The notes under the pieces: model-generated
The model's database searches: none
Seen by the model: the letters and a program-made list of their open reading frames with translations, nothing else
Told to the model about the DNA's origin: nothing
Part shown: in pieces, positions 1-64,000 of the stretch
Position numbering within the stretch: the stretch's first letter is position 1
Layout: each line of letters starts with the position of its first letter
NCBI GenBank assembly: GCA_016212095.1
Contig: JACRHH010000035.1
Coordinates: 1 to 64,000 of the forward strand
Direction: 5' to 3'
Length of the DNA stretch: 64,000 bases
Source of the DNA: Nitrospirota bacterium
Lineage (GTDB): Bacteria; Nitrospirota; Thermodesulfovibrionia; SZUA-242
Made by a program: the position numbers and the translations under genes

Positions 1-126
1 CCGGCGTTTTATCGAAACACACAACAAGACATCAACCAAGCCGTTCAGGTGGACAAAATCGGCGGACTCGATAATCGCATCGGTCAACAGGGCCAAAAAC
101 AGGATGGACAATGGTTAACCAATTAA
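1..126 (+). CDS. C-terminal fragment of an unidentified protein
   Basis: An open frame runs from the first base to a TAA at 124-126, giving 41 residues that end in QDGQWLTN. It is rich in Gln, Asn and Asp and has no motif I recognise. The next gene on this strand follows after 62 bases with its own ribosome binding site, so this may be the end of an upstream gene of the same operon. It could also be a chance open frame; only the end is visible. Confidence 0.35.
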   Translation, partial: PAFYRNTQQDINQAVQVDKIGGLDNRIGQQGQKQDGQWLTN

Positions 127-188
127 CCGCACGGTTCACTAATGGCTTTGCCATGCAGCATAAACCAGTTTAAGGTGGATAAAATACA

Positions 189-1067
189 ATGAAAAAATTT
201 ATTGCAATCGCCACAGCCGCGCTTATTTGTTGCGCAATTATGCCGGGAATCTCTTTAGCAGGAGACAACAAAGTTGTTGTTAAAAAACCGAATGTGAATA
301 CGCATACGCCGCCGCCCGAAATCCCCAAGCCTTTAAGCACCGATCCGTCGTACTGGAGCATTGCGGGCAATACCGGAGCCTCTAATTATCTTGGAACCAA
401 TGACGACAACCCGCTCGTAATCGGAACCAATAAGCAGGAGCGAATTCGCATAAAAAACTTCGACAGCGTGAAGATCGGCCTAATCAACTTGAGCAGTGTT
501 TATGGCAACCTCAATAACCGCGAGGCTGTCGTTCACTTTCTTCGAGACAACGAGGACGAGGGCAAATCGAATGTTTTTATTGCCAATTCCGTGTCTGGAG
601 TGCTGTGGATCAGCGGAAAAGCCACGCCGCCAGCCGGCAGGGCAAGACTTGAAGTAAACGGCCTGATCAAAGGCGGCGATGGGTTTATGTTTCCGGACGG
701 CACTGTTCAGAAAACCGCCCAGATAAAAGGAGATAAAGGCGACAAGGGAGATAAGGGCGACGCCGGGCCTCAGGGGCTGAAAGGCTTGAATGGAACAAAT
801 GGCGTCAACGGAGCCAAAGGCGACAAGGGCGACAAGGGTGACAAGGGCGACAAGGCAAGCATCTGGTGCGCTGGCGCCAATGGAACCACCTGCAACTGCG
901 GCACGTCAACTTTGGTAGCCATGCAGACTTCAAGGGCGGATATTGTGACGAGCGTCAGCGTTACATTGCCGGATGGACATACCTGCACCGGAAGCACCGT
1001 GCAAGACGGCGTGGGCTCAAGCGCCCGTTATTGGACAGGTTCCGCCTGTCTGTGCGAGGTAAAATAG
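189..1067 (+). CDS. Secreted protein with collagen-like Gly-X-Y tract
   Basis: 292 residues. A Sec signal peptide (MKKF, then a hydrophobic stretch ending near SLAGD) is followed by a Pro-rich stretch. A WSIAGNTGAS / NPLVIGTN segment at about 55-80 resembles those found in bacterial fibre and tail-spike-like proteins. A VNGLIKGGDG..FPDGTVQKTA segment at about 155-178 is the usual lead-in to such stalks. Residues about 179-224 form a Gly-X-Y tract rich in GDK triplets. The C-terminal roughly 65 residues contain seven Cys and look like a small disulfide-bonded head. AAGGTGG at 10 bases before the ATG is a good ribosome binding site. By analogy the protein is likely a trimeric, exported surface fibre. 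Ligand and function are unknown. Confidence 0.85.
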   Translation: MKKFIAIATAALICCAIMPGISLAGDNKVVVKKPNVNTHTPPPEIPKPLSTDPSYWSIAGNTGASNYLGTNDDNPLVIGTNKQERIRIKNFDSVKIGLINLSSVYGNLNNREAVVHFLRDNEDEGKSNVFIANSVSGVLWISGKATPPAGRARLEVNGLIKGGDGFMFPDGTVQKTAQIKGDKGDKGDKGDAGPQGLKGLNGTNGVNGAKGDKGDKGDKGDKASIWCAGANGTTCNCGTSTLVAMQTSRADIVTSVSVTLPDGHTCTGSTVQDGVGSSARYWTGSACLCEVK

Positions 1068-1084
1068 CCGCATAATGCTTATTG

Positions 1085-1116
1085 GGCAAGGGATGGCGTC
1101 TGCCCCGTCCCTTGCC
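1085..1116 (+). terminator. Possible hairpin after the collagen-like gene
   Basis: GGCAAGGGA at 1085-1093 pairs perfectly with TCCCTTGCC at 1108-1116 around a 14-base loop, 18 bases after the stop of the collagen-like gene. No clear T-tract follows on either strand, so it is at best a weak or factor-assisted terminator. Confidence 0.3.
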
Positions 1117-1172
1117 GAAGCAGTCAGTAGTGCGGCATGGTAATTGGCGGCTCTGAAAAGCATACCGGGCAA

Positions 1173-1583
1173 CTACACCTGAACGTTCAAAACCCCGGCG
1201 GCCTTCAGTTCCATTTCCGTGTCGAAAGTGATAAGCGCAGCCTTGTATTCCTTCGCCACCTGCACAACCAGAGCGTCCATGCCGCGCAGCCCGGTTTTGG
1301 CGGCAAGCCTGCAAGCTTTTGAAGCAGAGCGGCCATCCAGCATCACAAACGAAACGCTGTCTATTCCCTCAAGAAACGTTTGCACCTCCAAAGCCAAGGC
1401 TTCAGAGCCGGTTCTTCTCCTGACTGCCGCCACCACTTAAACCAACACCGAAAATGGCATGACAGCGGCATATGCACCGGACAACACCTTGCTCCAGATT
1501 TCGTTTGCCTCCTTATTGCGTTTCTCGGATGGCAAAAGCGAAGAAATAATAACGGAACTATCGACCGTTACGGTCTTTACCAT
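1173..1583 (-). pseudogene. VapC-type PIN-domain toxin, broken by an in-frame stop
   Basis: From the ATG at 1583 the frame reads MVKTVTVDSSVIISSLLPSE, a typical PIN start with the first catalytic Asp. It continues to FSVLV, hits TAA at 1437-1439, and then runs on in the same frame (VVAAVRRRTG...GMDALVVQVA...ITFDTEME) to the stop at 1173-1175. The whole would be 136 residues, normal for a PIN toxin. At the stop, PIN proteins usually carry Glu (LVEVVAA), so one GAA to TAA change explains the break and removes a conserved acidic residue. The ATG overlaps the end of the upstream antitoxin gene. A GTG directly after the stop could restart translation, but only of a part lacking two catalytic acids. 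Confidence 0.75.
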
Positions 1584-1786
1584 GCTTTTTCTCTTTGCGC
1601 CGCAATCTCGTCAACAGCCGAAACCGAATCCCATTGCGCCGATATTTTCTCAGCAAGGGCTTGCCATGCGGCCTGACGGCGACCGGATGTCTTCAATCGC
1701 CGCATTCTGGCCAGTATGAGTTCCTTCTGGATTTCATGTGCGTCGCTAATGAGCGAATCGAGCCGCTTTTCTATTGTGATGGTCAT
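1577..1786 (-). CDS. Antitoxin of the broken PIN toxin
   Basis: 69 residues, MTITIEKRLDSLISDAHEI..., mostly helical and charged, with a short basic stretch (MRRLKTSGRRQ). Its stop codon overlaps the start of the PIN toxin gene by seven bases, the usual arrangement of VapBC-type modules with the antitoxin first. AAGGAG at 6 bases before the ATG is a strong ribosome binding site. I assign it as antitoxin from size, context and overlap rather than from a recognised DNA-binding fold. With the toxin disabled, it may be kept only as an orphan able to neutralise related toxins. Confidence 0.65.
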   Translation of the reverse strand: MTITIEKRLDSLISDAHEIQKELILARMRRLKTSGRRQAAWQALAEKISAQWDSVSAVDEIAAQREKAW

Positions 1787-1924
1787 GTATTCTCCTTATT
1801 ACGGTTAAAGAGGCCGATGAATCTGTTACAGGTTTAATCTATCAGCTTGCAATTGGCGAATCAAATAACATATTCCGCCACTTGCTCCGGCTGAAGATAA
1901 TCAGAAACTTTAGTAACTGTAAAT

Positions 1925-2488
1925 TCATGGCGTGGAATCAACGTTCAACTCGACCGTGAAACCGTCGCGCCGGTGAAAATCGGGCTTCTCGCCGCGGTGG
2001 GCAAGCGCCCAGTATGTAGTTTCGCCGCTTCGATGCCTGACGACAGCGCTTATTCCAACCGCAAGCGCCTGATCCGCGAGACCGATTGCGGCCAGATTGC
2101 ATTCGCACTCCAACAATAACCTGCCCGGCTCGCGCCGAACCTGCAACGGCAGCGATGCAACGGCTGTCTCCTGCCGCATCCCCTGCCTGTAATCATCGAA
2201 ACGGTAAACATTCCAATGGCCGGACGGCGACAGATTGAACTCCAGATAGCCCGAACTGGCCGTATCGGCCAGATTGGCAACAAAAAATTCGAAGCATGTT
2301 TCCTGCCATAGCTCGTTTCTGCGTGCCGGTGGTTCCGCAATGTCCGGCAGAACAATTCCGGAAAGGTTTCCGTCCATTTGAAAACTGATTGAAAAAACAT
2401 TGGATTGCCGGGAGATTACGCCGCTGATGCGAAGATCGCGCGAAGGCTGCGGCGCGGCGAAGGGGATGAGTGACCATGCACACCTCAT
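1925..2488 (-). CDS. DOMON-like domain protein
   Basis: 187 residues. The start WSLIPFAAPQPSRDLRISG, then ELWQETCFEFFV, GYLEFNLSPSGHWNVYRFDDYR and a YWALAHRGEKPDFH..GF end match the single-domain DOMON-like family of small predicted heme- or sugar-binding beta-sandwich proteins. There is no signal peptide, so it is probably cytoplasmic. The ATG lies directly after the TAG of a small chimeric open frame (TAGATG), so translation may be coupled to it. The natural upstream region appears to have been replaced by an mfd-tail repeat and a transposase fragment. The family function is not known. Confidence 0.75.
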   Translation of the reverse strand: MRCAWSLIPFAAPQPSRDLRISGVISRQSNVFSISFQMDGNLSGIVLPDIAEPPARRNELWQETCFEFFVANLADTASSGYLEFNLSPSGHWNVYRFDDYRQGMRQETAVASLPLQVRREPGRLLLECECNLAAIGLADQALAVGISAVVRHRSGETTYWALAHRGEKPDFHRRDGFTVELNVDSTP

Positions 2489-2608
2489 CTACCCCGCCAC
2501 CATCCCCAAAAACTCCTTGCATACCGCTCCTGCCGTCTGCCCCTTCTTCACACGCTTGAACGCCAACGCCTTGAACTCAGCCGTGTACTCACGTTTTGGT
2601 ATCTTCAT
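2489..2608 (-). pseudogene. IS3-type OrfA start fused to a copy of the mfd 3' end
   Basis: A 39-residue open frame begins MKIPKREYTAEFKALAFKRV and continues KKGQTAGAV, the standard N-terminus of IS3-family OrfA transposase proteins. It then ends KEFLGMVAG, which is exactly the C-terminus of Mfd. The last 30 bases (2489-2518) are identical to the mfd 3' end at 4599-4628, including the stop codon. The helix-turn-helix part of OrfA and all of OrfB are missing, so this is an insertion sequence remnant joined to a copy of the mfd tail. It sits immediately upstream of the DOMON-like gene. Confidence 0.7.
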
Positions 2609-2705
2609 AGCCTTCCTTTCAATGATGATTTCTATCTTATCAGGTCATCCCTGGAAGACTATCTTTCGGGGAAAGATCAGTGCGTTTCAGCCGGAATGAA
2701 CCTGC

Positions 2706-2711
2706 TATAAT
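2706..2711 (+). promoter_or_regulatory. Candidate -10 box for the gene at 2799
   Basis: A perfect TATAAT lies 88 bases before the ATG at 2799. No convincing -35 is seen 16-18 bases upstream, so the assignment rests on the -10 box alone. Confidence 0.3.
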
Positions 2712-2798
2712 CAGAAGCCAGGAGCGAGGGCTTGTTGCGGTTCAAGCTCAAAAGCCTTGTTCGGCATTACGCGCAATAACGATGAAGGGAGAAAGATC

Positions 2799-3116
2799 AT
2801 GGCCATGCTGGGCATTAAATGTCTTCAGGGCGACGAAGAAACCGTGAGAGAACTCGTAATTGACGGACTTATGGAGGAGAAAAAGAGAATCGAGTATGCG
2901 TTGTCCATATCCGAGGCGATTATAAGGCAACAGGAAAGTAACCACGGCATTTCATCGGCGGTGTTTATCGATCAATTCAGAAACAATCAGGTGGATGAGA
3001 ATGACGATACCTTCCAGTGGTGGGCGGAACTGAAACTGGCCGAGAAGCTGAATTCAAAGCTTGAGAAGCGGCTGAAACATCCAGCCAAACCCCGCCGTTC
3101 GGTGTCATGCCCGTAA
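2799..3116 (+). CDS. Small hypothetical protein, possibly TA-associated
   Basis: 105 residues from the ATG at 2799, which is preceded by GGGAGA at a good distance; an ATG at 2805 is also possible. The sequence MAMLGIKCLQGDEETVRELVIDGLMEEKKRIEYALSISE... is acidic and helical, probably coiled-coil, with a WW pair near residue 80. I do not recognise a family. Its last twelve or so residues (HPAKPRRSVSCP) are read through the antisense of a decayed antitoxin gene, so the original end of the protein may have been lost. The neighbourhood of TA modules suggests an antitoxin or regulator, which is inference only. Confidence 0.5.
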   Translation: MAMLGIKCLQGDEETVRELVIDGLMEEKKRIEYALSISEAIIRQQESNHGISSAVFIDQFRNNQVDENDDTFQWWAELKLAEKLNSKLEKRLKHPAKPRRSVSCP

Positions 3117-3219
3117 TCATCAGCAACGGAAACCAAAACCGTCTGGCCTCGAAGCGATGCGATGGCCTTGCCAGTTCCAAATGGGTTGGGGCAACCACCT
3201 TTGCTTCAATCTGTACCAT
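2990..3219 (-). pseudogene. Decayed antitoxin-like gene (frameshift)
   Basis: A strong ribosome binding site (AAGGAG) precedes the ATG at 3219. The frame starts MVQIEAKVVAPTHLELARP and then becomes unlike any domain. Moving by one base near 3163 gives IASLRGQTVLVSVADD, a natural continuation, so one base seems to have been lost. This beginning resembles short antitoxin-type proteins that precede PIN toxins. The shifted frame runs on to about 2990 but overlaps the 3' end of the opposite-strand gene at 2799-3116, and no toxin gene follows. I read it as a remnant; the exact 3' limit is uncertain. Confidence 0.4.
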
Positions 3220-3314
3220 ACGGGATTCTCCTTAATTCCACGAAAAAGAATCTGAAACCGATAATTCTATCAAGAACGGTTTGACACCGTCACTTACACT
3301 ATGGGATTGTTGTT

Positions 3315-3647
3315 TCAGAAAAACTTTGCTGTGTAAAAATGTTCGTTGAGTAGCCAAAGAACGCTAAGAATGTTTTCGATTCTGGGGTTGTTATTGTGCC
3401 TGTCGTGAAGTTCCCAAATAGTATCGGCAGCAGAGTCGTAGTCTGCGAAGCGATCAATCGATATGACATCTGAAGCTTCGTGCAGGCGGTCGTTTAGGTG
3501 ATCGACCATTGCTAGCTTAATTTTCTTCACATCGTCAGGATTGAGTACTATCGTGGATTCTTCGATGATGTCGTCTGCTTCGCGGCGTCCCGCACCCCAC
3601 GCATTGCGCAACTGTTGAAGTGAATATTGCTTTTTCACTTTGTCCAT
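3315..3647 (-). CDS. Hypothetical protein, AT-richer than neighbours
   Basis: 110 residues, MDKVKKQYSLQQLRNAWGAG...HNNNPRIENILSVLWLLNEHFYTAKFF. AAGGAG at 9 bases before the ATG supports the start. It is soluble and largely helical with no motif I recognise. Its codons are noticeably AT-richer than those of the flanking core genes, which suggests recent arrival. It lies between two copies of the mfd 3' end together with TA genes, so it is part of the accessory strip. Function unknown. Confidence 0.55.
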   Translation of the reverse strand: MDKVKKQYSLQQLRNAWGAGRREADDIIEESTIVLNPDDVKKIKLAMVDHLNDRLHEASDVISIDRFADYDSAADTIWELHDRHNNNPRIENILSVLWLLNEHFYTAKFF

Positions 3648-3777
3648 TTGTCGGGTTCTCCTTCGTATACTTTACAATTTTGATTAACAATTACTCGATA
3701 TACACGCACCTCGAATGATTGTAGTTCAAACGCGGTGCGCTGCACAAAACCAACCCCGTCAACCACAACCGCCCGTT

Positions 3778-3954
3778 CTACCCCGCCACCATCCCCAAAA
3801 ACTCCTTCAACCGCCGAAACGCGCCGTCCCAGCCGCTTTCCGTGCGCAGCTCCACGCCGCCTTGCTGCAAAAACCTCATGCCGGTCGATTTCCCAGCAAG
3901 CGAAATCAGCCGGTCGGCGGCGGCATCGGACGGGTTAGCTGTGTGGTCAGCCAT
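3778..3954 (-). pseudogene. Duplicated 3' end of mfd (58-residue open frame)
   Basis: The frame from the ATG at 3954 reads MADHTANPSDAAADRL and then follows the Mfd C-terminus to KEFLGMVAG and the stop at 3778-3780. The first 92 bases from the stop codon are identical to 4599-4690; the next 60 or so are clearly related but diverged (for example Lys-Ser-Thr for Lys-Ala-Thr). The copy is thus a piece of a different mfd allele, not a fresh duplication along its whole length. Its ATG overlaps the stop of the antitoxin gene at 3947, so it may be translated. It contains only the end of the regulatory D7 domain and no catalytic part. Confidence 0.8.
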
Positions 3955-4246
3955 GAACCGCTTCGGCGTGCAACTTCAATCCAAGCGCGCCGATCACCTT
4001 TAAAATTGTGTCAAATCCCGGCGTGCGTTCGCCGGAAAGCGCCTTGTACAGGCTTTCGCGTGAAAGTCCGGCATCGCGCGCAACCTGTGTCATCCCCTTG
4101 GCGCGTGCAATATCACCCAGCGCTTTGGCGATAAACACGGCATCGCCGTTTGCTTCTTCAAGGCAAGCCTCAAGGTAAGCCGCCATTTCCTCCGGGGTTC
4201 GAAGATGTTCTGCAACATCATAGCGGGTGGTTATTGTTTTGCTCAT
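3947..4246 (-). CDS. HTH antitoxin of a HigBA/Gp49-type module
   Basis: 99 residues: MSKTITTRYDVAEHLRTPEEMAAYLEACLEEANGDAVFIAKALGDIARAKGMTQVARDAGLSRESLYKALSGER is the classic layout of the 'addiction module antidote' family. The N-terminal segment contacts the toxin, and the helix-turn-helix at about 50-72 binds the operator. It follows its toxin by 9 bases, the toxin-first order normal for this type. AGGAGC lies a few bases before the ATG. The stop overlaps the ATG of the duplicated mfd tail. Confidence 0.88.
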   Translation of the reverse strand: MSKTITTRYDVAEHLRTPEEMAAYLEACLEEANGDAVFIAKALGDIARAKGMTQVARDAGLSRESLYKALSGERTPGFDTILKVIGALGLKLHAEAVHG

Positions 4247-4255
4247 AATATGCTC

Positions 4256-4546
4256 CTATAAGTTGTGTGCGAGACGTAAGGCTGTTTTAATATCGGCGGT
4301 TTGTGAACTTTTGTCGCCTCCGGCCAGCAGAAAAACGACCTCGCACCCGCGTTTTGTGAAGTAAACCCGATAACCGGGGCCGTAATCGATTCGCAACTCG
4401 GAAACGCCTTCGCCTACCGGTTTGGCATCCCCCACATTTCCTGCCGCCAGACGTTCGATCCGTACCTGAATGCGTGCTCGCGCCCGAATGTCTCGCAGTC
4501 CGTCGAGCCATTGAACGAAAACATCCGTCTTGCGGATTTCAGTCAT
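4256..4546 (-). CDS. RelE/HigB-like toxin of the addiction-module killer family
   Basis: 96 residues, MTEIRKTDVFVQWLDGLRDIRARARIQVRIERLAAGNVGDAKPVGEGVSELRIDYGPGYRVYF...VFLLAGGDKSSQTADIKTAL. This is the phage Gp49-like killer family (RelE superfamily), expected to be a ribosome-dependent mRNA endonuclease. The conserved GVSELRI.YGPGYRVYF core and GGDKSSQ..DI end are intact, so the toxin looks functional. It is the first gene of the module, starting only 53 bases after the mfd stop. A strong promoter sits so close to the ATG that the transcript may be leaderless. Confidence 0.88.
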   Translation of the reverse strand: MTEIRKTDVFVQWLDGLRDIRARARIQVRIERLAAGNVGDAKPVGEGVSELRIDYGPGYRVYFTKRGCEVVFLLAGGDKSSQTADIKTALRLAHNL

Positions 4547-4552
4547 ACCCCT

Positions 4553-4581
4553 AATGTAGCCGTCCGGCTACACATTGTCAA
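4553..4581 (-). promoter_or_regulatory. Promoter and operator of the HigBA-like module
   Basis: On the minus strand TTGACA (4576-4581), a 17-base spacer and TACATT (4553-4558) form a near-consensus sigma-70 promoter. An 18-base inverted repeat, TGTAGCCG/CGGCTACA around two bases (4555-4572), covers the spacer and -10 box and is the obvious site for autorepression by the antitoxin. The expected transcription start falls at or next to the toxin ATG at 4546. Confidence 0.75.
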
Positions 4582-4598
4582 TGTTACGCCTCGCCTCT

Positions 4599-7500
4599 CT
4601 ACCCCGCCACCATCCCCAAAAACTCCTTCAACCGCCGAAACGCGCCGTCCCAGCCGCTTTCCGTGCGCAGCTCCACGCCGCCTTGCTGCAGGAATCTCAT
4701 GCCGGTTGCCTTTCCGGCAAGCGAAATAAGCCTGTCGGCGGCGGCATCGGCCTGGTTGGTAAACATATTGGTGAACAAGACCGTACAGATGTTTCCGGCT
4801 CGCCGTACTTTCGAAACCCCGGCGGCGCGGCAGAGAAGCTTTAACTCCATTGCGTCAAGCAGGTGCGTAACCTGATCCGGCAACGCGCCGAATCGGTCGC
4901 GGGTTTCGCGCCGGATGTCGTCGAGCCCGGTCACATCGCGCGCGCCTGAGATGCGGCGGTAGAGCGTGAACCGGAGCGTGGAGTCATCGATCCATGCCTC
5001 CGGGATTATTGCGTTAAGCTGGAGGTCGAGCGCCGGATCGACAACCGGGCGAATTTCCTCGCCGCGAAGCTCTGCAACCGCCTGTTCAAGCATTTCCACA
5101 TATAAATCGTATCCAACGGCGTCGATATGGCCCGACTGCTCGCCGCCAAGCAAGTTTCCAGCGCCGCGGATTTCGAGGTCTTTGAGCGCAAGCCGGAAAC
5201 CCGCGCCCAGAAACGAAAGCTCCTGCAATGCGGCAAGGCGCTTTTTCGCCTCGCCGGTAAGCTGGTCGTCCGGCGGCACGAGGAAATAGGCGAACGCGCG
5301 AACGTCGGATCGGCCAACGCGGCCCTTTAATTGATACAGGTCGGCAAGCCCGAACCGGTCGGCGCGGTCAACTATTATGGTGTTTGCGCGCGGCACGTCG
5401 AGGCCGGAGCCGATGATTGACGTGCAGAGAAGGAGATCTGTTTCGCCCTTGAAGAACGAGTGCATGGAGTCTTCCAGCTCGCGCTCGTTCATCCGCCCGT
5501 GGGCCACGCCGATGCGCCTGCCCGGTCTGAGGCCGGTCAGCATCTCGCCGGTTTTGTAGATCGTCTCGATGCGGTTATGCAGGAAAAACGCCTGTCCGCC
5601 GCGCGAAAACTCGCGGTCGAGCGCCTCGCGGATAACCTCGGTGGTCGAGCGCGTAACGATTGTTTTCACCGCCAGCCGCTCTTCCGGCGGCGTTTCTATT
5701 GTGCTGATGCCGCGAATGCCCGAAATCGCCATGTGAAGCGTGCGCGGAATGGGCGTTGCGCTAAGTGTGAGCACGTCGATGTTCTTTTTGAGCGCCTTGA
5801 TCCGCTCCTTGTGCGCCACGCCGAACTTCTGCTCTTCGTCAACAACCAACAGCCCCAGATCGGCGAAGACCACGGTTTTTGCCAGAAGCGCGTGCGTGCC
5901 GATGATGATGTCTATCTCTCCGGCGGCCAGTTTCCGGAGAGTCTCCTTAACGTCCTGACGCGGCTTGAACCGGCTCAGATAGTCGATCCGCACCGGAAAC
6001 GCCGAGAAGCGCGAGACGAAATTATCGTAATGCTGTTCGGCCAGGATGGTTGTGGGAACGAGCACCGCGGTCTGTCTGCCGTCGAAAGCCGCCTTGAACG
6101 CGGCCCGCATGGCAACTTCCGTCTTGCCGTAGCCCACGTCGCCGCACAAAAGCCTGTCCATCGGGCGGTGCGATTCCATGTCGGCGGCGATGTCGTGGAT
6201 GCTGGCGGCCTGATCCGGAGTTTCCTCAAACGGAAACGCGGCGGCGAATTCGCGGTGGAAATCGGTGTCGGGCGAGAAGGCGAAGCCAACAGCCGCCTCG
6301 CGCTCGGCGTATATCTTGATGAGCTTGTCGGCCATCTCGCGCACTTTTTTGCGGACGCGAGCCTTGGTTTTTTCCCATCCCTTGCCGCCAAGGCGGTCGA
6401 GAGCGGGGCGGGAATCTTCGGCGGCGTGATATTTGCGGATTTTGCCGATGTTGTCCACCGGCAGATGCAGCTTCGCGCCCTCGGAGTACTCAATGTCGAG
6501 GAAATCGCCTTCAAAATCCTCAACCTTGATGCGGCGCATTCCGAGAAACCGTCCAACTCCGTGATCCACATGAATGATGTAATCGCCAGCCGCAAGGTCG
6601 TCTATGGATTGAAGCAGATTGGAAACCTTCGACTGGCGGCGCTTGCGGTAGTGCGCGCGCGGGCCGAAAAGCTCCTCGGTGGTAATCAGCAGAAACCGCG
6701 ACGCCGGTTCGTAGAACCCCGATGAAATGCGCGACTGAGTGACCGCTATTCGCCCGGCGTAACCGGCCACGGCTTCCGGCTCGATCACCGGCGCTATTAC
6801 GTCGGCCTCGCCCAGAATGTCGCGCACGCGCTCGGCCTCGCCCCGGCTTCCGGCGGCAACCAGCACAAACGCGTCACGCGCCGCTTCGGCAAGCCTCGGC
6901 CCGATAACGTCGATTTCGGCCCCGGTCACGCGCCGCTCGATGGCGGTCACGCCGAAGCCGTCAACCGGCAGGATGTCGTAAAACGCGCCCTCGCCGTGCA
7001 TCCGAAGCGCGGCGGTGGAAAGATCGCATCGCGGCAGATCGGAAGCGTCTGCCAACTCATCAGAAATTACAATGTGATTCGGTAGCGCCTCAAACAGCGT
7101 GATTCCGCCGGTCGGCCCGGTTGGCCCGGAAACCGGCATTATTACAAGCTCCGCAATGTCCTTGAACGAACGCTGGGTGTCAACATCGAAGGCACGAATG
7201 GATTCAACCTCGTCGCCGAAAAACTCGATCCGGCACGGATGATCTCCGGCAGCCGGATAGACGTCGATTATTCCGCCGCGAACAGCGTATTCGGCGGTTT
7301 CCACAACGATGCTCATCTTTCGGTAGCCTGTCTCGGATAGCAGATCGGCCAAGAACTCAAGCCCTATTTCGTCGCCCGCGCGCACAGTGACCGACGCCTT
7401 TTTGAACGCCTCGCCCGACCAGACCGGCACTTTCACGGCGTCAGGGTATGTGACAACCATCGCCGCGCCGCGCTCCACTATCGCCTCGACAGCGCGAAGC

Positions 7501-7730
7501 CGGGCTGCGGAAACTCCAGCGTCGCCGGCGGGAAGAAACACAGGCGCTTGAACGCCGAGAATTCGCGCGAAAAACTCAATATCTGCGTGGAGCTTGGACG
7601 CCTCCTCCTCGCTCCGCGAAACAACAATCATCGGGCGGCCAAGCGACGCCAGGAACAGGGCTTTCGACGAGCCATAAAGCCCGGAAACGGCAGGCGAGCC
7701 GGGCGGAAGGGGGAAACGGGGTATTTTCAC
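4599..7730 (-). CDS. mfd: Transcription-repair coupling factor Mfd
   Basis: 1043 residues, slightly short for Mfd (about 1150). Residues 1-340 match the UvrB-homology and D3 part. About 375-440 is the RNA-polymerase interaction domain (GDYIIHVDHGVGRF... DFLDIEY). The RecG-like translocase motor follows, with Walker A GDVGYGKTEVA at about 530, DEEQKFG, and LSATPIPRTLHMA. The regulatory D7 domain ends in KEFLGMVAG. Mfd removes stalled RNA polymerase and recruits UvrA. The missing length is mainly at the N-terminus. The start overlaps the stop of rfaE2 by four bases, so they are co-transcribed. Two partial copies of its 3' end lie downstream at 3778 and 2489. Confidence 0.97.
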   Translation of the reverse strand: MKIPRFPLPPGSPAVSGLYGSSKALFLASLGRPMIVVSRSEEEASKLHADIEFFARILGVQAPVFLPAGDAGVSAARLRAVEAIVERGAAMVVTYPDAVKVPVWSGEAFKKASVTVRAGDEIGLEFLADLLSETGYRKMSIVVETAEYAVRGGIIDVYPAAGDHPCRIEFFGDEVESIRAFDVDTQRSFKDIAELVIMPVSGPTGPTGGITLFEALPNHIVISDELADASDLPRCDLSTAALRMHGEGAFYDILPVDGFGVTAIERRVTGAEIDVIGPRLAEAARDAFVLVAAGSRGEAERVRDILGEADVIAPVIEPEAVAGYAGRIAVTQSRISSGFYEPASRFLLITTEELFGPRAHYRKRRQSKVSNLLQSIDDLAAGDYIIHVDHGVGRFLGMRRIKVEDFEGDFLDIEYSEGAKLHLPVDNIGKIRKYHAAEDSRPALDRLGGKGWEKTKARVRKKVREMADKLIKIYAEREAAVGFAFSPDTDFHREFAAAFPFEETPDQAASIHDIAADMESHRPMDRLLCGDVGYGKTEVAMRAAFKAAFDGRQTAVLVPTTILAEQHYDNFVSRFSAFPVRIDYLSRFKPRQDVKETLRKLAAGEIDIIIGTHALLAKTVVFADLGLLVVDEEQKFGVAHKERIKALKKNIDVLTLSATPIPRTLHMAISGIRGISTIETPPEERLAVKTIVTRSTTEVIREALDREFSRGGQAFFLHNRIETIYKTGEMLTGLRPGRRIGVAHGRMNERELEDSMHSFFKGETDLLLCTSIIGSGLDVPRANTIIVDRADRFGLADLYQLKGRVGRSDVRAFAYFLVPPDDQLTGEAKKRLAALQELSFLGAGFRLALKDLEIRGAGNLLGGEQSGHIDAVGYDLYVEMLEQAVAELRGEEIRPVVDPALDLQLNAIIPEAWIDDSTLRFTLYRRISGARDVTGLDDIRRETRDRFGALPDQVTHLLDAMELKLLCRAAGVSKVRRAGNICTVLFTNMFTNQADAAADRLISLAGKATGMRFLQQGGVELRTESGWDGAFRRLKEFLGMVAG

Positions 7731-8203
7731 GGCTTTGTGCTGAGTATCTTCTCGATTATGGAAGTTGTCGAAAACCCTTCGGCAAACGGAAGGCTTCGCG
7801 TGTCGGCAACGATGTCGCTTCCCACGATGTTTTCGGGCCGCCAGTCGCCGCCCTTCACCAGCACGTCGGGCATAACTGCGCGAATGAGATTGTACGGCGT
7901 GTCTTCGTGGAAAACCGTAACGAAATCAACCGACGTGAGCGCCGCAAGCACCTCGGCGCGGTGGCTGGCCGGATTGACCGGGCGGCCCGGTTTAAGGCGC
8001 GATACGGATTCATCGGAGTTCAGGCCGACAACCAGAACGTCGCCAAGCGCGGCGGCTTCCCGCAGATAGCGCACATGGCCCGGATGAATCATGTCGAAGC
8101 AGCCGTTTGTAAACACGATTTTTTTGCCGGATCGGCGCAGCGTTTCGAGCCGCGCGCAGAGGTTGCTGATGTCGAGTACTTCGCCCACGCGGTATTTTAG
8201 CAC
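7727..8203 (-). CDS. rfaE2: D-glycero-beta-D-manno-heptose 1-phosphate adenylyltransferase
   Basis: 158 residues, the stand-alone form of the C-terminal half of HldE. Nucleotidyltransferase signature FTNGCFDMIHPGHVRYL at about 31-47, then VGLNSDESVSRLKPGRPVNP, DVLVKGGDW and the C-terminal FSTTSIIEKI. It makes ADP-heptose for the LPS inner core, so the cell should have an LPS-bearing outer membrane. The start is a GTG at 8203 without a strong ribosome binding site; a GTG a few codons further in is also possible. It is translationally coupled to mfd (four-base overlap), an unusual functional pairing. Confidence 0.93.
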   Translation of the reverse strand: MLKYRVGEVLDISNLCARLETLRRSGKKIVFTNGCFDMIHPGHVRYLREAAALGDVLVVGLNSDESVSRLKPGRPVNPASHRAEVLAALTSVDFVTVFHEDTPYNLIRAVMPDVLVKGGDWRPENIVGSDIVADTRSLPFAEGFSTTSIIEKILSTKP

Positions 8204-8264
8204 AGGGATTGGAGGGAGGATTGACTGGTGACAGAATTCAACAGCGGCTATGCAGCCCGAAAAA

Positions 8265-8750
8265 CTACTCCACCTCGAACATCAGCATCAGTCCGCAGTC
8301 CGGGCATTCGCGCGCGTTCGGGCCGGTTTTGTATCCGCAGGCCGGGCAGCAGTCGTTGGCGGCAAGTTCCGCCGCTTCGCGCATCTCCGGATGCATCTCG
8401 CGGTAGTAGTGATCTATTCCCTGAAGCGCCCTCTCGGCGTCCTTTCGGGCCACCACAAGATGATGCGTTGTGCCGCACGAGCCGGTTCCGCAAGACTGTG
8501 GCTGGGCAATTCCGCAAGAAACGCCGTGATCGATCAGAAATTCCGCAAGTTCCCGAATCCAGTCCTTTTCGCCTTCGCGAATGGATACCGGCTCGTCGTC
8601 CATATGTCCGATGTTAAGCCCGGAGGCTATTGGAGCCTGAGCCTGCCTGAGCGCATCCGGATCGACAAGCGTCGCGCCGCAGTCGGCGCAGTTGTTCACA
8701 TGCGCGAAATACTCGACATTGCATTTGGGGCAGATCTTGATTCCGGACAT
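8265..8750 (-). CDS. Double zinc-ribbon protein with a DUF2007-like core
   Basis: 161 residues. An N-terminal zinc ribbon (CPKCNVEYFAHVNNCADCG, about 7-25) and a C-terminal one (CCPACGYKTGPNARECPDCG, about 134-153) flank a ferredoxin-fold-like segment. That segment (EGEKDWIRELAEFLIDHGVSCGI...HHLVVARKDAERAL) resembles the DUF2007 'signal-transducing' family. A CGTGSCG stretch between them may bind metal. GAGGAG precedes the ATG. The gene starts 9 bases after the stop of the M23 peptidase gene, so it is in the same operon. Function unknown; a small metal-binding adaptor is plausible. Confidence 0.8.
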   Translation of the reverse strand: MSGIKICPKCNVEYFAHVNNCADCGATLVDPDALRQAQAPIASGLNIGHMDDEPVSIREGEKDWIRELAEFLIDHGVSCGIAQPQSCGTGSCGTTHHLVVARKDAERALQGIDHYYREMHPEMREAAELAANDCCPACGYKTGPNARECPDCGLMLMFEVE

Positions 8751-8759
8751 AATCGCTCC

Positions 8760-10034
8760 TCAGTGAATCGGAGAAGCCTTGCTTGCGGCTGACGCAAGCG
8801 CGGTCTGCCTGAACTCTGACGCAAGCTTGCCCGACTGCTTCTTGAAAACGGCAAGCGTCTCTCCGGTAATCGGCTCGGCCTTCATCGCCTTCAGCTTGAG
8901 CGGGTTGACGAACCTTCCGCGCTGGCTCACGCGGTAATCGAGATGCGGGCCGGTTGACATGCCGGTTGAGCCGACATAGCCGATGACCTGCCCCTGACTC
9001 ACCCGCGTGCCGGAGCGTATGCCGTCGGCGAAATGGGCAAGATGGCCGTAATAGGTTTCATAGCCGGACGGGTGCGAAAGAATCACAAGATTGCCGAATC
9101 CGCCGCGAACACCGGCGAAATGCACTGTCGCATCGCTTGCCGCGGACACCGGAGTGCCTTCAGGCGCGGCGTAGTCAACGCCAAGGTGCGGGCGCGGAGT
9201 TTTCAGAATCGGGTGCATTCGGCTGGCAGAAAATCTGGAGCTTATGTACTTGAAGCGAAGCGGCGAGATGAGAAACCCGCGTTTCAGCGGACGCCCGTTG
9301 TCGTCGTAATAACCTGCCGTGCCGTTGCCGTCGTCGAAATGCCAGGCGGTGAAGGTTGTGCCGTTGTTCACAAATTTTGCGGCCAGAATCTTGCCGTAGC
9401 GCTTGAATTCGCCGCCGCTCCAGCGCTCTTCCACATACATCTCGTATGTGTCGCCGCGCTTCAGGTCTGTCGTGAAATCGATGTCCCACGCGAAAATCTC
9501 TGACAATTCAATTGCGAGCCTGTTCGGCTCCGGAGTGTGCGAGAGGCTGCCGACCAGATGCGATTCGATGGTTCCGCGCACAACCGAACGCTTCACCTCA
9601 TACGGAATGGGAACCTTTTCGGAGATGAACCTGTCCGGATTTTTCGGATCGCGGTATATGAAGATTTTCTTGAACTCGTCGGCGGTGTACTCGAACTTGT
9701 CCAGAAGTCCGTCGCGGGAAAGCACGATCGAGTACGGATTGCCGGCCCTCAGGCTGCGAAGGTTCAGCATTTTGCCTGCCGCTTCGTTTACGGCCTGAAC
9801 CACGGTTGACGGAATGCCGTGGCGCGAAAGCAGCACTCCGAACGTTTCGCCCTGCCGAAGCACGCCCTCCACGGCGGACGCCGCCTGCGCGGCCATGCCC
9901 GGAGCATGGGTTGAAACGAGCAGTCTGGCGGCCACGTCGGACGGTTTTGAAAAACCTCCCTGAAAAACGGCGGCAACCAGTATTGCGATTCCTATGAATA
10001 TCGATAGATAAGCAGCCTGTTTGTTGTTTGACAT
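8760..10034 (-). CDS. Membrane-anchored M23 murein endopeptidase
   Basis: 424 residues. An N-terminal signal anchor (about 8-25) is followed by an OapA/LysM-like region around 60-130 (LRQGETFGVLLSRHGI) and a second N-terminal domain. The C-terminal LytM/M23 domain has HLGVDYAAPEGTPV (HxxxD) and GPHLDYRV (HxD) zinc ligands. This is the layout of MepM/ShyA-type DD-endopeptidases, which cut cross-links to allow wall growth. The active-site motifs are intact, so it should be catalytic rather than an EnvC/NlpD-type activator. The zinc-ribbon gene follows on the same strand. Confidence 0.93.
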   Translation of the reverse strand: MSNNKQAAYLSIFIGIAILVAAVFQGGFSKPSDVAARLLVSTHAPGMAAQAASAVEGVLRQGETFGVLLSRHGIPSTVVQAVNEAAGKMLNLRSLRAGNPYSIVLSRDGLLDKFEYTADEFKKIFIYRDPKNPDRFISEKVPIPYEVKRSVVRGTIESHLVGSLSHTPEPNRLAIELSEIFAWDIDFTTDLKRGDTYEMYVEERWSGGEFKRYGKILAAKFVNNGTTFTAWHFDDGNGTAGYYDDNGRPLKRGFLISPLRFKYISSRFSASRMHPILKTPRPHLGVDYAAPEGTPVSAASDATVHFAGVRGGFGNLVILSHPSGYETYYGHLAHFADGIRSGTRVSQGQVIGYVGSTGMSTGPHLDYRVSQRGRFVNPLKLKAMKAEPITGETLAVFKKQSGKLASEFRQTALASAASKASPIH

Positions 10035-10113
10035 AGCGGTTAAAATACCGTTGGCGTAATGCCCGTGTCAACAAAAAAACGCTCCTGTTCCTGTAAAATT
10101 GTATCGTCGGCTC

Positions 10114-10668
10114 ATGAAAATCATCGATATTGAAGACCTTTGGACGGGGCGGTTCATCCGCACCCTCGCTATAACATACGAGGGCCGGGACGGCGCGGCG
10201 CACCGTTGGGAGGCGTTTCAGCGCCCGAATATCGGCGGCATTGCGGTTTTGGTTCCGGTGAGGGACGACGGGACGCTGATTCTGATCCGGCAGTTCCGCC
10301 CGCCGGTTGGGCAGGCGGTGATCGAGCTTCCCGCCGGGCTGGTGGACATCGGCGAGACGCCGCTTGAATGCGCGGCGCGCGAGCTTGTTGAGGAAACCGG
10401 GTACCGGGCCGGAAGGATCGAGCATCTCATATCCGGGCCGACGGTTCCGGCAATTTCACGCGAAAGCATCGACGTCTATCTGGCTTCGGATCTGGAGTTC
10501 GTGGGCAAAAGCGGCGGCGACGCGAATGAGGACATCGAAACCGTCGAGATTCCGTTTGAGGGCGCGGTGGACTTTCTCATCGGCGAATCGGCGGCGGGAG
10601 GGCTTGTCGATCTGAAGGTTTTCGGCCTGCTTGAAGTCGCAAGGCGAAGGCTTGCGAAAAAGTCCTGA
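10114..10668 (+). CDS. Nudix hydrolase, ADP-ribose pyrophosphatase type
   Basis: 184 residues from the ATG at 10114; a TTG at 10099 is in frame but less likely. The Nudix box GLVDIGETPLECAARELVEETGY matches GX5EX7REUXEEXGU with all acidic metal ligands. It is preceded by the LIRQFRPPVGQAVIELPAG typical of ADP-ribose pyrophosphatases. It probably hydrolyses ADP-ribose or related nucleoside diphosphate sugars in the cytoplasm. The 3' end overlaps the start of the pseudouridine synthase gene, so both are one transcription unit. A TAAAAT just before the gene could be its -10 box, giving a very short leader. Confidence 0.9.
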   Translation: MKIIDIEDLWTGRFIRTLAITYEGRDGAAHRWEAFQRPNIGGIAVLVPVRDDGTLILIRQFRPPVGQAVIELPAGLVDIGETPLECAARELVEETGYRAGRIEHLISGPTVPAISRESIDVYLASDLEFVGKSGGDANEDIETVEIPFEGAVDFLIGESAAGGLVDLKVFGLLEVARRRLAKKS

Positions 10669-11698
10669 ATCCGCTCGCGTAACCGCCGACATCGCCTTTA
10701 CGGTTTCGCCGGGCGAGGGCGGACAGCGGCTTGACCGTTTTCTTACTTTTAAGATGCGTGGGCTTTCGCGTTCACGCGTCGCTTCATTCATTAGAAACGA
10801 CCTCTGCATGGAAAGCTCGGATGCCGCGCTCAAGCCGTCGCGCATCGTCAAAAGCGACGAAACATATATCCTGCGCTACGAAAAAACCATAAAGACCGAG
10901 CCTGATTTTCCTCTCACGATACTCTTCGAGGACGAACACCTGCTGATTATCGACAAGCCGCCGGGCCAGCTCGTTCATCCAACGCGCACATCGGTGAAAA
11001 ACACGCTTATCGACCGCGTTCGGGAACATTCCGGCGGCGCGCCGTGTCTGGCCCATCGGCTCGACCGCGAAACCAGCGGCGTTCTGGTGATTGCGAAAAA
11101 CGCCGAAGCAGCGCGTTTGATGGGAAACATGTTCAAGCAGCATTTGGTTCAAAAAACCTACCTTGCGATTGTGTTCGGCAACATGCGCGATGATTCGGGC
11201 GTGATCGACATGCCGATTGGCCGCGACACGCAGTCCGCCGTCGCCGTGAAGCAGATGGCCGACAGGGCAAGTTCTGCCGGCGCGATCACTCGGTTTGAGG
11301 TCGAATCGCGCTTTGGCCAATTGGGCCAATTGGGCCAATTGGGCCAACTCGGCCAATCTGGCCTATTTGGCCAGTCGGGCCAATCTGGTCAATTCAGTCT
11401 CGTTCGCCTCATGCCCGAAACAGGCCGCCTGCACCAGATTCGCGTTCACATGGCGCATATCGGCCATTCGCTGGTTGGCGACAAGATCTACGGCCCGGAC
11501 GAACAGCTATATCTTGAATTTATTGAAAACGGAATCACGCAGCGCCATCTGGACATTCTGCTTATGGAACGCCACGCCCTCCACGCCGCAGCAATCGAGT
11601 TTGCTCACCCTGTCACCGGAGCGCCTGTATCGGTCAATTCACCGCTTCCGCCGGATATGGCCGAATTCATCGCGGATTGTTCAGGCAGTCCGATTTGA
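10631..11698 (+). CDS. RluA-family pseudouridine synthase with a Gly-Gln repeat insert
   Basis: 355 residues. An S4-like N-terminal domain (about 25-95) is followed by the catalytic domain with DKPPGQLVHPT, the catalytic Asp in HRLDRETSG, and the RLMPETGRLHQIRVHM motif. It modifies uridines in 23S rRNA or tRNA; the target cannot be told. The start is a TTG (10631 or 10652) because the reading frame opens inside the Nudix gene. An insert at about residues 228-254, encoded by a nine-base tandem repeat, reads as Gly-Gln-Leu/Ser units and lies between two conserved strands; family members lack it. Confidence 0.92.
   Translation: MKSQGEGLRKSPESARVTADIAFTVSPGEGGQRLDRFLTFKMRGLSRSRVASFIRNDLCMESSDAALKPSRIVKSDETYILRYEKTIKTEPDFPLTILFEDEHLLIIDKPPGQLVHPTRTSVKNTLIDRVREHSGGAPCLAHRLDRETSGVLVIAKNAEAARLMGNMFKQHLVQKTYLAIVFGNMRDDSGVIDMPIGRDTQSAVAVKQMADRASSAGAITRFEVESRFGQLGQLGQLGQLGQSGLFGQSGQSGQFSLVRLMPETGRLHQIRVHMAHIGHSLVGDKIYGPDEQLYLEFIENGITQRHLDILLMERHALHAAAIEFAHPVTGAPVSVNSPLPPDMAEFIADCSGSPI
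11312..11394 (+). repeat. In-frame 9-bp tandem repeat inside the pseudouridine synthase gene
   Basis: About nine units of a nine-base repeat close to TTGGGCCAA, the first three or four nearly perfect and later ones diverged (CTCGGCCAA, TCTGGCCTA, TCGGGCCAA). The unit keeps the frame and encodes Gly-Gln-Leu or Gly-Gln-Ser. Unit number could vary by replication slippage without breaking the protein. Confidence 0.9.
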
Positions 11699-11790
11699 AG
11701 GATTTTCCAGCATTTGTCCTAAAACGCGAGAAAATCGCCGGTAAATAGCATTTGCAGCCTCAGCATATCCGGTTTCGGCAGCCGGGGGGC

Positions 11791-11819
11791 TTGCCAAGCG
11801 GCGTCAGTTTCCTTAAAAT
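11791..11819 (+). promoter_or_regulatory. groESL promoter
   Basis: TTGCCA (11791-11796), a 17-base spacer and TAAAAT (11814-11819) form a good sigma-70 promoter. The CIRCE repeat begins three bases after the -10 box and covers the expected start site, so HrcA binding would block initiation. Confidence 0.75.
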
Positions 11820-11821
11820 TG

Positions 11822-11848
11822 TTAGCACTCAACGTCGTAGAGTGCTAA
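11822..11848. promoter_or_regulatory. CIRCE operator (HrcA site)
   Basis: TTAGCACTC, nine bases, GAGTGCTAA: a perfect match to the CIRCE inverted repeat bound by the heat-shock repressor HrcA. It lies 44 bases before groES and overlaps the predicted transcription start, so groESL should be induced by heat or misfolded protein. No hrcA gene is in the window. Confidence 0.97.
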
Positions 11849-11892
11849 CAAGCATCAACAACCATGATTAATACGGAAAGGAGTAAGTACGA

Positions 11893-12153
11893 ATGGAATT
11901 CAAGCCATTGAAGGACAGGGTGTTCGTGAAGTATTCGGAGAGCGAGGAGAAGACTGCCGGAGGGCTTATCATTCCGGATGCCGCCAAGGAGAAGCCGCAG
12001 CGCGGCACGGTCGAGGCGGTTGGCGGCGACGTCAAGGAGATCAAGAAGGGCGACGTTGTTCTTTTTGACCGCTATTCCGGTTCGAAGATCAAGCTCGACA
12101 ACGTCGAGTTCCTGATCATCAAGGAAGAAGACATCCTCGGTATCCTGAGCTAA
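11893..12153 (+). CDS. groES: Co-chaperonin GroES
   Basis: 86 residues, shorter than the usual 95-97. Starts [14 protein letters not shown]; contains the mobile-loop region [21 protein letters not shown] and the KYSG-like roof segment [21 protein letters not shown] precedes the ATG. It forms the heptameric lid of the GroEL chamber. It is the first gene of a two-gene operon with groEL 25 bases downstream, controlled by the CIRCE operator. Confidence 0.98.
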
Positions 12154-12175
12154 TTAATATTTTAAGGAGGAATGA

Positions 12176-13822
<1,647 letters not shown>

Positions 13823-13870
13823 TAAGCCGCACCAGATTTGGGCCGCACCAGATTTACACGCCTTACACGA

Positions 13871-13900
13871 AACGCGGGCCGGAAACGGCCCGCGTTTTTG
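13871..13900 (+). terminator. Rho-independent terminator of groESL
   Basis: A 10-base perfect stem, AACGCGGGCC (13871-13880) with GGCCCGCGTT (13887-13896), has a six-base loop and runs into TTTTT. It ends the groESL unit. The two copies of GCCGCACCAGATTT just before it (13825-13855) are a short direct repeat of unknown meaning. Confidence 0.9.
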
Positions 13901-13910
13901 CAGTTAACGA

Positions 13911-16202
13911 TCATCCGTCCAGAACTTCCCTCACCTTCCGTAGCAGGTTGCCGGATGTCACCGGTTTATGCATGAAAACGGCAGTCTTGTCATGAATGCC
14001 CTCCAAAGGAAAAATTTCCTCCGTATAGCCGCTTATGAAAATAGCCTTCATGTCCGGGCAAAGCTGTTGTATTTCGGCATAGGCCTCCTTGCCGTTTTTT
14101 TGGGGCATGATCCCGTCAAGTATGACCAATTTAATTTTGTCCCTGTTCTCCGCGAATTTTAGTACGGCTTCTTCTCCATCGGCGGCATCGATTACCGTGT
14201 AGCCATACTGACTCAGCACTGTTATCGATAGCGACCTGAGGGAATCGTCATCCTCCGCGATTAAGATGGTCTCTGTTCCACCCCTTATCAGCTCATCGGG
14301 TTGGCTGTCCGCGCGATCAACCACATGCTCCGTAAGCGGCAGATAGATTTTAAAAACAGTTCCCCTGCCGGTTTCGCTATATACGTTTATATAGCCGTTA
14401 TGCTGCTTCACTATTCCGTGTACCACCGCAAGGCCAAGCCCCGTGCCCTTGCCGCATTCCTTTGTGGTGAAGAACGGCTCGAATATCCGTAATCGGGTCT
14501 TGTTGTCCATGCCGCTGCCGGTGTCCCAGACCGTTATTACGGCATATTTCCCCGGACTGCCGTAGCCGTGCGTTTTGATGTACTCGCTGTCCATTACAAA
14601 AGTCTTTGTTGCGATGCCAAGCCTGCCGCCGCCCGGCATTGCGTCGCGCGCGTTTGTTGCCAGGTTTATCAGTATCTGGTCAATCTGGCTTGCATCGGCA
14701 TGAACCACCATGTTTTCATCGGCAAGATCGTATTGAATGGAGATGTCTTCCCTTACAAGCCTGCGCAGCATCTTTTCCAGATTCCTGACTATCTCGTTCA
14801 GGTTTACAGCCCTCATGTCGAGAACCTGCTTTCTGCTGAATGCCAGAATCTGCTGCGTCATGGCCACGCCGCGCCTGCCTGCCGCGATAATCTCATCGAC
14901 ATAATTGGCCAGGGGGCCGGAACGGTCGATTTTCATCTGAAGCAGCCCTGAAAAGCCGATAACCGCGCCAAGCACATTGTTGAAGTCGTGGGCGATGCCT
15001 CCTGCCAACTGTCCGATTCCTTCCAGTTTTTGCGCCTGCCGCAGATCGTCCTCGATCTTCCTGCGCTCCGTGATGTCGCGGAATAGCATGACGGCTCCGC
15101 TTGTAACGTCTCCCTCGATTATCGCGGTGCTGGTGAATTCTATAGGGAATCCTGAGCCGTCCGCCTTGTAATATGTTTCTTCTCCTGAACGGGAAATGCC
15201 GTCGCTCAGGGTTTTGCAGAGCGGGCAGTCATTCCAGGGGTAATCAACCTCGTCGCTACGGTGGGAATGAAATACTTCATGACTGTTGCGGCCTATCAGC
15301 TCAGCCTTGGGAAGTCCCAGCAGCCGGATTGCCGCCTGGTTAATGAAGGTTATCCTGCCTTCGGTGTTTACCCCGAATATGCCTTCCCCGGCGGTCTCAA
15401 GAAGCAATTCCAGCCTGCGGCTGTAATCCTCCCTTTCCTGCTCGGCCTTCTTGCGCGAGGTGATGTTTTCGGTCACGATGACTACCTCTCCATGAGCCGG
15501 AGAGTAGATGGAGAACGTAAACCACCTGTCCAGGGACGTGAGATAATGCTCCCATCGTGTCGGTTCGCCGGTCAGTGCGACCCGTCCGAACATTTCGAGC
15601 GACTCAGGGTTGTCCTGACAATAGCCGGGAATTACCTCGCTTATCCTTCGGCCCACCACGTTTTCCTTTATGCCTGTTACCGCTTCAAAGGCCGGGTTGA
15701 CGGAGATATATTCCATGTCCACCGGAAGTCCGTCACGGAAAATCATTCGGCAATGAACGACGCTGTTCAGCATGTTCTCAAACAGGGAGCGATAAAGAGC
15801 CTCGCTATGTCTCCTTGCCCGGCGTTCGTTCGCCTCCCCCAGCGCCCGCCGGATGGAGGGAAGCAGCCGGATGAGGTTGTCCTTGAGCACGAAGTCGGAA
15901 ACGCCGAGCTTGAGCAGTTCAACCGCCATTTCCTCGCCGACGCTGCCTGAGACAAGGATTACCGGAACATCCGGAAGTTCGCGCCTGATAAGCTTGAGGG
16001 ATTCTGAAAAGTTCAGCCGTGGGAGGCTGTAGTCGGACAGGACAATGTCCCAGTTGTTTGCTCGAACCGCTTCAGCCAATTCTTCAATCTTCTCGACCCT
16101 GACGCAGTTGGCGGACGTGCCGTGCTGCCTTAACAGCCTTTCCAGCAGCAGGAAATCTGCCTGGGAGTCTTCGATAACCAATATGTTGACCGGTCTGTCC
16201 AT
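13911..16202 (-). CDS. Hybrid sensor kinase: REC-PAS-PAS-HisKA-HATPase-REC
   Basis: 763 residues from the ATG at 16202. An N-terminal receiver (NILVIEDSQADF..., Asp in VLSDYSLP) is followed by two PAS domains (about 135-380), the second with a C-x-x-C pair (DCPLCKTL). A HisKA domain with GIAHDFNNVLGAVIGFSGLL, an HATPase with DTGSGM and GTGLGLAVVHGIV, and a C-terminal receiver (VILDGIMPQKNG) complete it. There are no membrane segments, so it is cytoplasmic. The gene starts 7 bases after the stop of a response regulator gene and is the third gene of a three-gene phosphorelay operon. The signal is unknown; the N-terminal receiver suggests input from the neighbouring kinase. Confidence 0.92.
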   Translation of the reverse strand: MDRPVNILVIEDSQADFLLLERLLRQHGTSANCVRVEKIEELAEAVRANNWDIVLSDYSLPRLNFSESLKLIRRELPDVPVILVSGSVGEEMAVELLKLGVSDFVLKDNLIRLLPSIRRALGEANERRARRHSEALYRSLFENMLNSVVHCRMIFRDGLPVDMEYISVNPAFEAVTGIKENVVGRRISEVIPGYCQDNPESLEMFGRVALTGEPTRWEHYLTSLDRWFTFSIYSPAHGEVVIVTENITSRKKAEQEREDYSRRLELLLETAGEGIFGVNTEGRITFINQAAIRLLGLPKAELIGRNSHEVFHSHRSDEVDYPWNDCPLCKTLSDGISRSGEETYYKADGSGFPIEFTSTAIIEGDVTSGAVMLFRDITERRKIEDDLRQAQKLEGIGQLAGGIAHDFNNVLGAVIGFSGLLQMKIDRSGPLANYVDEIIAAGRRGVAMTQQILAFSRKQVLDMRAVNLNEIVRNLEKMLRRLVREDISIQYDLADENMVVHADASQIDQILINLATNARDAMPGGGRLGIATKTFVMDSEYIKTHGYGSPGKYAVITVWDTGSGMDNKTRLRIFEPFFTTKECGKGTGLGLAVVHGIVKQHNGYINVYSETGRGTVFKIYLPLTEHVVDRADSQPDELIRGGTETILIAEDDDSLRSLSITVLSQYGYTVIDAADGEEAVLKFAENRDKIKLVILDGIMPQKNGKEAYAEIQQLCPDMKAIFISGYTEEIFPLEGIHDKTAVFMHKPVTSGNLLRKVREVLDG

Positions 16203-16209
16203 CGGCAAT

Positions 16210-16644
16210 TTACCCCTGCGGCGGCAGGTTCGTGGCCAGCCAGTAAACCCCAAGACGCGCTACCGTCTCGGCGAATTCGGTAAAGTCCAGCGGCTTGCGC
16301 ACAAAGCTGTTCGCGCCGTTTTCATAACTTCGAAGCCGATCCCGCTCCTCGTCGGAGGAGGTCAGTATGACCACAGGCAAAAGCCTCGTGCGCGGATCGG
16401 CCCTCAGCTGCTCCAGCACTTCAAGCCCTGAAAGGCGTGGCAGGCCTATGTCGAGCAGCACGACGGTGGGCAGATCGGTTCCCTCTCTATCGGCGAATTC
16501 CCCTTCCCGAAAGAGGAAATCGAGAGCCTGCTGGCCGTCGCGAACCACATCTATCCGGTTTGCCACGTTGACCTTGCGCAGGGCGCGCAGTGTCAGCATT
16601 TCGTCCTGATGGTTGTCCTCCACAAGCAGAAGGCTCCTGATCAT
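16210..16644 (-). CDS. Single-domain response regulator (Rcp1-like)
   Basis: 144 residues from the ATG at 16644, preceded by AAGGGGG. MIRSLLLVEDNHQDEMLTLRAL, Asp in VVLLDIGLPRLSGLEVL, TSS, and the switch Lys in FVRKPLDF are the receiver hallmarks. The insertion FREGEFADREGTDLP and the long C-terminus are typical of Rcp1-type regulators that partner with bacteriophytochrome-like kinases. There is no output domain. It lies between two kinases in one operon and is probably a phosphate shuttle between them. Confidence 0.93.
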   Translation of the reverse strand: MIRSLLLVEDNHQDEMLTLRALRKVNVANRIDVVRDGQQALDFLFREGEFADREGTDLPTVVLLDIGLPRLSGLEVLEQLRADPRTRLLPVVILTSSDEERDRLRSYENGANSFVRKPLDFTEFAETVARLGVYWLATNLPPQG

Positions 16645-16660
16645 GCTTATATTCCCCCTT

Positions 16661-19027
16661 TTACCCCGAATCTCCCGGTGGCATGGTAAAGCGGAATGTC
16701 GCTCCCTGCCCCGGCGTTCCGTCCGCGCTGATCGCCCCTCCGTGCCGATGCACAATGCGCTGCACCGTTGCCAGGCCAATGCCGATGCCCGGAAACTCGT
16801 CTTGCCTATGCAGGCGCTGAAACGGCTTGAACAGCCTTTCCGCATATTTCATGTCGAAGCCCGCGCCGTTGTCCTCCACGCAGATGCGCCTTGAATTCAC
16901 GTCCTGTTCGGAATAAACACGGATAAGCGGCTCCGCTGTCCCCGCGGTGTACTTCCATGCGTTGCCGAGAAGGTTCGTCATCAGTGACTCCATCATGCCG
17001 CTGTCGCCGTGAACGGTGATGCCGGGCTCGATTTGCCATGGAACCTTTCGGTCAGGATCTTCACGCGCCAGTTCTTCCAGAATGCGCCCGGCCAAGGCGG
17101 ATATGTCCACCGATTCCCGGCGCAGCTCTCCGCGAGTGCTTCGGGAGAGGGCCAGCAGTCCGTCTATCAATTGGCCCATGTGGCGGCTTGCGATATCTAT
17201 CTGGTCGAGATATTCGCGGGCCTCGCCCGTCAGTTGCCCGCCGTAGTCTTCAGTGAGGGCCTTGCTGAAGCCGATCATGGCCCGAAGCGGTGCGCGCAGG
17301 TCGTGCGAGACGGCATAGGCAAAGGCGTCCAGCTCCATGTTGGCGGCCGTCAGTTCGCCGGTGCGCTCCAGCACGCGACGTTCAAGATCGGCGTTGAGGC
17401 GGAGTATTTCCTCCATGGTCTGCCTGCGCTTGGCAACCAGCCCGGCAATTCTTGCAAGCAATTCCTCGTCTGAAAAGGGCTTGCTGATGTAGTCTTGCGC
17501 CCCAGCCCTCAGCATGTTCACCTGCAAGGCGTCGTCGGCCTTCGCGGTAAGCATTACGATCGGCACGTCTGACATTTCAGGGATACGGCGCAGTTCCTCC
17601 ACCATCCGGTCGCCGCTCATGCTTGGCATCATTACATCGCTCAGGATCAGGTCGGGGCGCAGAACCCTGGCTTTTGAAAGGCCTTCGTGTCCGTCGAAGG
17701 CGGCGGCGACACGGTAGTGGCGTTGCAGAAGTTCAACCAGATAGGCGTTCATGTCGGGGTTGTCTTCCACAACCAGTATGAGCGTGGCGTCGCCCACTGT
17801 ATTGCGCTCCGGGCGGGAGGCCGCTCCGGGCCTCAGGCAGAGTTCATCGAGCGCCTGCCGGTCAAGTATGTAGTCAGGCTCCGCTGGCGCGGACAGTATT
17901 TCCACGCCATCAGGAGCGTTCAACGGCAGGCCCACGGTAAACAGCGCGCCGCCGCCGGGCGCTTCCGCCACGTTCACGCTTCCGCCGTGCAGATCCACCA
18001 ACTCCCTGACGATCGCCAGGCCCAGACCGGTTCCGCCGAAGCGCCTGTTCGAGCTGCCTTCCACCTGCCGAAAGCGCTCAAAGACCGCCTCCCGCATGGG
18101 CTCCGGCACTCCGGGGCCGTTATCCGTTACCTGTAGTACGGCGCGTTTGTCCTCGCCGCGCAGGGTCAGGGCGATAGCCCCGCCGCCCGGCGTGAACTTG
18201 AAGGCGTTGGACAGTATGTTGAGAATGATGCGCCGGCATTTCTCCACGTCCACCTGCGCTGGGAGCGTTTCAGGAACCTGCACGGAAAAATCAATCTGTT
18301 TTTCCGCCGCCGCCATCTCGAAAGTGGAGGCGATGAAGCGGACAACTGTGGCCAGATCGCTTTGGGCATACCGCATTTCCATGCGTCCGGCCTCAAGCTT
18401 GGCCACGTCAAGCAGGTCGCTCACGTGCCGGTAGAGCATCCGGGCATTGCGCTCAACCACGTCCAGCTCCTTTTTCACCTCATCCGGAATGCCGGGGGCC
18501 GCCAGCAGCTTGCCCACGGGGCCCAGTATCAGGGTGAGCGGGGTGCGCAGTTCGTGGCTGACATTGGCGAAAAGTTCTGTCTTTAGCTTGTCCAGCTCAA
18601 GGGTTTTCTCGTAGAGTTGCGTGATTTTTTCATTGGCGCCCATCAGTCGATCGTTCGCGCTGCGCGCTTCATCAAGGGCCTCGGTAGCCTGCCTGTTGGC
18701 CTTCCTCAGGCGTTCATGGGAATTGCTGAAAAGAATGCCCATGCCAATAAACACCCCGACCGAAATGAGCGTTTTGGGGTCTCGCGCAGCGGATGTGTTT
18801 ACCGATGGAATGAAGAACCCTCCGACGATGGTTGTTGATATGGCTGTCGCCACCAGTCCGCCATGCAGTCCGCCGACCCATGAACTGAAAAAAACAGCCG
18901 GATAGAACAGAAACCACACATACGGTCTAATGGCAGGCCAGAACAGCCATTGAACGAGGGCCGCAACAATCGGGATCATGGCAGCCGCCATCAGGGAAAA
19001 GATGCTTGTCCGGTTTTGAGTTTTCAT
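16661..19027 (-). CDS. Membrane sensor kinase with two kinase cores around a receiver
   Basis: 788 residues. Residues 1-95 hold three or four membrane segments resembling the DUF4118/KdpD-type sensory module. A coiled coil leads to HisKA 1 (FANVSHELRTPLTLILGP, about 165) and HATPase 1 (DNGPGV, GGTGLGLAIVREL). Then come a receiver (LSDVMMPSMSG) and a second HisKA of the phytochrome-related type (AYAVSHDLRAPLRAMIGFS) with HATPase 2 (DNGAGFDMKYAERLF). Two complete kinase cores in one chain are uncommon. It is first in an operon with the Rcp1-like regulator and a hybrid kinase, suggesting a multi-step relay. The output gene is not in the window. Confidence 0.92.
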   Translation of the reverse strand: MKTQNRTSIFSLMAAAMIPIVAALVQWLFWPAIRPYVWFLFYPAVFFSSWVGGLHGGLVATAISTTIVGGFFIPSVNTSAARDPKTLISVGVFIGMGILFSNSHERLRKANRQATEALDEARSANDRLMGANEKITQLYEKTLELDKLKTELFANVSHELRTPLTLILGPVGKLLAAPGIPDEVKKELDVVERNARMLYRHVSDLLDVAKLEAGRMEMRYAQSDLATVVRFIASTFEMAAAEKQIDFSVQVPETLPAQVDVEKCRRIILNILSNAFKFTPGGGAIALTLRGEDKRAVLQVTDNGPGVPEPMREAVFERFRQVEGSSNRRFGGTGLGLAIVRELVDLHGGSVNVAEAPGGGALFTVGLPLNAPDGVEILSAPAEPDYILDRQALDELCLRPGAASRPERNTVGDATLILVVEDNPDMNAYLVELLQRHYRVAAAFDGHEGLSKARVLRPDLILSDVMMPSMSGDRMVEELRRIPEMSDVPIVMLTAKADDALQVNMLRAGAQDYISKPFSDEELLARIAGLVAKRRQTMEEILRLNADLERRVLERTGELTAANMELDAFAYAVSHDLRAPLRAMIGFSKALTEDYGGQLTGEAREYLDQIDIASRHMGQLIDGLLALSRSTRGELRRESVDISALAGRILEELAREDPDRKVPWQIEPGITVHGDSGMMESLMTNLLGNAWKYTAGTAEPLIRVYSEQDVNSRRICVEDNGAGFDMKYAERLFKPFQRLHRQDEFPGIGIGLATVQRIVHRHGGAISADGTPGQGATFRFTMPPGDSG

Positions 19028-19179
19028 CTGTCGCCCACCAACGGTTCAAGGCATATCCGGCAGTTGCGGGAGAATACAGCGCTTGCGATCATCCGGCATC
19101 ATCTGCTAATAGCCCCCTATTGCAATTCAGACTGTATCAGGTTTTGCGGCAGCTCTCAACATTAAAAGCGGCCCATTCA

Positions 19180-19209
19180 CTGATATTCTCCTGCCAAAAG
19201 TGGTATAAT
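19180..19209 (+). promoter_or_regulatory. Candidate gyrA promoter
   Basis: A perfect TATAAT at 19204-19209, 44 bases before the gyrA ATG. The best -35 is CTGATA at 19180-19185 with an 18-base spacer, a weak match. The 225-base region between the divergent kinase gene and gyrA holds no gene. Confidence 0.5.
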
Positions 19210-19252
19210 TGGGCTTCTTTATTAAAATCCAATAACTTCTGGAAAAGACGGA

Positions 19253-21748
19253 ATGCAGGAAGAACAGCCTACAAACGAGATTAAACAGCCTATAAGCATC
19301 GACCAGGAGATGCGCACATCGTACCTCGACTATGCCATGAGCGTGATCGTGGGCAGGGCGCTTCCCGACGTGCGCGACGGATTGAAGCCGGTTCAGCGCC
19401 GCATCCTCTACGCAATGTTCCGCGAGGGGCTTTTAAGCCACAAAAAATACTCCAAATGCGCCGGTGTCGTGGGCGAGGTGCTGAAGAAATACCATCCGCA
19501 CGGCGATTCGGCGGTTTACGACGCGCTTGTCCGCATGGCGCAGGACTTCAACATGCGATACCGCCTTGTTGATGGGCAGGGTAACTTCGGATCGATCGAC
19601 GGCGATCCTCCGGCGGCATACAGATATACCGAGGCGCGGCTTCAGAAGCTGGCCGAGGAGATGCTGGCCGACATAGACAAGGAAACGGTTCCGTTTGGCC
19701 CGAACTTCGACGAGCAGACCGAGGAGCCGCTGGTTCTTCCCACGCGAGTGCCGGAGCTTCTGATAAACGGCTCATCCGGAATAGCTGTCGGCATGGCTAC
19801 GAACATCCCGCCGCACAACCTTGGCGAGGTTGTTGACGGCCTCATCATGATGATCGAAAACCCGGAAGTCACGATTCAGGAATTGATGGGCGTGATCAAG
19901 GGCCCGGATTTCCCGACAGCCGGAGTGATCCACGGAACGCGCGGCATAGTTGACGCCTACATGCACGGGCGCGGCCTTGTGCGGGTGCGCGGACGGGCCG
20001 ACATCGAGACCGCCGAGCATGGCAACCGCGAGACTATCATCATCAACGATCTGCCGTATCAGGTGAACAAGGCGAAGCTGGTGGAAAAAATCGCCGAACT
20101 GATGAAGGAAAAGCGCATCGAGGGCATTTCCGATCTGCGCGACGAATCGAACAAGCAGGGCATTCGCATCGTGATAGAACTCAAGCGCGGCGAGATGGGG
20201 CAGGTGGTGCTGAACCAGCTCTACCAGCACACGGCGCTTCAATCGACCTTCGGCATAAACATGGTTGCGCTGGTGAACAACCAGCCGCGCGTGCTGAACC
20301 TGAAAAAGATCCTCCGCCACTTCCTGAACCATCGCCACGACGTTGTTGTCAACCGCACGCGGTTCGAGCTTCGCAAGGCCGAGGAACGCGCCCATATACT
20401 GGAAGGACTGAAGATCGCGCTCGATCATCTCGACGAAGTAATCGCGCTCATCAGGGCGTCCGAGAATCCGGAGGCCGCGCTTTCGGGGTTGATGGATAAA
20501 TTCGGGCTTTCGAAGCCGCAGGGGCAGGCGATTCTTGAGATGCGGCTCCAGAGGCTCACCGGCCTTGAGCGCGGCAAAATAGTAAACGAGCACGAGGAAA
20601 TTCTTAAAACAATCGCGGAGCTGAAGGACATTCTTGCAAGCGACGAGCGCATCTACGCAATCATACGCGGTGAACTGGTTGAAATAAGGGCGAAATTCGC
20701 CGATCCGCGCAAGACCGAGATCACCGAGTCGGAGGCCGATATTTCGCTTGAAGACCTGATCACCGAGGAGCAGGTTGTTGTCACGATCTCGCAGCACGGC
20801 TACATAAAGCGCAATTCCATCTCCGAATTCCGCAGCCAGAGGCGCGGCGGCAAGGGCATGATCGGCATGACCACGAAGGAAGAAGACCTCGTAAAGATGC
20901 TGTTTGTCTGCTCCACGCACGATTACATGCTCTTTTTCACCACAAGGGGCCGCCTCTTCTGCGAAAAGGTCTACCAGATTCCGGAAGGCGCGCGCGCAAC
21001 CAAGGGCAAGGCGGTTGTGAACCTGCTGATGCTGGAAGCCGACGAGCTGGTAAGCACGTTCCTGAACATCAGGGAGTTTGCCGAGGGATCGTACCTCACG
21101 CTTATAACCAAAAACGGCGTAATAAAGCGCACGCCGCTTTCCGATTACAAGAACGTGCGGGCGCGCGGCATCTTCGCGATCAACCTCGACGAAGGCGACA
21201 GCCTTGTTGCGGCGCGAATCACCGACGGAACGAAGGATATTGTTGTTACCACCAGGGACGGGCTGTCCGCCCGGTTTCCGGAAGCCGAGGCGCGGTCGAT
21301 CGGGCGCACGGCTCGCGGCGTGAAGGCCATCGAGCTTCTGAACGCCGACGAGGTTGTCTCCGCCGACGCGGTAGATGCCGACGGAACCATACTCACAATC
21401 ACCGAGCAGGGATACGGCAAGCGCACTCCTGTTTCTGAACACCCGGTTCATCACCGCGGCGGCAAGGGCGTTATCACGATTAAAACGTCCGAGCGAAACG
21501 GCAAGGTTGTTCGCGCGCTTCAGGTTGGCGAGGACGACGAGATCATGGTCATCGCCCACAGCGGCAAGATGATACGCACCCGCGCAGCAGACGTATCGGT
21601 CATGAGCCGCAACACGCAGGGCGTGCGCATCATGGATCTGGATGACGACGACCGAGTGGTGAGCGTTGACGGTTTTGCCGAGGTTGAATTTGCCGCAACC
21701 TCTGACGACACGGTAACTGACGCGGGAGGCGTTGAAGACGATGCTTGA
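19253..21748 (+). CDS. gyrA: DNA gyrase subunit A
   Basis: 831 residues. [30 protein letters not shown] is the diagnostic N-terminus. The quinolone-resistance region [15 protein letters not shown] keeps Ser86 and Asp90 (E. coli Ser83 and Asp87), so it looks quinolone sensitive. The catalytic Tyr is in [10 protein letters not shown] (about 125). The GyrA box QRRGGKG in the C-terminal beta-pinwheel marks it as gyrase rather than topoisomerase IV. It ends with a short acidic tail. The last bases overlap the serS start (ATGCTTGA), so the two are translationally coupled. gyrB is not nearby. Confidence 0.99.
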
Positions 21749-23018
21749 TATACGTTTTGTGCGCGAAAACATGCCGATTGTGCGCGAGGCGATGCGCAAC
21801 AGGCGGGCGGATGAATCGATTCTGGAAGGCATCGAGAAGCTTGAAGCCGAGCGCCGCCGCCTGATTGCGGAGACCGACGAGCTTAGAAACCGCCGCAACA
21901 CGCTGTCGAAGGAAGTTGGCAAGCGCAAGGCGGCTGGAGAATCGGGCGAGGCGTTGATGGCGGAAGTTCGCGGGTTCGGGGAGAAACTTTCAGCGCTCGA
22001 AAGCGAGCTTGCCGATGTCGAGACGAAAGTCCGAGACGTGCTTTTGATGGTTCCGAACATTCCGCACGAGTCCGTTCCGGTTGGAGCCGACGAAAACGAC
22101 AACGTGGAGATTCGCCGCTGGGGCGCGCCGCGCGACTTTTCGTTCGAGCCGAAAAACCATTGGGACATCGGCGAATCGCTCGGCATTCTGGACTTCGAGC
22201 GCGCGGTAAAAATCGCGGGCGCGCGTTTCGCGCTTTACAAGGGCTTGGGCGCGCGGCTTGAGCGCTCGATTCTGAATTTCATGCTCGACGTTCATACCGG
22301 CGAGCACGGCTACACCGAGATATTCCCGCCGATCATGGTGAATTCGGCCTCGATGACAGGCACAGGCCAGCTTCCTAAATTCCGCGAAGATCTCTTTAAA
22401 ATCGAGAACTCAGACTATTTTCTCATTCCAACAGCCGAGGTTCCGGTCACGAACATCCACCGCGACGAGATTCTGGACGAAAAAGACCTGCCGGTCTGTT
22501 ACACCGCATACACGCCATGCTTCAGGGCCGAGGCCGGTTCGCACGGAAAAGACACGCGCGGGCTTATCCGCCAGCACCAGTTCAACAAGGTGGAGCTGGT
22601 AAAGTTCACCACGCCCGAAAGCTCATGCGAAGAGCATGAGAAATTGACCGCCAATGCCGAGGTGATTTTGCAGAGGCTTGGCCTGCCGTATCGGGTGATT
22701 GTGCTCTGCACCGGCGACATGGGCTTTTCGTCGGCCAAGACCTACGACATCGAGGTATGGCTGCCGGGGCAGGGCCGCTACCGCGAGATTTCATCGTGCT
22801 CGAACTTCGGGGATTATCAGGCGCGCAGGGCCGGAATCCGCTACCGCCCGGAAGGGAAAAAGAAGAACGAGCTTGTTCACACGCTGAACGGTTCGGGGCT
22901 TGCGGTTGGCCGCACGCTGGTTGCCATTCTGGAGAACTATCAGCAGGAAGACGGTTCTGTTATAATACCCGACGCGCTTCGTTCCTATATGGGAACTGAC
23001 AGGATTGCGGCAGGCTGA
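21741..23018 (+). CDS. serS: Seryl-tRNA synthetase
   Basis: 425 residues from the ATG at 21741, which overlaps the gyrA stop. [21 protein letters not shown] starts the long coiled-coil arm (about 25-105) that binds the long variable loop of tRNA-Ser. The class II core follows, with motif 2 [22 protein letters not shown] and motif 3 [20 protein letters not shown]. It charges tRNA-Ser. Two tRNA-Ser genes lie directly downstream, so enzyme and substrates may be co-transcribed. Confidence 0.98.
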
Positions 23019-23032
23019 TTGTTTTTTTGCGC

Positions 23033-23122
23033 GGAGGAGTGGCCGAGCGGCTTAAGGCGGCGGTCTTGAAAACCGTAGTGGGGGCAACTTCACCGTGGGT
23101 TCGAATCCTACCTCCTCCGCCA
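23033..23122 (+). tRNA. tRNA-Ser (anticodon TGA)
   Basis: Acceptor GGAGGAG pairs with CTCCTCC, discriminator G, encoded CCA. The anticodon arm loop CTTGAAA gives TGA, and a long variable arm typical of tRNA-Ser is present, as is the GGTTCGAATCC T arm. It lies 14 bases after serS. Confidence 0.97.
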
Positions 23123-23232
23123 TGAGTTTTTACTCGTCGCGTGAGACCCGCATCACATGCCAAGGCATGTGAGATAACAGATACTTGGTAGTTTGTTGTA
23201 TAATGACGTTCGCCGTTGTTGATTAATAACAC

Positions 23233-23325
23233 GGAGAGGTGGCCGAGTCGGCTGAAGGCAACGGTTTGCTAAACCGTCGTAGGGGTAACACCTTACCCAG
23301 GGTTCGAATCCCTGCCTCTCCGCCA
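23233..23325 (+). tRNA. tRNA-Ser (anticodon GCT)
   Basis: Acceptor GGAGAGG pairs with CCTCTCC, discriminator G, encoded CCA. Loop TTGCTAA gives anticodon GCT. The long variable arm and GGTTCGAATCC T arm are present. Confidence 0.97.
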
Positions 23326-23342
23326 TTAGAGTTTTTTACCAT

Positions 23343-23419
23343 GCGCCCTTGGCTCAGCTGGATAGAGCAACGGACTACGAATCCGTAGGTCGGGGGTTCG
23401 ACTCCCTCAGGGCGTACCA
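23343..23419 (+). tRNA. tRNA-Arg (anticodon ACG)
   Basis: Acceptor GCGCCCT pairs with AGGGCGT, with a G-T closing pair. Loop CTACGAA gives anticodon ACG, normally deaminated to ICG by TadA. T arm GGGTTCGACTCCC and encoded CCA are present. A terminator follows directly. Confidence 0.95.
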
Positions 23420-23430
23420 TTCATAAAAAA

Positions 23431-23458
23431 GGGCTGCGGAATATCCGCAGCCCTTTTT
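23431..23458 (+). terminator. Terminator after the tRNA cluster
   Basis: A 10-base perfect stem, GGGCTGCGGA (23431-23440) with TCCGCAGCCC (23444-23453), has a three-base loop, with a run of A before it and T after it. It closes the gyrA-serS-tRNA unit and could act in both directions. Confidence 0.93.
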
Positions 23459-23513
23459 CCATGATAACTTGATGTCCTCATGATTCCATCCATCCGGCGT
23501 ATAATTCATCATC

Positions 23514-24692
23514 ATGCGATTATCAACATTCTTCCTGCTCGCGCTTGTCATTTCCTCCGGCTGCGCCGGCGTTCAGCATCGCGGCGGCGTGCCCGCTCCG
23601 CTTGTTGCCGGCGTATCCGCAAGGCCGGGCGCTGTTGCGTGGTCGCCGGACGGCGAACGGCTTGCCGTCATCAAGGGCGGCGATCTTGTCGTGCTCGATG
23701 CTGCCTCCGGCAGATCGTCCACAATCGGCGATGTTGACCCGGTCTTTGTCGATTGGTCTCCGGGCGACGATCTGCTTGTCGTCGGCAATGACGGCGGAAA
23801 GCGCTTGCTGTTTACGATGTCCGCCGATCTTTCACGCCGCGCCACGCTTAAAACCATTGACAGGCCTGACGCCGCAATGTGGATCAGTTCGCCGGAACTG
23901 CCGGAATCCATCGGAACATCGGGTTCATATGCCGTTCTGTCGGCTGCCGCCGATGAAAGCAGGATAGGCACATTCGTGACTTACAGGCTTGAGTACGCTG
24001 AAGAACCGGGCAATGGACGGATTATTTTAGCGCACCGCGCATATTCTCCGGAACGCAAGGTTCCGGCGGATTATCTTGTCGGCTGGACGCATAACCCGGT
24101 GCGCCCTGTTCATGAAACCCTGCTCACGCCCCGCTTTCGCAAGCCGCCGGCATTCCCGCCGGTCACGTTGTTTGCAACTGTCGATCCTGTCACGGGGGAG
24201 GAATCGGAGCTTTTCGAACTCTCCGGCAGACGGTTCAGCGTTCCCGCAAGCTGGTCGCCGGATGGAAGCCGCCTGGCCCTCACCGATGACGCGGGCCGCC
24301 TGATCGTTTACGCAACCGGAAGCGGCGCGTATCCGGAACCGGCAGCGGGCGAGGCGCTCGGCCTGTATCCGTCGTGGAATCCGGTTGGCAGCCTGATATA
24401 TCTTGGCGGATTGCTGGTTGATCCAGCCGGAAACACCGTTCGCCGACTGATTTCCGACGATCCGGCGTCGATAGGCGTTTGGTCGCCGGATGGCGCGTCT
24501 CTTGCCGTTGTAACGGGAAAAGGACTGTATATTTTCTCCGGAATCGCGCCATCGACGGCTTTCGACAAGACCGCGTTAGCCTTGCGCGGCAAGCTGAGGC
24601 TTCTGAGGCGGCTCTACAAAGACAGCCTTGTAACCGGCGATGAGTACCGGGAAAGAAAACGCATGTTGCTTGAAGGCGGCATGACGGAATGA
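23514..24692 (+). CDS. Lipoprotein with WD40-like beta-propeller and SHOCT-like tail
   Basis: 392 residues. The signal peptide ends in a lipobox (VISSGCAG, Cys17). Repeats of the form AWSPDGERLAV, VDWSPGDDLLV, SWSPDGSRLAL and VWSPDGASLAV are TolB/WD40-like propeller blades. The last 35 residues (LRLLRRLYKDSLVTGDEYRERKRMLLEGG) match the SHOCT pattern, a short oligomerisation module. It should sit on the periplasmic face of a membrane. The stop overlaps the start of the multiheme cytochrome gene (ATGA), and the two proteins share the SHOCT-like tail, so they probably act together. Confidence 0.85.
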   Translation: MRLSTFFLLALVISSGCAGVQHRGGVPAPLVAGVSARPGAVAWSPDGERLAVIKGGDLVVLDAASGRSSTIGDVDPVFVDWSPGDDLLVVGNDGGKRLLFTMSADLSRRATLKTIDRPDAAMWISSPELPESIGTSGSYAVLSAAADESRIGTFVTYRLEYAEEPGNGRIILAHRAYSPERKVPADYLVGWTHNPVRPVHETLLTPRFRKPPAFPPVTLFATVDPVTGEESELFELSGRRFSVPASWSPDGSRLALTDDAGRLIVYATGSGAYPEPAAGEALGLYPSWNPVGSLIYLGGLLVDPAGNTVRRLISDDPASIGVWSPDGASLAVVTGKGLYIFSGIAPSTAFDKTALALRGKLRLLRRLYKDSLVTGDEYRERKRMLLEGGMTE

Positions 24693-26020
24693 AGACAATC
24701 ACACTTGTTCTGTCGGTGCTGATGGCGATTTTGTCATATCCGGCAAATGGAGCGGGCGAGACCGGCACGGATTGTCTTTCATGTCACACGCGCGAGACGC
24801 CGGGAGTCGTCGGCTACTGGAAACTGTCGGCACATGCCGAAAAGGGCGTTGGCTGCCGCAACTGCCATGCCGAGGCATACGACGAAGCCACGCATCAAGC
24901 ACCGGCACCAGGCAGGCGCAAGCCGGTGGAGGCCGCGATATGTGTCCGCTGTCATGAAAAGGCTGCGAGGGAGCATTTTGCAGGCAGGCATGGCGTTGGC
25001 TTTAGGTCAGGAATTGCCTGCACGCGAAATCATCCGGATGCGGCTGCTGCAACATGCGCGAGCTGCCATCAGGCCGACACGAAAACACCGTTTAGCGAAA
25101 CCGAATGCGCCATGTTTCTTGCCCAATCGCCACAGGTGAGGGCCGAAGGCTGCATCGCCTGCCACAAGGTCGAAAACCGCTGCGACTCGTGCCACGGCTC
25201 GCACGATACAAGCCTTGACGCGGCGCGCTCGCCCGAAACATGCGCAACATGCCACATGGGGCCGGATCATCCGCAGTTCGAGATGTGGCGGACTTCACGC
25301 CACGGTGTTCTGTTTACCGGCAAAGGGCGCGATTATGCGCCGGACTGCGCTGCATGCCATATGTCCGGCGGCTCGCACAATGTGAGCGTTGGCGTAACCA
25401 TTGGGCCGGGCGGACAGCCATATCCGGACAAACGGCGCGATAACGAGCGCATGGCGATGCTTGGCATCTGCGCCGGATGCCATGCGAAAGACTTTGCGGG
25501 GAAAAATCTCGGCAATGGCGATGAGATCAGGCGGCAGTCCGACGCGATGCTGAGTGAAGCGGCGCGGATCATCGAATCGCTGAACGTCGACGGCCTGTTG
25601 ATGCCGTCTGTCGCGGAGCGAAAGCCGCATCCTGTTGTCGGGCGCGCGCTGGAGCTTGGGCCGCAGATGCTCTATGAAAACCTGTCGGGCGTTGAGGCGG
25701 AGTTTTTCCGGATGAAAAAATTCCATGCCATAACAGCCTGGAAGGGCGTGTTTCACCAAAGCCCGGACTATGCCCATTGGTACGGAAACGCGCCGCTAAA
25801 ACTCTCGCTTTCGCAAATAGCAAGCGAAGCCATGCAGCTTCGGAGGATCAAGCGGCTTGAGGATCGGCTGGATAATCTTTCGAAGATGCCGTCAACCGGC
25901 AGCGGCGACGATCCGGCGCGCGGGCTGCGTCTTCTGCGGGAACGTTACCTGAAGGGCGAACTTTCAGCCGATGAGTATGAAAACGGGAAAAATGAGCTTT
26001 TGAAACGGCTTGGGCTGTGA
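24689..26020 (+). CDS. HAO-related multiheme cytochrome c with SHOCT-like tail
   Basis: 443 residues with a signal peptide. Nine CXXCH motifs (Cys at 29, 56, 85, 123, 155, 165, 185, 220, 261) bind heme c; a tenth position, CTRNH at 111-115, lacks the second Cys. The CATCHMGPDHPQFEMWRTSRHGVLF segment is characteristic of the hydroxylamine oxidoreductase/octaheme family. The region after 280 is a helical domain, and the last 40 residues (LRLLRERYLKGELSADEYENGKNELLKRL) are SHOCT-like. It is periplasmic. Family members oxidise hydroxylamine or reduce nitrite or hydroxylamine; which applies here cannot be told. It is translationally coupled to the WD40-like lipoprotein. Confidence 0.85.
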   Translation: MKTITLVLSVLMAILSYPANGAGETGTDCLSCHTRETPGVVGYWKLSAHAEKGVGCRNCHAEAYDEATHQAPAPGRRKPVEAAICVRCHEKAAREHFAGRHGVGFRSGIACTRNHPDAAAATCASCHQADTKTPFSETECAMFLAQSPQVRAEGCIACHKVENRCDSCHGSHDTSLDAARSPETCATCHMGPDHPQFEMWRTSRHGVLFTGKGRDYAPDCAACHMSGGSHNVSVGVTIGPGGQPYPDKRRDNERMAMLGICAGCHAKDFAGKNLGNGDEIRRQSDAMLSEAARIIESLNVDGLLMPSVAERKPHPVVGRALELGPQMLYENLSGVEAEFFRMKKFHAITAWKGVFHQSPDYAHWYGNAPLKLSLSQIASEAMQLRRIKRLEDRLDNLSKMPSTGSGDDPARGLRLLRERYLKGELSADEYENGKNELLKRLGL

Positions 26021-26104
26021 AGCCGGCAGGTTGCTGAAAATAGCATTTCATGAAATTAAAGTTCTCAAAAATACTTCCGATAAGGTTATTAGAAGTTGAC
26101 AGAC

Positions 26105-26275
26105 TTAAGACGACCCTGGACAAGGCGTCCGACAGAGGAACGTATCGGGAACAGGGAGCCGGGTCTTGGATGCCGTTGAGCATGCCCCTGCACGGGGAAG
26201 CCTGAAGCATCCATCAAGGCGCCCACTTGAAAGGAAACCTTCTGAACGGCACTGAATCCGGGGTCGCACTTTTTC
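26105..26275 (+). ncRNA. ssrS: 6S RNA
   Basis: The stretch TTGAGCATGCCCC...GGGGAAGCCTGAAGC (26177-26209) matches the conserved 3' half of the 6S RNA central region (E. coli GUGAGCAUGC...GAAGCCU). CGACCCTGG (26111-26119) pairs with CCGGGGTCG (26258-26266) as the closing stem, and CACTTTTT follows as a terminator. 6S RNA mimics an open promoter and sequesters sigma-70 RNA polymerase in stationary phase. Ends are estimated from the closing stem. Confidence 0.82.
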
Positions 26276-26294
26276 CGGGAGGGAATCGCCCGCC

Positions 26295-27722
26295 ATGGCG
26301 CGAATGACAAGGATTGTCGCAACCGTAGGCCCGTCTTCCTCAAGCCATCCCATGCTCCGCAAGCTTGTTGATGCCGGAGTTGACGTATTCCGTCTCAATT
26401 TCTCCCACGGACTTCGCGAGGATCATTGCCGCGTGATCGGCGACATAAGGCGCGTCTGCAAGGAGGCGCGGCGCGACGTTGCCGTTCTTCAGGATCTTGG
26501 CGGGCCGAAAATCCGCACAGGCATGATGAAGGACGGCGAAATCACGCTCGAAACCGGCGCGGCCACGACAATCACGACGCGCAACTTGGTCGGCACGCCG
26601 GAACAATTTTCGACCTCTTACAATAAGCTGCCGCGAGATGTCGGCATCGGCGATCCGGTTTTGCTGAACGACGGAGCGATTGCGCTCGAAGTGGTTTCGA
26701 TTGCCGGTTCCGAAATCAACTGCCATGTTGTTCGCGGCGGAGCGCTTCGCGACCGGAAGGGCATGAACCTGCCCAAAACATCCATAAGCGCTCCGTCGGT
26801 CACGCCGAAAGACATTCTGGATCTTCGGGCCGGTCTTGATGCCGGAGTGGATTACGTTGCGCTTTCGTTTGTGCGAAGGGTGGATGACGTTCTGGCCGTG
26901 CGCAAAATGCTTGACAAGCGGCGCTCCGGAGCACATCTCATAGCCAAGATGGAGAAGCCGGAAGCGATTGCGAACATGAAGGCGGTGATCGAGGCTGCCC
27001 ACGGCATAATGGTGGCAAGAGGCGATCTGGGCGTGGAGATGGAGGCCGAGAAGGTTCCGTTTATCCAGAAGAATCTCATCCATCAGGCCAACCGGGCCGG
27101 GCGGTGCGTGATAACCGCCACGCAGATGCTGGAATCTATGGTTTCGAATCCGACTCCAACACGCGCGGAGGTTTCGGACGTGGCCAACGCGATAATCGAC
27201 GGAACCGATGCGGTGATGCTTTCGGCTGAAACATCCGTGGGCCGCTATGCCGTTGAGGCGGTTCTGGCGATGGACAGGATTGCTCTGGAGACGGAGGCTT
27301 ATCTTTCCGGACACGACTATTTCAGGGAGCATCGCGGCGTCAATCCCGATCATCCTGTTTACGACTCTCTTGGAAGGGCAACCCGCAGGCTCTGCGAGGA
27401 TCTTGGCGTACCGGCGATAGCCGCGTTCACAGAATCCGGCGAAACTGCGCTCTTCCTGTCGAAAAGCAGGCCCGCCGCGCCGATATTTGCCTTCACAGCC
27501 AATGAGACTGCCTTCAGGCGAATGCGCCTTTATCGCGGTGTTACGCCCATCATGGTTGGAGTGAGGTTTGGAAGCAGGGCTGAAATGCGAAACCACGCCA
27601 GGCGGTTTTTCCTTAAAAGCGGACTTGCCGGTTCCGACTCGCGTCCTTTCCTGTTTGTTGCAGGCGCGGGACGACCCGGAGAGGCTGGAACCACAAGCAC
27701 CATCGAAATAGTACCTCAATAG
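26295..27722 (+). CDS. pyk: Pyruvate kinase
   Basis: 475 residues. N-terminal [36 protein letters not shown], the signature [14 protein letters not shown] with the catalytic Lys, [19 protein letters not shown], and [48 protein letters not shown]-type segments make it certain. It converts phosphoenolpyruvate and ADP to pyruvate and ATP. The C-terminal allosteric domain is complete. The gene starts only 20 bases after the 6S RNA terminator, so its promoter may be the 6S promoter with readthrough or lie inside the 6S gene. Confidence 0.98.
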   Translation: [475 protein letters not shown]

Positions 27723-28071
27723 CTGTTGTAAAATTTGCCGACATGCGGGAAATGCTAAAACAGATTGCAATATCATGTTGTTGTCCTATTTAGCGCCTTC
27801 TTTAGAACAAATGCCTGAATGATGCTGTAAATTTAATCGACACATATCCGTGTTAAGGGGAATTCACAAAATAGGCGGGTCAATTGTTTGACTTGACGTC
27901 ATTTATATGGCCCGGATGGGAGTGGCACTGGAATTATCACGTTAAATCAATGTGTTAGGTAATTCCGGAAATTAAAGTTTAGTTGACACCGAACCGAAAA
28001 GAGAAATTGTGGAAAGTGCCGGCATCTGGGTCGGCCAATACTCCTGCAATGGATTTAATCGGGGTGATGAA
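27723..28071. other. Gene-free interval between pyk and the secreted protein
   Basis: 349 bases, AT-richer than the surroundings, with no credible open frame. It contains an imperfect inverted repeat with arms GGAATTA and TAATTCC (about 27930-27966) and a TTGACA at 27982-27987 without a good -10 box. It probably holds the promoter of the gene at 28072; I see no recognisable RNA gene. Confidence 0.5.
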
Positions 28072-28539
28072 ATGAAACATATCTCGGTGTTGGTAGTGAT
28101 TACACTCCTGATCACAGGCGGTTTATCTGTGGCATCAGCACAGGAGCAACGCGACTACAAGACATGGGACACCTTTGTTGGGCCCTCGCAGGACGAATGG
28201 GCATTTAACGGAAGCGGTTGGCTTTCAATGGACACGTACAGCAGGGCGGCTTATGCTCTTGGCATGGTGGACGGAACGCTTATGCTGCTTATGCAGGTGA
28301 AGAGCGAAAACACCGGTTCCCTGGGCAGTTCAGTTTCCCGTGAAAGGTCAAAGCTTACCGCCTACGATCTTGTGGATGAGATCATACCTTTAATTAATGA
28401 TTTCTATGCCGATTCCGGAAATATAAAGGTTCCCGTGATCGAAGCCTACAGGTATGCCCTGAAGAAATTGCAGGGAACCTCGACCGACAGACTCAGAAAC
28501 GATGCGGCGCAACTGAAACAACGTTACGCCGCGCGATAA
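28072..28539 (+). CDS. Periplasmic hypothetical protein
   Basis: 155 residues from the ATG at 28072, with GGGGTGAT before it. A clear signal peptide (MKHISVLVVITLLITGGLSVASAQ) precedes a small helical domain with AAYALGMVDGTLMLLMQVK and VPVIEAYRYALKKLQG. The YxxGMVDG stretch recalls small helical periplasmic proteins such as Rap1a/Tai-type immunity proteins, but the resemblance is too slight for a call. It stands alone, convergent with the PC4-like gene. Confidence 0.7.
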   Translation: MKHISVLVVITLLITGGLSVASAQEQRDYKTWDTFVGPSQDEWAFNGSGWLSMDTYSRAAYALGMVDGTLMLLMQVKSENTGSLGSSVSRERSKLTAYDLVDEIIPLINDFYADSGNIKVPVIEAYRYALKKLQGTSTDRLRNDAAQLKQRYAAR

Positions 28540-28570
28540 GGCGTATTTTACAATTAACCGGGGCTTGCCG

Positions 28571-28840
28571 CTAAACCGCTCCAATCTGCATATGCAATGC
28601 CCCGGTTTCCTTTTCCATGACCGAAGCCATTCCGCCGCAACTGTTTTCAGCCAACTGAATAAGTTCAACAAGTTTTGAAACCTTGTCAGCTGTGATCGTG
28701 AGGCCCTTCTTCGTCGGACACCATTCGCCACTGTCATCCAGATAGTAAACCCGCAGGTCAATAAACTCGCGGCCCCTGTAATCGCGCACCTGCACAAGAT
28801 ACTTTTCCGTGGAATTTTTGGTCAACTCCCCAATAACCAT
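28571..28840 (-). CDS. PC4/YdbC-type single-stranded DNA-binding protein
   Basis: 89 residues from the ATG at 28840, preceded by GAGGGGG; an upstream TTG at 28855 is less likely. The pattern YLVQVRDYRGREFIDLRVYYLDDSGEWCPTKKGLTITADKVSKLVELI is the transcriptional coactivator p15/PC4 fold, whose bacterial members bind single-stranded DNA and are thought to act in replication or transcription. The C-terminal 25 residues are outside the core. It is a single gene, 78 bases downstream of the siroheme-type gene on the same strand. Confidence 0.85.
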   Translation of the reverse strand: MVIGELTKNSTEKYLVQVRDYRGREFIDLRVYYLDDSGEWCPTKKGLTITADKVSKLVELIQLAENSCGGMASVMEKETGALHMQIGAV

Positions 28841-28918
28841 AAAGCGCCCCCTCAAGATTAAAATAATGCTCCTGAATTACTAGCAAGCATCGTGCCACGG
28901 CTCGGCAGTGTGGAGGGT

Positions 28919-29497
28919 TTAGATATTGCGCCGGATGCTTTCCGGAGAATCCTTGTCGCCGAGGCTCTTCAGGTATTCCCTGCGAATGTCAGGATCGGCA
29001 ATCGTTTTCATGGCTTGCGCGCGGAGTTTTTTTAGTTTGGCAAGATAACGGGCGAATTCCGGGCCGTACATTTGCTCAAGTTCCAGCCTTATCGAGCGGG
29101 CAAGTGCCGGGCTTGCGCCCGATGTCGATACGGCTATGCGGAGGTCGCCGCGATCAACCGTCGAGGGAACGATGAAATTGGACAGGCCAGGCGAGTCGGC
29201 AACATTGCATAGCGCGGGCGCGTGCTCGGCAACCAAGCGGTTCACCGGTTCCGAATTGGTTGCGGCAATGGCAATGAACGCGTCCTTCAGATCGCCCCTT
29301 CTGTACGGGCGGTTGACATGAAATATTTTCCCGCCGGATACGATGCGGCGAAGACCGGCGGTAAGTTCGGGGCTTATTACCGTTACTGCCGCCCCCGCCT
29401 TGAGAAGCGTTTTGACCTTTCGCTCGGCAACGCTCCCGCCGCCCACGACCACCGCCTTTTTTCCGGCAAGATCGATGAACGCTGGGTAATAACGCAT
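28919..29497 (-). CDS. Precorrin-2 dehydrogenase / sirohydrochlorin ferrochelatase-type protein
   Basis: 192 residues. Starts MRYYPAFIDLAGKKAVVVGGGSVAERKVKTLL, the NAD-binding fold of the CysG N-terminal half and Met8p. It continues AATNSEPVNRLVAEHAPALCNVADSPGLSNFIVPSTVDRGDLRIAVSTSGASPALARSIR, which includes the conserved Asp and the siroheme-synthase dimer region. It would oxidise precorrin-2 and insert iron to make siroheme or a heme precursor, which fits a cell rich in heme enzymes. It follows bamD by 11 bases. Confidence 0.93.
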   Translation of the reverse strand: MRYYPAFIDLAGKKAVVVGGGSVAERKVKTLLKAGAAVTVISPELTAGLRRIVSGGKIFHVNRPYRRGDLKDAFIAIAATNSEPVNRLVAEHAPALCNVADSPGLSNFIVPSTVDRGDLRIAVSTSGASPALARSIRLELEQMYGPEFARYLAKLKKLRAQAMKTIADPDIRREYLKSLGDKDSPESIRRNI

Positions 29498-29508
29498 CGG
29501 GAAGTGAA

Positions 29509-30249
29509 TTACAATGCGCCCAGAATGTCCCGCGCCTGTTCGGCCTGCCTGCTTGACGGATAGCGCGCGATCAGGCCGGAAAGAACATCCCGCGCCTTGT
29601 TGCTGTCGCCGATCTCCTTGTATGCCCGGCCAAGCTTGAGCAGGACGTCCGTTTCCACTCCCGCTCCGGGAAACTCGGCAAGAAGCGCCTCGTACCGGCT
29701 GATCGCGGCCTTGAACGAGCCTTTGTTCAGATAAAACGAGCCGACATACTCCTCATACGACGCAATCTGGTTATCGCACTGCGCAATTCCGGCAAAAGCC
29801 GCCTCGCGGTACGGGTTGCGTGGAAAATCCTTCATGAGCCTGGCGAACTCTCGCCGCGCGTTCAGGATGTTTTCATAGCTTCTGTCAACGCTGTCGATCT
29901 GGTTTTTATAGCAGAGCGCAAGCCGGTATCGTGAGTAAGGGGCTTCATCGTGGTAGGTATGAATGCTCAGGAACGCGTCATACTCGGCTGCCGCTTCCGG
30001 ATAGCTCTCCTCGGCGAAGAAAGCGTCGCCGGTTCTGATCTGGGCCATGGCGTAGTACTTCTTCTCGACATCCCTTGTCTTTAGCGTTCTGAAAAGCTCC
30101 CGCGCCTCGGCGTAGTTTTTCTTTGTCATTTCCTGTTCGGCCATGGCGTAAATCTCTTCCGGAGACATCGCCATCGGATCCTTGGGCATGGAGGCGCACG
30201 AAACCGAGAAAAGCACGATGATTGCTGCAATGAACTTCATGAAACGCAT
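29509..30249 (-). CDS. bamD: Outer-membrane assembly lipoprotein BamD
   Basis: 246 residues with a lipoprotein signal (VLFSVSCASMP, Cys18). Tetratricopeptide-like repeats follow: AEQEMTKKNYAEARELF, YPEAAAEYDAFLSIH, and GSFKAAISRYEALLAEFPGAG. The conserved RYRLALCYKNQ and DFPRNPYREAAFAGIAQCDNQIASYEEYVGSFYLNKG are BamD hallmarks. It is the essential lipoprotein that, with BamA, inserts outer-membrane proteins. GAGGAAG precedes the ATG at 30249; an ATG at 30240 is possible. Confidence 0.94.
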   Translation of the reverse strand: MRFMKFIAAIIVLFSVSCASMPKDPMAMSPEEIYAMAEQEMTKKNYAEARELFRTLKTRDVEKKYYAMAQIRTGDAFFAEESYPEAAAEYDAFLSIHTYHDEAPYSRYRLALCYKNQIDSVDRSYENILNARREFARLMKDFPRNPYREAAFAGIAQCDNQIASYEEYVGSFYLNKGSFKAAISRYEALLAEFPGAGVETDVLLKLGRAYKEIGDSNKARDVLSGLIARYPSSRQAEQARDILGAL

Positions 30250-30345
30250 ATTACTTCCTCTTTATAATTAAAAACTTTTCGGCACCGGCGCGTCAATACC
30301 AAGGGCATTCGGCACGGCTCGCAGCCGATTTTTGCCGATTTTTGA

Positions 30346-30375
30346 TTGACATGCCGGGGTATTATCCGTTTTAAT
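30346..30375 (+). promoter_or_regulatory. Candidate dapB promoter
   Basis: TTGACA (30346-30351), an 18-base spacer and TTTAAT (30370-30375). A small hairpin, CTTCAGG/CCTGAAG at about 30399-30417, lies in the leader. The spacing and -10 are acceptable rather than strong. Confidence 0.4.
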
Positions 30376-30454
30376 TGCTTTTATATATACATTTTATCCT
30401 TCAGGATTTCCCTGAAGCTTACGTTAATCAATCAGTTAAGTCGAGGGTGCGGAT

Positions 30455-31258
30455 ATGATTAAAACAGTTGTATCGGGAGCCGCCGGGCGCATGGGAACCA
30501 GAATTGTAGCGCTGATGCGCGAGATGGATGCGCTTGGCCTGCATGGCGCGATGGAATCAGCGTCGCATCCGGCGCTCGGCTCGGATGCCGGACAGATTGC
30601 CGGAATCGGCAATGCCGGTGTCTCGATCACCGCCGACATCGCCGCAGCGCTTTCGGGCGCCCAGGCGCTTATCGATTTCTCACACGCCGAATCATCGCTG
30701 CCGATAATTCGTGTCGCCGCCGAAAAGGGCGTGCCCACGGTCATCGGAACAACGGGCATTTCCAGGGACGGCGTGGAGGAAATCTCGCGTCTTGCCGAAA
30801 AGATTCCGATAGTTTTCGCGCCGAACATGAGCATTGGGGTGAACCTGCTCTTCAAGGTTCTGGCCGATGTGGCGAAGGTGCTTGGCGACGACTACGACAT
30901 CGAGATTGTCGAGGCGCATCACCGCATGAAAAAGGACGCGCCCTCCGGAACCGCCATGAAGATGGCGCAGGTTATCGCCGACGCCGTGGGCCGCAATCTG
31001 GATGAGGTTGGCGTCTACGAGCGCAAGGGCATGATCGGAGAGCGCACCCGCAAGGAGATCGGCATTCAGACGGTTCGCGCCGGAGACATCGTCGGCGAAC
31101 ATACCGTCATGTTCTGCACGCCGGGCGAGCGCGTGGAGATCACGCACAAGGCGTCCAGCCGCGACACGTTCGCAAAAGGCGCGCTTCGCGCCGCCGTATG
31201 GATTGCCGGCAAAAACCCCGGTCTGTACACGATGCAGGACGTTCTGGGCTTGCGGTAG
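30455..31258 (+). CDS. dapB: 4-hydroxy-tetrahydrodipicolinate reductase
   Basis: 267 residues. N-terminal dinucleotide-binding VVSGAAGRMGTRIVALM, then VIGTTGIS, APNMSIGVNLLFKVL, the signature EIVEAHHRMKKDAPSGTAMKMA, and EHTVMFCTPGERVEITHKASSRDTFAKGALRAA. It reduces hydroxy-tetrahydrodipicolinate with NAD(P)H in the lysine and diaminopimelate pathway, feeding the peptidoglycan cross-link. GAGGGTG precedes the ATG. tyrS follows 16 bases later; other dap genes are absent here. Confidence 0.98.
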   Translation: MIKTVVSGAAGRMGTRIVALMREMDALGLHGAMESASHPALGSDAGQIAGIGNAGVSITADIAAALSGAQALIDFSHAESSLPIIRVAAEKGVPTVIGTTGISRDGVEEISRLAEKIPIVFAPNMSIGVNLLFKVLADVAKVLGDDYDIEIVEAHHRMKKDAPSGTAMKMAQVIADAVGRNLDEVGVYERKGMIGERTRKEIGIQTVRAGDIVGEHTVMFCTPGERVEITHKASSRDTFAKGALRAAVWIAGKNPGLYTMQDVLGLR

Positions 31259-31274
31259 AACGGACTGAATAATC

Positions 31275-32498
31275 GTGTTTCTGCCACCTGATGAACAGCT
31301 TGCGATAATAAAGCGCGGCGCAACCGAGATACTGGTTGAGGATGAGCTTGCCGCGAAGCTCCGCGCCTCATACGAAAAGAACACGCCGCTTCGCATAAAG
31401 GCGGGGTTCGACCCCACAGCGCCGGACATTCATCTTGGCCATACGGTTTTGCTTGAGCAGATGCGCCGGTTTCAGGAGCTTGGGCATCACACTATTTTCC
31501 TTATAGGCGATTTCACCGGCATGATCGGCGACCCCACCGGGCGCAACGAAACCCGTCCGCCGCTTACCCGCGACGAGGTTCTGGCAAACGCCGAAACCTA
31601 CAAGGCGCAGGTTTTCAAGATTCTCGATCCGGAGAAAACCGAGGTGGTTTTCAACAGCCGGTGGATGAACGGCATGACCGCAGTTGAACTCATCCGGCTT
31701 GCGGGCCGCTACACCGTGGCCCGGATGCTTGAGCGCGAGGATTTTAAAACCCGCTTTCAGTCGCAGACAGCCATCGGCATCCACGAGTTCATGTATCCGC
31801 TCATTCAGGGCTACGATTCCGTTGTGCTGAAGGCCGACGTGGAGCTTGGAGGCACAGACCAGCGCTTCAACCTGATAGTCGGGCGCGAGCTTCAGAAGGA
31901 GTTCGGCCAGAGGCCGCAGTCGCTTGTGTTCATGCCGCTTCTTGAAGGGCTTGACGGCGTGAAAAAGATGTCGAAAAGCCTCGGCAACTACATCGGAATA
32001 AGCGAGCCTGCTCGCGAGATTTACGGCAAGACGATGTCTGCAAGCGACGATCTGATGATTCGCTACTATCAGCTTCTAAGCCGCCTGAGCCTTTCCGAGT
32101 TCGAGGACATGAAGCGGGCGATGGCCTCCGGCGCGCTTAACCCGAAAAAGGCGAAGGAAGCGCTTGCGCTTGAGCTTGCGGCAAGATTTCACGGCGAGGA
32201 GGCGGCGGCAGCGGCAAAAGAAGAATTTGAGTCGGTTTTCGCCCAAAAAGGCGCGCCGGACGATGTGCAGGTTTTCGAGGTTTCCGACTGGCCCGCCGAC
32301 GGTCTGTGGCTGCCTGGAGTGCTCAGGGAAACCGGCATTGTGAAGTCAAGCGGAGAGGCTATCCGGCTGATAAAGCAGGGAGCCGTGAAAATAGATGATA
32401 AAGTTTGGGCGTCGCCTGACGAAAAGCTTCAAAGGGGAAGTGTTCTGCTCAAGGCCGGCAAGCGCAGGTTTCTAAGGATTGCACCCGCCGCCGGGTGA
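31275..32498 (+). CDS. tyrS: Tyrosyl-tRNA synthetase
   Basis: 407 residues. Class I signatures [10 protein letters not shown] (HIGH) and [10 protein letters not shown] (KMSKS); [12 protein letters not shown] and [18 protein letters not shown] bind tyrosine and ATP. A C-terminal S4 RNA-binding domain ([20 protein letters not shown]) is present. The form is the shorter, deltaproteobacterial/TyrZ-like type rather than the E. coli TyrS type. It starts 16 bases after dapB and is followed by rlpA, probably in one operon. Confidence 0.97.
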
Positions 32499-32528
32499 GA
32501 AACTAAATAAACTGTAGGGAGAGCGATC

Positions 32529-33275
32529 ATGCAAAGAAAAATATCGGCGGTTGTTCTATTTCTGGCATTCGCATTGTTTCTGCCTGGAGCGCAGGCCAAA
32601 GCTCCGGGCAACGACGACGGTTCGGTATATCAGCCGTTTTCCGCCCCGCAAAACGGCCTCGATGACGGCGGCAAAAGCTTTCGCGTGGGCGAAAGCACAA
32701 GCCTGACGGCATCGTGGTATGGCGTTCCGTTCCACGGCCAGCCCACGGCAGCCGGGCCGGTTTATAACATGAACGGGCTTACGGCTGCGCACAAGCGTCT
32801 TCCTTTCGGCACAAAGCTGCGTGTGACATACCCGGTAACCGGAAAATCTGTCGATGTCGTGGTTAACGACCGCGGCCCGTTTGTTCAAAGCCGCGACCTC
32901 GATCTTTCGTTCGAGGCGGCGCGCAGAATCGGTCTTTCGGACGACGGCATCGGCGCGGTGAAGATCACGTTTCTGGGGCGCGATCCGGCGTACATCCGCG
33001 ATGTGATCGATGAATCGGGCGGCAGGTTCTTCACAAACGGCAGCGTGACATACACGTTGCAGTTCGGCGCGTTCCGCGACCGGGAAAACGCCGAAAAGCT
33101 GAAAAAATCGATCGAGCTCACCATTCCCGGAGCGTACATCACGCAGACCATCATCGACGGATTCAAGTATCACCGGGTGCGCATGGGCACTTTCGCCACC
33201 ATACCGGATGCGATGGCGCGCGCGCATATATTCGCGGACGAGGGCTATCTGGTGAGGGTTTTCGAGGAGAGGTAA
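32529..33275 (+). CDS. rlpA: RlpA-type septal ring protein with SPOR domain
   Basis: 248 residues. The signal peptide ends at about residue 22 (LPGAQA) with no lipobox Cys. The double-psi beta-barrel follows: TASWYGVPFHGQPTAAGPVYNMNGLTAAHKRLPFGTKLRVTYPVTGKSVDVVVNDRGPF. The catalytic-type Asp and the His of AAHKRLPFGT are present. The C-terminal SPOR domain (TYTLQFGAFRDRENAEKLKK) binds denuded glycan at the septum. It is likely a lytic transglycosylase acting in daughter-cell separation. GGGAG precedes the ATG. Confidence 0.94.
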   Translation: MQRKISAVVLFLAFALFLPGAQAKAPGNDDGSVYQPFSAPQNGLDDGGKSFRVGESTSLTASWYGVPFHGQPTAAGPVYNMNGLTAAHKRLPFGTKLRVTYPVTGKSVDVVVNDRGPFVQSRDLDLSFEAARRIGLSDDGIGAVKITFLGRDPAYIRDVIDESGGRFFTNGSVTYTLQFGAFRDRENAEKLKKSIELTIPGAYITQTIIDGFKYHRVRMGTFATIPDAMARAHIFADEGYLVRVFEER

Positions 33276-33281
33276 GGGACG

Positions 33282-33929
33282 TCACCGCGCGGCGGTATAA
33301 ACAGTTTTGCCAAGCACGTCATACGCCGACAACAGACCCGTCATATACGCGCCGGTGTCCACCGCCACAAGCCCGCCGTAGTCCATGACGCGCTCGTGAA
33401 CAGTGTGGCCGATGACCACAACGCGTCCTGACTTGTGCGGACACAAAGTCCGCGACCATTGCAACACCTCAACCGGCATCTCCACCATCGACATGAACTG
33501 GTCTACCCCGGCATGAACGAAGATGTGGGCGTCGGTTTCGTACCACGTTAAAAGCGATTCGATAAACGGCAGAAGCGCCCTGGCCGCATTCCCGGCTGTG
33601 CCGTAGGAATCAAGCGTTGCACGCCCGCCGTTTGACAGCCACATGCGGTTATCGAGCGGATTGGCCATGTACAACGCGTCGGCGGCCATGCTTTCGTGGT
33701 TTCCGGCAAGCAGAACAAGCGCGGCAGGATGGGCCTTCTTCAGCGCCGACACATACTCCACCACCTGCCTGCTGTCCGGGCCGCGGTCAATGTAGTCGCC
33801 AAGAAACACCAGCCTGTCGGACGACGGATCGAAAACAATCCGCCGCTCGATCAGTTCCACAAGAAGCCTGAACTCGCCGTGGATGTCGCCAATTGCTATT
33901 AAACGCTTTGGATCATCGGTGTCGGTCAT
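33282..33929 (-). CDS. Calcineurin-like serine/threonine protein phosphatase
   Basis: 215 residues from the ATG at 33929; a TTG four codons upstream is possible. The metal-binding motifs GDIHGEF, GDYIDRGPDS and AGNHES, then FVHAGVD and VIGHTVHERV, are the PPP-family core of bacterial PrpA/ApaH-like enzymes. It would dephosphorylate proteins or cleave dinucleoside polyphosphates in the cytoplasm. It is convergent with rlpA and divergent from the nucleotidase gene. Confidence 0.92.
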   Translation of the reverse strand: MTDTDDPKRLIAIGDIHGEFRLLVELIERRIVFDPSSDRLVFLGDYIDRGPDSRQVVEYVSALKKAHPAALVLLAGNHESMAADALYMANPLDNRMWLSNGGRATLDSYGTAGNAARALLPFIESLLTWYETDAHIFVHAGVDQFMSMVEMPVEVLQWSRTLCPHKSGRVVVIGHTVHERVMDYGGLVAVDTGAYMTGLLSAYDVLGKTVYTAAR

Positions 33930-34002
33930 CTGTCTGGTCAATTATAATCCGTTTTGCCTCGCCAGCCACAACCGACTGCAAATTTGGCTATACTATTCGC
34001 CC

Positions 34003-34659
34003 ATGACAATCGACAACGACATCCGCTTCGTGCTGCTCGACCTCGACGGCACGCTGCTCGACCGGCATTTCGACGACTATTTCTGGGAGCATCTGCTGCC
34101 GGAGATATTCGCGAAGCGTAACGGCATGACATTCGCCGAGGCTCACAGGGAGCTGCTTGCGCGGTTCAAGCGCGAGGAGGGAAACCTCCGCTGGACAGAC
34201 CTGGACTACTGGAGCGACAACCTCGGCATAGACATCCCGGCGCTGAAGTTCCAGATGCGCCATCTTATCGAGGTTCATCCACACGTTCGCGAGTTTCTGG
34301 CCGACATGCGGCGGCGCGGCAAGACAATCGTGCTGGTAACAAACGCGCATTTCAAGGCGCTCGACGTGAAGCTGGAAAAGACCGAACTGCACGGCTGTTT
34401 CGATATGGTTGTTCCCTCGCTCGACCTTGGCGCGGCAAAGGAAGACATCACCTTCTGGCAGAGGCTTGAAGAGCGGCTTGGCCCGGATTACCGCGAGCAT
34501 TCGATTCTGGTTGACGACACCGAGGCCGTGCTGCAAACCGCCAGACGCTACGGCATCCGGCGCGTGGTGTTCAAGGCGGGCGCAAATTCGTCGAGGCCGG
34601 TGAAGCGCTCCGACCAGTTCGAGTCGATCGAAAGCTTTCGCGAGCTGATTCCGGAATGA
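34003..34659 (+). CDS. yrfG: HAD-family GMP/IMP nucleotidase (YrfG-like)
   Basis: 218 residues from the ATG at 34003. HAD motif I FVLLDLDGTLLDRHFDDYFWEHLLP, motif II VLVTNAHFKALDVKLEKT, motif III Lys in GAAKEDITFW and motif IV SILVDDTEAVLQTARRYGI follow the YrfG family closely. It hydrolyses GMP and IMP to nucleosides. The stop overlaps the ATG of the PAP2 gene by four bases, so they are coupled. Confidence 0.92.
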   Translation: MTIDNDIRFVLLDLDGTLLDRHFDDYFWEHLLPEIFAKRNGMTFAEAHRELLARFKREEGNLRWTDLDYWSDNLGIDIPALKFQMRHLIEVHPHVREFLADMRRRGKTIVLVTNAHFKALDVKLEKTELHGCFDMVVPSLDLGAAKEDITFWQRLEERLGPDYREHSILVDDTEAVLQTARRYGIRRVVFKAGANSSRPVKRSDQFESIESFRELIPE

Positions 34660-35426
34660 AGCCGAATTTATCTCGCAACGCCCTGATATTCCACCTTATT
34701 TTCTCTGTGATTGCCGCGCTCGCCTATTCGTTCAATGTGCGGCTGTTCCGTTTCATCAACACCGATTTTGGCCCTTTGGCCGATATTCTGTTCGACACCG
34801 CCACGCAGATTTCCGACGGCTATTTCTGGTTCTACGTGTTTGCGTTCATGCTGATCTGGAAGCCCGAAAAGGGGCTGGCCGGAATCAAGCTCATTCTGGT
34901 TCTCTCCATCCTGATATGGGCAGCCAAGCAGATGATTCCGCACCCAAGGCCGCTCACGCTTCTGGAAGACGTGCGGGTGATAGGCGAAAAGCTGCGATTC
35001 AGAAGCTTTCCGTCGGGCCATACAGCCACGATATTCGGCGTTGCCGCGCTTGCCCGCCTGTGGTGGGGAGCGAAGGCGCTGCCGCTTTATGTTCTGGCCG
35101 CGCTGGGCGGACTGTCGCGCATCTATGTGGGCGCGCATTTCCCGTTCGATGTGGTGGCCGGAGCCTATCTTGGCACTGTTGCGGCATATATTCCATCCGC
35201 TTTCAAGCATGGCGAGGCCGCAGCCGCGCGGTTTGTAGCCGGGCGGCGTAAAACCGCCTCCGCCATCGTTTCGGTTGTCGCGGCGGCTGTCGCCGTAAAC
35301 ATGATGGCCGACTATTCAGCCGCTTCGGCCTCGCCTGCCTTTTACAATGTTCTGTTTGCGGCGGTGCTTTTGGCGGGCGGAATAGCGATGGGCACGGCAT
35401 TTATTACCGGACAGAAAGAAGAGTAA
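34656..35426 (+). CDS. PAP2-family membrane phosphatase
   Basis: 256 residues with six or so membrane helices. The three PAP2 motifs are KQMIPHPRP, FPSGHTATIFG and SRIYVGAHFPFDVVAG, with both catalytic His. It probably dephosphorylates undecaprenyl pyrophosphate, phosphatidic acid or a related lipid on the outer face of the inner membrane. The last roughly 60 residues add two extra helices. The gene is coupled to yrfG. A palindromic repeat begins at its stop codon. Confidence 0.93.
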   Translation: MKPNLSRNALIFHLIFSVIAALAYSFNVRLFRFINTDFGPLADILFDTATQISDGYFWFYVFAFMLIWKPEKGLAGIKLILVLSILIWAAKQMIPHPRPLTLLEDVRVIGEKLRFRSFPSGHTATIFGVAALARLWWGAKALPLYVLAALGGLSRIYVGAHFPFDVVAGAYLGTVAAYIPSAFKHGEAAAARFVAGRRKTASAIVSVVAAAVAVNMMADYSAASASPAFYNVLFAAVLLAGGIAMGTAFITGQKEE

Positions 35427-35475
35427 CCCCGCCATCGCCCTTCCCTTGAGTTAAGGGGAGGGTTGGGAGGGGTTA
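35424..35475. repeat. Palindromic repeat between convergent genes
   Basis: TAACCCC (35424-35430) pairs with GGGGTTA (35469-35475); inside, CCCTTCCCTT and AAGGGGAGGG pair around a short loop. It resembles the larger palindrome at 58118-58175 in composition. It lies where the PAP2 gene and the endonuclease III-like gene converge and could act as a bidirectional terminator or be a REP-type repeat. Confidence 0.6.
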
Positions 35476-36125
35476 TTAATCGACTGAAGCGGGCAGCCGT
35501 CGCAAACAGGCTTTTTCGTGCAATGCTCCTTGCAGAGCCGCACAATCAGCGCGTGATATTCGTTGAACAGTTGCGCGTCCGGAGCAAGATTTGCATGGAA
35601 TAGTTCCTGGACATGGTGATAACCGGCCTTCGCCTCGATTATGCCGTGGCGCGAAAGCACCCTTATGGTGTAGGCGTCGATCACGAACACCGGCTTTTGT
35701 GCGGCATAAAGAATGATCGAGTCGGCTGTCTCCGGGCCAATCCCGTTGACGGATAACAGTTTTTTGCGAAGCGCATGAATGTCGCAATCGGCCATGCGTT
35801 CGATCTCACCTCCGAAGTTGTCCTCAAGAAATCGGCAGAATATTTTCAGCCGCGCCGCCTTCTGCCTGAAATAGCCGGACGGCCTTATCAGTTCCGCAAG
35901 TTCGCTCTCATCGGCCTCAAGTATTCCATCCGCCGACATGATTCCGGCCTGCTTCATGTTGGCTATCGCCCGTTCCACATTGCGCCAGTTGGTGTTTTGG
36001 GTCAGAATCGCGCCTATTGAAACCTCAAACGGCGTTTCGCCCGGCCACCAGTGCTGGGGGCCGAACCGGGCGAAAAGGCGGGCGTAGATGGCGGCAAGCA
36101 GAGGCGGGAGAGGTTGTTTACTCAT
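35451..36125 (-). CDS. Endonuclease III-related DNA glycosylase (COG2231 type)
   Basis: 224 residues. HhH-GPD fold: ILTQNTNWRNVERAI, the helix-hairpin-helix LLSVNGIGPETADSIILY and the catalytic Asp in VFVIDAYTIRV. Where endonuclease III has the lyase Lys (GRKTA), this protein has Glu (GPETA), as in MagIII-like methyladenine glycosylases, so it should be a glycosylase without lyase activity. Four Cys near the end (CKEHCTKKPVCDGC) suggest an iron-sulfur cluster. It overlaps the MacB-like gene by eight bases and may be co-transcribed with the exporter. Confidence 0.9.
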   Translation of the reverse strand: MSKQPLPPLLAAIYARLFARFGPQHWWPGETPFEVSIGAILTQNTNWRNVERAIANMKQAGIMSADGILEADESELAELIRPSGYFRQKAARLKIFCRFLEDNFGGEIERMADCDIHALRKKLLSVNGIGPETADSIILYAAQKPVFVIDAYTIRVLSRHGIIEAKAGYHHVQELFHANLAPDAQLFNEYHALIVRLCKEHCTKKPVCDGCPLQSINNPSQPSP

Positions 36126-37347
36126 ACCTCAGCGCTTCAATCGGATCCAATAGCGACGCCTTCCACGCCGGATAGAAGCCAAAGAAAATCCCCACGAACC
36201 CGGAGAAGCAGAACGACAGCGCAACAGAAAGCGCCGACACATTGGCCGGCCACCCGGCAATGGCCGATATTGCGTATGAGCCTGAGATGCCGAGCACAAT
36301 TCCGGTTACGCCGCCGATCAGGGAAAGCGTGAGAGCCTCTATCATGAACTGAAGCCTGATGTCCCACGTTTTCGCGCCAACCGCCATGCGGATGCCGATT
36401 TCGCGCGTGCGTTCCGTCACCGACACCAGCATGATGTTCATTATGCCGATGCCGCCAACCAGAAGCGACACTGAGGCAATCGCGCCAAGCAGCATGGTCA
36501 TAACCTTCGTGGACTGCTCTGCCGCCTGCATCGCCTGCGTGAGGTTGCGCACGGTGAAATCGTCTTCCTGTTTGGGGCCGATGCGATGCCGCTGCCGAAG
36601 CAGTTCAGCAATCTGGCGCTCGGCGTCAGGGAGTTCCTCAGCGCTCTTTCCTTTCACGATTATCATCCGCACCATGCCCGGAAACGCCGTGCCGAAAAGC
36701 TTTTTCTGGGCGGTGGTCACCGGAACCATTATCGTGTCGTCCTGATCCTGCCCCATCGGCGACTGGCCCTTTGCCTCCAGAGTTCCAATAACAGTAAATG
36801 GAATATTTTTAATGCGTATGATTTTGCCAAGCGGATCGATGCCGCCGAACAGGTTTTCTACAACGGTTTGCCCAAGCAGACAGACCTTTGCGGCGGCCCG
36901 GACGTCTTCCGGCGTGATCGGCCTGCCGGATGCAAGCTGCCAGTCGCGCACCGCGATCATGTCGCCTGTTGTGCCGGTTACGCCGGTTGACCAGTTCCGG
37001 CTCTCATGCACCGCCTGCGCCACGCCGCCGTGAGTTGGCGCGACAAACGCCACAGCCGGGCATTCCCGCGCAATCGCCTCGGCGTCGCCCATCGACAGCG
37101 TGGCCTGGCTGCCCGCGCCCATCCGCACGCCGCCGGCGGTTGTGGCGCCGGGAATAACCATAATCAGATTGCTTCCCATGCTCGAAATCTGGTCGGCTAT
37201 CTGCGCGCGCGCGCCGTCGCCAACGGCCAGCATGGCGATCACCGCGCCCACGCCGATCACTATGCCGAGCATCGTGAGTGCCGAGCGCATCTTGTTTACG
37301 CGCAAGGCGCGAAGCGATATGCGTATGGTTGAGGGGATGTCGATCAT
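36118..37347 (-). CDS. MacB-type ABC transporter permease
   Basis: 409 residues. TM1 at about 20-45 (ALTMLGIVIGVGAVIAMLAVG), a large periplasmic MacB domain (about 50-250), then three C-terminal helices with the FtsX-like SVTERTREIGIRMAVGA and ALRYE end. It lacks its own ATPase domain, which is encoded by the upstream gene (four-base overlap). MacAB-type systems are mechanotransmission pumps that drive peptides, siderophores or macrolides through an outer-membrane channel. No TolC gene is adjacent. Confidence 0.93.
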   Translation of the reverse strand: MIDIPSTIRISLRALRVNKMRSALTMLGIVIGVGAVIAMLAVGDGARAQIADQISSMGSNLIMVIPGATTAGGVRMGAGSQATLSMGDAEAIARECPAVAFVAPTHGGVAQAVHESRNWSTGVTGTTGDMIAVRDWQLASGRPITPEDVRAAAKVCLLGQTVVENLFGGIDPLGKIIRIKNIPFTVIGTLEAKGQSPMGQDQDDTIMVPVTTAQKKLFGTAFPGMVRMIIVKGKSAEELPDAERQIAELLRQRHRIGPKQEDDFTVRNLTQAMQAAEQSTKVMTMLLGAIASVSLLVGGIGIMNIMLVSVTERTREIGIRMAVGAKTWDIRLQFMIEALTLSLIGGVTGIVLGISGSYAISAIAGWPANVSALSVALSFCFSGFVGIFFGFYPAWKASLLDPIEALRYE

Positions 37348-38039
37348 GAAACGCGCTCCCGGCGTTCATCGGAGGCAATAACGCCGTCACGAAACCGGAT
37401 CACGCGGTCTGCGTATGCGGCGATGTCCGGTTCGTGCGTCACCAGAATCACGGTTATGCCCGACTCCCGGTTCAGGCGCGCGAAAAGCTCCATGATCTCC
37501 GCGCTGGTTTTGGTGTCGAGGTTGCCGGTCGGCTCGTCGGCGAATATGACCGGAGCCTCGTTCACAATCGCCCGCGCCACGGCAACGCGCTGCTGCTGGC
37601 CGCCCGAAAGCTGGTTCGGGTGATGATTCTCCCGGCCCTCAAGCCCCACTTTCCGAAGCGCTCCTATCGCCCGCCCGCGCCGCTCCGCCGTTGGCGCTCC
37701 GGCGTAAACCATCGGAAGTTCAACGTTTTCGAGCGCCGATGTGCGCGGCAGAAGATTGAAGCCCTGAAACACGAATCCGGTTTTCCTGTTGCGGATTTCG
37801 GCCAGCTCGTCGCGGGAAAGCCTTCCCACGTCAACGCCGTCAAGCAGATACGAGCCTGATGTCGGGCGGTCAAGGCAGCCAAGCATGTTCATGAAAGTGG
37901 ATTTCCCTGAGCCGGACGGCCCCATGATGGCTATGAACTCGCCGTGTTCGATCACGAGCGAAACACCGGCAAGGGCGTTTACGTCGATGTCGCCCAAGCG
38001 ATACACCTTGGTTACGCCCGAAACCTCCACAAGCGGCAT
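37344..38039 (-). CDS. MacB/LolD-type ABC transporter ATPase
   Basis: 231 residues. Walker A GPSGSGKST, the signature LSGGQQQRVAVARA, Walker B VIFADEPTGNLD and the H-loop VTHEP are intact. The family-specific MNMLGCLDRPTSGSYLLDG and DELAEIRNRKTGFVFQGFNLL mark it as a MacB/LolD/FtsE-like ATPase. It energises the permease encoded next, with which it overlaps by four bases, and overlaps the adaptor gene upstream by one base. Confidence 0.95.
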   Translation of the reverse strand: MPLVEVSGVTKVYRLGDIDVNALAGVSLVIEHGEFIAIMGPSGSGKSTFMNMLGCLDRPTSGSYLLDGVDVGRLSRDELAEIRNRKTGFVFQGFNLLPRTSALENVELPMVYAGAPTAERRGRAIGALRKVGLEGRENHHPNQLSGGQQQRVAVARAIVNEAPVIFADEPTGNLDTKTSAEIMELFARLNRESGITVILVTHEPDIAAYADRVIRFRDGVIASDERRERVS

Positions 38040-39223
38040 CAGAACATCCTCGGCCCCCGCGCCGCCGCGTTCTGGGAATCCTTCGAAGCACCCTGGGAAA
38101 GCGCGTCAACGATCACCTCCGCGCCTTCCGCGATTTCGCCGGATGCCAACGCCGTGAAACTTCCGTCGGTTGCGCCGGTGTTCACGCCAACGCGCTTGGG
38201 CTTGCCGTCGGACAGAATCCATACTCCCGCGCCCCTTGGCTGATCGACTGCGGCAAACGGCTGACTTTTTGCCGCGTCCTTTGGCCTGAACCGAAGCGCG
38301 GCGTTCGGAATCTTCAAGACATTGCCGTGCTGGGCGATTATCACCGACACGTTCGCTGTCATGCCGGGCTTCAGCTTCAACTCCGGATTGGCCACTTTCA
38401 CCACAACATCGTAGCTGACAACGTTCTGAACCGTGATCGGCGCGTTTCGCACCTGCGACACCTCGCCCCTGAACGTTGTGCCGGGCCAGGCGTCAACCGT
38501 GAACTCAACCTCCAGCCCTGCGCTCACGCGCCCGATGTCGGCCTCGGCCACGTTGCTGTCTATCTGCATCTTGGTGAGATCCTGCGCGATGGTGAAAAGC
38601 GTCGGCGTCTGGAAACTTGCGGCCACGGTCTGGCCCACGTCAACGTTCCGGTTGATCACGATGCCGTCAACCGGCGAGACTATGTTGGTGTATCCCATAT
38701 TGGTTTCGGCCATGGACAACGCTGCCCGCGCCTGTTCTATTCCGGCGCTTGCCACGCTCACCTGCGCCCGCGCCATCTGGGCGGCTGTTTCGGCGGTGTC
38801 GAGCGAGCTTTGCGGCGTCAGGTTTTTCGCAAAAAGCTCCCGGCTTCTGCCAAGCGTCCGCTCGGCGTCGGCAAGCGAGGCACGGGCCTTCTCCAGATTC
38901 GCCTCGGCGGCAAGCCTGTTGGCGCGCGCCTCCTCAACCTTCGACTGAAACGGCGCCGGGTCAATGCGGGCGATGATCTGCCCCTTTCGAACCTGCGAGT
39001 TGAAATCGACGTTTATCTCCTTGATAACGCCCGAAACCTGCGTGCCGACCTGCACGGTGGTCACGGCGTTCACCGCGCCGCTTGCGGTCACTGCCTCAAC
39101 GATGTCGCCCCGCACAATCTTCGCGGTGCGGTACTTGGGCGCGTCGTTCTTCTGGCGAAAGAAGAAAAACGCGGCGATTGAGGCGAGGATGACAAGAGAC
39201 GCTACGACTAGATATTTTTTCAT
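38039..39223 (-). CDS. MacA-like periplasmic adaptor (HlyD family)
   Basis: 394 residues. An N-terminal signal anchor (VVASLVILASIAAFFFF) is followed by the lipoyl half-motif EAVTASGAVNAVTTVQVGTQVSG, an alpha-helical hairpin rich in Ala, Glu and Arg (about 95-170), and VVSPVDGIVINRNVDVGQTVAASFQTPTLFTIAQDL. A beta-barrel and a membrane-proximal domain complete it. It bridges the ABC permease to an outer-membrane channel. It is the first gene of the exporter operon. Confidence 0.93.
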   Translation of the reverse strand: MKKYLVVASLVILASIAAFFFFRQKNDAPKYRTAKIVRGDIVEAVTASGAVNAVTTVQVGTQVSGVIKEINVDFNSQVRKGQIIARIDPAPFQSKVEEARANRLAAEANLEKARASLADAERTLGRSRELFAKNLTPQSSLDTAETAAQMARAQVSVASAGIEQARAALSMAETNMGYTNIVSPVDGIVINRNVDVGQTVAASFQTPTLFTIAQDLTKMQIDSNVAEADIGRVSAGLEVEFTVDAWPGTTFRGEVSQVRNAPITVQNVVSYDVVVKVANPELKLKPGMTANVSVIIAQHGNVLKIPNAALRFRPKDAAKSQPFAAVDQPRGAGVWILSDGKPKRVGVNTGATDGSFTALASGEIAEGAEVIVDALSQGASKDSQNAAARGPRMF

Positions 39224-39260
39224 TCAGTCTTACAATTGCCTATTTCAAAATTCAAATATC

Positions 39261-39339
39261 GTCTGAACCGCAGATTAAACGGATTACGCTGATTAAATCT
39301 GTGAAATCTATTAAATTTGCGTCAATCAGCGGTTCAGAC
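39261..39339. repeat. MITE-like inverted repeat, 79 bp
   Basis: The ends GTCTGAACCGCAGATT and AATCAGCGGTTCAGAC are inverted repeats with 15 of 16 pairs. The inside contains repeated GATTAAA/TTAAAT-type pieces that can pair further. The unit is AT-rich compared with its surroundings and lies between the metal transporter gene and the exporter operon. No open frame. It looks like a short non-autonomous repeat found in many copies in some bacterial genomes. Confidence 0.7.
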
Positions 39340-39352
39340 ATACTCGCTCCGT

Positions 39353-40588
39353 TCATATTCCTGCGGGCATCACCGTGGTTACCAGCAGAAACACCGTGAG
39401 CGCGATTATCGTGACTACCGTGCCCCAGGATATGTAATTATAACTTCTGCTGTTCACATATTCGCCCATTATGGCCTTGTTGTTCACGAGCGAGATGGCG
39501 TAAACGAGCACAAACGGCAGAAGAAGGCCATTCATGACCGCAGAGAACACCATCATGAAGACAAGCGGCGCGTTCGGAATTAGCACAAGAAGCGCGGACA
39601 CCACGATCGTTACCGTATAAATCCACATGAACTCCGGCGCTTCCTGAAAACTCTTGTTCACGCCGCGCTCCCAGCCCATCGCCTCGCAGATGTAGTAGGC
39701 TGTCGCAAGCGGCACGATGATCGCCCCAAGCAGCGAGGCGTTGGCGAGGCTTATCGCAAAGATGATGGCGGCGTAATCTCCGGCCAGCGGCCTGAGCGCG
39801 TCGGCTGCTTCCGACGCCTCGTTTATGCGTATTCCCGCCGAAAAAAGCGTGGTGGCGCAGGTTACTATTATGAAAAACGCGATTATGTCGGTTATGCTGC
39901 ATCCGATTATCACATCCAGGCGCGACGCGCTGTAATTTTCCTTGCGTATGCCCTTTTCGGCGATGGACGACTGCAGGTAAAACTGCATCCACGGCGTAAT
40001 CGTGGTGCCGATTATCGCGATGCTAAGATAGATGTATTCGCTGTTCCACTGGAACTCCGGCACGACAGCGCGCCTGAAAACCTCAGGCCAATGCGGTTTG
40101 GCCAGCACGCCGGATATAACATAGCCGAAATATAGCAGGCAGGCGAACAGCAATATCCGCTCCACAAGCCCGTAGCTTCCGCGCGTAACCAGCATCCATA
40201 TGGCAAGCGCGCCAAGCGGAACAGCGGCGTACTTGGTCATGCCGAGAATCTCCATGCTGGCCGCAAGCCCGGCGAAATCGGAAACAGTCGTGCCGAGATT
40301 TGCCACGAAAAGCGCAATCATCATGAAGAAAGTCGATTTCACGCCGTAGTTTTCGCGGATGAGGTCGGAAAGCCCCTTGCCCGTGACCACGCCCATGCGG
40401 GCGATCATCTCCTGAATGACCACGAGCGCCACGGTTGTCGGGATCAGCGTCCAGAGCAGCCCGAAACCGAAACGCGCGCCGGCCACGGAGTATGTGGTTA
40501 TGCCGCTTGCGTCGTTGTCGATGTTGGCCGTGATGATGCCCGGCCCCATCACCGACAGGAAATAGAGAGCCTTGCGCCAGCGCGTCAT
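39353..40588 (-). CDS. Nramp-family transporter with atypical metal site
   Basis: 411 residues, about eleven membrane helices. TM1 reads GPGIITANIDNDASGITTYSVAGARFGFGLLW: the Nramp DPGN metal motif is replaced by D-A-S-G. TM6 has IIGTTITPWMQFYLQSS in place of the usual MPH motif, so the Met that selects transition metals is absent. Established knowledge: Nramp relatives with altered sites include Mg-specific NRMTs and others of unknown substrate. The gene overlaps, by four bases, the upstream gene for a soluble MgtE-type Mg sensor, which supports a Mg role by inference. Confidence 0.9.
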   Translation of the reverse strand: MTRWRKALYFLSVMGPGIITANIDNDASGITTYSVAGARFGFGLLWTLIPTTVALVVIQEMIARMGVVTGKGLSDLIRENYGVKSTFFMMIALFVANLGTTVSDFAGLAASMEILGMTKYAAVPLGALAIWMLVTRGSYGLVERILLFACLLYFGYVISGVLAKPHWPEVFRRAVVPEFQWNSEYIYLSIAIIGTTITPWMQFYLQSSIAEKGIRKENYSASRLDVIIGCSITDIIAFFIIVTCATTLFSAGIRINEASEAADALRPLAGDYAAIIFAISLANASLLGAIIVPLATAYYICEAMGWERGVNKSFQEAPEFMWIYTVTIVVSALLVLIPNAPLVFMMVFSAVMNGLLLPFVLVYAISLVNNKAIMGEYVNSRSYNYISWGTVVTIIALTVFLLVTTVMPAGI

Positions 40589-41847
40589 ACCTTGCGCCTC
40601 TTTTTCTTGGCCGACGGCGGAAGCAGAACGTCAATAATGTCGTCAACCGTCACGATGCCGTGCATGTAGCCGTTTTCGTCAACCACCGGAATGGCAAGCA
40701 CGTTGTACTTCGAGACGATTTCGGCCACGGCCATCTCGTCGTCGCCGGGAGCGACAGACTTCACGTTCGTCTCCATGATGTCGGCCATCAGGCAGTCGGC
40801 CCCGGCCAGCAGAAGCTCTCTAAGCGAGGTCACGCCCATCAGCTTCTCGTCCTGATCCACGATATATATGTAGAAGATCGTTTCCACATGACGCGCGTCG
40901 GTTCTGAAACGCTGCGTCGCCTCCTCAACGGTGAGGTCGGGCGGATATGCGATGTAGTCGTTCGTCATAAGGCCGCCGGCCGTGCCTTCCTCGTGGCCCA
41001 AGAGTTCCTGAATATCCTCGGCGTCTTCCTTCTCTATGTTTTCGAGCAGTTCCTTCGCCTTCTCGGACGGCAGATCCCCGATTATGTCGGCGGCCTCGTC
41101 GGGCGGCATCTCTTCGATGATGTCGGCGGCCTTCTCGGTGTCCATCGCGTTTATGATGTCGGCCTGCATTTCGGGCTTCAACTCTGAAAGCGTCTCGGCG
41201 GCGGTTTCAACGTCGAGGTCTTTCATCAGGTGCGCGCCCTCCTCGCGCGAAACCTGGCTGATTATGTCGGCGATGTCGGCGGGGTGCAGGTCGGCCAGCA
41301 TCTGGCGCGGCACGGTAAGCGCAATCTGGTCGAGCTTTGGCCGAAGCGTCTGAATGTAGTTCCAGCTTATAAGGTTGTGCGACAGGCTCGTCTTGAAGAA
41401 GCCGAGGAATTCCTCGCTTCCGCGCTCTATTCCGAGCCTTCGCAGAAGGCCGCGCATTCCGACGTCAACGGCCAGAAGCACCGCCTCGCTGTTGTAGCCT
41501 TCAAGCTTCACGTCGTTCACGCGCACAACCTTGGCGCCGTTTGCGTCCACAATCTGGCGGTCGAGAAGATCGCGGTTTACCAGCAGATCCTCATCGTTTT
41601 CCTCATACGGCAGCAGGTCGCCCTTGAATATCGAGGCCGAGATTATCTTTTTGTTGAACAGGCTCAGGCTTGCCCACGGGATGTGATAGCGCTTCTTCTT
41701 GCGTTCCACGATCAGGGCCGACACCTTCGGCAACGGATCGCCTTTCACCACTATGAGGTCGCGCACCTTGCCAAGATCCTCGCCCTTGGGGTCGAGAACC
41801 GGCTTATTTGTTATATCACTCGAAAAAACCTCGCCGAAAAAGGGCAT
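40585..41847 (-). CDS. Soluble PRC-barrel / MgtE N-domain / CBS-pair protein
   Basis: 420 residues without any membrane helix. Two PRC-barrel-like segments (about 5-75 and 85-160), the MgtE N superhelical domain (about 170-285, repeats such as AADIIEEMPPDEAADIIGDLPSEKAKELLENIEKEDA), and a CBS pair (about 290-405, SAGGLMT-like EGTAGGLMTNDYIAYPPDLTV) are visible. In MgtE channels this cytosolic block senses Mg and gates the pore; here the pore domain is missing. It starts with a strong AAGGAGG and is coupled to the Nramp-like gene, so it probably controls that transporter. Confidence 0.92.
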   Translation of the reverse strand: MPFFGEVFSSDITNKPVLDPKGEDLGKVRDLIVVKGDPLPKVSALIVERKKKRYHIPWASLSLFNKKIISASIFKGDLLPYEENDEDLLVNRDLLDRQIVDANGAKVVRVNDVKLEGYNSEAVLLAVDVGMRGLLRRLGIERGSEEFLGFFKTSLSHNLISWNYIQTLRPKLDQIALTVPRQMLADLHPADIADIISQVSREEGAHLMKDLDVETAAETLSELKPEMQADIINAMDTEKAADIIEEMPPDEAADIIGDLPSEKAKELLENIEKEDAEDIQELLGHEEGTAGGLMTNDYIAYPPDLTVEEATQRFRTDARHVETIFYIYIVDQDEKLMGVTSLRELLLAGADCLMADIMETNVKSVAPGDDEMAVAEIVSKYNVLAIPVVDENGYMHGIVTVDDIIDVLLPPSAKKKRRKV

Positions 41848-41900
41848 GGCCTACCTCCTTGCCTGGAATTGTCAGGCGAATTGTACCCTATCGGCGGTGT

Positions 41901-41931
41901 CTGGCGCACCAGATTTATTTGGATGCGCCAG
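41901..41931. repeat. Short inverted repeat upstream of the MgtE-like gene
   Basis: CTGGCGCA (41901-41908) pairs with TGCGCCAG (41924-41931) around 15 bases containing CCAGATTTATTTGGA. It lies between the MgtE-like gene start and the 3' end of vapC, and shares GCACCAGATTT with the repeat after groEL. Terminator for vapC or a repeat; not decided. Confidence 0.4.
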
Positions 41932-41941
41932 GCCGCATATG

Positions 41942-42334
41942 TCACCAGATTGTCCGGACTTCCGTGTATTGCCTTGCCACGTCATCCTTCGTTACCAGAA
42001 CACCGCCATGAACGGATGCGGTCGCTATAATGATCCGGTCAGTCGGGTCATTGTGAATGGCGGGAAGGTTGACCGATTTGACGGCGATAGCATTCGTTAC
42101 AGGCAGAAACCTGACAGCCGGGAGGCCTTCGGCAAGCGAGAGCCATTCCTCCGGCGGCATGGCAAGCTCCAGCCTGCCGCGCCTGACAAGCATCATGAAT
42201 TCCCAAACGCTCATGGCCGAGACGCAGATGGCGCTTTTCGCCGCCGCCTGCTCTATGGCCGCCGCCGCTTTCAACGAAAGCTTGCCCGGATCGGACAACC
42301 ACCATATCCATGCATGGGTGTCGAGCACAATCAT
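41942..42334 (-). CDS. vapC: VapC-type PIN-domain toxin
   Basis: 130 residues from the ATG at 42334, preceded by GGGAGG and overlapping the antitoxin stop (ATGA). MIVLDTHAWIWWLSDPGKLS, VSAMSVWEFMMLVRRGRLEL, and NDPTDRIIIATASVHGGVLVTKD contain the four acidic residues of the PIN nuclease. It should cleave tRNA or another RNA when free of its antitoxin. All catalytic positions look intact, unlike the PIN toxin at 1173-1583. Confidence 0.93.
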   Translation of the reverse strand: MIVLDTHAWIWWLSDPGKLSLKAAAAIEQAAAKSAICVSAMSVWEFMMLVRRGRLELAMPPEEWLSLAEGLPAVRFLPVTNAIAVKSVNLPAIHNDPTDRIIIATASVHGGVLVTKDDVARQYTEVRTIW

Positions 42335-42564
42335 GAAAGCGCCTCCCATTCATTCGCCGCAACCGGCTCAAGCGGATCGCGATAACTGACAACGGAATTG
42401 CGCAACCGCGCCATCGCAAGGTCGGGCTCCTCGTGATATGGAACAAGCTTGAGCACCGGCTTGCCGCGATCGGTGATTATAAGTTCCTCGCCGGTTTCCT
42501 GAACCCTTCGAAAAAATTCCAGTGAACGTGGCTTGAACTGTGATTTTGAGACAGCCTTGGACAT
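42331..42564 (-). CDS. vapB: Phd/YefM-type antitoxin VapB
   Basis: 77 residues. MSKAVSKSQFKPRSLEFFRRVQETGEELIITDRGKPVLKLVPY is the Phd/YefM DNA-binding fold (an antitoxin that binds its operator as a dimer); the acidic C-terminal part should wrap the toxin. GGGGAGG lies before the ATG. It precedes vapC with a four-base overlap. The module appears complete. Confidence 0.92.
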   Translation of the reverse strand: MSKAVSKSQFKPRSLEFFRRVQETGEELIITDRGKPVLKLVPYHEEPDLAMARLRNSVVSYRDPLEPVAANEWEALS

Positions 42565-42643
42565 TATGACCTCCCCTGAATATGCGAGTGCTCATGGTCA
42601 TGATAGCATAGTCAGATTAAAGGAGAAGCCACAATGCTCAGGA

Positions 42644-43522
42644 CTACGAGGAGATGCGGGCTTTCTGCGCCGACCGCGCGCTTTCCCTGCGGTCAAAGCC
42701 GTAAGCAAACAGGCAGTCATCGCCAAGTTCCTTCCGGCACGCTGTTATGCACTCGCCGCAGTTCACGCAGTTGATGGTCTTGAGCGGCGAGCGCGGCTTC
42801 ACTCCCATGAAACAGGCCTTTTCGCAGCCCCGGCAGTCGGTGCATTTCGCGAAGTTGTCGCGGTCGAATTTCACCCGGAGCGCAACAGGGCTTATCCACG
42901 CAAACAGCATCTGCATCAGGCCGGGCGCGCAGACGTATTTGCAGAACCGGTGGCGAACAAGTACCGAGGTGACGAACATGTAGATATATGTGCCAATAAT
43001 TGCGGCCTTCACGCCTGTTGCCGGCGAAAGCGACGCAGCCTGCCTGAACACCTCAGCCGGCGCTATAAAGAAGCCGGCCAGCATCACACCCACAATCGGC
43101 GGCAATGCGATGACTGTCAGTGTTGCAAGCAGCGCGTAAGCGAATCTGGCGGCGGCGCTGCCGCCGCTTGCCCGCCGGATGCGAAGGCTGAAAAAGTCGG
43201 CAAGCTCGAACAACGCGCCCTCCGGACAGAGCCATCCGCAGAACGCGCGCCCGAACAGGAATCCCAAAAGCGGGAATATGCTTAAAACCACGATCCACGG
43301 CAGAATGGCGTTCAGGAAAATCTGAAGCGCCACATGGCCTGAGCCATGCAGGCTGCGGTCGATGTAAAAGCCGGGGTCAAGCCCAAGAGTCCAGACACGC
43401 CCAAGCAGGAAAAGCTCCTTCGACGCCGTATCGTACCGGAGAATGTCGAGGGCCGGAAGCATCAGAAACAGGATCGCAAACCCTGCCTGAGTGAGTCTTC
43501 GCATGATGTGAAGCCGTGTCAT
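42644..43522 (-). CDS. Membrane polyferredoxin (NapH/CcoG-like 4Fe-4S protein)
   Basis: 292 residues, four or five membrane helices. The cytoplasmic CxxxCP-type motifs FCGWLCPEGALFEL and FCKYVCAPGLMQM are the NapH/NosR/RdxA hallmark, and two ferredoxin sets follow near the end (CTDCRGCEKACFMGV and CVNCGECITACRKEL). Such proteins pass electrons from the quinone pool or take part in metal-cofactor assembly. The gene is downstream of norB on the same strand but beyond its terminator. A role in NO reduction or in copper handling with CopA is possible; neither is shown. Confidence 0.9.
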   Translation of the reverse strand: MTRLHIMRRLTQAGFAILFLMLPALDILRYDTASKELFLLGRVWTLGLDPGFYIDRSLHGSGHVALQIFLNAILPWIVVLSIFPLLGFLFGRAFCGWLCPEGALFELADFFSLRIRRASGGSAAARFAYALLATLTVIALPPIVGVMLAGFFIAPAEVFRQAASLSPATGVKAAIIGTYIYMFVTSVLVRHRFCKYVCAPGLMQMLFAWISPVALRVKFDRDNFAKCTDCRGCEKACFMGVKPRSPLKTINCVNCGECITACRKELGDDCLFAYGFDRRESARSAQKARISS

Positions 43523-43568
43523 GTTTTTTTATAGCATTCGTGGCGAGCAAACCGGTATGAGCCTGCTC

Positions 43569-43613
43569 ATAAAAAACGGGGCTGCCTTTGGAGGGGAGTT
43601 ATCGGCAGCCCCG
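43569..43613 (-). terminator. Terminator of norCB
   Basis: On the minus strand CGGGGCTGCC (43613 to 43604) and GGCAGCCCCG (43586 to 43577) form a perfect 10-base stem with a 17-base loop, followed by TTTTTTAT. It lies 26 bases after the norB stop. Confidence 0.88.
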
Positions 43614-43638
43614 ACTGGGAGGAGACTTTAGCTGACGC

Positions 43639-45030
43639 CTATGCGGCTTTTTCGGCAAACCGTGCCGATGCAACCGTAACCGGCTCGCGGCCAAGCCTGA
43701 AATAGTCGAGCACAAACAGCCCGACTCCGTAGAGGAATCCGAAGCCGAACAATACGCGGAATATCCAGAACCAGAGGTTATATGTTCCCTTAACCGTCAC
43801 GTAGTCGAGCCCAAGCAGGCGCTCCATGTAGGTCTGCACCATGCCCGCGCCTGTTATCGTAAGCACGATGAACACCATCGACACCGTCATCCACCAGAAC
43901 GAGCGGTATCCGCGCGACTGGTTGTACTCGGTCACGCCCCGAATGTGCGGCAGCGTTATGTAGATCATGGCAACCACAAGAAGCACATACGCGCCGTAGA
44001 AGGCCAGATGGCCGTGCGCCGTTGTAATCTGTGTGCCGTGCGTCCATTTGTTCACCTGCGGCAACGTATGGATCACGCCCCAAAGACCCGCGCCCACGAA
44101 GTTGAAAATGGCGTGAGCCGTGGCCAGAAACAGTCCCAGCTTGTTCGAGACAACGCGGTTTTCTCGCGTGGTGCGAAAGGCGTCCCACACCATCAGCAGA
44201 AGCGGAACAGGCTCAAGCGAACTGAAGATTCCGCCAACCCACAGCCAGTAGCCGGGGGTTCCTATCCAGTAGTAGTGATGTCCCGTGCCGAGAATTCCGG
44301 TGAACAGCACGAAGCCAACCTCGATATACATCCATTTTTCGAGAACCGCGCGCGGAGCGTTCGTCACCTTCATCAGCATGAAGGCCAGAAGCGCGCCCGC
44401 GATAACCTCCCATGCGCCCTCAACCCAAAGGTGAATTACCCACCACCACCAGAACTGATCCTTCACCATGCTCTTGGTGTAGAACATGCCGGGCAGGTAC
44501 ATGAGCGTGAGAAAAACAAGCCCGCCAACAAGCGTTCCCTGAATGCCTGTCCAGTGTTTTGTCTTGAACATCGTCATGACGTTGTTTACAAGAAACAGGA
44601 TTACAGAAAGGGCTATCAGCCAGTCGGCCCATCGCGGAGCCTCGATGTATTCGCGGCCTTCGCTCAGCGGGTTGATGCCGAATATCGGGCTGTTCGCCTG
44701 CGGATTCAGGCCCATCCAGACGTAGCCCAGTATCACCAGCCCAACCGCGGCAACCGTGGCCCAGAACTGGAAATGCGCAAGCGGAACGCTCCAGAGTTCG
44801 CTTTGCGATTCCTCAGGCACAACGTAGTATGTTGCGCCCATAAGGCCCGCCAGCAGCCAGACCACGAGGGCGTTTATGTGAAGCGTGCGTATTATGTTGA
44901 AGTTCAGGATCAGCACGTCGGGCCATATGAACTGGATTGCGGCGATGATGCCCACAACGGTCTGCACAAGGAAGAGAACAACCGCGAATGTGTAGAAATT
45001 CTGCGCTATCTTCTGGCTTTCATATTTCAT
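43639..45030 (-). CDS. norB: Nitric oxide reductase large subunit NorB (cNOR)
   Basis: 463 residues, twelve membrane helices. TLHINALVVWLLAGLMGA, WWWWVIHLWVEGAWEVIAG (non-heme iron His and Glu), GTGHHYYWIGTPGYWLW (His-His), SSLEPVPLLLM (the conserved Glu near the site) and TTAHGHLAFYGAYVLLV (heme ligands) identify a cytochrome c-dependent NO reductase, not a cbb3 oxidase. It reduces 2 NO to N2O. AGGGGTG precedes the ATG, 10 bases after norC. It ends at a strong terminator; norD and norQ are not adjacent. Confidence 0.96.
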   Translation of the reverse strand: MKYESQKIAQNFYTFAVVLFLVQTVVGIIAAIQFIWPDVLILNFNIIRTLHINALVVWLLAGLMGATYYVVPEESQSELWSVPLAHFQFWATVAAVGLVILGYVWMGLNPQANSPIFGINPLSEGREYIEAPRWADWLIALSVILFLVNNVMTMFKTKHWTGIQGTLVGGLVFLTLMYLPGMFYTKSMVKDQFWWWWVIHLWVEGAWEVIAGALLAFMLMKVTNAPRAVLEKWMYIEVGFVLFTGILGTGHHYYWIGTPGYWLWVGGIFSSLEPVPLLLMVWDAFRTTRENRVVSNKLGLFLATAHAIFNFVGAGLWGVIHTLPQVNKWTHGTQITTAHGHLAFYGAYVLLVVAMIYITLPHIRGVTEYNQSRGYRSFWWMTVSMVFIVLTITGAGMVQTYMERLLGLDYVTVKGTYNLWFWIFRVLFGFGFLYGVGLFVLDYFRLGREPVTVASARFAEKAA

Positions 45031-45040
45031 GTCGTCACCC

Positions 45041-45706
45041 CTATTTAAGTGAAATCAGGTATTCGCTGAGAAGCTTCATTTCGTCATCGGTCAGGTGCTC
45101 GTAGGCGGGCATTGCCGAGCCTTGCACTGTTCCGGCAGGGTTTTTGAGGTGCGAGACATGCCAGTCAGGGTTGGGATGGCGCGCTCCGGCTTTCGACAGA
45201 TCGGGGCCGGACGTTCCGCCCACGCCGCCGATGATGTGGCACGATGCGCAGCCGTGCTTCTGATAGACGGCGATGCCTCCGGTCTGAGCCTTCCGCATGG
45301 CGGCAAGCACCGGTTCGGGCGGCCAGCCGTTTGTATCGACCCTCGATGTCCAGTCAAGAAAGGCGACCAGTTTTTCGGCCTCCGACGGCGTTATGCCGAG
45401 TACCGGCATGGCGGAATTGGGGTTTGTCTTTCGCGGGTTGACGAGAAACGCCTTCAGATACCCGGCAGGCTTGTCCCGCGTAACCTTGGTCAGATCCGGC
45501 GCGAAATACGATCCGTTGCCGAAAATCGTGTGGCAGCCGATGCAGTCGTACTTGTGCCAGGCCTGCTTGCCCTCGTTCACGGCTTCCGTGATCTCCGGAG
45601 AACGGGCGTCGATCTGTTTCATGGTGTCGAATGTGAGGGCGAGGAAAATCAGAAAAAAGAAGATACTGCCGAAGATGAACAGGTTTCGTGCTCCCTTGTT
45701 GCTCAC
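45041..45706 (-). CDS. norC: Nitric oxide reductase cytochrome c subunit, diheme NorC
   Basis: 221 residues from the GTG at 45706, which has GGAGG 8 bases upstream; a GTG three codons earlier is possible. One N-terminal membrane anchor is followed by a first cytochrome c domain, CIGCH at 55-59 in the NorC context DCIGCHTIFGNGSYFAPDL, with Met100. A second cytochrome c domain has CASCH at 153-157 and Met199 in QGSAMPAYEHLT. Standard NorC is about 150 residues with a single heme, so this is a NorC fused to an extra cytochrome c. It passes electrons to NorB, encoded next. Confidence 0.93.
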   Translation of the reverse strand: MSNKGARNLFIFGSIFFFLIFLALTFDTMKQIDARSPEITEAVNEGKQAWHKYDCIGCHTIFGNGSYFAPDLTKVTRDKPAGYLKAFLVNPRKTNPNSAMPVLGITPSEAEKLVAFLDWTSRVDTNGWPPEPVLAAMRKAQTGGIAVYQKHGCASCHIIGGVGGTSGPDLSKAGARHPNPDWHVSHLKNPAGTVQGSAMPAYEHLTDDEMKLLSEYLISLK

Positions 45707-45769
45707 GATTACCACCTCCAGATATTGGCCGTATCGAAAACCCGAACGCTACGGGTATCCATATTCGCA

Positions 45770-45775
45770 ATAATA
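45770..45775 (-). promoter_or_regulatory. -10 box of norCB
   Basis: TATTAT on the minus strand, 32 bases downstream of the centre of the FNR-type box. The start site predicted from it (near 45763) puts that box at about -41.5, the classical class II activation position. There is no -35 box, as expected for an activator-dependent promoter. Confidence 0.6.
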
Positions 45776-45798
45776 AGTCGGCTGCATCCTGCCCGCCA

Positions 45799-45810
45799 TG
45801 ATTTAAATCA
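45799..45810. promoter_or_regulatory. FNR/DNR-type binding site upstream of norC
   Basis: TGATTTAAATCA is a perfect palindrome matching the TTGAT-N4-ATCAA consensus of the Crp-Fnr family except at the outermost bases. It sits inside a longer imperfect palindrome with GCCCG and CGGGC arms. It is 93 bases before the norC GTG. An NO- or oxygen-sensing regulator of this family (FNR, DNR, NNR) is the likely binder; its gene is not in the window. Confidence 0.75.
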
Positions 45811-45979
45811 TACGGGCATCAAAATCGCGGCCACCCCCCGGCGGCTGTAAAAAACATCATACACCCTTTTTCGAAATCGCCAGAGTTCAGGCACGCCTAT
45901 TTGCCACAGTATTGCCGCTTTTTTCAGCCATGTGTTAACGTCAACCTGATATTTCTTTGAAAGGCGATATTGGGTAGAA

Positions 45980-48250
45980 ATGGCTAAACGAATAGATATT
46001 CCGGTTACCGGCATGACCTGCGCCGCATGTTCGGCGGCGGTTGAGCGCACCCTGAAGGAGCTGCCCGGCGTGAAATCGGCGGCGGTGAATCTGGCCGCGG
46101 AGCGGGCCACTGTCGAGGCCGACGACAGCGTGACGCTCGAAACGCTTGCCGAGGCCATAATCGGGGAAGGCTACGGGGTGGAATTGCCGTCCGGCCCGGC
46201 GGATTCCTCAGACCGCACAGACCGCGAGCGCGAGCGGAGGGCTGCGGAATTCAGCGAGCTTCGCCGCGCGCTCATCATAAGCGCCGCGTTCACAATTCCG
46301 GTGTTTCTGGGCGCGATGTTCGAGTTTCCGGTTCTGAAAAACCCGTGGCTTCAGCTTTTTTTAACGCTTCCGGTGCAGTTCTGGGCGGGCCTGCGCTTCT
46401 ACCGCCCGGCTTGGTCGGCCATCCGGCACGGCACAACAAACATGAACACGCTGATAGTGGTCGGCACAACGGCGGCGTTCGTCTACAGCCTCGTGGTGAT
46501 GCTGTTCGAGGAAAGATTCAGCGCTGCCGGCGTTCCGGCGGGCGTATATTTCGACACTTCGGCCACGATCATCACGCTTATTCTCTTTGGCCGGTTTCTT
46601 GAGGCGCGCGCCAAGGGCGGAACATCGGAGGCGATTCGCAAGCTTATCGGGCTTCAGCCCAAAACCGCCGTCGTGATCCGAAACGGCGTCGAGGCGGCTC
46701 TGCCGGTTGAAAGCGTGCGGATTGGCGACGTTATCGCGGTAAAGCCTGGCGAGCGGATTCCGGTTGACGGCGTTGTGTCGGACGGGTTTTCCACGGTCGA
46801 TGAATCGATGCTCACCGGCGAAAGCCTGCCGGTGGAGAAATCGGCTGGCGCGCGCGTCTTCGGCGGCACGATCAACCGGGCCGGAAGCATCCGCTTTTCG
46901 GCTGAGCGCGTGGGCAGCGAAACCGCGCTTGCCCGAATTATCAAGCTGGTTGAGGATGCGCAGGGAAGCAAGGCTCCGATCCAGCGTCTGGCGGACAAAG
47001 TGGCCGCGATATTCGTGCCCACGGTTATGGCGATTGCGGCGCTCACGTTTATCGGCTGGTGGGCGCTTGGCCCCTCGTTCACCGTGGCGTTCATGAACGC
47101 TGTCGCGGTGCTGATAATCGCCTGCCCGTGCGCGCTTGGGCTGGCCACGCCAACCGCCATAATGGTTGGAACCGGGCGCGGCGCGGAGGAAGGCATTTTG
47201 ATTCGCGACGCGGAATCCTTGGAAACCGCGCACAAGATAGACGTTGTTTTGCTGGATAAAACCGGCACGATCACCAAAGGCGAGCCGGAACTCGTTTCGA
47301 CGGTGCTTGCTCCGGGCGGCATTTTCTCAAACGCGAACGATGCCCTCCGGACAGCCGTCGCCGCAGAGCGATATTCCGAGCATCCATATGGTCAGGCGCT
47401 GGTGAAACATGCCGAAAAAAAGGGTGTCTCGCTTGGCCATTCCGCCGGTTTTCAGGCCGTGGCGGGCGGCGGAATCCGGGCAACGGTTGGCGAACTCCGC
47501 GTGTCAATTGGAACCGAGGCTTTCATGATGGCGGATTCTGTTGATATTTCGCCGCTTTTGGGCGAGGCTGCGCGGATTTCATCCGGCGGGGTAACGCCGG
47601 TTTTCATGGCGGTTGACGGCAAAATCGAAGCGCTCTTCGGGCTGGCCGACACGATAAAGCCTGGCTCGCGCGCGGCTATTTCGGCGCTAAAGGAGATGGG
47701 AATAGAGGTGGTGATGCTCACCGGCGACCACAAGGGCGCGGCTGCGGCCATCGCCGAAGCGGCTGGCGTTTCGCGCTACTATGCGGAGGTTCTGCCGGAG
47801 CGGAAATCGGAAGTGGTGAAGGAACTCAAGGCAGAAGGCAGAACCGTTGCGATGGTTGGCGACGGCATCAACGACGCGCCGGCGCTTGCCGAGGCGCATG
47901 TGGGAATAGCCATAGGAACCGGAACCGACGTGGCGATGGAGGCCGCGGACATCACGCTGATGCGCGGCGAGCTGGACGGCGTTGCGCGGGCCATCAGGCT
48001 TTCGCGCGGCACGATTTCCACCATAAGACAGAACCTCTTCTGGGCGTTTTTCTACAATGTGGTCGGCATTCCGGTTGCCGCCGGGCTGTTGTATCCGCTA
48101 AGTTTTGTCGTGCCGCCGCTCCACATGGCGCTTTCGCACATGATGGGGCCGTATCTGCTTCTAAACCCGATGATCGCCTCCGGCGCGATGGCGTTCAGTT
48201 CGGTGTCTGTCGTGACGAATTCGCTGCGGCTTAAACGGAAGGCATTGTAA
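45980..48250 (+). CDS. copA: Copper-exporting P1B-type ATPase
   Basis: 756 residues. One N-terminal heavy-metal domain ([15 protein letters not shown], Cys14 and Cys17), eight membrane helices, TGES-type [10 protein letters not shown], the CPC metal motif ([13 protein letters not shown]), DKTGTITKG with the phosphorylated Asp, the [10 protein letters not shown] His-Pro motif and [13 protein letters not shown]. The Asn, Tyr, Met and Ser residues expected in late helices ([23 protein letters not shown]) indicate Cu(I) export. It is divergent from norCB, and a small Cys-rich gene starts directly after its stop codon. Confidence 0.96.
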
Positions 48251-48430
48251 ATGAACGAAAAACCAGCTTGCAAACCGCAGGAAACCTGCGATGTCTGCGG
48301 CCTTCCGGCGCGTGAATGCTACTGCTGCGAATCGTGCGGCCACACCTGCCCGCGTGATTTGGGCGAACCGTACTGCCCGGTATGCTTTCCGGAGCCGGAG
48401 GGGGCGATGTTTACGGTTGCCGGTTTATAG
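48251..48430 (+). CDS. Small Cys-rich protein coupled to copA
   Basis: 59 residues, MNEKPACKPQETCDVCG then ARECYCCESCGHTCPRD and PYCPVCFPEPEG. Ten Cys lie within 39 residues (7, 13, 16, 23, 25, 26, 29, 33, 42, 45), plus one His. The ATG is the first codon after the copA stop (TAAATG), so translation is surely linked. The pattern suggests two or three zinc- or copper-binding knuckles, like a small metallothionein or a zinc ribbon-like chaperone. I know no named family for it. Its end overlaps the 3' end of the opposite-strand toxin pseudogene by six bases. Confidence 0.8.
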   Translation: MNEKPACKPQETCDVCGLPARECYCCESCGHTCPRDLGEPYCPVCFPEPEGAMFTVAGL

Positions 48431-48753
48431 GATAACTGTGCATTTCAGCCGCTTGCGCCAGTAGAACGGGCGTCGCTTCTGGTGCGCAAAGGCAACAATT
48501 CGAATTTGATCCGGGTAGACCGCATAGACGAGATTATAGGGAAAACGCCATAGCAGCTTTCTGCGCACCCGCCTCCCTATTAACTGGCACTCCCTATTAA
48601 CTGGCAAGCCTCCGGATTTGTTCCAATTTGCTCGATTGCACGTTTCATCTCGCCGATCAACTCGTAGCCAAGGCCGGTTGAAGCCCTCTCGTAAAACTGC
48701 GCTGCTTCAGTTGCCTCGGCCTCGGCGTCGGGATGAAACGTAATCAGCTTCAC
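48425..48753 (-). pseudogene. ParE/RelE-type toxin broken by a 17-bp tandem duplication
   Basis: From the GTG at 48753 the frame reads VKLITFHPDAEAEATEAAQFYERAS...MKRAIEQIGTNPEACQLIGSAS and stops. Removing one copy of the 17-base repeat at 48573-48606 restores CQLIGRRVRRKLLWRFPYNLVYAVYPDQIRIVAFAHQKRRPFYW, a complete ParE/RelE toxin ending at 48425. The broken state is thus due to a single recent duplication and could revert by slippage. The start overlaps the antitoxin stop (GTGA), the usual arrangement. Confidence 0.88.
48573..48606. repeat. 17-bp perfect tandem duplication
   Basis: CTCCCTATTAACTGGCA occurs twice in direct succession (48573-48589 and 48590-48606). Seventeen is not a multiple of three, so it shifts the toxin frame and brings two stop codons into it. 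Perfect identity suggests a recent event. Confidence 0.97.
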
Positions 48754-48974
48754 GCAAGTGCGGCACGCGCCCGGCGAAGCACCTCATCGGCTGGAATCCC
48801 GACAGCCACCCCCTGCTCAAGTTCATCCAAACGACGCTCAGCTTCCTCGGCCCATAAAGTCTCGATCTCGGATTCTGAAAGCTCGTCAAGGCTATCGACA
48901 ATCCACCTTGCAAGCGATGCGCGGTCTTTAAGTGTCAGCTTCCTGATTTCAACTTCGAGTTCTGCGATGCTCAT
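48750..48974 (-). CDS. Antitoxin of the addiction-module component family
   Basis: 74 residues, MSIAELEVEIRKLTLKDRASLARWIVDSLDELSESEIETLWAEEAERRLDELEQGVAVGIPADEVLRRARAAL. This matches the 'putative addiction module component' family, helical antitoxins that wrap ParE/RelE toxins. GAAGGAGAAG precedes the ATG. It is intact while its partner toxin is frame-broken, the order of loss expected if toxin loss comes first. Confidence 0.88.
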   Translation of the reverse strand: MSIAELEVEIRKLTLKDRASLARWIVDSLDELSESEIETLWAEEAERRLDELEQGVAVGIPADEVLRRARAALA

Positions 48975-49096
48975 TGCTTCTCCTTGCCCCCCGAAAACTT
49001 AACAGTTTCATTGACTTACCGCTGGAATACCGGGGAAGTCAATGCAATCTTTGCCGGATGGCGGAAGCCATGGCTGCTGAATTATCCTGAATTAAC

Positions 49097-51298
49097 CTAA
49101 CCCGCCGCTGCCTTTCCGTATCCGTACCGTCCGGTTTCCCGTTCCTCCTCGACGTTGAAGATGCTTATCTGCGCGTTCAGATCTTCCGACAGCCTGACAA
49201 GCGTGTCAACGCGTTCGCTGAGCGACTCCACCTTGAACCGCGTGTCGTGGCCGGCGGATGCGATCACCTCCACGCTTCCGGCTATCTCGCCCGACACCGA
49301 CGATTGCTCCCTGGCGGATGTGGCAATGCTCGATGTAAGGCTTTTCGCCTCTCCGACGGCATCCAGAATGGTGTTGAAATGCGCCTCAATGTCGTTTGTC
49401 CTTGCGATGCCTTCGTCTGTTTTCTCGCCGCTTTTCACCATGTCGGCAATGGAAGGGGCGATTTTTTGCCTGATGTCGCCTATCATCTCCGATATTTCAC
49501 GCGTGGCCTGCGATGTATTCTCGGCCAGTTTCCGCACTTCCTCGGCAACAACTGCGAATCCCCTTCCGTATTCGCCGGCGCGGGCCGCCTCGATGGCGGC
49601 GTTAAGGGCAAGCATGTTGGTTTGATCGGCAATCTGTTCGATCATCACTATGGCCGTGCCTATGCGCTCGGAATCGGTGGAAAGCTCCGTTACCCGTTTT
49701 GCGGCGGCGTTGACCGACGCCGATACGTCATTCATTGCAGCGGCAAGCTGTCTGACAATGACGTTCCCCTCGTTAACGGCGGTGGACACATCGGAAACTC
49801 GTGATGCGGCGTTATCGGCGTTCATTGCCACTTCGTCCGCCGATGCCGACATCTCCTCGACTGCGGCAGCGATAAGCGATGTCTGATCGTCCAGCTTTTT
49901 CATGGAATCCATGATGCGTTCGGTAACCTGGTTCACTTCGCGGGAATTGTCGGAAACCGTGCCGCTCATGCCGGCAACCGCCTGAACGCTGTCGCGAAGC
50001 GTGGCCATCAGCCCGTTGAAGCCATCCACCAGAGAGCGCAACTCGCCGCTTGTTCCGTCCGGATCGACGCTGACGGTAAGGTCGTGCGTTGTGGCCCGGT
50101 GCAGGCCCTCGGTAAATCGTGAAAGCGGGCTGACGATCTTGCGGTTCACAAAAACGCTGATAAGAACACCGAATGCCAGCGCGCCAAGACAGACCGCAAC
50201 CATCACGAACTTGATCCTGCCGCCCATGCGCGCCGAATCCTCGGCAGTGCGCATCGCATCGTCCATGCCCGACATCGACTCCTTCAGCGACGCCATGGAT
50301 TTTGTCGCCTTTCCTATGGCTGCCGGAACCTCCGACAGGCTTTTGTCAACGTTGTTTATGGCGGTTGTAAGCCCGGACGCCAGTTCGCCGATCTTGCCGC
50401 TGGATGAAACGGCCAGCGTCACGGCGTTGCCCACCGTTCCGCTTGCCTCCTTGACGCCCTTGACGGCGCTTTTTGCCGAGGTATCGGACGCAGCCGCCAG
50501 CGCCAGCGCCTTGCTGTTGCGGGCGTCGGCAATTTTCCATGCCCGGTCACGCAGCTCGGAGGCGGCCTTCAGAATCTTTTCGCCGAAACTTACGAGGCTT
50601 GTCTTCAACTCGCCGATCTGTGTCGTGCTGGTTGTCTGGCCCAGATCGCTTATGTAGCGCTTGTACCGCTTGAGGTTGAACTGGATTGTTTTTACCAGCT
50701 CCTTTTCGGCTTCGACCGACTGCATCGTATCGAGTGAGGCTGTTATCCCCGCGATATGCTCCTCGACAGCGGTTATGTCCGCCAGCACGCCGTCAACATT
50801 TTTTGTGTATTCGTTCAGATAGTTGAAGAAGCCGATGTATGAATTGAGCATGTGATTGTTCAGTTCTTCGGCATTCCTGATCAGTGATTGGACATCTACC
50901 GCAGTAACCTGTATTTCGCTGAAAATCACGCTGCTGGAATCGCCTATGTTTTTTAGAGTGCTTGCCTGCGCGCCAAAGACCTTCTCGATTGTCTTGAGGC
51001 TGTCGCCTATGCGGGCCGTCGATTCCTTGCTTTCCACGAGGTCTCCCTTCATGGCGCGAAGCTGCTGGAACTGCGTCTCGCTCTGCTTCAGAAGCGCAAC
51101 AGTGCTTTCGAGCGCGCTCATCTCCTTCATCGAGCGCTGCATGTCATCCTTGATCCTGCTCATGCCGTCGTTGACATCGCCGAGGCTGCGCATCATGCCG
51201 TTCACGCTCACGAACGCGATGCCTCCAAGCGCGAGAAGAAGAACGATAAGGATGATGTAGCCCGTATTTATCTTGTATGCAATACTGTCGCGGTTCAT
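49097..51298 (-). CDS. Methyl-accepting chemotaxis protein, large sensor
   Basis: 733 residues from the ATG at 51298, which has AAGGAG upstream. TM1 (about 12-32) and TM2 (about 355-377, [20 protein letters not shown]) enclose an approximately 320-residue helical periplasmic domain. HAMP follows, then the cytoplasmic signalling domain with the hairpin tip [38 protein letters not shown]. No CheR/CheB-tethering pentapeptide is at the C-terminus. The ligand is unknown. The gene lies 91 bases downstream of a periplasmic heme-binding protein gene, which might serve as its sensor partner. Confidence 0.94.
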
Positions 51299-51389
51299 GG
51301 CAGTTGTGCTCCTTGCTTCCTGTTCCCGGCTAAACAAGCCCGGAGGCGGCCCGAAACCATGTTCCGGGCCGATGCCAGACTTTGCGGTT

Positions 51390-52328
51390 TTATTTGTCGA
51401 AAACCGCCTGAATATGGCCCGATCCGGCATGGAAATGATCGCTTGCGTGATCGAACGCGGCGAGCGCCATTCCGAAGCCCTTTGCCGGATCGAACACCGT
51501 GTCTGAATCGGTGTGTCCGGTGTCGAGCTTGCGGCCTATCTCGAGCGTCCAGTAGCCGTCGGCCCAGACGCCCTTTGCCTTCACGTCGGCGGCGTCGGGA
51601 TTATCCGGCACAAACGGTATGTACTGCGGCACTATGTCGCCCTGATAGACAAACGGATCGATCTTGTTGGTTTTGTAGGGTGCAATGCCGCCGTCGTCCG
51701 GACGGAGGAGATATATCATGGTGCCGTCAACCGCGTAATGGGATGAGAATGCGCCCTTGGGCTCCGTCTTCGAGTAGACATCTGTTTTGTCGTGTATGAT
51801 TCCGGCGCCGTTTGTGCGGGCCGCCTTCCACTGCCAGACATCAGCGGTGCTGTCCGACGGATCGACCATGCAGGTAACGAAATCGCCCTTTATTGCGAAA
51901 TGCATCGCAAGGCGGTCTTCCGACTCCTTGCCGGCCTTGTATTCCCCGGCGTCCTTCGTTCCCTCCCACTTCCACGGCTTGTGCTGATCGTCCTTTGTGG
52001 CGTCCTTCCAGCGGGCAAGAAAGAAAATGCTGTCGCCGGTGTAGGCGGCCTTCAGTTCAACCTCTGAAACGGCGGTGTAGTCGGTCGAAGACCAGTGCTT
52101 TGCGTACTTGCCCTTCTGCTTCTCCTTGTTTATCTGGACGATGGCCTCCGGAACGCGGTCAACCTTGACTGTGAGCGCCGGGATGCCTTTCCACACGTCT
52201 TCCGCAACGCCGTCCACGGTTGGTGCTGCGGCAATTTTTTTCACATGAAGAGCGTCCGCTGCCTGCGAAGCGCTCCCGAACATGAAGATTGCGGAAGCAG
52301 CCACGGCCGCTGATAAATATTTTTTCAT
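51390..52328 (-). CDS. Periplasmic ethylbenzene-dehydrogenase-gamma-like heme protein
   Basis: 312 residues from the ATG at 52328, with GGAGGATGGA before it. The signal peptide ([23 protein letters not shown]) is followed by a beta-rich domain: [68 protein letters not shown], and [13 protein letters not shown]. This matches the heme-b-binding gamma subunit fold of DMSO-reductase-family enzymes such as ethylbenzene dehydrogenase. No molybdenum enzyme is nearby; instead the gene precedes an MCP gene on the same strand. A heme-based redox or gas sensor is an inference. Confidence 0.85.
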
Positions 52329-52395
52329 TCCATCCTCCTTGATTGCGCCAAAAGGTTGTGGCGCGCATTTAATTAAGCGGTGCAAAAGTCCGCGG

Positions 52396-52560
52396 TTATG
52401 CCTTGATATCGATTCTGCCCTTTGGGGCCGGTGGCGGCCTGTCGTCCTGCGCCTGGTGTTTGTCCTTCTCCTTGCGTTCGCGCCTGCGCCTGTCCTCATC
52501 CTTCTTCATGTCGCGAAGGCGGGGAATGCCAGGAACCGGCTTGAAGGAAACATCCGCCAT
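52396..52560 (-). CDS. Small highly charged protein of the motility operon
   Basis: 54 residues, MADVSFKPVPGIPRLRDMKKDEDRRRRERKEKDK followed by HQAQDDRPPPAPKGRIDIKA. The middle is a run of Lys, Arg, Glu and Asp, probably a charged helix; the end is Pro-rich. The ATG lies five bases before the HDOD stop region with GAGG upstream. Small proteins of this type occur in flagellar operons of some deltaproteobacteria, but I cannot name a family. Confidence 0.6.
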   Translation of the reverse strand: MADVSFKPVPGIPRLRDMKKDEDRRRRERKEKDKHQAQDDRPPPAPKGRIDIKA

Positions 52561-52564
52561 GGCC

Positions 52565-53416
52565 CTATACCTCCATGAATTTCAGCTTCTCGGTGACGAA
52601 GGTTTCCCTGAATTCGTCAACGAACCGGAACATTTCATTCTCGGCAACGGCAATGCCGATGCCGTCGAGCGCATCGACAACCGGATGCGCGCCTCCAACG
52701 CCAAGATACAGGCATATCCGGTCTGCCGCATTCACCAGTTTGCAAAGCGGACGATGTTCGCTCATCGCATCGGGAACCGAATTTGGCGTATGGTGGTAGC
52801 CGATTGCCGTTATAAGCGATGGCGATAGTTTCCATTTCCGCGCAAGCAGCTTTCCCACATCGCAGTGGTTGAAGCCGAGCTCCTCGGTCTCCACCTCGAA
52901 GCTGTTGGTGTGCTCGGCGTATACCGACTCGACTATCCGCGCATAGCGCTCCGGCATCTTGTCGTTTATCACGATCTTGCCTATGTCGTGCAACAGCCCG
53001 GCGGTTGCGGCTTCATCCCTCCTCTGCCCAAGTTTCGGCGCCAGCATTCCGGCGGCCATCGACACTCCAAGCGAATGCTCCCACGACATCTTCTCAAACA
53101 GCCCGAAATGGCGGTATACCTGCCTGACCGACGATGCCAGAACCATGCTCTTCATTGTGTCGAATCCCATCATCATGATCGCCGATTCAACGGAATCGAT
53201 TTTTCCCCTTCCGCCGTACATCGGCGAGTTGGCGATGCGCAGAAGCCGCGACACTACAGCCGGGTCGCCGCTTATGACTTTCTGGACATCATCGATGGAG
53301 CACGAGGGAGAGCCGACGAGTTGCATCACCCTGGCCGCCACCATGGGTATGGCTGGCAGGTCAACAGTCTGCGTGATGATGCTTTCGAGCGCGTCTTCGG
53401 TCATGCCGGCACTCAT
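52565..53416 (-). CDS. HDOD-domain signalling protein
   Basis: 283 residues. TVDLPAIPMVAARVMQLVGSPSCSIDDVQKVISGDPAVVSRLLRIANSPMYG is the HDOD start; it continues ESAIMMMGFDTMKSMVLASSVRQVY and retains the HD-like LLHDIGKIVINDKMPERY and YHHTP. HDOD proteins lack phosphodiesterase activity and act as signalling scaffolds in stress response and motility. GGGGGGATC precedes the ATG. Located 12 bases after motB in the motility operon. Confidence 0.93.
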   Translation of the reverse strand: MSAGMTEDALESIITQTVDLPAIPMVAARVMQLVGSPSCSIDDVQKVISGDPAVVSRLLRIANSPMYGGRGKIDSVESAIMMMGFDTMKSMVLASSVRQVYRHFGLFEKMSWEHSLGVSMAAGMLAPKLGQRRDEAATAGLLHDIGKIVINDKMPERYARIVESVYAEHTNSFEVETEELGFNHCDVGKLLARKWKLSPSLITAIGYHHTPNSVPDAMSEHRPLCKLVNAADRICLYLGVGGAHPVVDALDGIGIAVAENEMFRFVDEFRETFVTEKLKFMEV

Positions 53417-53428
53417 GATCCCCCCATT

Positions 53429-54301
53429 TCAGTGGCCGTTTCCAGCCGAACCGCTTTGCGGCGGCGACAGATCGACCGGTTTGATTGCGCCCAGTTTCTG
53501 ATCGAGAAGAATAATGCTCACCCTGCGGTTGCGCGGGTCAATCGGAACGTCGGGGATTACATTCTCGGTGTCGGCGTATCCGGCCACGCGGGAGATGCGT
53601 TTCGTGTCCACGCCCTGCTGGACGAGGAGTTTTCTGGCCGCGTTCGCGCGATCAGCCGACAGCTCCCAGTTGGTGTAGCTGCTCTTTGCGTTCTGGGAGC
53701 CGTAGGCGTCGGTATGGCCCTCCACCACGATCTTGTTCGGCAGATCGGATATGCTTGAGGCGATTATGCCCATGATCTCCTTTGCGATTGGCCTTGGAAG
53801 CGCGCTGCCGAGCTCGAACATCGACCTGCCGTCGCCGTCCATGAGCTGTATCCTTATGCCGCCCTCAACCCTGTCGATGATGATCTGCCTGCTCAGTTCC
53901 TCGCCAAGCTTTGCCTTGACCGTCACCTGAATATCCTTCACCGCCTTCACCGCCTTGGCCAGCGACGGATCGTACATGCCGACCTTCGATCCGCCGGTCT
54001 GCCCCCGCGCGCCCGATGACGGATCGGAGGTTTCCCGCTTCTGTTCGGTGACATCCATCGACGGCGCGCTTGCGCTCACCATGGAGGAGCCGCTCTTCTC
54101 GAATATGCTGAAGGTCTTGTAGTATTGGGCAAGCTTCACCCGCTGCTCCTGCGAGCTCATGTTCAGGAGCCACATCAGAAGGAAAAACGCCATCATGGCT
54201 GTCACGAAGTCGGCGTAGGCCACCTTCCATGCTCCGCCGTGGTGGCCGCCATGACCCTTCTTGACCTTCTTGATGATGATCGGCTGCTTCTTCGCGCTCA
54301 T
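53429..54301 (-). CDS. motB: Flagellar stator protein MotB
   Basis: 290 residues. The basic cytoplasmic start (KKVKKGHGGHHGGAWKVAYADFVTAMMAFFLLMWLLNMSS) contains the single TM with the proton-binding Asp (YADF). A plug and linker follow, then the C-terminal OmpA/peptidoglycan-binding domain (KIVVEGHTDAYGSQN...LSADRANAARKLLVQQGVDTKRISRVAGYADTENV). With MotA it forms the ion-driven stator. A palindromic repeat lies between motB and motA. Confidence 0.96.
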   Translation of the reverse strand: MSAKKQPIIIKKVKKGHGGHHGGAWKVAYADFVTAMMAFFLLMWLLNMSSQEQRVKLAQYYKTFSIFEKSGSSMVSASAPSMDVTEQKRETSDPSSGARGQTGGSKVGMYDPSLAKAVKAVKDIQVTVKAKLGEELSRQIIIDRVEGGIRIQLMDGDGRSMFELGSALPRPIAKEIMGIIASSISDLPNKIVVEGHTDAYGSQNAKSSYTNWELSADRANAARKLLVQQGVDTKRISRVAGYADTENVIPDVPIDPRNRRVSIILLDQKLGAIKPVDLSPPQSGSAGNGH

Positions 54302-54339
54302 TGTTCAATCCTTTGATTCCCCTTTTGCAGGGAGAATCC

Positions 54340-54363
54340 GGGCGGTTCGCGAACCGCCCCTAC
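54340..54363. repeat. REP-like palindrome between motA and motB
   Basis: GGGCGGTTCGCGAACCGCCCCTAC: a near-perfect palindrome whose last bases include the motA stop codon (54360-54362). It is related to the copies at 61820-61847 and 61351-61376 by the shared arms CGCCCCTAC and TTCG. Confidence 0.65.
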
Positions 54364-55208
54364 TTGGCTCTTAGCGCGGCGTCCATCTCCTCGAACTTCG
54401 GACGCTCGCCCGAAGGAACCGCCCGCCGCCCGAACTCAACCGCTATCTGCGGAGCGCTTCCGCCCACGAAGGCAACAAGCGCCACCTTGACCACGTCGTA
54501 TGAAACCGCTGACTCGCTCACCTTGAATGCCAGGTTCGTGGCGATTGGCCCGATAAATCCGTAGGAGAGAAGCACGCCCAGAAAAGTTCCCACAAGGGCC
54601 GCGCCTATGCTGTGGCCCAGAACTGCGGGCGGCTCCGAGATCTTGCCCATGGTTATGACCACGCCCAGCACGGCGGCCACGATACCGAGCGCGGGCATTC
54701 CGTCCGCAACGCGGGCAATCGCCTCTGAGGGGATCATCGCCTCCTTGTGATGCCCTTCGATCTCGACGTCCATGACAGCCTCAAGCTCGTGCGGCGAGAT
54801 GTTGGTTGTCATGATGACGCGCAGGTTGTCGCATAGAAACGACACGGCGTGATGATCCTTCATGAAATTCGGCGACGCCGCAAACAGCGGGCTGTCCTTC
54901 GGATTCTCCACGTCCTGCTCGATCGAGACAAGCCCTTCCTTCCTGATTTTCGAGAATATCTTGTTCAGAAGAACCAGAAGCTCAAGGAAACTGTCCTTGC
55001 CAGGCGAGCCGCCGAATATCTTGCCGATGCTTCCGGCGGTCATGCCTACAACCTTTTTGGGCGACGCGATCAGGAACGCGCCCGCCGCCGCGCCTCCGAT
55101 AATCAACAGTTCTATGGGCTGAAAGAGCACATGGAGATTGCCGTGCTCCAGCATGTAGCCGCCCACCACGGCCACGAAAACCACCACTATTCCTATAATC
55201 GCGAACAT
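54360..55208 (-). CDS. motA: Flagellar stator protein MotA
   Basis: 282 residues, four membrane helices. MFAIIGIVVVFVAVVGGYMLEHGNLHVLFQPIELLIIGGAA and the later IARVADGMPALGIVAAVLGVVITMGKI and LGHSIGAALVGTFLGVLLSYGFIGPIA are MotA signatures, with the conserved Pro residues near the proton path. It pairs with MotB to make torque. The stop is three bases or so into a palindromic repeat, and motB starts 59 bases later. Confidence 0.97.
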   Translation of the reverse strand: MFAIIGIVVVFVAVVGGYMLEHGNLHVLFQPIELLIIGGAAAGAFLIASPKKVVGMTAGSIGKIFGGSPGKDSFLELLVLLNKIFSKIRKEGLVSIEQDVENPKDSPLFAASPNFMKDHHAVSFLCDNLRVIMTTNISPHELEAVMDVEIEGHHKEAMIPSEAIARVADGMPALGIVAAVLGVVITMGKISEPPAVLGHSIGAALVGTFLGVLLSYGFIGPIATNLAFKVSESAVSYDVVKVALVAFVGGSAPQIAVEFGRRAVPSGERPKFEEMDAALRAK

Positions 55209-55211
55209 TGC

Positions 55212-55775
55212 CTACGCCTGCCTGCCTTCCCGCCTGTTTCGGATATGTTCCCGTTGCCTGTTGAATATATAGCCCACGATCTCGTCGCGGACGTCGTCGT
55301 CCATGGCGACGAATCTTGCCGCAACCAGATACCTGCCGTCGGGCTGGGGAGCGCCTTCGATCCAGACGACCTCCCCGAACGCATCCACCGCCATCGGTGG
55401 AACGCCCGGCAGGATCATCTTCAGTTCAACGATGTCTCCGATTACGGGCTTCGTATCCATGGCGAACCTCATGCCGCATGCGCTTACGTTCACGCGGCGG
55501 TTCCTTGCTTTCCCCACGCCGCCCTTTTCCGTGATCATGGCGTTGATCAGCAGGTCGAGCTTTGCGTTGACCGCCATCAGATACTTCAGGATGGCGGCCT
55601 CTCCGGTCTCCACCGCCTGAAACTCCGGACGCTCCACCACCGGCATTACGGTTATGCGCGACCGCACCTCGGCCCCGCGCTCCCGCGGAATTACCGCAAC
55701 CTCCACCGGCATGGTGTCGTCGATCCGGACGAACTCGCGCCTGTCGGCCCCAGCGCCATTATTTTCAAAAGCCAT
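55212..55775 (-). CDS. PilZ-domain protein
   Basis: 187 residues. An N-terminal segment (RREFVRIDDTMPVEVAVIPRERG) carries the RxxxR-type start. A helical insert of about 60 residues comes before RNRRVNVSACGMRFAMD, GDIVELKMILPG, and YLVAARFVAMDDDVRDEIVGYIFNRQRE, the PilZ core that binds cyclic di-GMP. Placed three bases upstream of motA, it probably tunes the stator in response to c-di-GMP, like YcgR. The split layout (RxxxR far from the DxSxxG-like motif) suggests an atypical PilZ. Confidence 0.88.
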   Translation of the reverse strand: MAFENNGAGADRREFVRIDDTMPVEVAVIPRERGAEVRSRITVMPVVERPEFQAVETGEAAILKYLMAVNAKLDLLINAMITEKGGVGKARNRRVNVSACGMRFAMDTKPVIGDIVELKMILPGVPPMAVDAFGEVVWIEGAPQPDGRYLVAARFVAMDDDVRDEIVGYIFNRQREHIRNRREGRQA

Positions 55776-55789
55776 ATGACCCTTCCCTG

Positions 55790-56230
55790 TTACATTGAAA
55801 ATGTGCCGTCCTTGCCGAACACCTTCTCAAGATCGAGCAGTATCAGCAGGCGGTCTTCCATCCTGCCGACCGCGCTTATATACTCGGTGTCCATGCCGCC
55901 CTCCATTATGGGCGGCGGCGGCTCGATATGATCCTCGCTCAGCCGCAGCACCTCCGAGACGCTGTCCACAAGAAGGCCCACGGTGGTGTTGTTGAGCGTG
56001 ACCACGACAATTCGCGTGTCCTTGCTGTTGTCTGTAGATGGCTGATGAAACCGCCGCCGCAGGTTCACCACCGGAATAACCTTTCCGCGCAGGTTGATCA
56101 CGCCCTCCATGTACGGCGGCATTTTGGGAACGAGGGTTATCTCGACCATGCGGATAATCTCCTGCACCTTGAGAATATCCACGGCGAATTCCTCTTCCTC
56201 AAGCTTGAATGTGACAAGTTGTCGTTCCAT
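55790..56230 (-). CDS. cheW: Chemotaxis coupling protein CheW
   Basis: 146 residues. MERQLVTFKLEEEEFAVDILKVQEIIRMVEITLVPKMPPYMEGVINLRGKVIPVVNLRRRF and VGLLVDSVSEVLRLSEDHIEPPPP are the two-lobed CheW fold with the NLRG and VD signatures. It links receptors to CheA. It lies downstream of an MCP gene and upstream of the PilZ gene in the motility block. Confidence 0.97.
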   Translation of the reverse strand: MERQLVTFKLEEEEFAVDILKVQEIIRMVEITLVPKMPPYMEGVINLRGKVIPVVNLRRRFHQPSTDNSKDTRIVVVTLNNTTVGLLVDSVSEVLRLSEDHIEPPPPIMEGGMDTEYISAVGRMEDRLLILLDLEKVFGKDGTFSM

Positions 56231-56292
56231 GACTTCCTCCGTTTATCTCCTGTCGGGCGCTTTCAATCAGGCTCTGGCGGGTGTGCTTGCAA

Positions 56293-58029
56293 TCAGGCCC
56301 TGGCGGGCCTTGCGGCGCCGCCATGCTTCCTGCCGCGTCCCGCCGAAGAGCCGGATGCCTCGGTCAGCCTGAACCATTCGGCGGCTCTTCGAAGCTCGGA
56401 GGTCATCCGGGCCAGATCCTCGGCGGCGCTTCTGATCTGCTCGCTTGCGCTCTCGGCTGTCTTGGTCACGTCGGAGATCTTCTCCATGCTGGCCGACACC
56501 TCCTCGGCTGCCGCCGACTGCTCTTCCGCCGCGGTGGCTATGCGCTGAACCATGTCCATTCCCCTGTCGGAGCTTTCCACGACATGCTCCATGGCGCTCT
56601 TGGCCTGCTCGGCAAGCCTCACTCCGTCGGCCACCTCTTCCTTGCCCGACTCCATGCTGGAGACCGAACGGGCCGTTTCGCGCTGGATTTTCTCGATCAT
56701 TCCGGCGATTTCCTTGGTGGCCTTGCCGGTTCGCTCGGCCAGCTTTCGCACCTCGTCGGCCACGACGGCGAAACCGCGTCCCTGCTCGCCGGCGCGCGCG
56801 GCCTCGATTGCCGCGTTCAGCGCCAGAAGGTTTGTCTGCTCGGCTATGTCGTCGATCACGTTTATGATGTTGCCGATTTCCTGGCTGCTGTTGCCGAGCT
56901 CGCGTATGATTGCGGCAAGCTCGCTCACGGTGTTCGAAATGTTTGTCATGCCCGACACGGTCTGCTCCACGCTGGACTTGCCGTCGGACGCGACCTTGCT
57001 CGATTCCTTCGCTGCTTCGGCAGCCTCGGCTGCGTTTCTGGCCACGTCCATGATCGTCTGCGACATTTCTGTCATTGCGGTGGCCGCCTGCTCGGTCTGG
57101 CCCGCCTGGTCGCGCGCGCCGCGTGAAAGCTCTGCCGTGGTTGCCGAAAGCTGCTCGGTGCTTGCCGAAAGCGCGGCTGTCGATGAGGAAATTTGACCTG
57201 CAATGGAACGAAGATTCTCGGCCATCTCGTCGAGAGCCGAGGCAAGCTCTCCAGCTTCGTCCTTCTGCTTTATGTCCACGCGCGCGGAAAGATCGCCGGT
57301 GGAAAGCGCGCGGGCGAAATCGACGCACTTGCGCATGGGAGTGGCGATAAGATTCGTGAAGAAGTAGGCGCATCCGACCGCCAAGCCGCCGCCAATGACA
57401 GTAAGGATAATGGCCCATATGCGATAACTTGCAAATGCAGCGTTGCTATCCTCTATGGATCGTTCCATGCTCTTGTGAGCAATTTCTTCGATCTCGTCGA
57501 GCGATTTACTGATTTCGCTCAGGGTATTGATGATTTCTCTCATCTGCCGTGCGGTATCCGTGCCCACGCCCGCAGTTCTCAACTGGTTCGAATACGCCGA
57601 AACAATCGGCTCAAGCGAACGCTGCTGCTCATCCGCGTTTCTCAGGATCGTCTTGATCCGTCCGTCTTCGGCAGGGTACACCTCGCCCATATCAGTTTTC
57701 CCGCCGCTCTGCATGGCCCTGTTGTAAGTGTCAAACATTTTTGACGCTTCGCCATACTCGGATATATGCGACTCGAAGGAATGATCCGAATGCAGTTTCG
57801 GGCTTTCCGTGTGCACCATCATTCGAAGAATGGCGATCTCCGCGTCCCTTGCCGCAACCTTCATCTCCATGGCGGCATCCATCAGTGGGGCCTGGTGCTT
57901 CAGGAGCCCTTCATTGCCATGCATTACCGACGCTTTCCATAAGCTTGCGCCGCTTACCAACAGCAGCACCAGCACCATTGCCCCGAAGCCCAACGCCAGC
58001 TTTTTCCAGATCGCCAAATCCCTGAACAT
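56293..58029 (-). CDS. Methyl-accepting chemotaxis protein, four-helix-bundle sensor
   Basis: 578 residues from the ATG at 58029, with AAGGAGG before it. TM1 (about 14-34, [20 protein letters not shown]), a periplasmic four-helix bundle of about 155 residues, TM2 (about 188-212), HAMP ([26 protein letters not shown]), and a signalling domain with the tip [38 protein letters not shown]. The end is ARPARA, so no CheR/CheB-docking pentapeptide. A second 'CAGGCYCTGGCGGG' direct repeat at 56265-56307 duplicates the last codons. Confidence 0.95.
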
Positions 58030-58117
58030 GTTCAGCCTCCTTATTATTCCGTCCCTCGCGGGAATGCATGTTGTCGTTCTTGTCAGATCGGCAGAAGCCG
58101 CTTCGGACTTAACCCCC

Positions 58118-58175
58118 ACCTCACCCCCGGCCCCTCTCCTGAAGGAGAGGGGAGGGGGGTGGCCGGGGGTGAGGT
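58118..58175. repeat. Large GC-rich palindrome between an MCP gene and cheB
   Basis: ACCTCACCCCCGGCC (58118-58132) pairs with GGCCGGGGGTGAGGT (58161-58175), and CCCCTCTCCT with AGGAGAGGGG inside it. The whole can fold into one long hairpin and ends at the first base of the cheB stop codon (58175-58177). It is not a standard terminator, as no T-run follows. Similar elements are widespread interspersed repeats in GC-rich bacteria. Confidence 0.75.
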
Positions 58176-59260
58176 CAGACCGCGTTCACAATCTCTCCGG
58201 CAACCGTTTCAAGCGGCAGCACCTTGTCGGCCAGCCCACCCTCCACAACCGCGCGCGGCATTCCGTAAACAACGCACGACGGCTCGTCCTGCGCGAACAT
58301 CTTGCCTCCGCTCTTCTTGATCTCCCTCGCTCCGGCGCACCCGTCGTCGCCCATGCCTGTAAGCATCACGCCAAGCGCCCGGCCCGGATATATCTCCGCC
58401 GCCGTTCGCATCAGTTCCGTGACCGACGGCTTGTAAAGCGCCTCTCTCGGCTCGTCCGTTATGGTGACGCATGTGTCGATGCCGGTCTTCCGGCGCACCT
58501 TCATATGCCGTCCGCCGGGCGCAACAAGCACCAGTCCCGGCTTTATCACATCGCCTTCCCTTGCTTCCCTCACCGTCACCTGGCTCAGTCCGTTCAGCCG
58601 ATCGGCGAATGCCCCGGTAAACGCCGCCGGCATATGCTGGGCAACGACAATGCCTACCGGAAAATTGGACGGAAGATGCGGGATGATCCGTTGAAGAGCC
58701 ATCGGGCCGCCGGTGGAAGTGCCGATCACGACAATTCCGATACGGCGTTCCCTGGTGTACGATTCGAACGCCGTTCGTGGAACAACCACCTGACGCGGGA
58801 CAGCGGCTTCCGGAGGACACGACGACTGGGAATGACGGCAATCGGGCCTTCTCATCACCCTCTTGCGCGAAAGTATCTTTATTTTCTCGACAAGATCCTG
58901 CTTGATTTTAAGAATGTTCACCGACATCTCGGCCAGATTCTTCGGGACGAAATCAAGCGCGCCAAGCTCCATGGCGGCAAGCGTTTCCCTTGCGCCATCG
59001 GTTGTGAGCGAGCTGACCATCACAACCGGGGTGGGCCGCTTGTCCATGATTTCGCGAAGCGCGTCGAGGCCGTTCATGCGCGGCATCTCAATGTCGAGCG
59101 TGACCAGATCGGGCCGCAGCGCTATGGTTTTGTCAACCGCCTCGCGCCCGTCGCGCGCGGTGTCGATTACAACAACGCCGGGATCGCTGGTGATCATCTG
59201 GGTTATGGCCTTCCGCATGAAGGCCGAATCGTCAACCACGAGAACTCGGACAGGATTCAT
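58175..59260 (-). CDS. cheB: Chemotaxis methylesterase CheB
   Basis: 361 residues. An N-terminal receiver ([19 protein letters not shown], Asp in [17 protein letters not shown]) is joined by a linker to the methylesterase domain with the catalytic Ser in [11 protein letters not shown], His in [10 protein letters not shown] and Asp in GMGDDGCAG. It removes methyl groups from receptors and deamidates Gln once phosphorylated by CheA. It follows cheA by 13 bases on the same strand. Confidence 0.98.
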
Positions 59261-59273
59261 CGTAATTCCCCCG

Positions 59274-61772
59274 TCATGCCATTGCCGCCTGCATCATCTC
59301 GCGAAGAAGCACTGTGAGATCCACGATCAGAACCACGCGCCCATCGCCGGTTATCGTTGCCCCGGCTATGCCCTCGCGCTCCGCGTTCAGGCCCTTCATG
59401 CTCTTGATGACGATCTCTTCCTTGCCGAGGAGCTTATCCACCATGATCGCGAACTTCCGCTCTCCCATGGTCACGATCACCAGATAGACATTCCCGTTTT
59501 TGTTGCCGGAAAGACCGACGGAAGTGATGTCGAAAACCCTTGCCAGATCGACGACCGGAAGCACGTGGCCGCGCATGGTTATCACGGGGCGGCCCTCGAT
59601 CGTCTTGATGTCGCTTCTTTTCAGCTTCAGCGTCTCGCTCACCGGTGACAGCGGAAGCGCGTACATCTGTTCTCCCACGCCGACCATGAGCGACTGCACG
59701 ATTGCAAGCGTGAGCGGAAGCGAGATGACAATCCGCGTGCCGTGTCCTTTTACCGTGGAGGCCGTCACATAGCCGTTCAGGCGCGCGATATAGGTTTTCA
59801 CAACGTCCATGCCCACGCCGCGTCCCGAAAGCTCGGTCTGCTTGGCGGCGGTGGAGAACCCGGCCATGAAGATGAAGTCGAGCAGGTGCTTCTCATCCAT
59901 TCTCGCCGCTTCGGCCTCCGACACAAGCCCCTTCTCGACAGCCTTCTGGCGAATTCGATCCACGTTCATGCCGCGCCCGTCGTCGCTGATCTCGATAAGT
60001 ATGTGATCGCCCTCCTGCGAGGCCCGAAGCTCGATTCTTCCGGCGCGTGGCTTTCCGGCGGCGACGCGCTCATCGGGCGGTTCCAGGCCGTGATCCATCG
60101 AGTTGCGCACAAGATGCACAAGTGGATCGCCAAGCTGTTCGATAACGGTTTTGTCCAGTTCCGTATCCTCGCCGAAGATGACAAGCTCGGCTTCCTTGCC
60201 GACGTTCCGTGCCAGATCACGCACTATTCGTGGGAACTTGCTGAACACCTTCCGAACCGGCTGCATTCTGGTCTTCATCACCGCAAGCTGAAGATCCGTC
60301 GTCACCAGACTGATGAACGACAGGTTCTCCATGAGTGACTGGACTTCCGGATCGTCCGGATATTTGGTTTCGAGCGATGAGCTGATGTTCATCAGCCGGT
60401 TCCTGCCGAGCACCAGTTCGCCGACCAGATTCATCACCGAATCGAGCCTTTTCACGTCAACGCGGATATTGTGCGCTTCGGAATCGGCTGCGGCGGCAGC
60501 CGGAGCGGCGGCCCTTGGCGCAACTTGCGCTGCCTGTGTGGCTGCGGCAGGCAGCGGGGGCGGGGGCGGCGATGCCGCCTTCTGCGCTTCCAGCGCCCTG
60601 CTTATGGCTTCCGGCGCAACGCCCTTCTTTTCGATAAGGATTTCGCCGAGCTTGCGTTCGCGTTCCTGTTCCTCAAGCGCGTCGTTGAGGTCGTCCTTGC
60701 TTATCGCGCCCTCTTTCACGAGCACTTCGCCCAGGCGTGGAGCCTGTATTTCGGGCGCGGCAGCCGGAACCGCAACCGGCGGAGCCTCCACCGTCTGAAC
60801 GATTGCGTCCATCATGATATGCGGCACTTCCGACTCGGCGGCAACCTCCAGCGCGCGAAGCAGAAGAGCGATGTCTTCCTGTTTTCCGCTTCTGGACTTC
60901 ACATGGCCGATCAGGATTTTCAGCACGTCAACAGCCTTCAGGATGATGTCGGTGCGCTCGCGGGTCAGCCCGATCTCGCCTTCCCGCACCTTTTTGAGCA
61001 GTGATTCGCCCCTGTGCGCTACATCTACTATTTGCTGATAGCCAAGGAATCCGGCCGCGCCCTTCACCGTATGAACCGAGCGGAATATTTCGTTAATCAG
61101 TTCCTGATCGCTTCCCCTGCTTTCGAGCTCGACGAACTTGCCGTCGAGCGCGTCAAGCACCTCCTCGGTTTCGGTCACGAAATCGTTGATTATCTCCTCC
61201 ATTTCGTCGATCGGGCCGACAGGCTGTGGCGGGCCTGACGGCGCTGGCTGGGCTGGCGGCGGCGCTTGGGCAACTGACGGGAGCGCGGTTTCGGGCGCAG
61301 GGGCGGAAGGCGGTTCCGGCGCGGACGGTTCCGGCGCGGACGGTTCCGGCGTAGGGGCGAACGGCGGTTCGCCCGTGCTCTCCGTTCGTTCCTCCAGCAC
61401 CGATTCCAGGTCTGCCAGAAGCGCATCGATGTCTTCCTTTTCGTTGTCGCGCGCCTTGACGTGTCCGATCAGGATTTTCAGCATATCGACGGCGCGCAGG
61501 ATCACGTCGGTGCGTTCGCGGGTGAAGGATGCGGCGCCGTCGCGGATCTTTTTCAGCAGCGTTTCGCCGCGATGGGCGACAGCGACAACCTGCTCGTAGC
61601 CCAGGAATCCGGCGGCGCCCTTTATGGTGTGGACGGAGCGGAAGATGTCGTTTATGAGATCGGGATCGCTTCCCCTGCTTTCAAGCTCGACGAACTTGCC
61701 GTCGAGCGCCTCAAGCACCTCCTCGGTCTCTGTAACGAAGTCGTTGATGATCTCTTCCATCTCGTCCGGCAT
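59274..61772 (-). CDS. cheA: Chemotaxis histidine kinase CheA with two HPt domains
   Basis: 832 residues. Two nearly identical HPt domains (about 1-105 with His48 in RSVHTIKGAAGFLGY, and 188-295 with His234 in RSVHTVKGAAGFLGY) are separated by a Pro/Ala/Ser/Glu-rich linker. About 335-395 is a tandem of LGEVLVKEGAISKDDL and LGEILIEKKGVAPEAI, resembling the MshEN / GspE N-terminal motif. Then come dimerisation, HATPase (SDDGRGM, GRGVGMDVV) and CheW-like domains. There is no P2 domain of the E. coli kind. It is followed by cheB and preceded by cheY. Confidence 0.97.
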   Translation of the reverse strand: MPDEMEEIINDFVTETEEVLEALDGKFVELESRGSDPDLINDIFRSVHTIKGAAGFLGYEQVVAVAHRGETLLKKIRDGAASFTRERTDVILRAVDMLKILIGHVKARDNEKEDIDALLADLESVLEERTESTGEPPFAPTPEPSAPEPSAPEPPSAPAPETALPSVAQAPPPAQPAPSGPPQPVGPIDEMEEIINDFVTETEEVLDALDGKFVELESRGSDQELINEIFRSVHTVKGAAGFLGYQQIVDVAHRGESLLKKVREGEIGLTRERTDIILKAVDVLKILIGHVKSRSGKQEDIALLLRALEVAAESEVPHIMMDAIVQTVEAPPVAVPAAAPEIQAPRLGEVLVKEGAISKDDLNDALEEQERERKLGEILIEKKGVAPEAISRALEAQKAASPPPPPLPAAATQAAQVAPRAAAPAAAAADSEAHNIRVDVKRLDSVMNLVGELVLGRNRLMNISSSLETKYPDDPEVQSLMENLSFISLVTTDLQLAVMKTRMQPVRKVFSKFPRIVRDLARNVGKEAELVIFGEDTELDKTVIEQLGDPLVHLVRNSMDHGLEPPDERVAAGKPRAGRIELRASQEGDHILIEISDDGRGMNVDRIRQKAVEKGLVSEAEAARMDEKHLLDFIFMAGFSTAAKQTELSGRGVGMDVVKTYIARLNGYVTASTVKGHGTRIVISLPLTLAIVQSLMVGVGEQMYALPLSPVSETLKLKRSDIKTIEGRPVITMRGHVLPVVDLARVFDITSVGLSGNKNGNVYLVIVTMGERKFAIMVDKLLGKEEIVIKSMKGLNAEREGIAGATITGDGRVVLIVDLTVLLREMMQAAMA
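61351..61376. repeat. REP-like palindrome inside the cheA linker
   Basis: GTAGGGGCGAACGGCGGTTCGCCCGT, nearly palindromic, lies in the coding sequence for the linker (encoding EPPFAPTPE-like residues 135-143 of CheA). It is related to the intergenic copy at 61820-61847, about 450 bases away, so a mobile short palindrome seems to have been absorbed in frame. Confidence 0.65.
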
Positions 61773-61819
61773 TTTGTTGGCTCCCGCTTGTCCGAATGTT
61801 TTTTACGGCTAACCGCACT

Positions 61820-61847
61820 GTAAGGGCGAACGGCCGTTCGCCCCTAC
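61820..61847. repeat. REP-like palindrome between cheA and cheY
   Basis: GTAAGGGCGAACGGCC and GGCCGTTCGCCCCTAC form a 28-base palindrome with one mismatch. It lies in the 94-base gap between cheY and cheA. Related copies occur at 54340 and 61351. Confidence 0.8.
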
Positions 61848-61866
61848 GGCAAGGATTTGCCCTCTC

Positions 61867-62259
61867 CTACTTTATCCCGTGCTTTTCCAGCACCTTGTCC
61901 ATCTTCTCCTTCAGAATCTCCGCCGTGAACGGCTTGACGACATAGTTGCTCACGCCCGCGCCTATTGCGGCCATGATGTTCTCCTTCTCGGCCTCGGCGG
62001 TGACCATCAGAAACGGTATGCCCTTAAGTTCCTGATCGTTGCGGACAGCCTTCAGCAGATCCAGTCCGCTCATGTTCGGCATGTTCCAGTCGCTGATGAT
62101 GAACTTGCAGGGCTTTTCCCTTAGCTTGGCAAGCGCCTGAACGCCGTCCTCCGCCTCGTCCACCTCCGTGTAGCCTATCTGCTTGAGGATGTTTTTCACG
62201 ATCCTCCGCATCGTGGAGAAATCATCCACAACAAGTATTCTCATCTTGAAGTCAGGCAT
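61867..62259 (-). CDS. cheY: Chemotaxis response regulator CheY
   Basis: 130 residues from the ATG at 62259, which has GGAGG 5 bases upstream; an ATG five codons earlier lies inside the upstream gene. [25 protein letters not shown], Asp in [21 protein letters not shown], Thr in [11 protein letters not shown] and Lys in [18 protein letters not shown] match E. coli CheY closely. Phosphorylated by CheA it binds the flagellar switch. It overlaps the second receiver gene by eight bases. Confidence 0.97.
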
Positions 62260-62644
62260 TGTGACCTCCGGCAAAAAACTGCTTTATTATTTCCTTCACA
62301 TGCCCGGCCACGGCGTCGCCCGAAACCGGTTTAACCAGATACGCCGCCGCGCCCGCGGCCATGGCCTTCTGCCGCTCCACGTCGTCGGATTCCGTTGTGA
62401 TCATCATGGCAGGTATATCGGCGTAATCCGGATTTGCCTTGAGGTTTTTTATCAGCTCAATCCCGTCCATGTTCGGCATGTTGAGGTCGGTCATTATCAG
62501 GCTCACGCGTTCGCGCGCAAGTTTTTCGAGCGCGTCGAACCCGTTTTCGGCCATCACCACCTCGAATCCCTTCTGCCGCACATACATGCCCAGGATCTTG
62601 CGGGTGGTGGAATCGTCGTCCACTATCATTATTTTTATCTTCAT
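62252..62644 (-). CDS. Second single-domain CheY-like response regulator
   Basis: 130 residues. [42 protein letters not shown], Asp in [24 protein letters not shown], and Lys in [11 protein letters not shown] show a complete receiver domain. The C-terminal sequence differs from CheY, so it may be a phosphate sink or regulate another target. It lies between cheR and cheY and overlaps the latter, in the same operon. Confidence 0.93.
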
Positions 62645-62653
62645 GGCCAGTTC

Positions 62654-63475
62654 CTAACCCTTCTGATATACAACGGCCTTATTGACCGCCACCGGCTTGA
62701 ACGCCCTTGAAACCGCATGCAGGCTTTCGGAGGCGCCCACAAACAGGTAGCCGCCGGGATTCAGTGAATCGTAGAAGGATGACGCAAGCTTCTGCTTGGC
62801 CGGAGTATCGAAGTAAATCATCACGTTTCTGCAGAATATGAAGTCCATTCCGCGCACTCCCCTCATTCTGGCGTCGTCGAAGAGGTTCATCTCCTCTATC
62901 TGCACCAGCCGTTTCACCTGTGGAGCAACGGTGAATCCGCCGGATGTTTTAATGAAGTGCTTCTTCAGGAAATCCGGCGAGGTGTTCCGGAGCGCGTAGT
63001 CGCCGTAGACCGCCTTTCGCGCGCTTTCCACCGCGTCCCTGCTCAGGTCGGTTCCCAGGATTCTGCCGCTTGCCCGTCCTCCGGAAGCATCGACCATGTA
63101 CATCGCCAGTGTGTAAGGCTCCTCGCCGGTGGAGCATCCGGCTGACCAGATGTTGACCGAACCGCCGTTTTTGGATTTCAGCACCTGCGGCAGAAGCGTC
63201 TTTGCGAAAGCGTCCAGAAGAAGCGGCTCGCGAAAGAAACTGGTTTCGCGGGTGGTCACCAGATTGAAGAGCTGCACATGCTCGTTTGCGGTGTCGTACT
63301 TGAGCAGATACAGGTAGTCCTCGAAGCTCCGCAGGTTCTTCTCCTGAAGCCTTTTCTGGAGCCGGTTTTCGATCAGGTACTTTTTTGTGTCCTGAACATA
63401 TATGCCGCATTTCTTGTATATGAGATCGCGTATCTGAGTGAATGTGTCGTTTGAAAGCTTGATTAGCTCGTCCAT
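62654..63475 (-). CDS. cheR: Chemotaxis receptor methyltransferase CheR
   Basis: 273 residues from the ATG at 63475. The N-terminal CheR domain (IRDLIYKKCGIYVQDTKKYLIENRLQKRL) is followed by the SAM-binding domain: NIWSAGCSTGEEPYTLAMYM, ILGTDLSRDAVESARKAVYG, FIFCRNVMIYFD, and GGYLFVGASESL. It methylates glutamates of MCPs. The upstream gene ends 4 bases before it. The ribosome binding site is weak, so translation may depend on the HEAT-repeat gene upstream. Confidence 0.97.
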   Translation of the reverse strand: MDELIKLSNDTFTQIRDLIYKKCGIYVQDTKKYLIENRLQKRLQEKNLRSFEDYLYLLKYDTANEHVQLFNLVTTRETSFFREPLLLDAFAKTLLPQVLKSKNGGSVNIWSAGCSTGEEPYTLAMYMVDASGGRASGRILGTDLSRDAVESARKAVYGDYALRNTSPDFLKKHFIKTSGGFTVAPQVKRLVQIEEMNLFDDARMRGVRGMDFIFCRNVMIYFDTPAKQKLASSFYDSLNPGGYLFVGASESLHAVSRAFKPVAVNKAVVYQKG

Positions 63476-63479
63476 GGCG

Positions 63480-64000
63480 TTACTCTCTGGCCGCCATGAT
63501 TTCCAGGGCGCGCTCCGCTTCCTCGCGCACGAACGGATCGGCGTCATCCAGGCAGGCTCCGATATCGGAGCGGTTTCCAAACCGCGCCAGATAGCGAAGC
63601 GCCGCTATTCGCACCGGCCCTTCTTCCGCCGCCGTCAGAAGCTTTCTCACGCCCGGCGCAGCCGCCGCCTCGCCGATGTCCGACAACGCATCCACCGCAA
63701 ACATCCGCACCCACATATCCTTGTCGGACACGCGCCTGACAAGCGCCTTCCGCGCCGCATCGTCGCCGATGAAACCCAGTCCGCGAACCGCTGCCTTGCG
63801 AACTTCCGGATCGGTGCTTTTTGTCAGATTCGCAAGCGTGGCGCTCGCATTCTCCGATCCCGATGTCCCAAGCGACAGAACCGCCGCTATTCTCACCTTT
63901 GGATCGCTGTCCTTGATGAGATGAAGCAGTTCATCGCCCTGCGCCGTGCGCGCAACGGCAAGTCTAACTCCCGGTTTTTTACTTTTGGCCAGTTCGGTCA
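63480..64000 (-). CDS. HEAT-repeat protein, cut by the window end
   Basis: The frame is open to the last base of the window; about 173 residues are visible. At least five HEAT/armadillo-type repeats of about 31 residues occur (DPKVRIAAVLSLGTSG, DPEVRKAAVRGLGFIGDDAARKAL, DMWVRMFAVDALSDIGEAAAAPGV, GPVRIAALRYLARFGN, DPFVREEAERALEIM). HEAT repeats form a protein-binding superhelix. Such proteins occur next to chemotaxis genes in deltaproteobacteria and cyanobacteria-like systems. The N-terminus and any further domains are outside the window. Confidence 0.9.
   Translation of the reverse strand, partial: TELAKSKKPGVRLAVARTAQGDELLHLIKDSDPKVRIAAVLSLGTSGSENASATLANLTKSTDPEVRKAAVRGLGFIGDDAARKALVRRVSDKDMWVRMFAVDALSDIGEAAAAPGVRKLLTAAEEGPVRIAALRYLARFGNRSDIGACLDDADPFVREEAERALEIMAARE

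Follow-up and report, generated by a model that had tools for sequence, protein, structure and literature searches.

NRMTs (Nramp-related Mg transporters) are LeuT-fold carriers, for which Mg2+ transport uncoupled from protons is a defining trait. The nearest described systems are those of Shin et al. (2014), who reported that most NrmT genes adjoin a gene for the MgtE cytosolic domain and proposed feedback regulation or metal chaperoning for this MgtE-like neighbour (PMC4072509). In the pair tested, from Acidobacterium capsulatum, the NRMT gave full rescue of Mn uptake and rescue of Mg uptake at millimolar Mg only, and co-expression of the MgtE-like gene brought no further rescue (PMC4072509). 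The Ca_c0685 NRMT works without the sensor (PMC4072509), and EleNRMT, whose structure (PDB 7qia) was determined by Ramanadane et al. (2022), works alone in liposomes (PMC8806188). EleNRMT transports Mg and Mn, and it was unstable when produced alone (PMC8806188). The main text of PMC4072509 does not mention PRC or CBS; that of PMC8806188 mentions neither these nor an operon, and no reference to the sensor neighbour was seen in it. What the MgtE-like gene does next to NRMTs was not settled in 2014, and among the papers searched we found no later one that settles it. In MgtE itself, losing any single site of Mg2-Mg7 blocks channel closure; Mg4 bridges the N domain and the plug helix, and two sites act across subunits, Mg5 connecting the plug helix with CBS and Mg7 connecting the N domain with CBS (PMC5882242).

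The gene pair in the window (the whole stretch of 64,000 nucleotides analysed here) is a member of this published kind, since both the pair and Mg feedback in trans were reported in PMC4072509. As in the Ca_c0685 operon and in Acp2976/Acp2977, the MgtE cytosolic domain is encoded by a separate gene beside an NRMT, and the same feedback proposal applies. In contrast to those pairs, the one in the window lacks an M-box Mg riboswitch: none was found in the 64 kb at the gathering or the relaxed threshold. What the present analysis adds is the near-fixed linkage of the two genes, the replacement of MgtE, the exchange of NRMT partners, the fusion of the sensor to a pore and a DUF1003 neighbour; neither in PMC4072509 nor in the other papers searched did we find an account of partner exchange or pore fusion. 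The comparisons lead to a testable claim, namely that the transporter was swapped several times under the same sensor, and that in genomes lacking the NRMT the sensor was fused to a genuine MgtE pore.

Table 1. Features of the window, with strand and supporting evidence.
Feature	Position	Strand	Evidence or remark
Stand-alone sensor gene	40585-41847	(-)	420 aa; ORF and Pfam
NRMT-type Nramp transporter gene	39353-40588	(-)	411 aa; ORF and Pfam
Overlap of sensor stop and transporter start, 4 bases ATGA	40585-40588	(-)	junction sequence
PIN-domain protein gene	41942-42349	(-)	Pfam E 8e-19
Genes for NapH-like, oxidase and cytochrome c proteins	42644-45715	(-)	
Genes for HlyD-type, ABC ATPase and permease proteins	36118-39223	(-)	

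Open reading frames, Pfam matches and the junction sequence agreed exactly with the preliminary description as to the gene coordinates, the MgtE_N domain and CBS pair without a pore, and the four-base overlap (Table 1). The junction reads ...AAGGTATGACGCG, in which the TGA stop (40585-40587) and the ATG start (40586-40588) lie within four shared bases, placing the two genes in different reading frames; the ATGA overlap makes translational coupling likely. Within the sensor, Pfam recognised a PRC barrel (residues 5-69, E 2e-9), an MgtE_N domain (187-287, E 2e-29) and two CBS stretches (E 6e-17), the CBS pair covering about 294-408. No MgtE pore domain was found by Pfam after the CBS pair in the 420-aa frame, and the protein ends after CBS2 in the polybasic tail LPPSAKKKRRKV. 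PRC barrels had been claimed in the plural, of which the first stands and the second does not go beyond a weak Pfam match at the relaxed threshold only. A second PRC-like domain is nevertheless probable at about residues 90-135; in the AlphaFold model of the sensor monomer, built from 9 sequences and with a pLDDT of 56, strands at about 98-125 are a hint only. The transporter carries an Nramp domain (E 8e-99).

The sensor matches the MgtE of T. thermophilus (PDB 2yvx, E 1.5e-36) over the whole stretch from N domain through CBS2; its residues were mapped on this protein, with Ile positions checked against PMC5882242. In T. thermophilus numbering, D91 and D95 are each present in 77 of 77 aligned sensors and D247 in 76 of 76, the position of E59 is acidic in 74/77, and D250 is retained in 70/76. 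The acids of sites Mg4 (D91 and D247), Mg6 (D95) and Mg7 (E59) are thus common to both proteins. They differ at D226 of site Mg5, which is replaced by N in the sensors; this replacement was considered as a mark of stand-alone sensors and dismissed, because ordinary Nitrospirota MgtEs share it. The sensor further differs in its extra N-terminal PRC region, in the lack of a pore and in a truncated plug helix, of which only the first turns remain before the polybasic tail (LPPxAKRKRRKV or similar). Having the N domain and CBS pair with the Mg-site acids, D226 excepted, and lacking the plug helix and transmembrane pore (PF01769), the sensor protein is not an MgtE channel.

As for the transporter, its best PDB match is EleNRMT, over the whole length (E 8e-105, 44% identity over the aligned length), and the best classical Nramp follows at E 6e-30. 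The replacements that had been noted, DASG for DPGN and TPW for MPH, are seen as NDASG in TM1 and GTTITPWM in TM6. They agree with the NRMT signature, DxxG in TM1 and TxxA/T in TM6 (PMC8806188). This signature is common to EleNRMT and the window protein, as is a W replacing the MPH histidine; the two differ in TM6 (TxxA in EleNRMT, TxxT here) and TM1 (DAGG and DASG, respectively). A tree separated the transporter from DraNramp and from the host's MntH-like protein with support of 100/100. PDB match and tree both group it with NRMTs rather than with classical Nramp/MntH proteins, and the earlier view of a non-canonical, Mg-type Nramp holds in that the protein falls in the NRMT branch.

The gene content of the host, whose genome is 100% complete, was assessed by family searches. 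The host's second Nramp (L062) is classical, with DPGN and MPH motifs. In the host genome the searches found neither CorA nor an MgtE pore (PF01769). Nothing passed the cut-off for MgtA, the nearest ATPase scoring far better as a Ca-ATPase. A class-level CorA search listed 20 genomes without CorA; 13 of them have the pair, and none of these 13 has an MgtE pore. Since Mg2+ uptake is essential and other importers are absent, the NRMT is the best candidate for the Mg importer in these genomes. We infer, from this absence of other importers, that Mg2+ is the main substrate of the window NRMT.

To follow the linkage of the two genes, both proteins were used as queries against the same 396 Nitrospirota genomes, and the best 150 sensor genes by score were considered (most of full length, a few cut; weaker-scoring sensors lie outside this count). 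Among the 150 listed, 136 are followed directly downstream on the same strand by an NRMT gene, which excludes a chance origin of the arrangement; the possibility that the sensor occurs mostly without the Nramp gene can be set aside. The exact four-base overlap was seen, as aligned, in 32 of the 136, with many more within a few bases; it is the commonest form of the junction and was found in most relatives examined. In eight of the 150 the NRMT lies on another contig, in some because of contig ends, while at least four or five are truly apart (the genes are apart in G148, G196, G236, G242 and G338). The remaining six listed sensors initially lacked an NRMT. Two of them (G142 and G266) are pore fusions and not stand-alone sensors, one (G073) stands at a contig end, and one (G068) comes from a genome that is 85% complete. 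G132 has an interrupted sensor gene and a distant pair in flipped order, and no NRMT of the window type was found there. This leaves G352 as a clean exception, with an intact sensor and no NRMT found. The pair is therefore nearly fixed in Nitrospirota.

Outside this phylum, the two genes are adjacent in 9 of the 12 plasmid loci examined (Alicyclobacillus, Citrobacter, Serratia, Leifsonia, Arthrobacter, Cellulomonas, Mycolicibacterium, Rhodococcus and Pseudarthrobacter), and their order flips. Viral copies were searched for and none was found. An M-box Mg riboswitch precedes the pair in Alicyclobacillus and Leifsonia, which belong to two other phyla. Flipped pairs, NRMT before sensor, occur on IncHI conjugative plasmids of Citrobacter (L113) and Serratia (L154) and in Cellulomonas (L151), where they adjoin genes for an ArsR-type regulator and a metal P-type ATPase. 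In Leifsonia (L114) and Mycolicibacterium (L152), an MgtC/SapB gene lies after or near the pair.

We then compared the presence of the pair with that of the MgtE pore. Of the 396 genomes, 139 have the pair without the pore, 171 have the pore without the pair, 5 have both and 81 neither, so that the pore occurs in 5 of 144 pair genomes; this exclusion is clumped by lineage, for which reason a Fisher p-value overstates it, and one family of full-MgtE genomes was heavily sampled. Mixed families exist as well, the host's own family including two genomes (G190 and G370) with MgtE and without the pair. For the most part, the pair stands in for MgtE itself. The pair is also absent from further members of family f6, among them G040, G047, G067, G072 and G075; in those that were checked, neither CorA nor an MgtE pore scored above cut-off.

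Two clades can be told apart among the transporters beside the sensors: clade A (DASG or DAGG with TPW), which includes the window protein, and clade B (mostly DAGG with APW), whose motifs resemble EleNRMT. On the sensor tree, in which rows from other phyla had very long branches and were kept out of interpretation, clade A and clade B partners are interleaved, amounting to at least eight partner changes. The sensors L036 and L076 are 97% identical, whereas their transporters, one from each clade, are 61% identical; here the transporter was replaced while the sensor next to it hardly changed.

In G142 and G266, the PRC-N-CBS module and the MgtE pore (PF01769) are joined in one frame of 607 aa, which is 61% and 53% identical, respectively, to residues 1-408 of the window sensor; the same arrangement spans a contig break in G230. 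The searches made found no NRMT in any of these three genomes. Both complete fusions nest among stand-alone sensors (62-row set, support 99/96), and their identity to these holds to about residue 385-400, after which MgtE sequence follows. Most likely, then, the module was joined to the pore secondarily. The preliminary description had the sensor move from MgtE to the Nramp, which the tree does not bear out: its root gives no direction, and the one clear event is the reverse, a sensor joined to a pore. A related PRC-N-CBS gene is followed by one for a DUF1003 membrane protein in Nocardia farcinica (L115) and in Tsukamurella (L150), in the latter with a four-base overlap at the junction. The sensor is hence not exclusive to NRMTs, and Mg sensing may have in DUF1003 a partner that has gone unrecognised. 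A CorA gene is located some 2 kb upstream of the sensor in Nocardia. A 1037-aa fused sensor apparent at the same locus was rejected as a stop-free artefact of G+C-rich DNA, and no Nramp match occurs there.

Gene anatomy, linkage, residue conservation, partner exchange and replacement of MgtE form the observed basis of the model that we favour with moderate confidence, a two-gene Mg2+ unit in which the NRMT would import Mg2+ and the sensor would inhibit it in trans at high Mg2+. The sensor would act as the soluble regulatory half of MgtE, most likely as a dimer through its CBS domains. At high cytosolic Mg2+, ions bound at the equivalents of the T. thermophilus MgtE sites Mg4, Mg6 and Mg7 would connect the N domain with the CBS/first-helix region and lock a compact form, which would dock on the carrier from its cytosolic side and inhibit it; at low Mg2+, the N domains would swing free and transport would resume. 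Contact with carrier or membrane probably involves the conserved polybasic tail, which occupies the position of the MgtE plug helix, and the PRC domain(s). If true, the model would show how the domain that gates a channel can act in trans on a carrier unrelated to it. A wider proposal, which we put forward more tentatively, is that PRC-N-CBS could be a portable Mg2+ brake that has been rewired, with two NRMT clades in trans, an MgtE pore in cis and, in actinobacteria, a DUF1003 neighbour; it would then be an ion-bridged allosteric lock acting in trans on a secondary carrier.

The brake model is threatened mainly by the A. capsulatum result and by those sensors of actinobacteria that have no Nramp next to them. 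The former is weak but real counter-evidence, because an inhibitor is not expected to improve rescue. The function of Ca_c0685 and EleNRMT without a sensor also counts against the model, as do the change of D226 (Mg5) to N and the lack of a Mg riboswitch in the window. CBS domains bind ATP or AMP, and the CBS of MgtE binds ATP. The sensor might accordingly regulate the carrier in response to Mn2+ or a nucleotide rather than Mg2+, the carrier moving mainly Mn2+, as might be expected from the NRMT of A. capsulatum, which has an MgtE-like neighbour and behaved mainly as a Mn transporter (PMC4072509), and from EleNRMT, which moves both metals (PMC8806188). We regard this as unlikely, given that the host has its classical Nramp and no other recognised Mg importer, that the Mg lock residues are retained in the sensors, and that M-box riboswitches lie upstream of the pair in two other phyla.

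To a similar degree we doubt that the sensor is a constitutive subunit, chaperone or tether serving the stability, folding or localisation of the carrier, with Mg binding secondary. The overlapping, tightly coupled genes, the resemblance of the PRC domain and polybasic tail to docking elements, and the instability of EleNRMT made alone (PMC8806188) would all fit such a role; yet NRMTs work without it (PMC4072509; PMC8806188), the strict conservation of the Mg-site acids is left without explanation, and a mere subunit is not expected with two NRMT clades, an MgtE pore and DUF1003. Finally, the operon might be conserved without direct contact between its products, the sensor acting elsewhere, for example on another Mg-dependent membrane process. 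The five genomes with the genes apart and the intact G352 sensor speak for this, but the unlinked genomes still keep both genes, NRMT-less genomes carry the module fused to another Mg pore, and the sensor gene is interrupted in G132, where no NRMT of this type was found; we consider it highly improbable.

Other genes noted near the pair in the window are on the same strand (Table 1). Just upstream of the sensor gene lies the gene for the PIN-domain protein, a candidate VapC-like ribonuclease. Beyond it are genes for a NapH-like 4Fe-4S membrane protein, a homologue of heme-copper oxidase subunit I (463 aa) and a cytochrome c matched in two stretches; neither oxidase subunit received an NCBIfam name above cut-off, and the pair might be NO reductase-like or of an unusual cbb3-like kind. 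On the other side of the pair, genes for an HlyD-type fusion protein and an ABC ATPase and a permease ORF follow a MacAB-like order.
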